A DNA stretch of 64,000 bases from assembly GCA_963931925.1 (NCBI GenBank), contig OZ007570.1, positions 65,031,370 to 65,095,369 on the forward strand, in the 5' to 3' direction. The DNA comes from Onchidella celtica (lineage: Eukaryota; Mollusca; Gastropoda; Systellommatophora; Onchidiidae). The position numbers and the translations under genes were made by a program. Under the pieces are notes generated by a model. It made no database searches and had not been told where the DNA came from. It saw nothing but the letters and a program-made list of their open reading frames with translations. Positions 1 through 64,000 of this stretch are shown piece by piece (the first letter of the stretch is position 1; each line of letters opens with the position of its first letter).

Positions 1-1840
1 TTGTATCCTTAGATCTATGCACTACATGTGCTCCACAAGCATAGCACAACATCACACCAAGGAGCTTAAACTATCTCCTTGCATCACACAGGAATCGGCG
101 TGGCACGCCCATTGAAATGTTGGCATAGAGACATTAAACTTTAACACCCTTTATTATTTCATGTATATTAAGATTCTTCTCGTGGTATGAAGCTGATGAC
201 AATCAAGTCCATCATGCTTTCTGCGCCGTCCACACGACTAAACGCAAGCGCTCGCAGGCCCTGGCATACAAACAAGCACATCTGAACGTTGTAAGCCTAA
301 CGACCAAAGCATGGCGAAACTTGCCTGAACAGATAGAAGTCAAGTCAACCGCTCAAACTTATCAACAGTGTTTCGGCATTATCTAATGTTCGGCGTTCTT
401 CAGGTGAGAAGTTTACTTTTGGATAATTCTCAAGTTAGCAAAGTCAACCAAACACCACAGTGCTCGTGTCCCAGGCGCCTAGATAACTACAGCGGTGCGC
501 ATGCGCAGAGAGTAAGGTGTTTCCCTTTAAAACTGGCGTCTGGGGATATCATGTGAAGAAATTTTCAGACGGGCTAAAAAGACCTATCTGATGCAGACAG
601 TCTTGTCTCTTAATCTGCTGGCAAATAAATAGGTAAAATGTCTGCCATGTTCACGTATACGCCTCTCTCAGTCTGTGGTATTCCGGTATCACAAAATTAT
701 TAAACGCAAAAAAAAAAAAAAAATCCTGCACAACCTGCACATTGGAGTACCGTACTGGTTACTCTCAAAATAAAGCAATGAAATGTATGGAAGAGAATAT
801 AAATATACATATTAGTCTACAATCTTTTTCAACTATCTAAAAATCAGTCATAACCTCCCGTCCCTTGTCTATCTATCTATCTATCTATCTATCTATCCAT
901 CCATCCATCCATTCCATCCATCCATCCATCCATCCATCCATCCATCCATCTATCTATCTATATCTATCTATCATCCTTCTGTTTGTATTTATGTCTATGT
1001 CTGTATGCCTGTTCCTTTATTAGCCACAACGGAATGATATCAAGATTCCAGTGCTCTATCTGCTGGTGGCATGTACCACATTGTTGAACCAATAGGCTCC
1101 AACGATATTCCTGCTGTTTGAGTTGAACTGACTGCCCAATCTACCTGCACGCCTTGGGAATATTTGTATGCGGGTGGGTTGCCCAGAAGACAGGCTTTGT
1201 TGCAGGAATGTTGTCACTGAAAGCACAGCTGTAATGTTTGTGGGTCATGACCATGGGAAGCCATGGCAACGCGGTTCTGGCTAACAACAAATTAATTTGG
1301 TTGGATTGATTTAAGATCTCATGCAATGTTCACACAACTATCTTACTTTAAATTTAAAAAAAAAAACTAGTATTCCTGTCGCTCGCCAAGACAACAGTTC
1401 TAAGCCTATGAATTGTAAATTAGAAAGTTAAAGCCAATACTGTTGCACAGTAGTCAGGTTAACCTTCATCATTAAATTTAGTATTCCGGACACGAGATAA
1501 CAATAATACCATTACATTGTGCTAACAGTGGGCATGAGTGTCAGTCTCTTTCATTTCATCTAGAAATAACAATATTCCATGACATGCCTATTACTGTGAA
1601 CTTGTAGGAATCCAAGAATCATTATCATGATACTGATAATGAAATTGAAATGACAAAGAAACCAAATGTATATTTCATCGATTTTTAACTTCTCGTCAAT
1701 TTCATTCATATTAATCATATCTTTACAAATTTTAATGATGTCTCGTTAGGAAAATTTAATTGATATATTATCATTAAAATTTTGTTAGATACAATTTTTA
1801 TAACACATCTACATTTTATTAATTAATAAACTGAACATAC
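1..1840. other. Non-coding stretch, no gene recognised
   Basis: I see no convincing coding exon here. The stretch is AT-rich and holds a CTAT/CCAT microsatellite at 868-972 and short A tracts. A splice-donor-like CAG|GTGAGA at about 400-408 has no convincing exon upstream of it. The segment ends at the target duplication of the first solo LTR. Confidence 0.5.
868..972. repeat. Compound CTAT/CCAT tetranucleotide microsatellite
   Basis: The tract starts as CTAT repeats, changes to CCAT repeats and returns to CTAT, with small interruptions. The block pattern suggests a C/T point change that then spread by slippage. Confidence 0.95.
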
Positions 1841-1845
1841 AACAT

Positions 1846-3070
1846 TGTCACGAGCAGAGTTAGGGTCTTGGGGATGTTACGACTGCACGAGAGGCAGCTA
1901 ACTCACACTCGGACACAACCACACAATAAAAGTATTAAATAACTAGAGCGTATATATGTCAGGCCGGTCAGGCCATAGTTTACATAAATATTAATAACAA
2001 AACAAAAGACAATAGGGGTATATATCCAAACCAAAAAAAACTAATTAATAACTTAATCTATGATATTCATGTAACTATGGAGGTACTGCAATCAATAGCA
2101 AATAGGTATATTATACGAAACTAGATATCAATTTAAAGTGACAGTTGAGTCGCCACTGGCCAGTCGCCAGGCAAACTCTCCATAAATCATATGGGCTTAA
2201 ATGTTAGGAGAGCCCAGTACGTTCAAAGCCTACAGAAGCACTCTTCGGCTTGTAGGTAATTTAAGCAGTTGCCAAAAGACTATATTTTATGCACAATCAC
2301 TATTCAATTCATCAACAATGTGCTATATTATTCTAATCATACTATGGCAATAGATCTATGATACAGGACACTCGTGGTCGAGTGCCAGCTGGGGTTTCCT
2401 TAGTCTTTCTATGAGGCTGTAGTTCTCTCTCTATCTCCGATCTCTATTATGCTTCAACAAATAAGATATATTACCATTGCTCACGCCTACTGGTAGGCGC
2501 GAACATCAATATAGCGCAGCGTGGGCTTTCAAAGGTCAGCCCACTCAGACCTTTCTTTCTAGAGCTCAGTCAGTCCGTTAGCAAGGACTTCTTGTCTTCA
2601 AAGCACACAGTTCAGGTACTGGTCAACCGGAGATACTTCACGACACGATGCTTCTGCTCGTCTGTATTCACCAAATCTGAACGTTACACGATGTTATATA
2701 CTATCTAACTACCCAGCGTGCTAGTCCGCTGGCCCAATTAGTTCAGCTATCTCATAGGTCGAAACCTCCCACCATTTTAATTGTAGTAATACGTCTGCAC
2801 TATTCTACCAGCCAGTTAACGTGCAAAAACTTGTCTAGTCATACTTAACAATGTCAACTAGCCCACCTTGTTTCACCCCTACTCCATTACTTATTAATCA
2901 CGAACATTAAAACCCACAAGCGTGAATCTAACAGTTTAACTTTACATTTATTTACTCACCAACTAATTTGGCGAGGACCGTTCAAGGCCACCAGCCAATT
3001 TCTCATGGCCCTGGTAAAACAACAACAACTCACTCTCTGCGTGAGTTTTAACAACATCTGAATCATGACA
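1846..3070 (-). mobile_element. Solo LTR of a Gmr1-like Ty3/gypsy element (copy A)
   Basis: This 1225-bp block starts with TGTCA and ends with TGACA on the plus strand, the usual LTR terminal inverted repeat. It is flanked by a direct 5-bp duplication AACAT (1841-1845 and 3071-3075). It aligns end to end with the LTR at 59438-60680 that belongs to a retrotransposon with recognisable pol, so the family is clear. No internal element sequence remains, so this is a solo LTR left by LTR-LTR recombination. Copies 12827-14070 and 59438-60680 share sequence that differs here, for example around 2075, so this is the more diverged and probably oldest copy. In element orientation it reads on the minus strand. 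Confidence 0.93.
2694..2700 (-). promoter_or_regulatory. TATA box of solo LTR A
   Basis: On the minus strand the sequence reads TATATAA inside the LTR. The same site is TATATAA in the LTR at 59438-60680 and TATAAAA in the LTR at 12827-14070. It probably marks the U3/R junction promoter. Confidence 0.55.
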
Positions 3071-6000
3071 AACATGATGATGAGATGAAAGTGGTCGTTG
3101 ACTGGAAGTAATTCATCTCAAACTTCACTGGAAAGAAACCAGCATCGAGAACATTTTAATCAGTGGATATTTGACTACGATAAAAGAAACAAAAAATGAT
3201 CTACTAACTTGACGTATTCGTTTCGCAAGACATCTTGTAAAATCTTTTCATTGAGAAAGAATTCATCAAAATACAATGCCTCACTGAATTATATCAAGTT
3301 CTCACCCTGTATTTCCTGAAGGTTGCGATTGCATTGTGAATTGTATAAAAATGATCTTTAGGAGCACAAATTTTGCCAAGAGAGCACAATACCTCAAAGC
3401 TGCGCCGATCGAGCCGAACTTCCCACAACGGGATGGAACAACGCAAGTGCCAAGTTGGAAAAAAAAAAAGGGTATTTGGACTCAATTGGCAGGAGTGTTT
3501 GCATGCGTTCATGTGGTTTGTTTGTCCATGCTCATTTACTTCGTCCGGAGTATTCTTCTCATGTAATGCATTCACAAAGAATAAATTCTCATGGAGGCAA
3601 GGAAAGGAGTTGAGGGAGAAATTACACCACTAACAAGGGGGAGAGGGTATGTCAAGAGCTCAGAATGCCAGCATACAGCTGGGTATGTACCTTTTAAATT
3701 CAATACATCCAAAGATTACGCAAAACCTCCTTGCTACTTGAAGACAAGCCCCAGAAGATGCGTGGAAGCAACAGTTTCCAGTGTTTTTCACCGCCATTCT
3801 GATTCCTCAAGTGGGTGCACCTACAGCCGTAATTCCATTAATTAGTACAAGTACCTTCGCATCCCTATACCAATTGGATTCAGGTGTACCATGGAGACAC
3901 ACAGAACGCAGGTATGTATCGGTGAAGCTACTGCAGCAGGACAGTCCAGTTTTAGGGAATTGAGACTGGCAGCTCACAACCATACAAATAATGTGTTTAT
4001 AAAGGTTGTAACTCTGAGCAAAGTCATAATGAAATGATCATCAACCATGCTGAGACCTGGAGACATGAAACTTTACCAAGCCATTTCGACACAGTCTCGC
4101 GGGAAGGCTGAACTTGTTTAATCCTCTTCTTACAGTGAACTTACATATCACTCCCTTAAAATTTGGATGTTTTTACCGGTGTCCAAACGACTAAACCCAG
4201 GAAACTTTTTGACTGCTTTAAACCTAACCTGGTGGATGGGATCATTGGATGAGTACATTCATATTTATGTTGAAGGAGTTGTGGGGTGCCGGCTCATGTA
4301 TTCTAAGGGTATAAGTTTGATGCAAATGCAAGACGCATGCAGTTTAACGTATGACGTAAATTTAAAATCGAAGTGCTCAGATTTGATAATACTTCAGATT
4401 TGCACCCGGGTTCAAAACCTTAAGCACGATATTTTTTTTTTAAATTAATTGGCTTTGGGGGTCCTGGTATAGTCTGAGTCATCCTGCACATTATTCTCTA
4501 TCTCCTTCTTCCTTCCGACAAGTGACATTAGATTGCTTTAGTTCTTAAGCACATAAAAGAACAGACTTTTTTCATAGTTTGTTTCCTCTTCCTTCTATTC
4601 CTAATCTACTCAATCATTCATTCAAAAGCGGCATCACCAGTAATCAACACAAAAAGAAGTACTTACTTTAACAACACAAAACAAAATCAAAGCAAATGAT
4701 CAAAAGGGGCACAAAAATGAAGTCATCATACTGACTGATCAACACTACACAATCAAATGATACGACCGCTCATACCACCGACCACGAAGCACCCGTATAA
4801 AAAACTGGGCATTGGCGAAATCTCCAGACAAACCGTTGTTGGTTGAAAATTGTTCTGGTAGTGTGGCCCGGGTAGAATCCACTTTCCAGCACCCACTCCT
4901 CCCCCCAACCACACGGTGATCTGTAGCATTAAATCATCTTCCGTGCCACCGACACATAATTATTATTGTGATTAAAGATGACGGAGACCTGCTTTCCTCA
5001 CACTGCATGAAATTTCTGTATCTAGTGGTTGCGAGTGCGTCTTAGATTTCACCGGCTAGCCGCGCGGCCATCATGCTTGTAGATGAGCCAACGAGGAAAA
5101 CCCACAATTAGTCTTAAGTGAAAGGAAAGTCTGGGTAACCATTCTATTGTGCCTGACAAACTGAAATCCGGCTTTGACTGAACCGCCCGAAAGCCATCAT
5201 CAGTACAAGCGGAAAGTAATTCTACTGTGGTAAATCTCTAATATACAAGTTACAATCATGAGTTTGGCAATCTAAAGAATCCCCTCGAATGGGTTAATAT
5301 ATTTTCTTAAGTAATGATAAATACACGCTGTTGGACAATTGTAAAATTGATTTTTGCTTTACTTGTCATTACAACGCAAACTAACTTCCAAAGTGAAAAG
5401 AATAACTTTGGGAAAGTTCAATGAGTGTGCCCTGTTGATATAATAATGATTTGATATACAGGACCTCATGATTATTTAGAACAGATTACATTATAAAACG
5501 GATTATCTGATCTCTCGGTTGTGAAGTTTAAACTTTTCTGAAACAAGATAGACAGGCCTGTTGTTCAAGGATTGTCTAGAAAAATGAGTGAAGACATCGC
5601 TCACTTCATTTGTGTGGCAAAAGCGGTTTGTGATATTTGAAATCCAGAAAGCTCATCGGTCTGAATAGTTTCAACATTTGATTTGATTGTAAGTTATCTA
5701 GAATTTTTTTTTTTTAATAATTGCAGAAGGCACATGGGGTAGTCTTTGGAACGGAATGACGAACGGCAGACAGAAAGAATACACAGTAAAGGTCGAGTGT
5801 GCCAATTGGGAAATGAGGCTGGGAAATGAAGAAGATAAATTGAATATATAATAATAATCACACTGAAATCACTTGAAAGAAGAAGGTGGGAAAAGTATAT
5901 TGCCTCAGGTATGCCCATTCACATTTTATTTCTGATACAATGTGGCCAAACACATGACAATGTATGCAATGTGATTACGGTAATTTGCATCACCGGTCAA

Positions 6001-6205
6001 TGTATCTTTGTCGCTGTTGTTACTTCGTAATTTATTTTTTAATAATAATATGTCCTGTCCCATCCATTCGGTCACATTTTAAACAGTTGTTTACTGCTGC
6101 GCGCAGTTCAAGCTGTTGGTACAGTACAGACTTTAATGGTTTTGTAAACTCTTTGTTTGTCAGTTCCTGAAGACAAGTTAGAATGAGTAATAATAAACAC
6201 AAATC

Positions 6206-6207
<2 letters not shown>

Positions 6208-6245
<38 letters not shown>

Positions 6246-6370
6246 TACACACACGCACACATACAGCATATGCATGTGTGTGTGTCTGTATGTTTGTGGT
6301 ATGTGGTGCATGTGAAAGAGAGAGAGAGAGAGAGGGTGTGTGTGTGTGAGAGAGAGAGAGAGAAAGAAGA
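6208..6370. repeat. Compound CT/CA...TG/GA microsatellite, self-complementary
   Basis: The order is (CT)n, (CA)n, a short spacer, (TG)n, a spacer, (GA)n, (TG)n and (GA)n. The left half (CT then CA) is roughly complementary to the right half (TG then GA), so a single strand could fold into a long imperfect hairpin. The ORFs here are low-complexity reads of the repeat. Confidence 0.9.
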
Positions 6371-7458
6371 ATTGCTCGCAAAACCACAAATAATTTTATT
6401 CAGGAACTTTTTGTGCACCGGTGCGGGCAAGTGACCCGCTGAGTCCAAGGGTTAATGTGAACCTCGGGGGATCTGGGAAGGTGGGGGCGCAAACAAAAAT
6501 AAGTACGGTAATAATGACAATTACGACTTCTTTATTTTTCTAACGTTCAACCATTTTAATAAAACTCGTGGCTGTAAAACAAGAAAACAAAAAGAAAAAT
6601 AGAACTAGAACGGAAATGTATGGCTTTCATCCACTTTGCTGAGGGCCCGGGTATTCTTACGTAGATTGTGTCATACAACATGTCAAGAATGTTCGAGTTA
6701 ACGAACACAATAAAAATTATTTAACATTATGTGGCAACGAAGACTATGAAGAAACCGCTAGTGTTTGGTACTGGCTACATCTAGAGTTATAGATATTTAT
6801 AGAAGTATAAATATTATCTCTTTGTGATGCATAATCGACTGTACAATGCGAAAGCAAGATCGATTTATGCATTCAGGGCTTCCAAGCAGCCTAATTTTGT
6901 CGCAATTTCTGTCACTTACTACAAATGAAGATGACAAAACATACTCGATTCCGGTGCCTACAAATAATTATGATCAAAACTTAGGTGGCCAGTTGAAGAC
7001 ATTTCGGGCAAAATGTGTGCGTCACTTAATTTCTTGTTTGCATCTCTGCCCCAGCCCACCTCATAGTCATGCGCGATCTGAGGCGCTCCACGGCATTGTA
7101 GAAACCTTCTAGTCTGGTCTGATAATGGTGAATGCGTGTTTCATGAAATAATTACTAAATGCTTTAAAATAGATCATCGTTCCCAAGACACACGTGACAG
7201 TTGAGTGTCCTCGTTAATTTCCGAGCGTGCTGTCGGAGCAGTAGGACCCGAGTGCACAGACGGTGCTCGCCTTCACTGCATTATGTCAAATTCGGTGAAA
7301 TATTCCAGAAATAATCTCCTTCCATTTCTGCCATTTCTTTTTTGTGTCAGTTGCGTGGAAGATTTATTGGAGTGTGCATTCTGGAGAAGGAGGGGGTGCA
7401 TGTGTAGGTTTGACGTAACGGGGCAGGGAAAAAAGTTAATGGCTGTAAGCTGAATGGA

Positions 7459-7467
7459 AGAGAGAGG

Positions 7468-7505
<38 letters not shown>

Positions 7506-7506
7506 T

Positions 7507-7557
<51 letters not shown>
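7459..7557. repeat. GA dinucleotide microsatellite
   Basis: About 99 bp of nearly pure GA repeats with a few GACA and GATA interruptions. Ser-Leu ORFs on the minus strand are artefacts of this repeat. Confidence 0.95.
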
Positions 7558-7715
7558 ATTCATAACAATATCTATGAATTAACTATTTTGCAAATTATTC
7601 ACGAGATGGAAAGCGTTTTTGCATCCATTTAATTAATAACGAAAAGATCTTTTTTTTTTCAAATTTGTGACATACTTTCACACTGTGGTCTGCGCCCGAC
7701 AAATGTTAAACGTTC

Positions 7716-7752
<37 letters not shown>

Positions 7753-7800
7753 AGATCATTTATATAGCGCCTAATCCAAACGAGTTTGCTCATGGTTTCT
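7716..7800. repeat. AAT microsatellite with adjoining 'tatatagcgcc' repeat fragment
   Basis: A run of about twelve AAT units (to 7750) is followed directly by ATTTATATAGCGCC. A trinucleotide tail beside such a conserved stretch suggests the end of a SINE or MITE that ends in AAT repeats. I recall similar sequence in marine invertebrates, but the family is not established here. Confidence 0.5.
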
Positions 7801-8876
7801 AATCCCGCATTTTCCCAACCTCTCGTCCTCGTCAGAAGATTTAGAATTAATAAAAATAAAACAAACACATAACATAATTATTAAATTCGTTTGTACAAAA
7901 AAAAAAAAACAACAATGTAAAAATAATCAAATCCACGAACACTGCGACATTTTTTTTTTTTTGGTCCTTTTTTTTTCTTGGAGTCATTGGGTGGGACTTG
8001 TATTGTCGAGCGTGTGTCATGAAATAATACACGAGAGCCTCAAATTGCAGGCTATGGCAGGAAAATGAACGGCTGACACGTCCTAGAAAGGACGGGACAT
8101 GAAGTACGTAACTATTGATCTGTAGGAACAATCTGCAGATGGGAGAGAGACAAAGGCTGGCGAATCCTGCCAAGTAATTGTAGGTTTATGCATTTGTTTT
8201 ATCAGTGGCTCATGTTCGTACATTGATTTCTAAATTACGCATGCACATATAAAACAAAACAAAATCTTCATCAATGATGTGACAAAATTGGTTGGAGTAT
8301 TCTGGGGGCTTTCTGTTGAAAGAATAAAAAATGTTTCCAAGGCGCCCAATTTCTAATTTGCTCAGATAACTTCATGTTTAGCCTCTCTGGAGATCTTCTC
8401 ACTGAAGACAATAAAATCGTCAAAGACCTTTGAAATCATGGTTAGCGGCGGGGCGATAAAGAACTAGTCCCTAATGAAATAAGATTTCTGCATCCCCGAT
8501 AGCGTGCCCCCCCCCCCCCCAAGCACACAACTACCAGCATTAATCAAGACAAAATGTCCCCGGTTGCCCCACCCCATATTGATGCCTGGTTCTGGAAAGT
8601 TGGCCCTGTCTGGTTCACTGCGCCTTCCCAGTGTTACTCATCACGAACGAGATGTTACAAAAAACACAAATCATAACTGAATTCGAGAAAGTGCGCCATG
8701 AAATAAGCCAAACTCAACCCGACAAAGATTAACCCCAGCTCTTCTTTTAGTTAAAAAGAAGAAGAGAAAGACAACAAATTAGCATTAAGACGACGCAGTT
8801 TTATACCTAATTATCGTCGTTGTTGGTAACCTGTTGGGTGGGTCATCCCCGTGGAAGACATGATTAAACTTATTAC

Positions 8877-9127
8877 CTGCAATGGCTGATAATAATGGGT
8901 CCATGATATGTCTTTTTCAGTTGCTGTGGGACAGCATGGATATTGAGCAGTTCACTGTTATGTAATGTGATGACGCTGACAGGTTCTGGGTGAACGACCG
9001 TCACTTTGATATGTGAGTTCATAATGTTAGGGAAGGCCGGCTTTGAGTTGATTTTGCTTGCTTGTGGGTCTTGGCATGTGACATGGGGTGTACACTTTCG
9101 TCCTCTCTCCGACCCCATCAGAGACAT
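8877..9127 (-). CDS. Possible coding exon with ATG, product unknown
   Basis: On the minus strand an ATG at 9127 opens 83 codons that run without a stop to a donor-like GCAG|GTAATA at 8877/8876. If spliced there, the piece leaves two bases of a split codon. The peptide is of ordinary composition, without low complexity. It begins SLMGSERGRKCTPH and holds a His/Val-rich stretch near its middle. I recognise no domain and found no partner exon nearby, and the Kozak context is poor. It could be a 5' exon of a real gene or a chance frame. No function is proposed. Confidence 0.25.
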
Positions 9128-9270
9128 AGTGCATTTTCAAAATGTATTTACGAAATGACACTTTCATTTTCAACAAATCGACACCTACACATGTGAACCA
9201 AGCCTACGACCTGAAGGAGGGAAATGAACCACAACCAGTACAACATTCTACTTTACAAAAAAGTGATTTC

Positions 9271-9273
<3 letters not shown>

Positions 9274-9332
<59 letters not shown>

Positions 9333-9341
9333 GAGAGAGAG
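9274..9341. repeat. GA dinucleotide microsatellite
   Basis: About 68 bp of GA repeats with one GGGA interruption. It causes a Glu-Arg-rich read-through ORF that is not a gene. Confidence 0.95.
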
Positions 9342-9759
9342 CAATCTACTCAATATAAATAGCAGCTGTGATCAGAGGACCGGGTCTGCTGGCTACTATC
9401 GCATTATGAGAGTACCACCACATACTATAACAATTCGACGCCACGGTAATCATACTGTGACACTGTCCTCATCATCACAGAGCATCCCGATGTCCTCCAG
9501 AGTGTTCCTGTGTCCCTGTTATTGTGACAGCAGGCTACTGACTGTTTTACATTAAATTGTCATTTAGCCAACTGTTAACGCAACGCACAGGCCTCGGTAG
9601 TCCTGCCATACTGTACAGGTGTGACAGACGCCCCTGTGCTGTCGTAAATTACAAGACAACACCAGTACCCAGACAAAGATATATGATTCGGGCAGTAAAT
9701 GTAAAGAAATATAAGGACATACGGTACACCAAAAAAAAAAACGAGGGCTTAAGCTAAGG

Positions 9760-10270
9760 CCATGACAAAAAAAAAAGGGGGGGGGGGAGGGCTATTAGGG
9801 AGTTGTCTCGTTACAGCGCAAGAGGAAATGCAGAATGATAGGTATATGAACCAGGATTTGGAAGGTGAGAAGATGGTGATGTTAAGTATTGTTGACATCA
9901 GGACTCAGAAGGCAACGATGATCGGGAGGAGAAGAATGGCAGGAAACAATGGAAAGTGGCAAGGAGGTGCCTTGTGATATTGGAGTAAGCTGATGGACGA
10001 TCTAGAGAAGGAGGAGTACGAAATTCATAGAGAGAGAGATCTAATTTTAAGATATACACTAAATTGAGCGGATGTGATAGACCATGAAACACAAAAAATG
10101 GAGTGAGAGAGAGGTGTCTGATGAGAAACGAAAGAACTGAAGAGGGAGGGGGTAGTTTGATAATGAGAAGAATAAATGGAGGGACGCAGGGGGAAATACA
10201 AGATCTGAAGTTGGAAGGCGAGGATTAAAGAGGTGGGAAGGGTGGTATCAGGCTTAAACATACTTTACAT
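9760..10270. other. Purine-rich strand-asymmetric block
   Basis: The plus strand is strongly purine (A and G) for about 500 bp, starting in an A-then-G homopolymer (9769-9788). It is not a simple repeat. ORFs on both strands are short and match no family I know. Such blocks can form triplex or R-loop structures. Confidence 0.5.
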
Positions 10271-12826
10271 TATTGTATTTCTCCGAGGATGACACATGAG
10301 AACTTGACAATGGTCATGAAAAAAAAAAAATCAGGAATACTTTTGAAAGCTCAGCCAATGTAAACAAAGGACAAGCCCATGCTCAAATGACACCTGTGGC
10401 TAGGGTTCCAGTCACCAGAGCCCACAGGCTGTAATTTGTACCTGCCCGACTGAATAGACTGACACTGAGACGTGGTTGCTGTGTGAGGATTTATGGCACC
10501 TGTCTCCAAAATCTCAACTTATCGTCTTCTGCTATCGATGGATACAATTTCCCCATGAGAAGCCGGGTCTTTCCTTGCGCTTAGCGCATTCTAACACAAT
10601 ATCAACCATCTGCAAAGGAAATGAGGTATTAGTGAGACATGTGTGAATGAGCTACATGTGTGTTTAGTCACATACAAAATAACAAACACAAAATCTGAGG
10701 ACATCAGTCGCTTGGCTGAAAATCCATTCAACATCCATCTTTCATACTATTGCAATAGCCCCGAACACTACACAGAGAGAGAGAGATTAATTGTCTAGTT
10801 TACTTTAGTTACATGTGATGTGTTCGGCACTGCAAAGACAAATTTCTCTATTGCTGAATTAACAATGTCATAAAAACTTAAATAAAGAAATGTGTATCGT
10901 TAACATGATCATACTAAAGTCTGTCTGACTGTTAGACGGGCACTTCATCAGTGACTCCGCTACAGCGGCAAAAATGGCCGGTTGGAATAGGCTAGGCGGC
11001 CCCAGCATATAAATAGGGGTTAACATTAACTACCTAGGTTATTGCTGCCTCCCGTAGAGTCGGACAATCGAAATTGTCATGCCCGTTTCAGAATGGTCTA
11101 TTTGTTTGAGCGTGCAACGTGGCCTGCCAATAATGGTGTGTGAACAGTTTATGACCTTATCATCATCATCATCACTTTATACGAAAAAGTTAGAAAGGGT
11201 CCTCTGTCAGCTGGTACGTGTTATATGTTTAATTTGAACATCCGGGCCGACATAACGTACGAAATATATTGACAGAGAAGATCAGAATGCTGATTAAAAA
11301 TTAAAAAAAACTTAACAAATAGTGTCACAGTATGTTAATGGAATATATTCAAACAAAGTCTACCGGTAGAAGTTTTGTACTTATTTGTATCTTGGTGTTG
11401 AAAAGGCCCAGAGTTGATGGCTGAACTCAGCTTTTTACCTGAAAATGCCTTGACATATGTCACTATCTTCAAAGAGCAAAAAAAAAAAAAAAGTATGGAT
11501 TCGCGAACAGTAGCAACCGCAGAACTGTGTATAAAAACGTTAATTCCTCCTGCATACCTTCGTCACAAACTGGTACCTGTGTTACCCACATTCACAAGAA
11601 TTCTCCAGATCTCCTCTACTTCCTCCTTCAGCTAACGTCACTCGATCTAGCCCTTTTCCACTCAAAATATAATTATAGTATACACCTACTTTATTCGCTG
11701 CATTACCGTGCTAAATGCAGAAGTCTCCAAGAAACAAAATTTAAATAAATTGCATGGCACAATCTTTCTCACACCTCTTCTTACTTCACACACAGCACAA
11801 CAAACAATAACCTCACTATCAGTAGGTGTCCATTATTTCATGCCGCACGTCAGGTTTAACTGTCACAGTCATGGCATTTTCATACCAAATAAAAATCTTG
11901 AAATATTAAGTCACTCTTACGTTCGGCAAATAAAACTGATTTCCTGTGTGATCAGAACTGACAAAGTTGACAAGTTTTAATCGCATTGCATGGGGGGGTT
12001 GTGAAGGGCAATTTGGAAACTCCTTGACAGCGTTTATGGTCGGGCTTAGGGGAGCAAGTATCACAGCCGTCATAAAGTCCTCACCTTCTTGACATTCACC
12101 GTACTGTACTTTCACAAGGTAGCTCCGTAAACACAATGTGTTGTACACTGAGACAAACAGTTGAGCAATGCAGTGGGGTCACAGACATGTTTATAAATGT
12201 TAACCATCATGTTGTCACTTTATTGTGAGCATTAAACTGGTTTTATAAAATTAGTGTCCATAACAAATCTTTGATAACATAAGTGTATTTATTCCAAAGT
12301 AGCTATAAGGAATGCTGAATACTGATATAGTGTTGAAACAATATCCGGATGGAAGGCGCATACACAATGTCCGCTACTGTCTATCCACTCATGTGCGAAT
12401 AACAGCAAGAATGGCATGCTCGAAAACACTACCCTGCCTTGCCCGTGCCACGCTTGTATATATGCACTAGATAACAGGAAACGGTTGATACGGAGAAAAT
12501 TGAGGGTATTTTATCTTATCTGATCGGATGTACACATTTGTCGTTCCAGGGTAGTGAGTAACCTCTAGCGTGGGGTCTGGACCGTACAAACCACACCCTA
12601 AACCTTGAACTTTTCCTTCCACAGTCACTCACAAGTTATCAAGATGGGGTTTATATCATATGGGGGGGGGGGGGGGAGAGGAGGTGATGAAACTGCTGTT
12701 TAGAGTAGATTCTCATTTGCTTGGATCTGAACTCGCTGTCGTGTTGAAATTGCACGAACACTCTACACTGTGTACTGAATTCTGCCAGCCTGAGCGACAA
12801 CATCATTCGTTTCCTCTCACACCCAC

Positions 12827-14070
12827 TGTCATGATTCAGATGTTGTTAAAACTCACGCAGAGAGTGAGTTGTTGTTGTTTTACCAGGGCCATGAGAAATT
12901 GGCTGGTGGCCTTGAACGGCCCTCGCGAATTATAGTTGGTGAGTAAATAAATGTAAAGTTAAACTGTTAGATGCACGCTTGTCGGTTTTAAGGTTCGTGA
13001 TTAATAAGTAATGGAGTAGGGGTGAAACAAGGTGGGGATAGTTGACATTGTTAAGTATGACTAGACAAGTTTTTGCACGTTAACTGGCTGGTAGAATAGT
13101 GCAGACGTATTACTACAATTAAAATGGTGGGAGGTTTCGACCTATGAGATAGCTGAACTAATTGGGCCAGCGGACTAGCACTGCTGGGTAGCCAGATAGT
13201 ATAAAACATCGTGTAACGTTCAGATTTGGTGAATACAGACGAGCAGAAGCATCGTGTCGTGAAGTATCTCCGGTTGGCCAGTACCTGAACTGTGTGGTTT
13301 GAAGACTAGAAGTCCTTGCTAACGGACTGACTGAGCTCTAGAAAGAAAGGTCTGAGTGGGCTGACCTTTGAAAGCCCACGCTGCGCTATTTTGATGTTCG
13401 CGCCTACCAGTAGGCGTGACCAATGGTAATATATCTTACTTGTTCAAGCATAATAGAAGATCAGAGATAGAGAGAGAACCACAGCCTCATAGGAAGTCTA
13501 AGGAAACCCCAGCTGGCACTCGACGACGAGTGGCCTGTGTTATAGAATTATTTCCATAGTATGATTGAAGTAATATGGCACATTGTTGATGGATTGAATA
13601 ATGATTGTGCATATATATAAATAGTTTTTTTTGCAACTGCGTAATTACCTACAAGCCGAAGTGTGCTTCTGTAGGCTTGGAACGTACTGGGCTCTCCTAA
13701 CATTCAGGCCCATATGATTTAGGGAGAGTTGGCCTTGCGACTGGCCAGTGGCGACTCAACTGTCACATTAAATTGATATCTAGTTTCGTATAATATACCT
13801 ATTTGCTATTGATTGCAGTACATCCAATAAGGAACCATAATTACATGAATATCATAGATTAAGTTAGTAATTAGAATTTATTGCTTTGAATATACCTCTA
13901 TTGTCTTTTGTTTTGTTTATTAATATTTATGTAAAACATGGCCTGACCGGCCTGACATATATAGATCCTCTAGTTGTTTAATACTTTTCTTGTGTGGTTG
14001 TGTCCGAGTGTGAGTTAGCTGCCTCTCGTGCAGCCGAATGCTCCCCAAGACCCTAACTCTGCTCGTGACA
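12827..14070 (+). mobile_element. Solo LTR of a Gmr1-like Ty3/gypsy element (copy B)
   Basis: This 1244-bp block starts TGTCATG and ends GTGACA and is flanked by the 5-bp direct duplication CCCAC (12822-12826 and 14071-14075). It is the reverse orientation of the LTRs at 1846-3070 and 59438-60680 and is very close to the latter; both share the segment with TTCCTTATTGGATGTACTGC or its complement. No internal sequence is attached, so it is a solo LTR. ORFs overlapping it are chance frames. Confidence 0.94.
13200..13206 (+). promoter_or_regulatory. TATA box of solo LTR B
   Basis: TATAAAA lies in the LTR at the position where the two other copies have TATATAA. It is the likely core promoter of the LTR. 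Confidence 0.55.
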
Positions 14071-14249
14071 CCCACCCTCTCCCTCCCAAAGACAAAAAAA
14101 TTGAATAGTCCAATCATTAAATGGAGTTCGGTTCAGGTATTTTACTCTGCCAAACTTTTCAGGACATTCTACCTCTAAAAAAATAAAAACATAATTGATA
14201 TTATGATATTACTTTATGCAGTCTTCGCTAGGAGACAGAGGTGAGTGAC

Positions 14250-14381
14250 GGGGGGGGGGGGGGGGGGGGACAACAATTTCAGAGGGGCGGGGGCGGGCAA
14301 GAATGAGTGAGTGTGTATGTGTCTGTGAGAGAGAGAGAGACAGACAGACAGACACACACACACACACATACACACACACAG
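14250..14381. repeat. G20 homopolymer followed by GT, GA and CA repeats
   Basis: A run of 20 G is followed by short GT and GA repeats, GACA units and CA repeats up to 14381. Such G runs are prone to assembly length errors. Confidence 0.9.
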
Positions 14382-14839
14382 GACTTTATTCAGAATATTG
14401 TCATCCCCAGCATCTTACCGACCAGCGAAGTGTGTACGTGGCATCTCTGACGTGCTTTGTCTTACACTGATACTGATCAGGCGATGACCCCCTCCCCCAG
14501 CTCCCCACATGGTGTGACATCTAGCTAAGGAGCTTACTTTTCGGCGACGTTGTCATGTAGGTGACAAGCTACTTAGGTACCGCATCATAATCAGGAATGG
14601 ACATTTTACACACGCACGGCTTTCCAACACGGGGTTAAAAAATATTCTCACAATATGCACAGGCGTAAAATATACACTGGTTGAAAACCTGCCAGGGAAC
14701 ACCACAACAGGCAGAGAGAAACACACGAAATCTTGTCTATCCATTGCTTTATAGATATCTTTACAATCAAATCAAAGATAAACAATGGTTTTGCTTCGTT
14801 TTACTTTTTCAGTATAAAAGATAGGTTTAATTTTAGATT

Positions 14840-15085
14840 ACAGAGTACATCCATTGTACATCGGCATAATAATAAGTTTTTGAATACAGCGTACATCCTT
14901 GGTATAATATCGGCATAATAGAGTCCATCTTTTGCATACCGACATAATGTAAGTTTCTGAGGACAGAGTACATCTTCAATGTATCGTCATGATGTACGTT
15001 TTTGAAGACAGACCACAGCTTTTGTGTATAAGGGCATACTATCAATTTTTGTAGACGGCATATCGTGTGGATATCGGCATGCTTC
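14840..15085. repeat. Degenerate ~45-bp minisatellite
   Basis: A unit beginning ACAGAGTACATC and carrying CGGCATAAT...AAGTTTTTG recurs with starts near 14840, 14886, 14919, 14963, 15008 and 15055, so spacing is about 45 bp with one shorter unit. Units are strongly diverged. ORFs on the minus strand follow the repeat. Confidence 0.75.
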
Positions 15086-16039
15086 TTTATGTTAATACCC
15101 TCGTGACAAAATAATATTAATACACAAAAAAGGTTTATTATCTAAATGCTGTTTATGAAAACTGTGCTAACAATTCTTGATCGACAAACTTTTACCAATA
15201 TAATGTTGGCAAATGAGCTTAGATTATGACACACTGGTCTCTCTTTGTTTATAGTCTTCCCTGACATCTTTAGTAACATAGCATTTACATTTGAATGTCA
15301 TCACTCATTTTTTTTTTTAATGTCTTTCATGCAATATTGCAGTTCCACTACATAATAAAACTGTTCTGAGTGAAAATTGACATTTTACAGCTAACGGTAG
15401 TCTTCTTCGGTGATATTGGAAAGTCTTCTGCCAGAACAGAAAGACGTGATATTAGTTTCCCACTTCTGTATTGTTTTCTGAAGTAAAAATTTTGAGTCAC
15501 GGTCAGTGATCCAGCTTGTTCACACAGGCTGTGTACACACGGTTGTGTACAAACACAACTGACAAAAGTCACACGTAACTTATACTATAGGATACATTCA
15601 CAATGAACCAGAAAAGCCAATGTGCATTCTCATTCTCTCTCTCACTCTCTCGCGTGTGCCTCCCCCCCCCCTCAGTCTTCTTACTGCCCCCTACTCTCTC
15701 TCTCTCTCTCTCTCTCTCTTCCTCCTCCTCCCCAAAGCACACTTAGAGTGAATTACTGCTGAAGGCAATGCCTAATGTAAAACACAATATTAATCTTACA
15801 CAATTTGGTATCACTCCTGTGCCCCTGCTCATTTTCCCACACTATTTACTCTAATTAGGCTTTCTCGTCAACCAGTTTTTCCGGCCCAGATTAATTAATT
15901 AATAGTATGTTCCTGCAATCGGGTCAGCTTGTCCGGTAGTCTTGTGTAAAATGAGCCAAACCTCAACCGTGTTCTCATCAGTTAAAAATAAGATTAATTA
16001 GTAAGTAGGCCCAATTGTCTTACGGGGACACATCGTCTT

Positions 16040-16395
16040 TCAACACGGTCGCACGGGGGTTAGGAGATCGAGTTACTAGTCTTCTCGGATACGGACGAAA
16101 AAATTCGGAGGGCCCGTGTGCACGTTGCGCACGTTAAAGATACCTTGGCAGTTGGAAATCGAAAAGAGCAGGCCGAACAGGCCGCTGCCCGGGCAAGATC
16201 AAAATAAAATTCATCCCTTCCACTCCCTCCCCCTCCCCACTAATCTCCGCCCCCCCCCCCCAAAAAAACCCCGCCGACCGGCGCTGCACTGTGGCGACGA
16301 CGTGCCTGCTCCAGTTGTAACTGGTTGCAATGACACAAAGGCAAATTTCCCAAATGGGATTAAAGTTGTATACAAATACAAGTACAAATTTTCCC
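16040..16395 (+). mobile_element. SINE-like repeat of molluscan type
   Basis: The stretch contains TCTTCTCGGATACGGACGA, then CGTGTGCACGTTGCGCACGTTAAAGAT, given here only as a short landmark, and ends in a pattern AAATTTCCCAAATGGGATTAAAG followed by TATACAAATACAAG-like tail repeats. I recall the 'GCGCACGTTAAAGAT' block as widely dispersed in mollusc genomes. The region GGAGATCGAGTTACTAG may be a decayed B box of a tRNA-derived head. I did not find clean target duplications, so the ends are approximate. Confidence 0.4.
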
Positions 16396-18028
16396 TTGAA
16401 TAAGAACCGCTGCAGTAGAGTAGCCCGATATTTACTATATGAAAAGAGGCAAGCATCAGTGACACATTCCCGGGAAAAAGTCGGACTGAAAAGCTCTCAT
16501 TCCTCAGTTTCTTATCTTTTCTTTCCCTCACTATTTTTCAACCTCCGCCAATTTCACTGCTGTCTATCATTTGTGCCAAACAAACCTGGCTACCAGCTGC
16601 GCGTGTTCACCGAAAAGTGTGCAGTTTGTCGACTGTGTGAATTTTCTTGTAATATAATACTGCTATCTACTTTTCATTATCTAGGGGTCCCCAGAGGTCC
16701 TGCAAATCCCTCCTTTAAGTTTTCAAACGGATATAATGACACCTCACAGCTTTCCTCTTAAGTTTTCTTATTCTGTAAGTCTTCTAAGTCTTCATTTCCA
16801 CATTCTCTTCCCCTCCGCCACAGGCTAAAGAACAAAGAATGAAAGGTACGGATTAGATGGCACACTTTTGCCCCCACCAAAGACAGGGAGCAGGGGAAGG
16901 GAAGAGTAGGTGAGTACCAGTCGTGGAACAATGCCATTAACCATTATACCGTACGATTGAGGGCGTAATAATGACGCCAAGCTATTCTCTCCCTCTCTGC
17001 TAATCAATGTTAACATAAGATCTGACCTTGTTAACTTCAGTAGTGCCTAAGTAGTTGTTTTTATTCTGCCCTTAGTCGAGTTCATTCTTCACAACACATG
17101 TTATGTGACACAAACATTATGATTAAGATGTGGGCTATTTCATGATTTGTTGAATTCTTGTTGATTCTGAATTTCCTGGAGGTTTGAACTGGTCTTGATA
17201 ATCATACAGCACAGTAGCATGAACGGAGGAAAACAATGCCTATTCTATTTTGCCAGGACTTTCTAAAATCATTCTGGATAGATCTTATATATTTTCTTCA
17301 TTTACCTTTTCGCTCATAGTCACAGTTGAAAAATGGAAATGTCGAATAAAATTTCTTAGAAATCAAGTTTACAGAGCTTCTGTTCGTGCGAGGTAAAGAT
17401 CAGTTATTGCTGTTGAGCTTAGTCAAAGTCAGTCATAAAAACGTGCTGCAACCATACTCGTTATACACTGGAAAAAATACGTTTCTTTGTCCATTATATT
17501 CCACAATATAACTGTCATCTTCGTGTAATTAAAAACATCCGGGACAGTCATCGGTGTGAGTCTTTTCCATGTACCGGTAGTTGTTAATGCTGTGGTTGAT
17601 TCACTATTGCTATGCCACATAACCCAAACACAAAACAGTAATTCAGCTACGATACCTTTAGTTAGTAATGGGTGTGGCAGATTGACCAGCGAGTGTGAGC
17701 TCGAACCAGTCATAGCAGACAATTGACTTTCTGTTACAGTCAGTATGACAACGCACGCAACTGTATTATAATTATTTGCGTTCAAGACAACACAATTTCA
17801 TACGAGAAGTGCAGCACAGTGCAAGTTTTTATATCCTGGAGCTTTTTGGTTTAAGTGGTAGTCAAACTCGAAACTATAAAATCCTTTAAAACAGGACACA
17901 GAAAGAAAAAAACAAGACTTTATGCCCTGAAAATCGCTATAGACGACACCCACGACAGGAGTCAAAATGGTTGTAAAATGCACGAAGTCACCTTGACGTA
18001 TTCTTTTCTTAATCCCCCTGCCTCCACA

Positions 18029-18056
18029 CATACACATCTATCTATTTATCTATCTA

Positions 18057-18088
<32 letters not shown>

Positions 18089-18113
18089 ATCTATCTATCT
18101 ATCTGTCTATCTG

Positions 18114-18197
<84 letters not shown>

Positions 18198-18230
18198 ACT
18201 ATCTATCTATCTATCTATCTAGCTATCTAA
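18029..18230. repeat. TATC/TGTC tetranucleotide microsatellite
   Basis: About 200 bp of CTAT repeats with blocks of CTGT and single-base variants. Tyr-Leu-Ser-Ile ORFs across it are artefacts. Confidence 0.95.
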
Positions 18231-18443
18231 TATCCCCGGTTTTTCTTTTCTATTTGGTTAGCATTGCTCATGACCTAAGCCAACATTTGGTATCATCTGG
18301 TTCGTGACTGAAAAGATCAGTTGTGTACAAGTCGATATACAACCACGGCCGCTTGTTTACAGCTGTTAAGATCTCAAGAGAAACTCAGTATAGCTGAAAC
18401 AACCTCAAAACACGCGATGTGCCAACATAACAATATACGGTAA

Positions 18444-18445
<2 letters not shown>

Positions 18446-18493
<48 letters not shown>
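18446..18493. repeat. CT dinucleotide microsatellite
   Basis: A pure CT run of about 48 bp. Confidence 0.95.
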
Positions 18494-18497
<4 letters not shown>

Positions 18498-21400
18498 ATC
18501 ATGAAATTTGTCTCTCTTTTAACACTAATGAATTGTAATTAAACATTTTGTTAAGGATCTTGTGAAGACACAAGCTCCCTTGAAATTCCATTTAGTTGAT
18601 CACAAAGCTGAAATTTAATCCTAACCATCAACAGCATGGATTTTAAGATTGTTAAACTTTCCAGATCCAGTTATCCGCCAGCAAATAATTGATCAAATCT
18701 GTGAACATTAAGAAAATGTCTTTGTTTCAAAAGTCTTCAAAGCCTTCAAAGCCTGGTATTAGGGATAAATCGTCATGATACCGGCTGTCAATTCAATAAC
18801 AATGATGAGATCAATCCGTGTCGTATTTCCAGATTTCTTGTAATTTAAGATTTAGATCTACCTAATGCCTCAGTGTTTAAGAGACAAGATTTTCCATTCT
18901 GAAAATAATCATACTTGAAATCATTCTGTCTGTAAAAAAATGTATTTAGCAAAGTTGTATGTTACTGAAAGATTTATTCCAATAATTTATTTTTCTTAAA
19001 GAGTTTAATGTGGATCTATAGATCTTTTTGTTATTATAATTTCTTGTGAGAGCAAAACTTCAAAATTACCACTTTTTTTTTTTTGGTTCGCTTTTGCAAT
19101 ATTTCAACACTAACGTGTCAAACCTTAAGGTAAACCCTCAGTGGTTTCTTTTTTTTTTTGTTGAAAATGTCCAGCCATGCAATTATCACACATTTTAATA
19201 GTGAACGGTAGCTCTTTCATTAATTGCTGGTTTGAGAACGAGACAGTGAGTATTTATTATTATTTGCTCTTATTGTTGCGATTACTACTATGACGATCGT
19301 GGTTGCTGCCCTATTTACAAGTGCTGTTGTCTTTACTTCGGCAGCTGCTGCTGATGTTATTGTTACTCCTTACCATTGTAGTTCACTGGCTTTCATTAGG
19401 TCTGTTATCGCCATGATGATCACTAGGCTACCTGCTGATGGTCGAAACTGAAGCCTCTAGTTCAGGTGCAGTTAAACTCGACCTATGATAATGTTTATGC
19501 AGATAATATCTCTGACACATCAGGTTAAACAAAGACACTAAATCAGTGTCACATGTCAAATACGGGCATGTGCAGAGTTTCACAATGAAGAGCGGTGAAG
19601 TCGTAGGACAGAGCCGGAAATATACTCCACACAGTTATAATTGAATGGGAAACCTCGAATGCGGTGTTTACGCACAGGATTAACCAAGGTATTATTTTCC
19701 GAGTGGTGAATCATCGTGTGCGGTGAGGATGTAAATCTTAATTGTTTCACGGATCTGAATGAATTGCGTCAACAGATACACTGCAATCCTTGTTCTGCGA
19801 ACGCTTGTTTTTGTCGTTCGTCGCCCGTAGGTCTGCAACACTTCAATTTAATAACAATGCTCGCATGCTTAATTACTATAACATGGCTCAAGTTTTCGTC
19901 TAGATCGCAATTCAGGCCACAGTTATTGTTTTCGAAACGTCGAAATATTTTCGTATCAATTTACGGTTAGTTTTACAGAACTTCAATCCTGACCATAAAG
20001 GGATGGTAATCATCTGTCCTCTCGGACAATGACACGAAATACCCATGGCAAACGTACAGACTATGTACAAAAGATCCTATAACAACTAACTGGAAGTAAA
20101 ATTCTGAATTTTTCCTAGGGCAGCTGAGCAAACTTGAGGCAGTGCAAACAGTAAAGACCATCTTTAAAATCAAAAGGCAGCATGTGGCTTGATTGACACT
20201 CCAACAGGAAAACTATAATTATTAAAATGGAGACATTCAACCTGCAATGAATCTACCTCGAAATCTCGCGGGGTGACAACAGGCAAGACGGAAGAATGTC
20301 GTACTCTCGTCATTATCTGCAACGACAATTTCTTCATCAACATGGGGAAATTTCTATTCAGTCATCATATTTTACTTCATCTTTTTCCATGACCTGAACA
20401 CACACCTCGCCTATCACTTTCACTACACAGCATTGTTTCAATTGAATATGTTTGGCACGAAGAAAATAATGGGCTGCAGTGTAGTTGTCGGCAAATATGA
20501 ACTGTATGACTCGCGAACTCGAGCCATCAGTGGCCAATATCAATTTAAATTTATAGCAGATTAAGAGCCTTTATGTGCTTATTCCTAGATCTTCTAAACA
20601 GTGACCATTTCATCCAAACTTTTAACTGGGTCTCCATTTCTGTTGTTTTTTTTTTACGAAACTAGACTAGCTTCTGTAAAATTAATCCTAGTGTTGAGGT
20701 CTCTTTCATTTACACAGTTAATGGTAATCTTTAATTCATTCAGACAACAACAACTGCATACACTTTGAATGAAATTTCCATCGTATGTTGCGTCCAAATA
20801 CGCGACTGCGGTTCAGATTCGCACACCTGCATTGAATGGGCATTCCCTCCTTCCATCTGGAGTAATTACATTAAGTTTTATTGCTTTTGTCATTATTCAG
20901 ATGCATTTAAAAGTCAGCTCTTGCGCTGTGAGGGTTGTAGGTTGAAGATTTATTAATTAATGTGTTCACTGTGCTCATGTTTCTTCATACAATTCTATTC
21001 CATCACACACGTTCACTCTGCGGCCATATTGCAGATTAAAATTAATTGTTTTTTCAGTTGGAACCAATTACAAATTTACAAACCCAGGATTACTGAGCAC
21101 ATCAATTCGACGTACTGTTGGAGTATTACTTCTGTCGACGCCCCCCCCCCCCTCCACACACACACACAATCGTATCCCTGACCACGGTATCTTTGCTTCA
21201 TAACCCTTCCTCCGATTTCCTTGCCTACAGACACAGGACAATGACATTCTAACCGTTTCTTTCACCCAAGCAAGTCACTGCTGCTGGCCATCATAAAATA
21301 ACATTCACTGAGAATAAAAACAATGCAAAGCAAAACCAACTTATAGCCAAAAAAAAAAAAAAAAGAAAATTTAACAGCGGGCCATTGTACTAAGCCACCC

Positions 21401-22369
21401 ACTGAGGCTTCCTCTGCGCTTGGTAAGCTCGGTGGACGGCGAAAGGAGTCCTGCGCCAATCATAACTGACCCTTATCTCCACAATAAACCTGTTACACTC
21501 GGCTTTACTGACCCGTGATTTTACAGCCTGACACAGGACTGTCAACTCCGACTCTGTGTACCCCGGCGTTTCACCGCTTTTTACAGGGGGACACTGGAGG
21601 AAGCCCCTAGATTTGTTAGGTCAAAAGTCCATTCCGTGGACCTTCTGACTTCAGACCGTGATCCCTGCAGAACTGGTTCTTGTGTAATTCTGAGCGTCTA
21701 AGACATCCCTAATACATTTCTTATGGTCAGATCGCAATGGAAGAAATATCTTGAGTGCTACCCATAATTTATAAACCTTGAAATCAGTTACTGCCAGCAT
21801 GCATTTAATTCTTTAACATAAACAGAAAGTATCAGAAATTTTCACCTCGTCAAAATGGGATTGGCAGGTAAATTTTTGCAAAGAACTAACCGTAACACTA
21901 TGATTCCAAAATGCCCCGCCACGGGTAACTACTTGGATGACTATTAACTAATGCCATGCGTCCGTTTGGTGTCCGTGACATCACTTTCAAGAGAAAGCCC
22001 CAAGCGTTTTCAGTGCAACCAAAGCTCTCTTGTTCAGTACGGAGATTTCTCCAGGTCAGACTGTCCGTACGTTCTCTTCTCTGCTGACACGTCCTCCATG
22101 GATAACACTACTACTTTGTGTTCACAATGACAATCTTCAGTGTGGCAATTCTACAGCTTTAAACCCACCGCCTCCAGGGTTGCTTGAAACGGTTCAATAA
22201 ACCCATTAACTAGTAGCCGGGGGATTTAAAATACGACCAAAATAAAAAAACACCACAAAATTCCACGGCGTTAAAATCGTGTCGATCCACATCTAGTCAT
22301 CAAAATGCCAGTCTATGTAACAATGGAAACAAAAACAAAAAAAAAAAGAATTACATGCATGCGCAAACC

Positions 22370-22375
22370 CCCCCT

Positions 22376-22429
<54 letters not shown>

Positions 22430-22452
22430 AACATAATTATACACACACACAC
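22370..22452. repeat. Poly-C, CT and CA compound repeat
   Basis: C tracts are followed by CT repeats and then CA repeats, a composition seen several times in this window. Confidence 0.9.
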
Positions 22453-25400
22453 GCTTACTTTACTCATAAAATCACATCCTGCAGATAATCACACATGAAA
22501 ATAGATCTACACAAAACGCTCCATCACGAAAGAAACTGTCATGCACTTTTCGTTAAAGTTAAAGAATCGAATTTCTACCGTCAAATGACAGGCAGAAAGA
22601 GCTCGAGCGATGCCAGAAACAAACTTCTTCAAACACACGACAATCATAAACTGCACTTGAAACCACGTAAGAGCACTCTGATTAGCAAATTGACTTCTTT
22701 TCATATCACAAGGAGGAGGAAGGGGGTGGTCGAGGAAGAACATCAAATATCGATACCAACTACCACTTAACTGGGTAATCAAGCTGGAAGTTAAATTAAT
22801 ATCATAGTTATATGGATTGAATTTGAAATGTTTCCTTTTGCCGCCATTCTTGGTAGTTTTTTTTTTTGTTTTTTTGTTTTTTATTTCCACTTGCAGAGAT
22901 GATAAATCATTGTGCTGAGAAATGTGTGATAAACTTACAATTCACAACATTCAAGTGCCGGTGCCCACATTTAGCAGTTTGTTCTAACTTTCCAAATAGA
23001 TCGGCCCTTTTTAAATTTGCTGTGCATAGATTTCGGGCTTTTCTGAGTTCAGGCCTCTCCAACATAATATAAAATATCAGTTTGTTTTTGTTTGAACAGA
23101 AATATTACCCATTGTAATAGTTGAGTGGTCTTTATACTGTACAACAACTGCTGAAAAAATGTAGCAGGGGCTATTTACACTATGTGGAAAATGAATACGT
23201 AGGCATTCAATGCTATTTCAATCGCTCGTGAAGTGTTAAGGTCGGCTAAAGAAAATACTTGAGACTTCCTCACGCCCTTACATTATCTGGATCTGAGTGT
23301 TTTCGCCGTCACTGTGTTATTGTCTCTGGTATTGCTGCCCTGCGGCACCGAATGACATTCTTGTCTGGATAATGCTCATTATGTGTGTTTCTCTTTCAAA
23401 ATTGGTTCTAATCCTACCTCAGACTGTCTTTGAAAAGAAAAAGTAGTTTCTGTTTTAGTTTTTAAAATTTTCCACTGCCATATTCATACAGCAAAAACAT
23501 TTTTATATGATAGAACCACGGTAACAAAGCTCAAAGTAAACTCGTCGAAAGTGTTCTATTGTCGGGGAAGATAGGAGAATGCGTGTTGAAAGATACCTGA
23601 AGTCTACTTTGCCCGTTGGCTATTTCTTTGACAACTGTCAAATTCACTTACACAGAGAGGGTTTGCTTCTTTCCCAAGTTTGTTAATTAATCTAAAGAGC
23701 TAAAATTTCTTCAGTTACCAAGACGTGCAGATCAAATAATAGGAGACGGAGGAGAGGTGGAGAGCAGGGAAACACTAATAATTCGGGAAATGGGTGACAT
23801 GGCGGGAAGAGAGGGGGAGGGCTTAACTGGTTGATGAGGCCGGGAGAGTGAGCATTGCAGGGGGGCGCTCATTATTGAACTTGGGTGAGTGGTGAGAAAG
23901 GAAGTGACTGACTCCAATCAACAGCAAAATGTGTGACACTAATGGCGCTCATATTAAATCTACATTTATCATCATTTTATAACGATCAACCAGCCGTTTC
24001 TGTAGCAAGCCGTAACAAGTTGTTTTTGCAGCGTGATATTTCAAATGGGAGTTTAATGTCGCACTGACTCAATCACAATGTCATTTGGTATGCAAATGTC
24101 CATGCTGTTTGGTTTGGTTTGGAGTTATACTCGCGCAGCCCTATCCATTCTTGCGGCGTTTGGCACACACAAACCTTGCCTGCCCGACAGTTTCTATTGT
24201 TATTTTTCCGACCTTTATATTGTGAAAAACTGTCATGACATCAGACTTTAACAAACTTGTTAAAATTCCCTACGATGACCCTTTCTCCGTGTCAGCAATG
24301 CATTCCCCATCCATTTTTCTCAGCATATAAAACAAAATAATGGGAAATGTCAAATAGAAATGTTTGTACTTCGGTAGATAAAACGCAGCTCACGTCTCTG
24401 CAACCATCAAGTTGTTATCTCCAGTTTTACTAATTGTGAGAAAAATGTATGGAAAACTTCAGAAAATGTTCATGAGAAAAAACACACGTCGGGGGAGGGG
24501 AAGAGAAGGAAAAGTGGAGTGAGGGTTATCCATAGGCAAATTCTAATGTATGTCAGTGTGCGTCGTGCCACATTCCATAGGCAGTGCACAATTAAATGCA
24601 GTACTGCAGTGACGACTGAAATTTAAAAAAAAAAAAGGGTGCGACAAGCCAGTAGATAAACATAAACCTGCCCTAAGGTAATGAATGGCTATGAGACGAT
24701 GCAAGAATCCACCAATTCCTCAAAATAAAGAAACAAAGAAACAATTTATCAGCCTGGGGTGGAATAAGACGGAAATATACTTTTTACGATATTTTGAAAT
24801 GCCTTTCGGTCACAATAACTACAAACGGAAACTCTTGACAGGACTGTCTTGTAATCTGAATGCCTAGTGATGACGAGTAAACAAAGCCCTAACATGTGAC
24901 TATAGATCATGTAAGATAAAAGAACCGATTCCGGACAACCCGTATTTGATGTTTGGCACGCGGCTCAAACTTCACAGCTTACAAGAATTCACCGTTTGCC
25001 ATTAATTTATCTGCCCATCAATCTAGATGATATTCTTTTCCTTCAGCCTTTCTTTCTCTCTTATTTTTTCTTTGTTTCTCATATCTTCCTGCTATCGATC
25101 GCAGATCCACTGTGTAAAGCATGCTGAAGGCTCACATCTGACTTCACAGTTCTCCAGATTTGAATAATGTTCTGGAAAATTAGTTTTGCTCCTGAAGTCT
25201 CCTTTTTTTTTTTATACCTCTCCGCTGTTTCAACAACCATTCGATTTCTTCATATCTTCCCTCTCTTTCTTTGCCCCCCCTCCCCCCCCCCCCCAACCCA
25301 ACTGTTCTTTCTCTACTCTGCCCCAAATGCCGTCATCAAGAGCTCCAACTGCGCGCTCCCAATGCCAGTCTGCGGTGGGCCACAGAATCAAAAAGAAGAA

Positions 25401-25911
25401 ACCAGCAACAATAGAAGACACATCGATCATTTTAAATATTATGAATCATTAATCCAGTGTAACAGCCTGCCACTCTGCAACTGCGCCCTTCGATGAGGAA
25501 CCCGGGCGTGTGTGCATGCTAAGAACAAATTACTGAGACGCGGCATTCGATACAATTTATAAAGTAAGAGAGTGTGAAGGTGGTTCGGGCCATTTGTGCA
25601 TTTACGTGGCTATTAGAGTTTTTTTTATAGGGAGAGACAATGGAGAAACTAGATGGAGGGATGGGAAAGTTGACAGCACGAACGAGCAATATTTCACCAG
25701 TTAGGAGAGGGAAAAAATCAGATGTAATTCATGCAGCAGTTCGATGTACATACTGGGACTGTAGTTTCAAATTCCACAAGCCGAAAAGATGGAGGTCATC
25801 ACTACTGTCAACGACAACCTAACTGAGTAATGTAGAAACAGCGATCACTACAAGGGAGCCCTTTCTACGTGAAGCAATGTTCTGACATACAAACTGTTAC
25901 TGAATGCAAAG

Positions 25912-26768
25912 GGGCCGTTCAAATATGATATCACGCCTGGAAGGGGGGGGGGGGGGTCTGGCAAAAATGTGAGGAAGTGTGAGGAAGGGGGCGGGGGTCT
26001 CATGGAAAAGTGATATCACACCTTTTAGCCTACTTCAGTGTATTAGAAATAGATTGAAAACTAAGATTTTTTAAACATTTCAAACTAACTTTCATTTGCT
26101 CCCGTGTAAGTATATCTAGAATCTAGGTTATTTGTGTAGTTGTTGTATGTCAATTTCCATTTGAATACCTACAGTACAGCTATTTCTTTTTCTTCTTTAA
26201 TACATTCCATGCTCCCCATTGCCTACAAGTCTAGATTAGATCTAGATCTTTAATTCCAGATTATCACAAATCTCTAGGCAATTAGAGAGTTCATAATACT
26301 TATAGTTATATAGGCCTATAGACTATGGCAAAATCCTGTTGTAAGTTGTGATTTCTTAGGAATTTGTTTTTAAAGATATAGATCTAGCAAAATGTCTAGG
26401 CCCAAAAAAGTGTTGGCACTCTTAGTTTCTTTTACAACTAAATATAGTTGAAATCATGCGCGGGCCATTTGTATTAGATGAATAATTTTTTTGTATTTCT
26501 TGTATTTTGTCAGCTTTTGCCTATTGTCTCTAAATAAATTGTCTCAGCTATTTCTATGCCAAATATGCCTTTGTATCTTTAATTTATCAATGCATTTTAC
26601 TATTTCGAAGTAGTCTAACATTTAACGTATAATGTTTTATATATTGTCAAATGTGTGATATTACGGGGGGGGGGGGGGGGTCTGGCAAAAATGTGAGGAA
26701 GTGTGAGAAGGGGGGGGGGGGGGTCTGAAAATCCCCCCAAAAAGTGTGATATCATATTTGAACAGCCC
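25912..26768. mobile_element. Non-autonomous inverted-repeat DNA element (MITE-like) with G-rich ends
   Basis: The outer 23 bp at each end are inverted copies with one mismatch: GTTCAAATATGATATCAC lies near the left end and its complement ends at 26768. Inside each end is a direct repeat of about 110 bp: a long G run, then TCTGGCAAAAATGTGAGGAA, a second G run and a GTGATATCAC-type palindromic edge. About 630 bp of AT-rich DNA without a long ORF lies between. The layout fits a MITE or internally deleted DNA transposon. A clean target duplication is not visible, since the flanks are AAAG and AAAA, so the superfamily is undetermined. Confidence 0.65.
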
Positions 26769-29700
26769 AAAAAAGCTTCACAATAATGGTGTGTAACGAC
26801 AACTCGTTAAATGAGTGGCGGCAATCTTGATAAAGAAAAGAAAATGCTTAATGATTTCGACAAAACGGAAATCCAGTCAGGTTCAAACATGAAAAAGTGG
26901 GCAGGTCAATCAGATGGGGCTGGGCACACAATCATTATAAACTATACTAAACCAGAGAAATTTGAACCACTTAGATTCAAATGTCGAATGCCATGCAATA
27001 ATGTTTCTGAAAATGTTGTTGGCATTGTTTTAAGGTAACGAATTCCTCAACTTTTATAATACTGTGTCAGTGTGTGTTGAAACTGTCGCTACGATATAAA
27101 GATAACACTCAATACAAAGATAACACAAAACCTGTAGTGTTCCCGTAAAGGTGAATACAGGTTGATACCTCACTCTGACCTAATTATTTGTTGGCGGTTT
27201 TGTCTGGGGTGAAAAGATTGTGCCAGCCGGTCTGGAAAACATTTCATATTTTGCCTCCCAACACAGGGAATCATTACGATGCCATACTCGGCTTCATTTT
27301 CACGTCTTTATAGCAAAACATAGCTAACAACTCAACAAAAGAACCTGAGCTAAATTGCGTCTTATTTAAGAGACTTTGCTCTCACTTTTCAACGAGGCTT
27401 AACAAGGTTCATCGATACTGCAATGCAGGGTCGGCAATGAAGCCCAACAAATATACAGCTACATTGCGCCAGGGCAACCATGTCGCTTGAATCAATCAAT
27501 CGACTATTCTTTCCTAAATCAATTCATGATCAATCAATCACCGCCTATTCGTTTATCAATAACATTATAAATTGGCTTCGCGTCGCAGACACTGATGAAT
27601 TTGACTCCAGGAATCTGAGGTAATTTGACGCCAGCATTCCAATAAGCGAGACAGATGCTTTCAGACAGTCCACTGTTGCATTTAGTAGGCCTACAATGTG
27701 ACTAAGAGCTTGAAGTGGGTGGTACTGTTTTGACCATATTATAGGCAGATTATATGAGAGGTAACAATAATTTCTATGATTGGTAGAATGGGTGGCCAAA
27801 GGAGGGATCTGCATTCAATGAAAAGATGGCGACATATTATACAGATGTTAACGTCAACCAAAGACAAGCAAAAACTTGTGAAAAACAAACAACAGCATGA
27901 GATCGCAGTCTCATGTTTGCCAACATGAGTGACGAAGGACGCTCACACTGTAGAAAAATGAGGTTCGCCCATACTGTAATGACAAGGAAATGGGCATGGT
28001 GCAAAATCACAGTCACTAAAAAATCTAAAGCTTAGCTAGAACCAAACCACTAACTTGTGCTTTGTCGCTTCGATCATGAAGAGTGTGTGGCAATGGGCAA
28101 ACAAAGGGGTCTGTATTCATACTCACAGCGATTTGACGGAAAACCTTGGGTCGATTAATTTGTTGTCCAATTCGATTTAGTGCAGACCCCATGAGCTCGG
28201 TCAAAATACCATAAACTAATGGGCCGATATTCGATTCACTGGTCTGTGGTGCGGTAAAGCAATGTTTGGTAATGAAGCGGCTCTGAATCGGGCGGTATTC
28301 ATTATTTAATACAATTAATTAGTATAGATTTAGGGTCGTGAGCTGTAATTAAAAGATCGATCGCCTGGCGCATGTTTGCCCGGCCCGGACCTTGGCGGGC
28401 CCACTGTGTTTGCCAGTTGTTTGTAAACCTGAGGGGAAGCTCTTTTGTTTGCTAAAATGCCGATTTAATTCAGTTTCCTGATCCGAGACCAGGTTGTTCT
28501 GTAAATAGACTCTGTGATTTATTTTTGGGATTTAACACGGTAATGCCGTTAGCCTCAGTGTTATGTCGGGCACTTGCCATCAATATCTTCCACTGCCAAA
28601 CTTTCTCTAACTATAGCTGGAGCAAAACGCTAGTCTGACAAGGCGTTCTCTGTCTGCTACAACATGGTCCTGTATTTCTTAACACATTATCACTGACAAA
28701 AAATACAAGAACGATTTTTATGAGTGAAGGAGCAGATAGGGGGAAGGTACACTGGTGAAACAATGATTGTGATCAGGACGGCGATGGAGTTCTTGGAAAT
28801 ACAGACAAGGGTGAGGAATAAAGATGGATATAATTACTTGAAACTGTGCTAACATTGTTAAAGTTAAAACAGAGATGGTAATGGTAATGTCAACATTGTC
28901 AAGTGCGGTTCGTGAAATACTAAATAACTTGGTGATAAACCTTTATGATGTCACATACACGATCTATTCAACTTCAAATATATTATGAGGTCTTCAGTTG
29001 AGCAGAATACTCTGAGTAACAGCAACAAAAAATATTTCGCAAAAAGACAAGTATTATTCCATCTCCCAACTTATCAACTGAGCAGGTTTGTACCCTCATC
29101 TTGATGCCATCTGAAGCCTGAAGTGTGAACGGGCGTGATGTGTAGCCATGCCAGACGGTCAGTGAGTACACTGCGCGTGAAATCAGATCATGCTCACTCA
29201 CAGGAGCTACACCCCCGACTGAACTCTGATTGAAACTCGATCGACTGTCGCTTTATTTGCAGCCAGGCTTGGCACAGGACAATCTGTTATCACCGGCACA
29301 TTCGTTTATTCGCACTGTTGAGATGTCTGTTTTTGCCACAGACTATAGGCAACACAGATGATAAACTGCCAAAAAATGAAACAACGGTCTAGGAGTTACT
29401 GACGGAATCGTTGTGCTTACATCTGTGTGACGTATGTCATGTTGTTAGCTTTCCAGATTCTTCATTTCAAGTCTTCACTTTGAGTTTGAGTTGGACTCCA
29501 AAATATCAGACTTTTCTTATTTACACTACAGTTAATATTGCTGACGATATTTAAAACTAACTTTAGGTTTGTCTGTTAATGACACCAATTCTTTTGTGAA
29601 TCTGCTTGCTTCTTCGTCCATCTGACCACAGTCTGTATGTGAATTTCCAATCTTAAACGAAACGCTTCAGAATTTTTCTTGATCGTTTTAGTGCACAATA

Positions 29701-32700
29701 GGTCTATAATATTAAAAGCTGGTCTTTCGCTGCCATTGTTCTCGTGCCTCCTTCACCGTTTTCCATCAATAACCATTAAGACTGGCTGCATATTTTTGGG
29801 GGACCCTGCACAACAGACGCTAACACTTGTAACAGGCAAAAAGGTCTATGGGGTGACTCCATGCATCCATCTATCTCCCATCTCAAAGTCTGTCTCAGAA
29901 GGACAAACATATAATTGTAATTTTCTGCCTTAAAACATGAAGTTTTATTGTAAGTAATATAAGAGAAGCAGGGAGGTCTTGGCGCCACCGCGCAACCCAC
30001 AGTCAAAACGAAAGAGAAAGAACCTCTGGTTTTCATTGGTGCTGGAATTGAAGAAAACGCAGTGTACGTGTATCAGGGAACCTGTGGCAACGCTCTTGCT
30101 CGCCTCTGCTGGCTTACAATAACATCACAAAAAAGGAGCACAGGGACGGGAGGAAGTAAGGTCTAATCCTTTGTTAGAGTTATAGCTGGCTACCTGGCTG
30201 GCTCTGCTATGGCCTTCGTGGCTTCCAATTAAGCGGACCATCTTGTACTTCCGTTTAATTGAACTGTAACCTGATATCACGTGTGCACTATACTGACCCT
30301 TGTTACAGGGCCCAATGGGAGGCTGCGAGAGTGTGTTCAGCTAAGGAACCAAGAAACCGTTAAAAGTGAAAAGACAGAAGAAAAGACAATGAAATAAGAA
30401 ACGGATGAAAGGCCGAGAGAAGAAGGGAAGAGAATGATTGATTACCAAAGCAACCGCAAAATCTGGAATTGCATGTTTGCGAGGATTATTCTCATTGCTG
30501 TGTGTTCCTGACAAATGGAATTACATGATGGTCTCGTAGCATACGCAGTGCATGCGAGCCAGGAAGCGACAAGCCATTACACTGCGTTGTAAAAATATAG
30601 ATCGACAAGTTAACTGCTTCTGTCCGTACGTCAGTCATTCTGTCTCTCTTTCTTTCTCCAGCTTTCTTTGTCTCATAAAATGACGTTGGTATTTACGTAA
30701 AGATGGGAAAGGGATTGGGAAGAGGTTTACTGGGTAAAGGGGCAAAATGCACACACAAAAAAAAGTGGGGGAGGGGCACGGCACGTGAAATTTGAATGCG
30801 TCTAAGGTGAATCGCATGGACCTCTAAGCACACCATTAAACCCCATGATTGCGCATTGCCTGCATGCTGTTTCATTCTTGTTCAACAGGTTTTCAAAATA
30901 TATACACGGTAAATAGAGAAGGAAGAAAAACGCCAACAATTTTCAAGTGTCAGCTTTTATAAAATAAATTTCCCCCTCTTGATAAGTGTCAGGACCCTCA
31001 ATAAATCAATTTGCCATTCCGCACAGCGAGCCATTCGGTACAGGCTCTGCTCTCAGAACACTTGACAGGCATAGGGAAAATATATTGAGTTCTTTGGGGG
31101 TAGGGGCGTCTGGGCGGTTAAGTGGGGGTAGGGAGATTTACGGAAAGAAGAGTGTCCCACAACATAAACTTTACATGTAAAAGAACACGAAAAAAAAAAT
31201 TAGCATCCTCCTCCATACTATTCAGTTGGACAGAGCAAATTTTATATCACTGGACAAAAAAAAACAAACCCCACTCACCGTGTACATGATGCGCTAACCC
31301 AGGTCAGACGTAAAGAGTTTTGTCATTGTTCCCAGTGGCGAAAGGAAAGGCAGAGATACAGAAGCGATGGGGAAATGCTTCTGTCTGCCAGCCACATCAT
31401 TTTATGGAGAAGACAGAAAAAGAGAAAGTAAACAAAACAATTACGTGGAGGGAATTGCTTTACTTTGCTGGACCTTTCCATTCGTTATTTCCTTCCCCCC
31501 CCCCCCCCCTTTTCTTAGCAAAATCAAAAACAACAGAAAACCTCGATCAACTGTTCATGATCCAGTCTTTCTGTCTGCCATCCCGAGCCGTTTTTTTAAC
31601 GTCTTCCCAACATCCAGTCCCCCTCTTGCCAAAAGAGGCAAACGTGATATAATGAGACTATGGAGAGTGAGCTCACAGCCAGAAGTGACATTGATGCATG
31701 GTGAGCACAGTAGGCTCGAAGCTGATGAACTCCTGAGACGATGAAAGGTAGGTAGAGAAAACGAATGCTTCTCAAGAGAACTAGCAGTAGTGGGATAATG
31801 CGTTAAAAAAAAAAAAGATGCTGCTTTATTATTGTTAGCAATGTGGTGGAAGATTTCGCTGTATGTCAGATAAAGAAGGGAAGATAAATGTCGAGGGGAG
31901 AATGAAAGATAGGGAGGGGTAAGGAGAATAGAGGCTGTCTCGAACACTGAATTGAGTATCTGAGGGGAAGCTAAGGAGATGGACTGACTTGTCGAAAGAA
32001 ACATGGCTGGAAACAAAACTATCTACGGTTTTCTTTTTTTAAACCTGTTTAGGTGAAAAAGGGCATTATACACTGACATGAGAAGTTATCTCACCTCGGG
32101 GCTACAGATTCAATTTACTTGTGTGAGACCATTCTCCTGTTTAGTCTGATGTAAGCCTATACCTGGCAACTCAGTATTGTATGTTATGACAGAACAATGG
32201 CGTAATGCGTAAGCTCTTTTGAAACTTTATTGTACCGGTATCTGGGGCTTATATCACAGAGTGAAAGCTCTGACAGTCGTGAAAGTAAAATAAATCTAAG
32301 AAATGAACAGCAGTTCAAAACCAACCAAATAACACAACGGCGCAAAATGTGCCCCACTTGTGAAACCGATGCCATCGACAATACAACGCTTTCGGAAAAC
32401 AAACCAATCCTCGCATCCGAACGCTTTTCAACATCGCATTACCAACACGAGAAAGAGAACAACAACAACAAAAAGCGAACTCTCTATAAATCGCCCATTC
32501 GGATCATTCCCCATACACCTAAGTCATAACCACGAGCTATAAAAAGAACCACCCCAATGCGCTCCTGCCCCATAATCTGCCTTTCGGTGAATAACAATAA
32601 TTTCTTTCCTCGTCATTTCCCTAGCCTAGACCTCCTGAATTCGCTTTTTATTTGCGCGCACCCTTGACATTCTGATCTCTGTTTGGTCTGAGTTTTGTTC

Positions 32701-35700
32701 TTTTTGCTGCGGCGTATCTTCCCCACCCATTCCTCGACCAAAGTTAAAACCATGTAACTCCAAAACACGCCAGCAATTCATTAAATAAATTCGCTTAAGA
32801 GATTAAGGTCTGCAAATATAACCTCGAGCTGAGAAATTCTTTAGGAGTTACGTTCAGGGCATAGAAAAAAATAATAAAGTGCCACATTCCAGGTATGCCA
32901 AGAGCAAATAAAAGATTTAACGCCGTTTTTTATTGATGGACTACGAGAACGAACAATCTTTGCTCCGTTCGTTGATTTGCAATTTTAAGAAAACGCTTTG
33001 TTTTGAAAGAAAGGAAATATATAATGTACAAAAGTAAAAGCAGATTGAGACAGATGGGCTGCAAACTGTAATGCTCAGTAGCATCGTGTCACATTATATT
33101 GCCTCAAATGCAGTGACTTTTCGCCTACTCTGTCCGGCTTGGCCGCTTTCTACGTGGAGTTACAATTTTGCTAGATAATAAACACCACATATTCGTTTAG
33201 CACACTTTCATGGACAACGGCCGAGCTGTTTCTGCATATCCGGCGTTTTGTTCTGGTACGTATAATCACCGTCTCGTGCTGGAAGGCGACAAACCCCTCG
33301 CTCCAGAATACAGGGATCTTTTCAGGACTTAGCTCTGTGAGAGATACGGGGAGACCAGGACCTTTTCACCTGCTTTGTTACACGGAGCCTCTCAGGAAAT
33401 TATAACAAGGGGCCATGTGTGCTTTAACGCGGCCACGAACTGGCGTATTAAATTTACATTTTCGACAAATCACTGCACTGGCGTTGGAGAGAGCTTCAAC
33501 TGTTCGTGTGTACACTGTGCTTTGAATGTGTGTTCCATCTTAGACGCGGACACTGATGCACGGCAAGAAAACATAGTCGATGATATGAAATCATCGGTCG
33601 AGTGTCTACAATCTGTTCAATGAAAGTTTGGACAATTTGCACTCAAACTCTCCCCTCAGAACGTGTGAACCAGCAAAAATCTAAATTTCTGGTCCCTAGA
33701 CAATATTCCTCTTTTTTTTTTTTTGACGGATCAAATATGCAGCAACAGAAGAATAAAATGCAAAAAGACGACAATGCCAATTTGCAGCTCCAAATATCAA
33801 TCCGTGGATTTATCCCAAGTAATAAAATACACCCGCACACAACCCCCAGCTTCGATCGACCTTCTGGAGTATGATCAATTACATTTGATTGCCAGGCCAG
33901 ATGGTAAATGCCCCTGAGTGTCCCTGGCCGATTACTCTTTAGCCCCTCTATTTAGGCCGTCTTAAATTCGGAAACAAAAAAAAACGAACAAAAATTTATG
34001 TTCTCTTAATTTTTTTTTTCTTCCGAAAAAAAGCACTATGGCCATATTATATTGCACTATTCTTTCCTTTAGGGCCCAAAAGATACAATTTCTCCTACTG
34101 TACTTATTTTGTAATGCTATGGGCATCATGTATTCATGTACCGAGTCCAATGTTTGCTTTTATTGTATGCTGGTCATTGGTTTTACATAAATTACATAAT
34201 ATGATCAAACAAAGTCATTCCTCTTGCATGTCATTGCTTTGAAAACATTCCAATTTCATCTCTATAGACAGTACCAAGCGCCACCGTGATTAGCACAGTG
34301 TTACACTAAAAATTTGTCGATTTTGAACTTACACAAGACATCTTCTGACCCTGTCTGTCAAAAATGATATGACAGTCTGAAAGGATGGTGTGAGGATGGC
34401 CACCAGAAAGATGGACAAAGGCCGTAAGGTAGAAGACCAGTAGCAAGAGACGGGGAAGGTTACAGACAGAAGGAAGGGTTATTGACACATTTATTTTTTT
34501 TTCACAGAGGCCTCCTCGGGCTTAAATAACATAAGAATATTGTAACAGACAGACAGAGAGAAAAGCAATGTGAGAGTGGCAGATGTCTGAAGAAAAAAGG
34601 TGAAAGTGAGAGGATCAGGAAGAAAATATTCATGAACCCAATCTGGAAACAATTTTTTTTTTCTTTTGTAAACAGTGCACAAACTTCGGCAGTCTAATTG
34701 ATATATCTTGAATTCATTCTCCTTTCATGCATTAAAAAAAAAAGCACACAATAAATCACCCTGTTATGGTACTTTTTAAAGGACAATAAACCAAGTTATT
34801 TGTAACTTCAACGTTAATTTTATTAATCATACAATAAAATCCATATTTTGTGATCAGTAAAATCACCACTAAACTGGTGCCTTTGGCAATACAACATCAT
34901 AATTTATCCATATAATAACCAGAGAACATTAAACACGCTAAACACATGATCAAAGTTTTCATTCATGAAGTGTAAAAAGCCATTTCGACTGTGTGCCACT
35001 TCATGTTTGAGCGGCTTTAACTTATTGTATCGATTAGACTCTGCGTCTGCTCACGGTACAACTTTAACCCAAAGCTTGACTCAAATGAAACACAAAGCAC
35101 ACACAAACGTGTTGCTCACAAAAGAAAAAAAAACATAAGTATACTGTACACGTATAAATCGACCCTGATCAATGGAAAATAGTGTAGTTGTAGGTAGATC
35201 AGTCATGGGGTGACCAACAAGAATTAGGTGGGTCGTTCAAATACATGTACGTATTTCATCAAGTACACTAAAACTGACATGAGACAGGCTATCATAAAGA
35301 TGAACAACGTTATACAGACTGAACAATATACATGTAATTTAGAATCCTACACTGTCTTTTCCTAGAGTGGCAAACTGAGGAGGGGGGGGGGGGGCACGCA
35401 CGCGCGCACGCACTCTCTTTCTCTCTCTCTTCAAGCAAAAAACTTCATGAGAAGATCTGAACACTAAACCGTTGTTATGCCACATCGTATAGAGCAGACC
35501 TGCAGTCAGATGAAAAAAGCATTGGAAAATAAACTGAGAAATGAAATGCCTAATACTAAACATAGTATTATACACTGTGTAGTGAGTTTTACAAGTACTT
35601 TACTGACTAATCTATGGAACAGTTAGACACGTAACACAAGCTAAAGACATAGCATTCTATTGAATCTTAAATAATTTATACACATTTCTCAATGTATGGG

Positions 35701-36793
35701 TATTAAAGATTGATACGCATAGGGCATTTGTCAAGAAATCAAGCCAAAATACAAGTTCCGCACAAAATAAAATGAATACATGTATCTATTTCGCAAGGCC
35801 CTACTGATCTATGCTGGAAATCTTGTGTCCTGATTAATTCTACCAAGTTCCCTAATGCTTCATTCTGCTTACACTAAGGTCTATTCAAATGTCACTCATC
35901 TCCTCTATGCACGCAAATGCAGTGTACCATACAACATGTGCCAGGGAGATGCCCTGATGTTTTTAAGATGCCACACTCAGGTGGGCACAAATCCCGTCAT
36001 GTATCTTTGAAATGCAACATTGTGATGTGGGTCGCAGCACGCAAGTGCCATGAAAATGCTAGGCTACCCAAGCCAATTACACGTTATAGTTCATTTTTCT
36101 GTAGGTTTGTTTACTGTCATGTTACGCTCTAAAGATAACGTGATACTCCTGGATAATCTTGTTTTACATTTCTCAGCATTTCCTCTGTGTGGCCCCATTT
36201 TATTTCAATACCTTTATATTTCCGTCTTCTAATTTGCATGAAACAGATAAGAGATTACCAAGCCCATGTGGAAAAAGGGAGATTTCACGCCGACTTTTGA
36301 TGTGCACGCAAAGGAGTGACAACTGACACGATAAAATTATGAAGTTGCCTTAGGTACCTTTTCAACTGTATCGGTTTTTCCGATGTTGTGCCATCTGTTT
36401 CAACGGCAGAGACTCTTTTAAAAAGAAAATAATAATAATACTTGCCAAATCCTTGTACATACACATACACCTGGATGACAAAAGGACAGGAGTAGCTACA
36501 TGTACTTGGAATTGATAATTATACTATATTTGTGATTATCCAGGGGAAAAAAATATTGGCAGAATGTATAAGGGGAAAAGATACAGATCTATTGGTTAAG
36601 TCAAATTATTGAAGCAGTCACTCACTGAGCTTTTTTTTATGCATTAATGACGACAATAACTTCAAATCGTGATGAAGAAATGAATTACGTGCTATACTAT
36701 GCTAAAACTAAAAGATCAGTACTTCCTACTGTGTCTCAAAACATTACTAACATGATTATCATGTAAGGCATTTTCAAATGATTATGTCCTTAC
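26769..36793. other. Gene-poor stretch, possible conserved non-coding elements
   Basis: No gene is recognised with confidence. At 28983-29240 (minus) there is an open frame of about 85 codons of ordinary composition, but only weak splice sites. Around 28130-28440 the composition and TAAT-core density look like a conserved regulatory element. At 27897-27917 CATGAGA and TCTCATG form a 7-bp stem. Purine-rich blocks lie near 30.3, 31.8 and 34.5 kb, and a CA/CG repeat with a G tract near 35.4 kb. Confidence 0.4.
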
Positions 36794-36880
36794 CTCGAGG
36801 CTTTAAAATTTGTTGATTTGGCAATGTGTAATTCAAAGGAAATTCTAGCGTAATCTGGATCCAGCAAAGATCAGCTGTGT
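36794..36880 (-). CDS. Possible internal coding exon, product unknown
   Basis: On the minus strand a pyrimidine-rich acceptor ending TTCACAAG is followed by 87 bp, open in one frame, that ends at a strong donor CGAG|GTAAGG. The frame gives about 28 residues, including CWIQITLEFPLNYT, with two bases left over before and one after. The peptide is of normal composition, but I recognise no family and see no neighbouring exon that would join in phase. It may be a real exon of an unrecognised gene or chance. Confidence 0.22.
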
Positions 36881-39660
36881 CTTGTGAACAATGTTGATGT
36901 GGAGAAAATATGAAAAGGGAGAGGAGAATTGTGTGAGAATGTGGTGGGATAGTGAAGTAGGAGACTGGCAAAGACAACAGAACGAGATTCAGCATTGATA
37001 TATCGACAATATCACCAGTACAACGCCTATGTCACACAATACTGCATTGGCAAAACATCTGGATAGGAAATACAAACATCATATATTTTTATACCAGTTG
37101 TAACTTCATAGTATTCACACAGTAACCAACAAAATAAATGACAGTCCCTTTGTAAGCTGACAATAATACTTAATAATGTACCTGTATCTTCTTGAATTTA
37201 CATGCACATTAATGCGTGCGTGCATGTGTATGTGTGTTATTTCCTTAAATATTAACATTAATTCCCTGCAGCTGAGAATGTAAAGTTTCTACTTAGGGCA
37301 GCAGACAAGTAACTTATCTAAGGAAATTGTTCTGTAGCTGGGTTTTCCAAAATACTGGGACCTGAAGCCTTACGTCTACCCTTCGCTTTTTCCAGGCACC
37401 ATGAATATGAACTGCAGAAACAGTATCCAAATGAAATGACATGTTAACTGCTTTTCGTGGGCACAATAGAGCACTTGTCTTTGTTCATCAGGCCTTATGT
37501 TACAAGGAGTCCCTAAGACTGATGCTAACACTTTCCGGTAACTCAAGAATACAATGTAATGCTAACAGCAGACAATGTTGGAGAAATGAAATTAGAGAAA
37601 AAAATAGGAAGGGGGGAGGTGGAGGGGCAGGAAATATTTTATTGCATTGTGTTCTTGCCGTCTGTATACTATGTGTTCCAATGTCCTAAATATGTATACT
37701 AGAGGCATGCAATCATTGGTATCACAACTCTAAAATGTTGCAGTTTAAAGTCCATCAATATTTAATCTTAAATTTATTTGTTAATAGAACCGGTCTCAAC
37801 TAACTCAAGTAATATCTCAGTTTTCCCCGATGTTAAAAAAAAAACAAAAAAAAAAACACAAATCATTATCAAGATACATAGTGTAATACCGGTACACTGA
37901 AGAGGCTTAACAAATGTACATAGATGAAGGTTAAGTAGATCAAGCATTTCATGGTCACCTTATCTCGAAATAGAGCTTTTTTTTTTTTTATAATACTGAC
38001 ATTCTGATAAAGCCAAGGCAAAAAGAATTGTTAACTGTCCTTGCTCATTCTTGGCTGAGCAGGTCCGCAACAGTCATTCTACTTCCTTGGTGCTTGGCTC
38101 TATCTCCAGAGAATAGGGCATAGTTCTTACTCATAAAAACCAAATGACATTCGAATGAGATAATTAAGTGAAAAATAAGGACATAGCATTTGTTTTAAAC
38201 AGCCAATATTTGTGGCAAAAGTTACATCCACACATCATCAAAAGCCAGAAATACTTAACTTGCAAACAGCTCCCATAATTCAGGAGCAAATTTATCACTT
38301 TGGACCTTTAAATTTAAACCATGGACTCTGTCAAATGGCCATGGTTTCTGGAAGTTAAATTCTACAAAAGCATAGGATTTTCAAGGATCATAAATTAAAG
38401 TTAAAGCCCGATATAGCATCCACTTGGAAAAAATGCTATGCTTTGACATCTAGAATAAGTCAACCAATTAAACTGTAGCGATTTGCATTCATAAATTTAA
38501 AATATGATTGTGACAATTTAATTTGTCCTAGTTTCTTCTGAATATTTTGAAATGATGATGGATCAAAACAATTCTATGACTGGAACATAGGAACTCTTGA
38601 TAACCTCACTGTTATTTTACTTGCTCCTGTCTCACTCCACTACCATGTCTAACACAGGCAAAATGGAGACAAAAGTGTACACCCTGTTTAAGGTGTTCAG
38701 CAATTTGGGGGGGGGGGGGGGGGGCTACAGTATTTCATTTCAGACTTTACCTTTAGTATTGCAAAAAAACCTCTCTAGCAATTACAAGAGTACTTGAGTC
38801 AATTCTAACTGGTACTGGTAATAACATTAATATAGTGAGCCCATATTATTGTCAATATTATTATTATAAAACTGATCTTGTATGTAACATGCTTCTTTGC
38901 ATCAAAGCCTGAAACTGCATTTCAGTAGAGGCAAATTTCCCTGGAAAAAAGTTTGATTTGGTAAATAGTTCTGTGAAAACATTTTAATTTTTTTAAGATC
39001 AATATTAACATCCATCCACGTATACCATCCATGTATACTAATGACGCAACAGAAATAATATCACATCAATTCTAGTAGTAGGAGATGAATATCAAATACA
39101 CATAGAAAAAGTACATTAAGCCATCCAATAACCTCATATGAACAATAAACCATGGTCATAATATTAATAACAAGTATAATTTCCACTTGTCAAGTGAGCA
39201 CGACTTTTTATACGCTCAACAACAGTGTAACAGTTTCACCGAAAAGGCTGCAATTTGCCCTGGAAATGGCACTTGCAGACTCTTCAGCGTTGAATATGAT
39301 CTACTTAACTATGCTAATAACTAGATAGAGGGACGACAGGCAGACACTCAGAAAAAACAGTGAAGCCATACACATTCAGCTAGAAGAAAATAATGACACC
39401 CATCATTATTTCATGACAATATCCCCTGATTAAGATAGTCGGTGCATATTTCACAATTTGGAATACCATAAAGTGATTACATTTCAGCACGAAATCTGCA
39501 GAGCCCCTCTGTCCTTTATCCAAAGTATTTATGAGCCGTCCATGATAATTACAGTAATATGAGTGCTACAATGATGAGTACGCCAGTTAGCCTACTGAAA
39601 GATATTTATTTTAAATGACTGACTTCAGAAACTTGTCACTAGATGTAATTTATGTGAACC
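36881..39660. other. Non-coding stretch
   Basis: AT-rich sequence with no gene recognised. It holds an 18-base G run at 38707-38724 and several poly-A and poly-T tracts. The 3' end borders the target duplication of the truncated LINE. Confidence 0.5.
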
Positions 39661-39670
39661 TACACTATAG

Positions 39671-40578
39671 TCCATGACAGTCTTCTGAAGGTGTCGGAGA
39701 ACTTCACCTATCTTGGCAGTACACTGTCTTCCGCGGCTCGTGTTGATACTGAAATTCTCTCAAGAATCAGCAAAGCCAGCTCTGCATTTGGCAGGCTTCG
39801 AAAGAGAGTATGGGATGTTGCCGGCATTCGCACAGACACTAAGCTGAAAGTGTACAATGCTGTGGTCCTTCCCACCCTACTCTATGGGGCTGAAACCTGG
39901 ACAGTGTACCAATCGCATGCCAGAAAGCTAAATCACTTTCATCTGGCCTGCCTTAGAAAGATCATAAGGATCAAATGGCAGGATAAAATTCCAGACACTG
40001 AGGTCCTCAATCGTGCCAAGGAATTGAGCATCTTCTGCCACCTGAAAAAAATTCAGCTACATTGGGCAGGACATGTCAGAATGCCCGACTCCAGACTCCC
40101 TAAGCAAATCTTCTTCTCTGAGCTCTCCAATGGAACGAGGAATGTTGGGGCCCCAAAGAGACGTTACAAAGACACTCTCAAGCAATCACTGAAGGCCTTT
40201 GCCATTGATGTGAGTGAGTGGGAAAAGCTCTCGCTTGATCGTGCAAATTGGAGGGCGGCCCTTACCAGAGGCAGCAAAGCATGGGAAGCTGACGGAGTCC
40301 AGCAGGCTATCAAAAAAAGAGAACGGCGCAAGAAAAGGCCCAGTGGTACTGAACCAACGGAGCACTCTTGTCATTTATGCGGAAGGGTCTGCAGGGCAAA
40401 AATAGGACTTATCAGTCACATGAGAAGCCATAAGTCATGAAAGAACAGTCTTTCCATTCTGTCCTCTGTGTCCTTTAGTTCTCTTTATTGTCCATGTGTT
40501 GAAATTCTCAACAATTTCTGTTCTTTATTCCTCTGGTGTTGTTAAGGTCATCATCATACCTGATGGACGAACTATTAT
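39671..40578 (+). mobile_element. 5'-truncated LINE copy with target duplication
   Basis: The 10-bp direct repeat TACACTATAG occurs at 39661-39670 and 40579-40588. The 908 bp between them begin within the reverse transcriptase reading frame and end shortly after its stop in a ...CTGATGGACGAACTATTA tail, as expected of a LINE that stopped reverse transcription early. The encoded C-terminal part resembles that of the longer LINE at 53758-57714 at roughly half of positions by eye, so it is a related but different subfamily. Confidence 0.88.
39673..40440 (+). pseudogene. LINE reverse transcriptase, C-terminal fragment
   Basis: This is a truncated remnant of a non-LTR retrotransposon polymerase ORF, not a host gene. 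It lacks the endonuclease and the catalytic RT motifs. It keeps the region after the polymerase palm (TYLGSTLSS, then VLPTLLYGAETW, then LRKIIRIKWQDKIP), which follows RT in many animal LINEs of this type, and a C2H2-type zinc finger at the very C terminus (C-x2-C-x12-H-x3-H), probably for RNA or DNA binding. The frame is open for 255 codons with no stop or frameshift, so the insertion is probably young. There is no start codon of its own: the first codon follows directly from the truncation point. Confidence 0.85.
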
Positions 40579-42950
40579 TACACTATAGCATTCTTGTAAC
40601 TTAGGCATATTAACGGACTTCTTGCTCAGGAATGTAAACTTGGGCATGCTAATATCAAATATGTAACTGTTCAGTTCAGGCCTCTGTTTATAAATGTATT
40701 TTATGTTACACTGATAGCGCATTTTCCTTGCCTCCTATTAGTCAGTTATACAGAAAAAGGGATGATACACAAGCAGCAAGACTAGCATGCAGGCCGCATG
40801 GCCTACACGCATACAGAAATCATAAAAACAGCAAATGACAGCAGGGGAAGGAAAAGTTTTCAAATGCCTCTGCTTCTCAACAATTCCCCGCAATTATGTG
40901 TTGTTGTTGTTAGTTTTATTGTTTTTGTTTTTATTTTCAAACGCATGTTGCACAAATGCAGAGTTTCCTTATTTTTACTTGAATGTATCACATTTTCAAA
41001 CGACGTGACTGCCGAGGTATTTCACACAAATAGAAGATTGTTAATTTCCCAGGCAGGTTGGATATGTAAAGAGAAATAAACGAACAGCTTTACCGCCGTC
41101 AGTTTGTCGACGAGCTGTGGGTGAAACAAAATCCTTATCATGACAGAAAACGAATCTGAGGCACGGAACAAAGAAAACATAACAACAAAATTAGGCAAAA
41201 GAAAAAAAATTAATACACAATGCAGTAGGTTCCCCAATGGGAAACCCGTGTTTCGTATGCCTGTCACGAACGAGACACCGCCACAATTATGGGAATGTAA
41301 CAATGCAGGTCTTTTCACTATCGCCGTGTTGGCCTATGCTACGGCTGAAAACTTCGCGAGTCTGCATTCTTGTCACGGTCTGTCATGTTTCCTTCCATTT
41401 TAAGGCTCCCGTGCACTACCTAAGAAATGGAAAAACATAGGGCCAACAGCTTTCAGGGATAATAATGACTTTCCTCTCCCTCCTCCTCCACAAACATGAT
41501 TATGATATGCAATATAATGTGAGGACTTGGTTGGTGTCAGAAGAAAAATCCGAACATAAAAGTGATCAAACTGTAGCGATAGCTATTTAAGTAAGGAACA
41601 TATCTTGAATTTGAAGTCTGTTTTAACTGAAATTATCATGGCAAGGTCGAGCTATGGCAGTGAGTGGTACAATTCTCCACGAGAAGCTCTTTTTAACCAC
41701 CAAACCTTTTATTTTTTATACCCGTAAAACGATTTTCTCGCGCGCCTGTTTCCTTTCAGTTAGGAGCATGTGTTTAAGTCATTAGGTGGCAAACCATGTA
41801 CTCGCACAGGAAATCGCATTGATGGCAAACTAACGAGGGTTAGGCGATGAGGGAACGAGCGAGGTGAGTTGTGCATCTTTCTGTTCTGTTTAATGATGCA
41901 TGTCTACAAACTACGGTCATAAAATTAAGGGGAACATATTTTCCAAGTAAATCTCATAAACTTAGTTACAACTGTCCGCGTATGCAAATTAATCACTGAA
42001 GCATTCCAACAATAAAGTGTTTCTGTCAAGTTGGAACATCAGAAACACATACCCACCACCCGAAAGACTGTTAAAATTCCGAGAAGTAATAACCGCATGC
42101 AGAAAGCCTGCTGATCCAGACTTCTCATCACATGAGGCCTAGAATAATATTCTCGTTCACTACTTATAACGAGCGCAGGTCGCTCGTGTTGTTAACAGCG
42201 AACACAGATCGACCACAAGATAATCTTATCAACAACCAGTAGCATACTTAATAACAAAATAACGAGGATGGGTGAAGGTGAAATCATTCGAAACCCATAG
42301 GAAAAGCAATTCTAGAGCCGAGAATGACATATAAATCGCTTTATAACGAATAGGTCTGAAAAATTACGAGCAACTTTTTTTTCTTCACTTTTTAGCACCC
42401 ATGTTAAAATAAACAGAAACGCGAAAAACAAACAATTACATCGCTCAACGTAACATATTTTCTGCACAACCTCGACTCCAACTGAAGAGAAAATGGGAAG
42501 AAAATCCTAGAGTCGCAGCATTTATCATTTCCTGAAAAGCTTTACAATTGAGAAAGGTAGACAAGAGTTTGGACAGGCGGCAGCTTGCGGAGGAAACTGA
42601 GAGAACGAATGAAGAAAGAGGAGCGGATGAAAACGTAAGCTAGGCAGGAGCAAAACTCACGTCTATTCTGGGAATATGGAACAAAACACAGATGCCAGAT
42701 AGGACGCTGAGGTACCTCCGCGCACAGTACGCTTTGGACTTGAGGGGGAAAATGCGCTATTTCGCAGGAGCCGCTCTGTGTCAGGTACAATCTTTAGAGG
42801 CCTACTGTTTAGCGAGTGTTTTCTGGTTTATGGCTATGGGGTACCATACTGGCTTTGCCTAGGGCACGGCACGACTTCTAAAATGTTAAACGGACCTATC
42901 ATCCCTATGAAGGAAAAACAGGAATATATCTGATGCTATAGAAACTCACA

Positions 42951-43061
42951 AAGTCCAGATAAATCTAACTTATCAGTACTACAGAACAAATTTGTAAGTC
43001 CAGATAAATCTAACTTATCAGAACTACAGAACAAATTTGTAAGTCCAGCTAAATCTAACTT
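42951..43061. repeat. 45-bp tandem repeat, about 2.5 copies
   Basis: The unit starting AAGTCCAGATAAATCTAAC begins at 42951, 42996 and 43041; the third copy is partial. Units differ at only a few positions, so the array is recent. Confidence 0.92.
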
Positions 43062-46000
43062 GGAAGCCAAATGATAAGCAATAACTGTATAGGCACTACT
43101 AGGCCTCTGGGGACACTGTATGTCAAAACACCAAATAATCTTCTAGGCTGGACAAGGCAAAAATTCAAATACGCACATCTTCCACCTGATCATTGTGAGG
43201 TCCAATTCTTGTTAGTGGCAGAGTGAGCCACGTCGATAGCACTCGTTACGCGTTTACAAAGGTAGGGGAAACGTGGAGGAGAGGATACATTTGCATAACA
43301 ATGAGAGAATTGCACTAAGAAATCATCCATTTGTTGAATAATGGTGCATTGACAACCCTTACAAATCTAGTGCAATTGTGTACTGTGCTTCGGGATGCTA
43401 TGCATAACGTTTCGCCACAAGCTACAACCTAGTCACACTTTCACTCCTGGTGCAGGTGCAAAATAACGTTCACTCCCACACCAGAACCGCACGTTTGCTA
43501 ATGATATACAGATTATCGTGTGTAAATCTGTTTACAAGGATATCGGTTAAGAAATCGTCGGCACGTTAGCTGCATGTATTAATACCAATTGCTCTTCATT
43601 GTACTGGGTTCGATTGTTCATATTTGGAAATTTCGGTTAAACGATCTTAGGAAGCTTTAAAATGTACTGCCTAAAAATAGGATCATATTATAAGCCTTGT
43701 GAATGTATTTCAGTGGTCAGAAATAACAAAAAAAGAACTTCCTTCACAATACCCATCTGGGCCGACAGCCAACACGCATCAACCGTAATGAGGAAAGCAG
43801 AAAAATGAGAAAATAACCGCATGAATTATGTAATCCACCACTAAATGTTATCAGATAACAGGAAGTGGAGTCTGCACAGGCCCGATCTTTAATCCAAACA
43901 ATCAGCGAAAACTGCTGAAAGCACGGCTGTCTGTAGGGTCGATATGGAAGGCCTGCTCACTATGCTGGCTGAAAATCTTTGAACAAGGTTCCACTAGCAA
44001 TGGAAATGGACTTCTCCAGACATGAAAAAGTAAAGGAGAATGGGAATTGCATAACAGAAGAGGAAAGCATACTTTATGTGAGTTGTGAGCTACCTTTCTT
44101 ACAAGATTCATTATCAATATCATACTAACCGTACTTCACTCTTGATTCTGTTCTAGTGCGGCATAGTCAAAAACGTGAGACACTATCATTTACAACTTGT
44201 GCCTTACAGTAGGCTACAGGCTCATGCAAACATCAAGTCAAAAACATGAATCTAGCATGCTCGTACACTCAGATCTGCTAGGTTCATGATTGTGTAGGAA
44301 CAGCAAACGGACTAAAATTTAACGACAGTGAAGTTGAATTACTCTGACTTTTGTCCTTATTTCTAAGTCCCGACATTTCCGTCACACAACTGAATTCTTT
44401 TGCTTCTATCCTGGCGTTTTGTGCTGGGTAGAATGGTAATTTTCCCCAGTGCTTATGATACCAGGGAGCTGACCTTTTCCTTTCCTAGCATTACATCACA
44501 TAGAAATTGAAGGTAATTGAGTCGAGACGAATGTTAAATCACTCTACAGCTTTCAACTGGGTTGTTATTGTTTTTATTCCCTCCTGTTCGTTTGACTCAG
44601 TGACGCGAACTTTTTTTGTTTGTTTGTTGCTTGTAACACTTTTGTCACAACAAAACTATACGTCAGCTACAGCTCAGTACACCACCTAAGTGTCAATGAG
44701 TTTCATCGATACAACAGGCTCAAGCAAGAAATTGGCGGGACAGATCAATGTTCAAGCAAAAAGGGTTGCGGGTAAATTACGATCCCTCCACAGAAAGGCT
44801 TTTAAAATCGAACACCAGTGCATGGATGTGCGCGTGTATTTGCAAGGATATGGGTAAGAGAGACCGAGGAACGATTGCTTCGGGAGAGAAGACGGGACGG
44901 GAAGAAAAGGAGACATGACACTGTTAACAAGCTCGTCATTACATCGATGTTTGAGCAGCTATCACAGCCAATGCCTGTTCACGGTATTTTCACGCGTCAA
45001 TAAACAGTATAACAGTTCACCACACTATCGATTGGTGTTTAAACTATCGACAAGAAATACAGCTCTCAGGCTGAGACGTTTCGGAGAGGCCCGTACACTA
45101 TGGCTATCAGGCGTGTGATAAGCCGATCTTGAATAATCGACCTGTATGTTTGGGGAAAAGCCTCGACCTCCCCTGCATGCAGTACTATCAAAGGTCACCG
45201 CTGAAACCTGGGCACTAATAACGCTAACTCTTAACAATCATTTATAGGGTCCACATAATAACTAACTAGTCACTGGTCTCGAATAGTGTTGCAGCTAGGG
45301 TCTTCTGGTCAAATATAAGGAACATTTTAATCACACTGAACACAAATGGCTATTTGGCGGATTTTCATAATAAACTTAAACTATTGTTCAAACTGTTCAT
45401 AAGAATCATATTGTCATTTCCATTTTCAGTCTTTCACTTAACAAGAGCATACACATCCTAAAAAGAATCAGTTTTAGAAGAAGCATCTTCACCCAATCAC
45501 CCCAGGCATAAAAGAACTTTGCTAGCACACTCCACCCCCCTATGGTGTGAGATGGAAGGGGCAGGGTGTAACCCGTTACCGGCTGTATTATATCAATGTC
45601 AAAACTGGAATGAAGCGTCATAATACTATCTCCCCATAACGTGTTTTTATTTTATAATGCGGTATTAGGGAAACGGGCGTCAGGAAGATGGAAGACTGTG
45701 GAGAAGAAGGTATAGCTCATGTTTCAGGTGTAAGCCAGGACCGACCATTAAGTTAAAGTGTGTACTGTAACCGAATTCGTAAGTTTTAGTTGTTGTTGAT
45801 CCATGAAAAGATTTGTTTTTTCTTAGTTCTCTCCGGAATGCGAGTGGATGAAAGAAAAATGAAATAGCAGAGGAACATAAAGAGAACACTGTCTTCGTCA
45901 TCCCGATTGTGGCATACAAACTTTTTTTTACAAGTCGTGCCAGATTCGAAGGCTGTACGATTGTCTGTCAATATCATTAAAATATTGTAAACGAGACAAT

Positions 46001-48093
46001 GAAAGACGAAATAAGACGGGGGGGGGGGGGGGGTCAGAGAGAAAAAAAAGGGGGGGGGGCCGAACAGAGAGATGAGCTCAACAAACTGAAAAAACTAGAG
46101 AGATGACAACTAAACTGAAAACAAAAAAAGAACTCAGAGCCACAAGGCGTTAGTTTTACATTTTAGTCGTGAAGCAGCTAAACATTATGTGGCCTTAGCA
46201 AAGAAAAGAACACAACAGAGAGCATTCCGAGCCGCGATTCACTCTCCAACCGCTTCTGACAGACGGGTGATTTACGATTGCTGGCTTCGGCAGCCCCAAC
46301 TACAAGGAATGCATGCAGGAGAAATTTAGGACCGACTCTAAACGCTGAGGGGAGTACCATGACTTCCCAACCGTTACAAGTTCCTGGGCGCCTGTTGATT
46401 TTTTTTTTCTTTTCTTTTTCTTCCTTGGAAATGGCAGAAAGGCAGAACGGGAGGGAAACTAAAAAGCAGATGAACAGGGAGTAACAGCGGTTCTCAAATT
46501 ACACAGCACATAACCATGAATGAAGGGACAATTCATCTTGTAGATTCTGCGTTAGCATGAGGCTCAAATTTCAAAACGGCATACAATCTCTAGTTCAAAG
46601 TCAACGGCAATACAATCTCTGGCTCAACGTCAAAGTTCTGGGATCAACCATACATGTTTTAAGGTTTGATAATATGTTGTTCGTTGACCTAGTAAGTAAC
46701 TTAATTGGATGGGTTGTTGTTGTTGTTTTTTGGGGTTGGGAGGGGGGGGGGGTGTGGACTGTCACTACTTAACTCGTCTAAAGGAATGTAAAATAATACG
46801 ACGCCAGCCACTTTCATATGTTCATGTTATTGTTAATGCTTAGTATCTTAAAAATTCAATATAAAGGAGGAAAAGGACCACATAAGGTCGTGGCCACGGT
46901 CAAACTGATCATTTAAAGAGTAATAATGTTCATCTTCCATCGCTATAGATTACCAGTGCACCTCTGTGCATGAGCCATTTAACTTTAACCAAAGACCAGG
47001 TGAAAGTGATTAAGAAGTTGCTTTGATTTTTATCACATTTTATTTTATTCAGGTTCTGCGGTCATCTTTTATCATCTTTCGTACCAAACCACTGCATGAA
47101 ACAGTAGTTTACGGTCCCTGATTTAATGTGGTTAGTACCAAAACAAATGCGGCCTAGCACTGCAGGATTCCAACATTAAGATGCCAACCGCTGGCTATGT
47201 TTCTTACGGACTTAATGGTGTAGAAACAAATTCAACGCAGGATTTGGGGGTCTTGCCAGTACGGGCCAAGTTCATAAAACTTTTATCGGGAGAGGAGAAA
47301 AAAGGTTTTATATTGTTTGGGAAATGGGGCGACAAATAGGGACCACGGAAAAACGGCTTTCTCTATCAGCAGCGACACCAACAGCTCACTGCACACAGCG
47401 GAAGAAAAAGAAACGTAGCGATATGAACATACTATCAAGTCTGTGTCGACACTGTTATCATGCTAACTTCGTAGTTCAGATATCAGATTTGAAATTCGGG
47501 AAGTTGAAGTAAATACCATGAAAGGTGATATTATATAACACCGCATGAATAGGCACTGCTTTCCCCTTAATAATATCACGCAAAAAACACAGTCCCGTCC
47601 AGCAGAACTTCACACAAGCGGCCTTATTTCATACCAACGAAAGAGTCATGGTCAGTCAGTGTATACATAACTATTACTAGTATTACGTCTGACTGTAATT
47701 TATTTTATGTTCACCTTCCTGAACAGAATTACAGTACTCATGAAAAGCTTTTTGTGACTGCACAGATCAAATGATTATTACAGGTTCAACAGCTCACATT
47801 CTCAGAAATTTTAAGATCATTCTTAACTTCTCATTGCTTTTAAAATAAATTAATTGAAGGGATTGCTCTGTGGTACACAAATTGAGAAGATATTCCACAT
47901 TTCCATGTTTCTTCTAGAAAAGAGTGTGTGTAATAACAGGAAAGTCAATTCATGACTTAAATGATTTCTGATTGTCAGAAATTAGCTTGATCTAGTCATT
48001 GCGATGACAGTGAGAACTGCCCTTACACGGGTACCATACTGATGGGTGTCAACATAAAAGAAAAAAAGAAAACAGTTGGCCTCTATCTAGCTA

Positions 48094-48111
48094 CCCCCCC
48101 CCCCCCCCCCC
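48094..48111. repeat. C18 homopolymer
   Basis: A run of 18 C lies downstream of the frizzled gene's 3' end. Its length is unreliable in assemblies. Confidence 0.9.
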
Positions 48112-48253
48112 AAAGTCGAAAGTCTTCAAACTTCACCAAATACCTCAATAACTAAATTTCCCTGAATGCCTTTTGACGTAAATTACGTCACACAATAATA
48201 ACAATTCTTCAATATACAATATTTACAGTGTGCAAAGTGTCTCTCGGATAATC

Positions 48254-48259
48254 TTTATT
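48254..48259 (-). terminator. Candidate poly(A) signal of the frizzled gene
   Basis: AATAAA occurs on the minus strand 9 bp after the TAA stop. That would give an unusually short 3' UTR, so a later signal may be used instead. Confidence 0.4.
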
Positions 48260-48268
48260 TTGTCCATA

Positions 48269-50152
48269 TTACACAATAGTTTCACTATCTGACTTTCCTC
48301 TTTTGGATTTTTCTGCTCTGATGGCCCGCGAGGAAGATGCACTACCAGCCTTCACAGGAACTTGATGATACTGATGCACTGGTACTGTGTACTCAATACC
48401 TTTTCTGTCTCTTTTAGGACCAAAAACTTTTTTGAATTGGGTCCTCCATGAACCCAATGTTTTTGTAGACCAGACCCAAATCCCACTCGTAATGCCCACC
48501 ACAAGTGACATGAATAATTTGAGCATGAAAATCTCGATGTTGGGCGAAGACGTAGATTTGATGGAATACCAGTCTTCCCTGGATGCGTACTCGTAGAGCA
48601 GGCAACCTATCACACATGCTGCCGGAACAGTGTACAATACTGAGAAAATACCGATCCTGACCATGAGAGCTTCAATTTTGTCTTCTCGCCCGGTCATGGC
48701 ACTGCTGCTGCCGGCAGCTTTGTCACAAGCTCGAATGGATTTCTTTACAGATCTGAAGAGCGAGACAAAGCCCGCGACTAGGAACGATGCTCCAAGGATG
48801 AGGTAGACCATTAGAGGAGCAATTGCAAAACCCATGAGGGTTGCTGTGTTTTGACTACCCACATAGCAGATCCCTGTTAGCTCGTCGGCATCAACGTCTC
48901 TCATCACCAAGATAACAATAGTTTTAATAGCCGGGATTGCCCAAGCAGCTAAATGAAAGTAACTGCTGTGAACTTGAATAGCTTCGTGACCCCATTTTAG
49001 TCCAGCCGCCAAAAACCATGTGAATGTGAGAACGACCCACCAAAGTGCACTCGCAGTACCAAAGAAATAAAGAAGCAAAAACACAATTGCACAGTCTGTA
49101 TTCTCCAGGCCCTCTTGTATGAGAATGTTTAGCCCACTTTGACTCTCCGTGTCGCATGCAATATCGTCACGTCCAGCGATTAACCTCACAATGTAAGCAA
49201 TGCTATAGATATTGTAGCACATGGCCATTAAGATTATAGAGCGCTCAGGATATCGGAAACGTTGAGAATCGATCAGGAACGTGAGGATTGTAAAGAGAGT
49301 GGACACAAAGCAGAGACCAGCCCAAACTGCCATCCAGACATTTGCAAAATACTTGTTGTCATCTGTAAACGCATCATTTTGATCACATAATAGCGCACAG
49401 CGGTCGGTTCTGTTAATATACGTGTATTTCATGAAATTTCGATAGCCAAGATACAAACAAGGTTTGTAGTTCTGCTTTGATTGGTCTGGAAACTTCATGT
49501 TGCCTTCAATGTGAGTAGAAATGTCTGGTACATGGATTCCAGGAAAGTATTTCCGTTCAGATTCTGTTGTGTGTTCGGGGCGGTGTGGCCGGTGCTCCGG
49601 GCGGTTTGGTCGTCTAATTGGGGGAACTGTGTGTTTATCTTCTTCGTCGTCTGGGCCTTCCATGCACATATGTTCGTGGTTGTTCTCAACTGGAAACTTG
49701 GAACAATTTAATGCCCCAGGCCACGGATAGCCGAATTCGTGTAAAACAGGTTGGCAACGGTCTCTAACGCTTTCACAAAGCGGTCTGCAGGGACCTATTG
49801 GCGTCATTACTTTCTCTGTGCACATAGGAACGTAAACGGAGCACAAGAAGAACTTTAGCCGACTTGAACAGCCGTACTGAATCAAAGGTGTGAAAGTCTG
49901 TAGCTGCAGAATGGCGTCTTCTTGATCAGGGTGGTCGACTAGATTAGGCATACCCGTAACATTGTATCCCAAACTCTTGCACATTGTAGATCGTATTGGT
50001 TCACATGTCCTCACTGATTCCGTGGCAAGGGCACTACTAAAAGTTATGCAAATGAAAGTCAACAATGTTCGTGCCAAAAGCGACGGACTCTTCACTCTTG
50101 CAGGATATGCCATTTTACTGAATATAAGATCATCAAAGTGATTACTGGCCAT
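48269..50152 (-). CDS. fz4: Frizzled-4-type Wnt receptor
   Basis: A seven-pass plasma-membrane receptor that binds Wnt ligands and signals through Dishevelled. From the ATG at 50152 the protein has 627 residues. A hydrophobic signal segment (about 25-43) is followed by a Frizzled cysteine-rich domain with all ten cysteines (C50 to C163), a Pro/His/Arg-rich linker with PEH repeats (about 180-194), seven membrane segments (about 272-562), the KTxxxW Dishevelled motif (KTLGSW, 564-569) and a C-terminal ETIV, a class I PDZ ligand. The CRD wording ([30 protein letters not shown]) and the PDZ tail fit the Fz4 subfamily better than Fz1/2/7, 5/8 or 9/10. The whole coding region is one exon. A second ATG at 50113, also in good context, would put the signal peptide nearer the N terminus (614 residues). 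The frame stays open upstream to a TTG at 50227 but has no further ATG there. Confidence 0.95.
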
Positions 50153-50204
50153 TTTTACCACTCGGTAAGAACTGTTAAAGCAATAACAATGAAATAATAG
50201 TAGA

Positions 50205-50224
50205 AAAGATGGCAAAGTGAACGA
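50205..50224 (-). promoter_or_regulatory. YY1-like motif near the frizzled start, shared with 53240-53259
   Basis: AAAGATGGCAAAGTGAACGA (plus-strand reading) lies about 55 bp upstream of the first ATG and holds AAGATGGC, the reverse of a YY1-type GCCATCTT core. The identical 20 bp recur at 53240-53259. This is either a start-site element or a local duplication. Confidence 0.4.
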
Positions 50225-50679
50225 CAAACTGAAGCTAACTGCTTGGCTTACACCCTACCGGTGCAGGATTAACAGATTTCATCACGTAATTCCATCACTT
50301 TTGCATTGGTGCCAATAGAGACTTCGAAATATTCCGATCACATTGTCAACAATCCAAACACCAATCATTCAGTGCCCAGTACTGTAAACTGCTTGTAGTT
50401 TATCATTGTTACTTGTTGCTGGCCATAGTCATTCGTCATTACTATGTGAAGAGACTTGATAACTTGAAACACCGTCCACATAATAATATATCCAAAACAA
50501 GTTCAGAAAGTCACTGTAACACGCACCATACCACAGACCTGGTACTTCATGAAAATAACAGTACTATCCCTCTGTGACACAAGCTGCACTCCTGATCCCG
50601 TTCGCTTTGTGCACGGTGAACGTGAAAACTGGTGGCAGTGTTGTGGTTCTCGCGTACAAAACATTCAACCGCTCGCATG

Positions 50680-50900
50680 GCCTAAGCCCGTTCACACGCA
50701 CTGCATCCAATCGGCGGCCCGCCAGTGCTATTCGCTCCTCCCATCGGCATGATTACCCGCGCTGTGGGAGTACGCATCAATCATTCTCGTTTGCTTGTCA
50801 ATCAAATAGCGGTGTCCATTTCCCACCGGGCCTTCGCTAGACGCGAAGGCAATAATGGTGCTATTCATTCCTCGGCATTTGGTCCCCGACGGCCTTTTCA
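50680..50900 (-). promoter_or_regulatory. Promoter-like GC-richer region upstream of the frizzled gene
   Basis: This is the most GC- and CpG-rich stretch near the gene, with ATCCAATCGG and GTCAATCAAA CCAAT-like boxes and a short palindrome CTAGACGCGAAGG nearby. It lies about 0.6 kb upstream of the coding start. Assignment as promoter rests on position and composition only. Confidence 0.3.
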
Positions 50901-51704
50901 TGAGCAGTATGCAAAGGCCTAATCTGAATGGCGCTTGAGGTGATTGATATAATTGTGAGAACAATCTCCAAACAAATGCAGGAACCAGTGTAGCGTGGTC
51001 TTAAAGAAAATCAGACACCAAGGGTACTAGTAATGTAAGGCTGAGCCCTAAGGTGAGGAAGCCTAGGCTCTGAAGCTGTCACAGCTTTTCTATGGCACGC
51101 TTTCGCTACAAAGTAGCTCATTCAATTCATTCGCTTCCTTCGCGTTATTGCTCGTCTCCTGTCAGACCCGGCTACGCGTCTTTCAATTGAAAAAAAAATA
51201 TTCACCTACTGCCAACCAAAATAAAACGTTCACATTTCGCAGTAAACTGCTTTTAGATTGGGCGTCTTTCATAGGCCTGTCAGGAAACGAACACTTTTTC
51301 AACAACTGTGCAGTAATAAATTCAAGACTGAATCCTTTAGTAAATGATCTGCGTTTACAATTATGATCAAGACTGGTCTGAATGAAACGCCAATATTATA
51401 CAATTCAAAGAGTGCCATATTGGCACTTAAACTGCCTTTTGTGACGTTGTTGACGTGGGCTTATGCTGAGACAGCACTGAAAGGACACAATGTATGGGCC
51501 CTGTACGACAAGACAGAAAAGTAAGAGTACAGTTTATACTGAATTAAACAAAACTTGTCCAATGCGTCGACACTTTCCTTTTCAATGCGAAGGCAGCCAA
51601 TTTATCAACCAATTTCTGAAATTCATAGTGCACAGAATAGTGTCCAAAACAAAACACGGAGAGGCATTTGGGGGGGGGGGGGTGGGTGGAACTGAACATG
51701 CTGA

Positions 51705-51929
51705 TCACCGTCTATCTTTTGTCTTTTGTAATGAGAGAAATAAAATTCTTAAACATAGGTAAACCAAATGGTACAGTATCTGAGTGGCAGGATTGATTCC
51801 TTCGCCTCTAGGTTTGTTCTTTTTTATTACAATTAGTGCTTGAACTAGTGAGTCATAATCTAGTATGTCAAGCAATGAGCGGCAGCGCATATTTTCAAAG
51901 ACATCAGACAGTTTTCTCACCTGTCGCCT
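51705..51929 (-). CDS. Possible exon, product unknown
   Basis: The minus strand has a strong acceptor (TTCTTTTCTTAG at 51930-51941) followed by 74 open codons ending in TGA at 51705. The first part (KLSDVFENMRCRSLLDILDY) looks like protein; the later part is less convincing and overlaps an AATAAA. It would join in phase with the exon candidate at 52501-52579. I cannot assign a family. It might be the 3' end of the TEX11-like gene, an upstream exon of the frizzled transcript, or non-coding. Confidence 0.25.
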   Translation of the reverse strand, partial: RRQVRKLSDVFENMRCRSLLDILDYDSLVQALIVIKKNKPRGEGINPATQILYHLVYLCLRILFLSLQKTKDRR

Positions 51930-52500
51930 CTAAGAAAAGAATGACATGCAGGAGACTCATTCATATTTTCCAAGATGGAATGAGAAGAACAAAAGGGAGG
52001 ACTGCAATCTCATTAGCAGGTCCATAATTAATTTATGTACAGATGTATAAATGTTTCAAAATGTCTGCCGGGCAATAAAGGCGGCAGGCTTGACTACAAT
52101 AAATCTGCGATAACTGACTTGCAGTTTATGGGTCCCATCTCCCACAAGATCGACATCAACATATCATCTCCTATAATCTAGTTATTATAAAAATCGTATT
52201 TTCACCCACGATATAATTTTATGACAACACTGTGTTTCGTCTAACACAAAAAGAGTAGAAGATTTCCGTCCGTCATTCGTGCGCTAACATTATGGAAGTT
52301 TGGGGGAGGAAAAAAAATAAAACTAAGGGAGATAATACCTAGAATAATAGTTTCCACAATTTACGACATTTCTTTACCCTGTTAACATCTTTACGTAAAT
52401 CTTGAAAGTGCAGTGTATTTGCTGGAAAGAAAACCAACGAATAAATAAGCCTGCTGGGTAAGAAGAGGACTAATGTTGATATATACATAAGATAACTCAC

Positions 52501-52579
52501 CTTCAGGTTTGATGCATCTTTTGGTAGATTTATCAAAGATACTAGAGTGATAAGATCAGACACCCCCTTCTTCCGACAC
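52501..52579 (-). CDS. Possible internal exon, product unknown
   Basis: On the minus strand a 79-bp segment between an acceptor-like ATTTTAAG and a strong donor CTGAAG|GTGAGT is open in one frame (26 codons plus one leading base), including SDLITLVSLINLPKDASN. It ends on a codon boundary, as the downstream candidate at 51929 requires. An octamer ATGCAAAT lies further upstream at about 52650. No family is recognised. Confidence 0.27.
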
Positions 52580-53745
52580 CTTAAAATACCATTTACATCC
52601 GGTCGCAGGCACCACCTACTCTCGGTGCGCGGAGCCTGTGCTTCATACAATGGATTTGCATAGAAAATAAGACACAACACCAATCGGTTTTGCTTCTAGA
52701 GGCAGCTTCACTGTCAAAATATTTTTAAAGTATATAGTATGTAATTAATAATGAATATTTGTAAAAAGCAAAGCACAAAAAGGGCGAGTTAAGGAAGGAA
52801 AAAGAAAGGGAAAGATTTTTCACGAGATGGCATAGGCATAGATCTAGTAATGTACATGCGGTTCCCCAGTCTCTCTCGCGACAAGTTATTTTTAGCCTAC
52901 CGTCAGCGCTTGGGACTCGACTACTAACATACTATGTGTCTCTGGTGCACCGGTTGATGTGGTTCTGGACGATGGTATATTTTTCGTGAATGTGGAGAAG
53001 AAAAAGATGAGGAGGAAGAACGGGAAGAAAGAAAATCCAAGGTTAGTCTGTTATTGTCAAAGGAAAGTCCTTAAACATTTTGAAAACCCTTCATAGTTCC
53101 CGCTATTGTTTACTTTCTTACTTGCATTTGCTGTTGGGAGACAGGGCGCGCGAGTTACTTCATGCATGAATGGAAAATCCAGCCTGGGTCCCATGTTATT
53201 CTAAAAATATACTAAATCTATCTTTGGTATGATAGTACCAAAGATGGCAAAGTGAACGATTGTGACACTGTTACCACATTTAAAAAGGAAAGAAGATAGC
53301 CAGAGGTTTCCTACAACAAACTACTTTATAATTACAAAGTAAGCAACTTTCAGCAAGGTCTAGGGTGAGAGCTGCAAACTGAACAAAACTTGGCATTTTC
53401 TCTATTCAGCTTTGTAAAACATGTCGTTGTTTACATCTTTCACTTGGTGGCACAGCCAAACCCGTGCACGCGAAACCCCTGAGCTGTCTCATCTTATCAT
53501 TTCTAGTATCTTTGGATTTATTCCTCGACATGTGCACACCTTTCAAGGCAGTTCAATATTTCACCATACAATGCCATCATCTGGTGAGAAAAGAAGTTCT
53601 GTACTTATTTGAGATGACAAGGAATAAAAAATGGCAAACAGTTTCAAATACAAGTGACAAATGAATATCACATTTTCTAGAAATTTCTGCAGTTTCACTT
53701 GTCATCAATCTGTTCTTGCACTTGCATCTGCACAGTAACCAATTA
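52580..53745. other. Non-coding stretch between exon candidates and the LINE
   Basis: No gene is recognised. It contains the second copy of the YY1-like 20-bp motif (53240-53259) and an A/G-rich tract near 52.99 kb. Confidence 0.4.
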
Positions 53746-53812
53746 GTGTTCTCATCATATATATGGCCTTTAGCGTCTTTACAGACGGTCTTAGCAGCTA
53801 GAATATTCACTT

Positions 53813-53908
53813 TCACTTTGACTGACAGCTTCTCTCGTGGCTTATTCTACCAATGTTTGACCCGAGAGTGCGATGGCAGTGATTGCAGGTCAGTCTTTTG
53901 GGTTCACT
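53813..53908 (-). pseudogene. LINE C-terminal zinc-finger tail cut off by a stop
   Basis: Directly after the TAA at 53909 the same frame stays open for 31 codons and encodes a C-x2-C-x12-H-x4-C finger ending before TGA at 53813. The related LINE fragment at 39673-40440 carries a finger in the same place, contiguous with RT. The stop is therefore a mutation of this copy, unless it is read through. Confidence 0.75.
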
Positions 53909-56900
53909 TTAGCGAGTGTTTTCATTCCGCCTCTGTCGTTTTGTCAGGTATGTTTCTTTTGCCTTGAAGTCTATTGCGAGCGTGCCACTGCGCAATTTTT
54001 GTCTCCATCTGCTTCGATCACTTGCAAGGTTCTCCCATTCATTGGGGTCGATGTTGAATGCTTTCATCGTGACCTTGCAAGTGTCTTTGAATCGCAGATG
54101 TGGCCTACCTCTGGGTCGGTTGCCAGTAGCAAGTTCCCCGTAGAGAATTTGTCTGGGGATGCGATCATTTTCCATACGGTGGAGATGTCCAAGCCACCGC
54201 AGTCTTTTTTTGCCTAGGAGAGCCTGAGTTGATGGAATGTTGGCTCGGCTCAGAACTTCGATATTTGAGATCCTGTCTTGCCACTTGATCTTGAGAATTT
54301 TGCGTAGGCAGCGCAGGTGGAAGGAGTTGAGGGATCTTTCATGTTTGGAGTAGGTGGTCCATGTCTCTGAGCCATACAGCAGGGTGCTTAGGACGCAAGT
54401 TTGGTACACGAGTACCTTTGTTTTGATGGTCAGCTTGCTATTGTTCCACACCCTTTTTGAGAGTTTGCCAAAAGCTGTGGCCGCCTTTCCTATTCTGGCA
54501 TTTATTTCAGTTGTTATGTCTGTGCTACCACTGATGGTTGAGCCTAGGTAGCAGAATTTTCCCACTTGCTCCAGAGGAGAGCCATTCAGCATGATTGGGT
54601 TGGAGTTTCTCAAGCCTTGTGTCAAAACTACAGTTTTTGAGACACTGATCTTTAGCATGAATTTGTCACAGGCTTTGGCAAGGCTATTGATGAGAGCCTG
54701 GAGCGTGGTTTCATCGTGGGCCACGATTGCAGCATCATCTGCGAAGAGGAGCTCTTGTAACATAATATGCTCTGTACGAGATTTTGCTTTTAGTCTGGCA
54801 ACATTAAAAATGGAGCCGTCCACTCTGGTGTTAATAAGTACTCCACCTGAACATTGACCAAAGGCATTCTTGAGTAGGGCTGCAAAATATATACCAAATA
54901 AGGTAGGAGCAAGAACACATCCCTGCTTCACACCGCTGTTTACAGCAAATGAATTGGATGTGCAGCCCTCAAAGTTGACACATGCCCTCATGTCAGTGTG
55001 GAAGGATGCAATAAGTTTTAGCAATGTTGGTGGACAGCCTATGGATTTAAGGACTGCATACAGGCCAGATCGGCTTACGGTGTCGAAAGCATTTGTTAGG
55101 TCCACAAAGCATGTTATAAGCGGCCTGTTTTGTTCTTTACATTTTTCTTGGATTTGCCGAAGTGCAAATATCATGTCAATAGTTGATCGTTTGCTTCGAA
55201 AGCCACATTGTGTTTCTGGTAAGACTTTTTCCGCCAGTTGTTGAAGGCGGCAGAGGATGACGCGAGCAAAAGCCTTTCCAGTAATGCTGAGGAGGGATAT
55301 GCCTCGATAGTTGTTGCAGTCGCCTTTGTCTCCTTTGTTCTTGTAAAGTGTGACAATTTTGGCGTCTCTCATATCATGTGGTATCACGCCTTCTTTCCAA
55401 CACTGCAGTAACAGATTATACAGGTGTGGTAATAGTGGGCCTTTTAGGTCTTTTAATACCTCTGCAGGAATGTTGTCACTTCCTGTGGCTTTTCCAGCAG
55501 ACAGGTGGTCGATTGCATTGGAAAGCTCGACTAAGGAAGGTTCAGCGTCAAGTTCGGCCATTATTGGCAGTTTTTGGAGGTGTTCCTCAAAATCTGGTGG
55601 AATATTTTTCTCAGTTGAATACAACAGAGAGTAATGCTCTACCCACCTATTCAGTTGTTCATTTTTATCTGTGATGGGTTCACCATTTACAGACTTAAGT
55701 GGGGCGCTTTTGGTGATGATTGGCCCAAGGGCTACTTTCATCTGACTAAAGGCGGTTTTCATATCTCCCTTTTCATTTGCCTCTTGTATGCTGTTACACA
55801 AGTCTGTCCAGTATTTGTTGGCGCAACGTCTTACCTCCAGCTGAAGTTTAGCTTTTGCATTTTTCAAACAAGTTTTTGTACTCTGATTGCAATTTTTGTT
55901 ATACTCATTGAAAGCAGATTTCTTTTGCTCAATGAGAGGTAGGAGAATTTCGCTGTTCTGGGCTACCCAGTCGTTGTTTGAAACTTTATGCTGTCCAAAA
56001 GACTTGATGGCACAGTCATGAATTTTTGAACTGAGAGTGTTCCATGTTTCATCTACCGAGTCACATTGGGTGACATTATCCATGCTTTCAGCAAATAACT
56101 TTTCAAATGACTTTCTATTTGATTCATCTCTGATTGCTGTTACATTGATCTTAGGGATTGAAGGGGCTTTTGATCTGTATATTTTCTTGGCCGAAATTTT
56201 GATTTTGCTGACTACCAGTGCATGGTCGGTGTCACAGTCAGCACTGTGGAGGGAACGAGTTATTTTTATACAGCCCAAACTCTTCCTCCTTGAGAGAATA
56301 AGATCTAATTGATGCCAATGGCCAGACCTGGGATGGCGCCATGATGTTCTTTGGCATCTCTTAAGGTCAAAGTACGTGTTTGTAACACATAATGAGTTTA
56401 CGGAGCATAGCTCCAGAAGGCGCTGCCTGTTTTCGTTGATGTTGCCAATGCCGAAGTGCCCAATGCACTTTGGCCATGCGGAGTGATCTGCTCCCACTCG
56501 AGCGTTAAAGTCACCCAGAATTAGCAGGCCTTCGGTGAGAGGGATGTTGTGGAGAGTCCTCTGCAATGCCTCGTAGAAAATGTCTTTGGTTTCGTCAGAG
56601 GAGGTAAGTGTTGGGGCATAGACACAGATAATGTTGGTAAAACCAGACCGGGTGTTCAGTCTGAGTGTCATGATGCGTTCTGACACTCCAATTGGAGTTG
56701 CGATCGAATTGATAAGGGAGTTTTTTACGGCGAAGCCCACGCCGTGGATTCTCGGCTGTTCGCTGCTAAGGCCCTGCCAGAAGAAGGTGTAGTTTTCTTC
56801 TTTGACTGACCCGGAGTCGGGAAGTCGAGTTTCTTGAAGGGCAGCGATGTCGATGTTTAGTAGCTGAAGTTCTCGATCAATAATTTGGGATTTCCTGATG

Positions 56901-56944
56901 GAGTCAATATTAGTGAGATCTTGCTGTTGCAAGCCTGGGCGCAT
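53909..56944 (-). CDS. LINE endonuclease-reverse transcriptase polyprotein
   Basis: The enzyme nicks target DNA and copies the element RNA in place. The 1011 residues start with an APE-type endonuclease: QETR (E38), GDFNARVG (D145, N147), QLDLIL (D214) and TDHALV (D240, H241). The reverse transcriptase follows (NNYRGISLLS about 544, CGFRSKRSTIDM about 580, FVDLTNAFD about 613, GVKQGCVLAP about 671, FADD 734-737), then the LLYGSETW module and a basic C terminus. Residues upstream of this ATG still read in frame to 57028 and include TWNVRT, whose Asn is a conserved part of the endonuclease, so the original start lay further upstream; there is no ATG before a TAG at 57029-57031. A TAA at 53909-53911 removes a zinc finger (see 53813-53908). 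RT and endonuclease motifs are otherwise intact. Confidence 0.92.
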   Translation of the reverse strand: MRPGLQQQDLTNIDSIRKSQIIDRELQLLNIDIAALQETRLPDSGSVKEENYTFFWQGLSSEQPRIHGVGFAVKNSLINSIATPIGVSERIMTLRLNTRSGFTNIICVYAPTLTSSDETKDIFYEALQRTLHNIPLTEGLLILGDFNARVGADHSAWPKCIGHFGIGNINENRQRLLELCSVNSLCVTNTYFDLKRCQRTSWRHPRSGHWHQLDLILSRRKSLGCIKITRSLHSADCDTDHALVVSKIKISAKKIYRSKAPSIPKINVTAIRDESNRKSFEKLFAESMDNVTQCDSVDETWNTLSSKIHDCAIKSFGQHKVSNNDWVAQNSEILLPLIEQKKSAFNEYNKNCNQSTKTCLKNAKAKLQLEVRRCANKYWTDLCNSIQEANEKGDMKTAFSQMKVALGPIITKSAPLKSVNGEPITDKNEQLNRWVEHYSLLYSTEKNIPPDFEEHLQKLPIMAELDAEPSLVELSNAIDHLSAGKATGSDNIPAEVLKDLKGPLLPHLYNLLLQCWKEGVIPHDMRDAKIVTLYKNKGDKGDCNNYRGISLLSITGKAFARVILCRLQQLAEKVLPETQCGFRSKRSTIDMIFALRQIQEKCKEQNRPLITCFVDLTNAFDTVSRSGLYAVLKSIGCPPTLLKLIASFHTDMRACVNFEGCTSNSFAVNSGVKQGCVLAPTLFGIYFAALLKNAFGQCSGGVLINTRVDGSIFNVARLKAKSRTEHIMLQELLFADDAAIVAHDETTLQALINSLAKACDKFMLKISVSKTVVLTQGLRNSNPIMLNGSPLEQVGKFCYLGSTISGSTDITTEINARIGKAATAFGKLSKRVWNNSKLTIKTKVLVYQTCVLSTLLYGSETWTTYSKHERSLNSFHLRCLRKILKIKWQDRISNIEVLSRANIPSTQALLGKKRLRWLGHLHRMENDRIPRQILYGELATGNRPRGRPHLRFKDTCKVTMKAFNIDPNEWENLASDRSRWRQKLRSGTLAIDFKAKETYLTKRQRRNENTR

Positions 56945-57028
56945 TGTTCTGACGTTCCAGGTACCAAGTTTTAGTATTTTTCTGTTTTTGCCAGGTGCAC
57001 ACTTTACGTCAGCTTTTTGACTTTTGGT

Positions 57029-57714
57029 CTAGCTCCAACCACCTTATGAAGCAGGCTGACGTGGCGGAACAACACCCAACTGCCTGGGGGCTGCCCAGGT
57101 TACGGCGGGCGGTAGTTGATCAATGCAGCTGAAAAGCCGCTCCCACCGACAGAGGGGACCCCTGGCGCTCATCCGTACGCCAAATGGATTGAGCTTATCA
57201 CCGGTAACTGCCACCTCCCGTGTTGTGCCCATCCGTAACGGATGGCTGGAGTGTCCTCTCCAAATCGGAAATGGGTGGGCTTATAGAGGAGAGACAGACG
57301 CTTGCCAAGCCCGAGCAAACGCCTCCTCGTTTTGCTGCCTTGCCTGGGCTATTTTTAAGAGATGGTGCTTTGCCCAGAGGCACCACCCCTCTCTCTGCCA
57401 TTCTAGTTAAACCCAAGGGAGAGACCAGGTCAATACATTTGGAACTAGTCCGGCTGCAGGAGATGCTGGAAGCCAGTTTGATGCAGTTCTCCCTGACAAC
57501 CACCTTCGGGTCTCCACTCCTGATTTTCTGTCTGGGTTTACTCCCATAGCCTTTGCTATCATAGCAACACACAAGGCAGTGTGGTATTTGTATTCAGGGT
57601 TACCTTCCCCTAGTCTTCCTCTCTCCCGAGATGACCCACAAGACAGTGGGGGTGACAGTAGCAGGCTGTATTGTGTACTGTCATACAATAGCAGAAAACT
57701 CTGGCCTGACATGT
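57029..57714 (-). other. LINE 5' leader
   Basis: This is the 5' part of the LINE up to its target duplication, GC-richer than the flanks. It holds an open frame at 57198-57572 (starting with GTG, basic, Ser- and Lys-rich) that I cannot assign. It may be promoter or UTR sequence. Confidence 0.6.
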
Positions 57715-57979
57715 GTGTTCTCATCAAGACCAAAGAAAAACAAATAAAATTTCCTGTCTTGTTAATGCCAAAGACACTATCACTGGCAAAAACCTAAAAC
57801 TGAAATAACTTCAAAAGCAGGAAAAGAAAGATAATTAAGAAGAGACCCACAAAATGATCTGTAGCCTGAATATGAATCAGTGATTTCTTGCTTACAAGCG
57901 TTGCATTTCACAATGAACTGTTGCACAACTGACAGAACATAATATCCTCAACTGCTTATCAACATGAAATGTCACTTAC

Positions 57980-58009
57980 TGTACCCAGCTCTTTCATGCC
58001 TTCCCACAG
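57980..58009 (-). CDS. Possible short exon of the TEX11-like gene
   Basis: A 30-bp piece lies between an acceptor ATTTGCAATAG and a strong donor ACA|GTAAGT. It reads LWEGMKELGT in the phase left by the exon at 58322-58415. The splice sites are good, but ten residues cannot be matched to the family, so this exon may be spurious. Confidence 0.33.
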
Positions 58010-58321
58010 CTATTGCAAATAGAATATGCAAAACTCCATGTGATGGGCTAAACTGAATGCGATAATTTAGAAAAGACAACAAGAAGTAAGTTATGGCTTT
58101 ATGTATTACACTTTCCATCCAGGATGACACTCTGAGGCTTGCGTTATAGGGAAGGGTAAGTCAGACAAGAGAATGACAAATGTCTTTCATGCCTTCAATG
58201 CATGTCATCTGTAGACATAGTTCTTCCCCGGAACCCACACATTCTCATTTTGTGCGGTGATGGGGCAGATAGTGGTATGAAAATGAAAAATAATAAATAG
58301 GTGAGGAGGAAGCACACTCAC

Positions 58322-58415
58322 CTGTTCCTCATATTCATCTTTCATATTTGGTACATGTTTCAGGAAACCCGTGCTCATACTGCACCATTTCTCAGCCTCT
58401 TGATATTTCCCACAA
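58322..58415 (-). CDS. TEX11/SPO22-ZIP4-like protein, exon
   Basis: Acceptor GAAATTTCAG and donor CAG|GTGAGT bracket 94 bp. One leading base completes a codon begun by the exon at 58643-58713; 31 codons follow, including YQEAEKWCSMSTGFLKH. The alternating small and aromatic residues suit a tetratricopeptide helix pair. The 'GxYxxAExWC' wording is what I recall from TEX11, the animal member of the SPO22/ZIP4 meiotic family, which helps stabilise crossover intermediates with the synaptonemal complex. The family call rests on this exon and its neighbour together. Confidence 0.65.
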
Positions 58416-58642
58416 CTGAAATTTCAATCACAATATGTTAAAATGCACAGAACGTCAATGCTGTCTCTTGGCAGCAACAAATGTAACCAAATTGACATAT
58501 AAAAAGGCACAAAATTTAAAGTAAATGGAAATTACAGCCAGCACATTACATTAAATAATGCACATTTTCCATAAATACTTTATGCGACACAAAAATGTCT
58601 TCTTCCTTCCTAACTCTTCTTCAGTGAACACAAAATTCTTAC

Positions 58643-58713
58643 TTATAAAATTGCAGACCACAGTTCCAAGACTTTGTCATCAGCCACAGAATTTCAATTT
58701 CAGGATACTGTTC
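58643..58713 (-). CDS. TEX11/SPO22-ZIP4-like protein, exon
   Basis: Acceptor TTGTCTTTCAACAG and donor ATAA|GTAAGA bracket 71 bp: 23 codons plus two bases, in phase with the exons on both sides. It includes PEIEILWLMTKSWNCG. The 'E-WLxxKxWNxG' signature directly before a 'GxYxxAExWC' repeat is the main reason for the SPO22/TEX11 call. It could be another TPR protein. The three exons together give about 88 residues with no stop. Confidence 0.65.
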
Positions 58714-59041
58714 CTGTTGAAAGACAATCGTAGTTTGTAATGCTTAGTCACAACTTAGCTGAATTCTCTAGAGTCAAAAAGAAATCACAGTCCCAGCTTG
58801 GGCTGTTACTTTTCAGAAATCAAGGACTGGAGTTGACGGTATCAATTTAATCAGTGCATTATTTTTCCACCTCTATCAGGCAAATCATATGATGTCACCA
58901 ATTTTCTTACAAGCTCACAGTGTTTCTTTTATAAATGTGCTTTTCACCTCAAGCCCAGTAAAGTTTACAAATAATGGTAGCTTTTAATGATATGCTATAA
59001 ATGTAATAAGTAGTGATCAGACAAAAAAAATGATGATTCAC

Positions 59042-59144
59042 CTTTGCCCGCTTTTCAATCATATCAAGTGACTCCTTGAAGTACATAAATGATTCTTCTT
59101 CATTTCCATTCATGGACAGCTCTATAAGCTTGCGAACATCAACA
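59042..59144 (-). CDS. TEX11/SPO22-ZIP4-like protein, exon
   Basis: Acceptor TGACCTGCAG and donor GCAAAG|GTGAAT bracket 103 bp: one leading base and 34 codons ending on a codon boundary, as the exon at 58713 needs. The peptide includes KLIELSMNGNEEESFMYF and FKESLDMIEKRAK, which read as amphipathic TPR-like helices. It is the most upstream exon seen. Only about 290 bp separate it from the gypsy element, so the rest of the gene lies beyond that element and outside the window. Confidence 0.6.
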
Positions 59145-59437
59145 CTGCAGGTCATAAAACAAAAAGAAAGCAAAGACTGTCAAATTATGCTCTCCTTATT
59201 ACATACCGTACTTCTGCATACCTAACAGATGACTACCAAGAGCTGTGACTCTGCTTTATCCATTAGTCTCAATAAAAATTATTTTGATGGATTATTCAAC
59301 ATCAACCAATGTTAGGCAGTTCACATGTGGAAAGATTCTTATTATAGCACAAGAAGTATTCTACGCAATGGAAATGTTTTATTCTTCTGTTACCATTCTT
59401 TCCAAATATTATACTAGTTACTATCCTGAAACCCACT

Positions 59438-60680
59438 TGTCACGAGCAGAGTTAGGGTCTTGGGGAGCATTCGACTGCACGAGAGGCAGCTAACTCACAC
59501 TCGGACACAACCACACAAGAAAAGTATTAAACAACTAGAGTATATATATATGTCAGGCCGGTCAGGCCATGTTTTACATAAATATTAATAAACAAAACAA
59601 AAGACAATAGAGGTATATTCAAAGCAATAAATTCTAATTACTAACTTAATATATGATATTTCATGTAATTATGGTTCCTTATTGGATGTACTGCAATCAA
59701 TAGCAAATAGGTATATTATACGAAACTAGATATCAATTTAAAGTGACAGTTGAGTCGCCACTGGCCAGTCGCCAGGCAAACTCTCCCTAAATCATATGGG
59801 CTTGAATGTTAGGAGAGCCCAGTACGTTCCAAGCCTACAGAAGCACACTTCGGCTTGTAGGTAATTACGCAGTTGCAAAAAACTATTTATATATATGCAC
59901 AATCATTATTCAATTCATCAACAATGTGCCATATTACTTCAATCATACTATGGAAATAATTCTATAACACAGGCCACTCGTCGTCGAGTGCCAGCTGGGG
60001 TTTCCTTAGACTTCCTATGAGGCTGTGGTTCTCTCTCTATCTCTGATCTTCTATTATGCTTGAACAAGTAAGATATATTACCATTGGTCACGCCTACTGG
60101 TAGGCGCGAACATCAAAATAGCGCAGCGTGGGCTTTCAAAGGTCAGCCCACTCAGACCTTTCTTTCTAGAGCTCAGTCAGTCCGTTAGCAAGGACTTCTA
60201 GTCTTCAAACCACACAGTTCAGGTACTGGCCAACCGGATATACTTCACGACACGATGCTTCTGCTCGTCTGTATTCACCAAATCTGAACGTTACACGATG
60301 TTATATACTATCTGGCTACCCAGCAGTGCTAGTCCGCTGGCCCAATTAGTTCAGCTATCTCATAGGTCGAAACCTCCCACCATTTTAATTGTAGTAATAC
60401 GTCTGCACTATTCTACCAGCCAGTTAACGTGCAAAAACTTGTCTAGTCATGCTTAACAATGTCAACTATCCCCACCTTGTTTCACCCCTACTCCATTACT
60501 TATTAATCACGAACATTAAAACCGACAAGCGTGCATCTAACAGTTTAACTTTACATTTATTTACTCACCAACTATAATTCGCGAGGGCCGTTCAAGGCCA
60601 CCAGCCAATTTCTCATGGCCCTGGTAAAACAACAACAACTCACTCTCTGCGTGAGTTTTAACAACATCTGAATCATGACA
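59438..60680 (-). mobile_element. 3' LTR of the Gmr1-like element (copy C)
   Basis: A 1243-bp LTR with TGTCA...TGACA ends, attached to internal sequence at 60681. It is nearly the same as the solo LTR at 12827-14070 and clearly related to that at 1846-3070. Stems conserved in all three copies are described in the findings. Confidence 0.94.
60301..60307 (-). promoter_or_regulatory. TATA box of LTR C
   Basis: TATATAA on the minus strand at the position conserved in the other two LTRs, the likely core promoter of the element. Confidence 0.55.
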
Positions 60681-60694
60681 CATCCCCCACCCCA
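60681..60694 (-). other. Polypurine tract
   Basis: On the minus strand TGGGGTGGGGGATG directly precedes the 3' LTR. This is where plus-strand DNA synthesis is normally primed in LTR retrotransposons, and it fixes the orientation of the element. Confidence 0.85.
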
Positions 60695-61288
60695 GTTAAA
60701 ATTTGCAATTTTAACGATATAAATGATTATCGTAAGGGGAAGGCATGAGTCGAGAAATTGCTCGATAGGTGAACTTAACTAGGTAATCACGAAGACTACT
60801 ACAAAAGTTGAAAAAACCCTACAGGACGGGTATCCTTGATGGACAAAACTTCATGAAAATCTTAAGGCTCCGTCCAAAAGTATATATCTCTCTGAGGATT
60901 AAATCTTACCTCTAAATACGTAGACATTAACAATCATAACTCGAAAATTTTTGAGTACAACATTGATCCTGTGCGAATGTCATCAGGAATGCATACATAC
61001 AATGAATAATACTCAAGAAAAGATAACTATAGTAGCATCGATGGCATTAGTGGATCTGGACTCCTGGTCTGCCATGACTTCTCGTCCTCGACCCTGGGCA
61101 ACAACGTCTGGTGTGGCCAAAATACGGGTCGACGTCAGTAAAATAGCTGTTGGAACAAAGGAAAGCACAGGGGTAGGTGAAAAGTGTTCACAATGGGTGA
61201 ACAATATGTGATACCGTCCCTCGGTCTCTGAATGAGGTGTCAATCCCATCCAACGCCAATACATATGACAGACTAAAATACAACAAGA
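60695..61288 (-). other. Element region between RNase H and the 3' LTR
   Basis: About 600 bp with no recognised domain. An ATG-initiated 83-codon frame (61013-61264) and an overlapping frame (61188-61382) with one hydrophobic stretch (ITVTLILLYFSLSYVLAL) are present. Neither resembles a known family, and both may be chance or decayed. Confidence 0.5.
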
Positions 61289-63334
61289 TTAAGGTAACCG
61301 TGATAATAGGTCGGCATGGACATTGTCTCCACCAGGAATGGCCTTTATAATGAAGCGATATTCCTGAAGGGCCAGACTCCATCTGGTCAAACGAGCGTTC
61401 TTGGCTCGGTTCGATTTTAAAAATAACAACGGTTTATGGTCTGTCTCGATGACGAATTCCGTCATAAGTAGGTAGCGGGAAAACGCGTCTACGGCGTATA
61501 CAATCGCCAGGCACTCCCGCTCTATGATAGCGTATCTCTGTTCTCTCGGAAGTAATTTCCGGCTAGCGTACATACACGGGCGCAATAAGCCATCTCTTTC
61601 CTGAAGCAAAACAGCTCCAATTCCCTGGTCCGACGCGTCAGTGCGGACGGTGAAGGTGTGCCTAATATTTGATAGGATAAGCAGCGGCGAACTGGAAAAC
61701 AGTTGCTGCACTGTCGCGAGCGCGGTGGCGCACTGCGTAGTCCAGATAATTTTATTGGGTCGGTCTTTTCTTGTAAGATCGGATAACGGGGCCGTAAGGG
61801 CCGAAAAATTAGGAACGAATTTCCGATAATAGCTTAAAAAGCCTAACAGGCTACGAACCTGCTTCTTAGTATGAGGAGCCTGGAGTTTTAAAATCTTACT
61901 TATTTTATTGTCGTCCGGTGTTTGGATGCCTTTGGCGATAGTATGTCCTAGAAAGTTAATCTGCATATAACCCAGGAAGACTTTGCTAGGCTTAGCTGTA
62001 AGCCCGGCATCTCGAAGTTTACTAAGCACTTGACGAAGTGCTTCTAAGTGGCCTTTCCAATCCGTATGGAAAGCGCAAATGTCAAAGTAGCTTAGGACGT
62101 ATGGTGTCTGCTGCAATAGGATGTTCATCGTCCTCGCAAATGTCGCTGGTGCTGTTACGAGACCGAATGGCATGAACCTCCATTGCATGAGACCCATAGG
62201 GGTCTGAAACGCTGTGTACTGTTTACTGGCCTCTTCCATTGGGATTTGCCAGTAGCCTTTAGCTAAATCTATTTTCGAAAATACGGACGACTCAGCCAAT
62301 CGCGCAAATAGCTCTTCCTGATTCGGGATAGGTTCAGCATCGTAAATGGTTAGAGCGTTAAGCTTCCTGTAATCGATACAAAACCTAACGGAACCGTCTG
62401 TTTTCTTTACTAGTACAATCGGCGAGCAGTAAGGGCTCGTCGAGCGCTCAGTGACTCCTAAGCTGAGCATCTTTTCCACCTCGGACTGTATGGTGTCGTG
62501 CGCGTGCAGCGGGCGCGGGTAGGGTTTAACAAACACGGGTACGTCCGAGTGCAACCGGATGACGTGTTGAACTAAGGATGTTTTACCCGGCAAATCAGTG
62601 AATAGTGGCGCAAACTCCCCAACAAGATCCATTATGTCCTGTGTCTTACTTTGATCCAGCTGTGGATTGATATTAACGGAAGTCGCGTCCTCTGTGGCTT
62701 GTAAGGGCAGGAGCGATCTAGTCATAGGTAATGGCTCCCGGTCGTTGTCATCGATAGTGACCATCGCTGCGTTTGCTTGGGCCACAACATGGCAAGAATG
62801 ATCGTGATGACCTTGATCATCGGTAAAATACTTTTTCAACATGTTTATGTGGTAAACCTTATCGTTACCACGGATGGTAATGAGATAATTAACTCTCGAG
62901 AGTCGCTTCTTAACTAGAAAGGGGCCTTTCCAAGTGAGGAGTAGCTTGTTGTTCGTTTCTGGTAACAGCACCAATGCCCGATCTCCGACTGACAGGGTTC
63001 TTAACCGACTACCCTGATCGCGATATCCTATAAATGACCTGGTCCGTACGCATGCAAATTGTCGAGCCAGGTCGCATGCATTAACTATTCTATGTCGGAG
63101 ATCGACGATGTACTGATACGCGGATCGCGTATCAGGAACGTCGGTATCAGAACCGGCGTATAAATCGCGTAAAATGGCCATCGGGCCACGTGGTTTACGA
63201 CCGTATAAAAGTTCAAACGGGGAAAAACCCGTTGTCGCATTTGGGAGTTCCCTATATGCGAACAAGATGGCCGGAAGTCGACGGTCCCAGTCACCAGGTC
63301 TATTGGCTGAAACGCGTGCCAGCATAGCTTTCAT
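61289..63334 (-). CDS. Gmr1-like pol: integrase C terminus, reverse transcriptase, RNase H
   Basis: Residues about 1-175 are the end of the integrase, with ELLYGRKPRGP (41-51) and the GPF module (TWKGPF, 134-139). Reverse transcriptase spans about 255-430: SPIVLVKKTDGSVRFCIDYRK, then KIDLAKGYWQI with catalytic D356, then MPFGL (388-392). The usual YxDD box reads YFDI (416-419), one Asp codon short, so this RT is probably inactive. RNase H spans about 555-680 with D566, E607, D632 and D675 all present. The ORF follows an in-frame TGA (63344) after the integrase core, and the ATG at 63334 is probably not a natural start. The order integrase, RT, RNase H is copia-like although the protein is gypsy-like. 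Confidence 0.92.
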   Translation of the reverse strand: MKAMLARVSANRPGDWDRRLPAILFAYRELPNATTGFSPFELLYGRKPRGPMAILRDLYAGSDTDVPDTRSAYQYIVDLRHRIVNACDLARQFACVRTRSFIGYRDQGSRLRTLSVGDRALVLLPETNNKLLLTWKGPFLVKKRLSRVNYLITIRGNDKVYHINMLKKYFTDDQGHHDHSCHVVAQANAAMVTIDDNDREPLPMTRSLLPLQATEDATSVNINPQLDQSKTQDIMDLVGEFAPLFTDLPGKTSLVQHVIRLHSDVPVFVKPYPRPLHAHDTIQSEVEKMLSLGVTERSTSPYCSPIVLVKKTDGSVRFCIDYRKLNALTIYDAEPIPNQEELFARLAESSVFSKIDLAKGYWQIPMEEASKQYTAFQTPMGLMQWRFMPFGLVTAPATFARTMNILLQQTPYVLSYFDICAFHTDWKGHLEALRQVLSKLRDAGLTAKPSKVFLGYMQINFLGHTIAKGIQTPDDNKISKILKLQAPHTKKQVRSLLGFLSYYRKFVPNFSALTAPLSDLTRKDRPNKIIWTTQCATALATVQQLFSSSPLLILSNIRHTFTVRTDASDQGIGAVLLQERDGLLRPCMYASRKLLPREQRYAIIERECLAIVYAVDAFSRYLLMTEFVIETDHKPLLFLKSNRAKNARLTRWSLALQEYRFIIKAIPGGDNVHADLLSRLP

Positions 63335-63343
63335 GGTGGCATT

Positions 63344-64000
63344 TCAGCGCTCGCAACAGCCATTGGACTGTGGATGGTATGGTGACGTAAGTTTCTGCCT
63401 AATGCCCGTGAGTTCCAGTACTTTCCTGAAAAGGTCGGAGGTGAATTGCGGACCTCTATCGGATAATAATTCGGACGGGAATCCGACGCGCGTGAATATG
63501 GTGACCAATGCCTCGGCGACGTGATCGGCCGATATTTCTTTTAACGGGATTGCCTCAGGCCAACGGGTGGCATAATCGATTACTGATAGAATAAACCGAT
63601 GGCCTCTATCCGACTTCGGTAATGGCCCGACGATGTCAACGGCAACTCGCTGAAATGGAGTGGAAACCGGCGGCATCTCTTGTATAGGTGCCCGCGAAGT
63701 TTTTCCTTTGGGGGTTCTTTTCTGGCATGTATCGCAACGCGACACATAGCTATTTATGTCACCGTAAACCCCGGGCCAAAAAAACTGAGACAGGACTCTC
63801 GATTTTGTTCTCGCTTTGCCCTGGTGGCCCGACAATGGCGTGTCGTGAGCGAGGCGGGTGATGTCTCGGCGAAATGATCTTGGTATGACCAATTGCAAAA
63901 TAGTTTCGCGCTTTCCCCGAAAAACGCGATATAGGAGGTCGTCTTTCAGGCAGAACCTGGTTGTATCCGGGCTGTCCGGATGAATCTTAGCAAAGAGGGG
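63344..64000 (-). CDS. Gmr1-like pol: integrase zinc finger and catalytic core (partial)
   Basis: The frame is open from the window edge to a TGA at 63344. It contains an HHCC zinc-binding domain (LAHD, GHQG, CDTCQK) and an RNase-H-fold integrase core with the DD35E triad: VDIVGP, LSDRGPQF and, 35 residues after the second Asp, the Glu of NGCCER. The protein joins the cDNA ends to the target DNA. The TGA comes right after that Glu, with the frame then continuing into the next ORF, so it is a nonsense change in one original pol frame. The 5' part is outside the window. Confidence 0.9.
   Translation of the reverse strand, partial: PLFAKIHPDSPDTTRFCLKDDLLYRVFRGKRETILQLVIPRSFRRDITRLAHDTPLSGHQGKARTKSRVLSQFFWPGVYGDINSYVSRCDTCQKRTPKGKTSRAPIQEMPPVSTPFQRVAVDIVGPLPKSDRGHRFILSVIDYATRWPEAIPLKEISADHVAEALVTIFTRVGFPSELLSDRGPQFTSDLFRKVLELTGIRQKLTSPYHPQSNGCCER

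Follow-up and report, generated by a model that had tools for sequence, protein, structure and literature searches.

The element at the end of the window is very probably a defective member of a Ty3/gypsy LTR family that was active recently and is present in many copies, whose polyprotein has the order protease-integrase-reverse transcriptase (RT)-RNase H and which is of the Gmr1 kind. The window is the whole 64,000-nucleotide stretch analysed here, which corresponds to C4:65031370-65095369 in the host's own genome (G000; 43 contigs and 1,140,862,475 bases), and that genome was searched for relatives of the element.

An integrase-first polyprotein at the end of the window

The minus strand carries, in this order, an integrase (INT) with zinc finger, DD35E core and probable GPF-type tail, an RT and an RNase H. 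The features of the polyprotein are as follows.

63344-64000, minus strand: frame with the integrase zinc finger and catalytic core, 218 aa, open past the window edge
63344-63346, minus strand: TGA that breaks the frame inside the integrase
61289-63343, minus strand: 684-aa frame with the C-terminal part of the integrase, RT and RNase H; stop codon TAA
63710-63886, minus strand: integrase zinc-binding domain, HHCC (Pfam Integrase_H2C2, 70.5 bits)
63371-63658, minus strand: integrase catalytic core, DD35E (Pfam rve, 52.7 bits)
62831-62926, minus strand: integrase C-terminal GPF-type module (Integrase_p58_C, 26.9 bits against a cut-off of 27)
61937-62410, minus strand: reverse transcriptase domain (Pfam RVT_1, 96.2 bits)
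62078-62089, minus strand: RT active-site motif YFD-I, with one Asp fewer than in Ty3
61358-61744, minus strand: RNase H domain (Pfam RT_RNaseH_2, 100.4 bits; RT_RNaseH, 118.7 bits)

The order of integrase, RT and RNase H, which the original prediction had read from the letters, was confirmed by these Pfam domains. The prediction had also described a single frame; its domains are present as described, but the frame is not continuous, and 63344-64000 and 61289-63343 are one and the same reading frame divided by a single TGA inside the integrase. The 684-codon part is far beyond chance, because the longest frame among 500 first-order Markov sequences was 262 codons. Integrase residues H52, H59, C89 and C92 are present, as is the D-58-D-35-E spacing. 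By sequence, the best PDB match of the RT piece is Ty3, and that of the INT piece is foamy-virus integrase, with Ty3 next. Hence the element combines Ty3/gypsy traits (an RVT_1-type RT with RT_RNaseH, and an integrase with H2C2 and rve), and the usual Ty3/gypsy order of RT-RNase H-INT is absent from it.

Long terminal repeats, flanks and gag side of the element

Extension past position 64000, which had been proposed as a check, recovered the arrangement LTR-gag-protease-like motif-INT-RT-RNase H-LTR. The window itself contains the 3' end of the element and two solo LTRs of the same family.

59438-60680, minus strand: 3' LTR, 1243 nt, TGTCATGA...TCGTGACA, with identical ends in two further copies in the window
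59433-59437, minus strand: target-site duplication AGTGG on the 3' side; the 5' LTR, beyond the window edge, has AGTGG before it as well
60681-60697, minus strand: polypurine-tract-like stretch AACTGGGGTGGGGGATG, adjoining the 3' LTR
12827-14070, plus strand: solo LTR with target-site duplication CCCAC on both sides; K2P distance 0.0105 from the 3' LTR
1846-3070, minus strand: solo LTR with target-site duplication ATGTT on both sides; K2P distance 0.0526 from the 3' LTR

The 5' LTR lies at window-equivalent positions 66740-67828 and lacks about the final 152 bases of the LTR; the two LTRs of the window copy show 8 differences in 1,088 sites. A perfect 5-bp AGTGG duplication encloses the entire element, so that both marks of an LTR retrotransposon, two LTRs and a target-site duplication, are present. 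The polypurine-like stretch also stands before the 3' LTR in seven other copies, with one base different in one of them.

Beyond position 64000 the frame runs upstream to window-equivalent position 65788 and takes in a capsid region, a CCHC knuckle and a DSG motif, and gag through INT is one frame beyond the window edge. The DSG motif, read by eye, marks a putative protease, for which there were no Pfam protease matches. In the gag of the window family, SCAN matches at 26.2 bits (E 6.9e-6; Pfam cut-off 27), Retrotrans_gag at 22.6 bits (cut-off 24.1) and zf-CCHC at 21.1 bits (cut-off 20.8); the gag part has no PDB match by sequence at E 0.01.

Copies whose frame is intact carry gag and pol in a single stretch of about 1,500 codons, for a polyprotein that is presumably cut by its own protease. 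RT would then copy the RNA inside particles, integrase would insert the DNA with a 5-bp stagger, and solo LTRs would arise by recombination between LTRs. The window copy is probably defective and no longer able to yield a working polyprotein, because it contains the TGA and a damaged RT motif.

Domain order across copies of the family and in other gypsy loci

A search of the genome with the INT piece found at least 150 places at 97-100% identity (13,666 candidates; window copy included). Among the 150 matches listed, the surrounding frame has 1,400 codons or more in 86, and in 78 it measures at least 1,480 codons from stop to stop. Domain order was checked in the 30 copies most like the window INT, a non-random sample cut at 1,500 bases per side. 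RT is downstream of INT in 29 of these copies and upstream in none, and one copy has no RT; in 7 of the 30, INT and RT are read in one frame that stays open as far as the RT match extends. By the same method, RT is upstream of INT in all 18 other gypsy loci of the same genome, eight of which (L005-L012) look like one family, while in three others (L048-L050) the match covered just a part of RT-RNase H. The standard order, with RT upstream of INT, is likewise seen in the outside loci L001-L003 and L004; in L002, however, the INT match is no longer than 55 aa, and another RT match follows downstream. Plasmid record NZ_CP065944.1, with RT and INT matches 13 kb apart, was kept outside the order controls. 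We conclude that the integrase-first order is a real trait of the family and no local shuffling.

SCAN-bearing relatives and phylogenetic trees

A SCAN search of the genome found at least 150 places (9,579 candidates), and all 150 listed are above the cut-off: 112 match profile positions 1-88, 35 match positions 2-89, and 3 match others. Frames of at least 1,480 codons contain 27 of the 35 listed places of the 2-89 type. SCAN matches were absent from 14 control genomes, of which the six named ones are prokaryotes and have little bearing on animals.

Eight SCAN loci (L083-L090) were taken with their 3' sides for domain reading. Three of them (L083, L084 and L086) form a second integrase-first family, with SCAN gag, INT and RT-RNase H in a single frame; its INT is 44% and its RT 46% identical to that of the window element, and its SCAN match of 43.3 bits is well above the cut-off of 27. 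L088 represents a further lineage, with an RT that is 56% identical to the window RT and a broken frame. In L087 (C9:1907302-1912802), also integrase-first, INT and then RT are on one strand and the SCAN hit is on the other; that hit is listed in a 2,124-codon frame, and the examined stretch has no long frame after SCAN.

In an RT tree of 16 sequences, built without near-duplicates and without the partial RTs of L048-L050, the window family, L083, L087 and L088 split from 11 standard-order sequences with a UFBoot support of 100. Likewise, 10 standard-order sequences split off in an INT tree of 18 sequences with a support of 81. A smaller earlier tree without L083, L087 and L088 placed the window family on a separate branch, and the RT of the window family is 26-38% identical to each standard-order sequence. 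Because the integrase-first lineages group apart from the standard-order sequences in these trees, domain order behaves, within what was sampled, as a single inherited trait. Besides the window family, two or more of the lineages sampled here have the integrase-first order.

An independent switch to the integrase-first order, convergent with Gmr1 instead of inherited with it, seems improbable to us. It gains what room it has from trees that contain no Gmr1 reference, but in those trees the sampled integrase-first lineages of the genome stand on one side and the standard-order sequences on the other, and their gags share a similarity to SCAN, a domain that the available text of two publications describes as a derivative of Gmr1-like gag (PMC3424704, PMC4592553). 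Membership of the window family in Gmr1 is supported beyond domain order by gag, at the level of sequence similarity: its gag has a weak SCAN-like match, the second integrase-first family scores well above the SCAN cut-off, and reviews derive SCAN from the gag of Gmr1-like elements. This region would link the gag of the window family to the vertebrate SCAN domain. A SCAN-type gag is also present in an RT-less family (see below), and hence is not tied to the integrase-first order alone.

Copy number, age and tandem arrays

The dating sample consisted of ten copies with 1,513-codon open frames, a choice that favours young copies; three of them were set aside, as one of their LTR ends was truncated or could not be placed clearly. 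In the seven datable copies, the LTR pairs differ by 1, 0, 0, 1, 0, 0 and 0 bases of about 1,225, one pair also has an indel, and perfect 5-bp target-site duplications are present at all seven. The copies selected for intact frames are very young. Their LTRs are 6-7% divergent from the window 3' LTR and roughly 3% divergent from the solo LTR at 1846-3070, which places the window copy in another subfamily. In this genome, an integrase-first gypsy lineage that is abundant and very recently active exists beside families of standard order.

Apparent tandem arrays of the window family lie at C4:60439103-60462274 and C3:62527442-62543267, with pairs on C1, C2, C5 and C9, and the INT hits in them recur at a constant step, of exactly 7,506 bp over four units or of 7,586 bp over three. 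They are apparently units sharing LTRs, or an assembly artefact.

The original prediction had named a local rearrangement in this copy as the outcome that would overturn it. We give hardly any credence to the reading that such a rearrangement, or nested or tandem elements, placed the integrase of one element before the RT of another. Tandem arrays of the family do exist, such as that on C4 where INT hits are spaced by exactly 7,506 bp, and the window copy is damaged; however, the C-terminus of INT and the RT share one uninterrupted 684-codon frame, AGTGG flanks the whole element, and RT follows INT in 29 of the 30 family copies sampled. Nor is there a realistic chance that the window element is a Ty1/copia element, whose domain order it matches according to the available text of PMC6238403: this identity is refuted by the gypsy-type RT and integrase models, since the RT matches RVT_1 and Ty3, H2C2 and rve are found in the integrase together with a probable GPF-type tail, the Pfam matches of the element include no copia-type model, and the best PDB chain is Ty3.

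A relative without RT that keeps integrase

Among the eight SCAN loci read for domains, L085, L089 and L090 each have a single frame, 878-894 aa long when counted from SCAN to its stop codon, that contains SCAN, H2C2, rve and p58_C, with a DTG motif, read by eye, as putative protease. None of these three, which are all of the examined 3' sides of the 1-88 type, matched an RT or RNase H model. The loci of this RT-less family in G000 are:

L085, on C4
L089, on C13
L090, on C11
L091, on C2, frame broken

A remnant of RNase H, its last 28 residues, follows the stop in L089 and L091, as found by comparison with the RT query, and a string search found the same remnant in L085 and L090. L085, L089 and L090 are about 96-97% alike; the likeness stops at ...TCGTGACA, and the flanks beyond differ. 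The LTR of the family is about 1.19-1.21 kb long, starts with TGTCACGA (TATCACGA in L085) and is preceded by a purine tract. The bases after the 5' LTR in L076 and L077 are TGGGGGCTCGTCCGGGAT, which we take to resemble a tRNA-Pro primer site.

A 301-base stretch spanning the deletion scar was matched end-to-end in 40 of 40 scored places at 96-100% identity (246 candidates), and five of the 40 lie in one tandem array on C2. The scar is 2.5-4.1 kb downstream of SCAN, on the same strand, at 21 of 22 SCAN places picked near scar matches. Frames of more than 1,200 codons occur in 3 of the 112 listed SCAN rows of the 1-88 type, and the two that were examined, L085 and L090, lack RT; an RT-bearing parent of the RT-less family was not found among the listed SCAN loci.

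L091 (C2:41449532-41464074) is a tandem array of the RT-less family, with SCAN hits 4,757-4,758 bp apart; the overlapping parts of two units are 99.9% alike, and the frame is broken inside the integrase. This C2 array with its 4,758-bp period implies that duplication also adds RT-less copies. In L085 (C4:3070423-3074900), the SCAN hit lies in a 1,836-codon frame that ends 894 codons after SCAN, and some 940 codons stand upstream of SCAN, compared to about 230 in L091.

The simplest reading of these sequences would be one founding deletion, followed by spread through retrotransposition with RT from elsewhere. Because RT-RNase H ends the polyprotein of integrase-first elements, one deletion could remove it and leave the rest in frame. 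We lean slightly towards the view that the integrase-first order yields a distinct non-autonomous LTR type, in which the terminal RT-RNase H was lost by one deletion, and gag, protease and integrase stay in frame; such a family presumably multiplied by using the RT of other elements. A relative that lacks RT and keeps integrase may surprise specialists, and would be a natural test of which enzymes LTR elements can borrow and which they keep.

Other searches and window content

Scans of viral_contigs with each ORF, a two-row alignment and the LTR word found no relative. A search of genome_contigs found two gypsy loci, whose bins carry bacterial and archaeal names. The RT search found three records among plasmids and none among phages, and the INT search found 13 plasmid records, several of which are annotated as IS3 transposases. 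Gypsy-type RT and integrase in the standard order occur in L003 (NZ_CP087956.1, filed as a Wolbachia plasmid) and L004 (NZ_CP065945.1, filed as a Bacillus plasmid); this gypsy-type sequence is probably eukaryotic DNA.

ARAGORN and Rfam (at gathering scores) found nothing in the window. Two further open frames were noted:

48272-50254: single open frame of the Frizzled family, 661 aa, with Frizzled-4 as the closest PDB chain
53912-57028: LINE-type frame, 1,039 aa, with endonuclease and RT

The Frizzled-4-like gene and the LINE fit an animal host; that this animal may be a mollusc was the impression of the original prediction.

Comparison with Gmr1 and other published elements

The original paper on the Gmr1 clade of Ty3/gypsy is reportedly Goodwin and Poulter 2002, and Emerson and Thomas 2011 is said to be the other original paper, for SCAN and Gmr1-like gag. 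The match to Gmr1 that the original prediction had drawn, from gypsy-type enzymes in a copia-like order, was supported by 29 of 30 copies, by RT and INT lineages that stand apart from the standard-order sequences sampled, and by the SCAN-like gag.

In the available text of the published accounts, integrase comes before RT in Gmr1 elements (PMC6238403, PMC3587641), the Gmr1 clade is the exception to the Ty3/gypsy order RT-RNase H-INT, and the order with INT before RT is that of Ty1/copia (PMC6238403). The SCAN domain, in turn, is derived there from the gag of Gmr1-like elements (PMC3424704, PMC4592553). Within the open literature, main texts and in part only, we found no report of Gmr1 in any mollusc. 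A mollusc survey sorted 21 gypsy clades by RT/RNase H, and these MolGy clades are likewise gypsy families, with Gmr1 not named among the mollusc clades in the portion of the text covered (PMC6238403). If the host is a mollusc, the window family could fall under a MolGy name, as MolGy is described in that portion without domain order (PMC6238403).

The window family resembles the Gmr1 clade in its integrase upstream of RT and its gypsy-type enzymes, and probably in its capsid region, whose SCAN match is just below the cut-off. Fish Gmr elements, as given in the accessible part of PMC11117352, have a single gag-pol frame of 1506-1634 aa, to which the approximately 1,500 codons of the window family are similar; in contrast, the LTR is about 1.23 kb in the window family compared to 337-518 bp in the fish elements (PMC11117352), and the hosts are different. 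Among protostomes, the parts of the reports at hand describe Gmr1-like elements of decapods, called there the first in protostomes (PMC3587641), and assign the annelid element Lamellibrachia LGF3 to the Gmr1 clade (PMC8220671); both are likened to the window family by description only. An annelid survey, in its available text, counts Gmr1 among five clades found in several phyla (PMC8556966). Thus, Gmr1-like elements outside deuterostomes are already in print, and the window family very probably adds another to a known clade.
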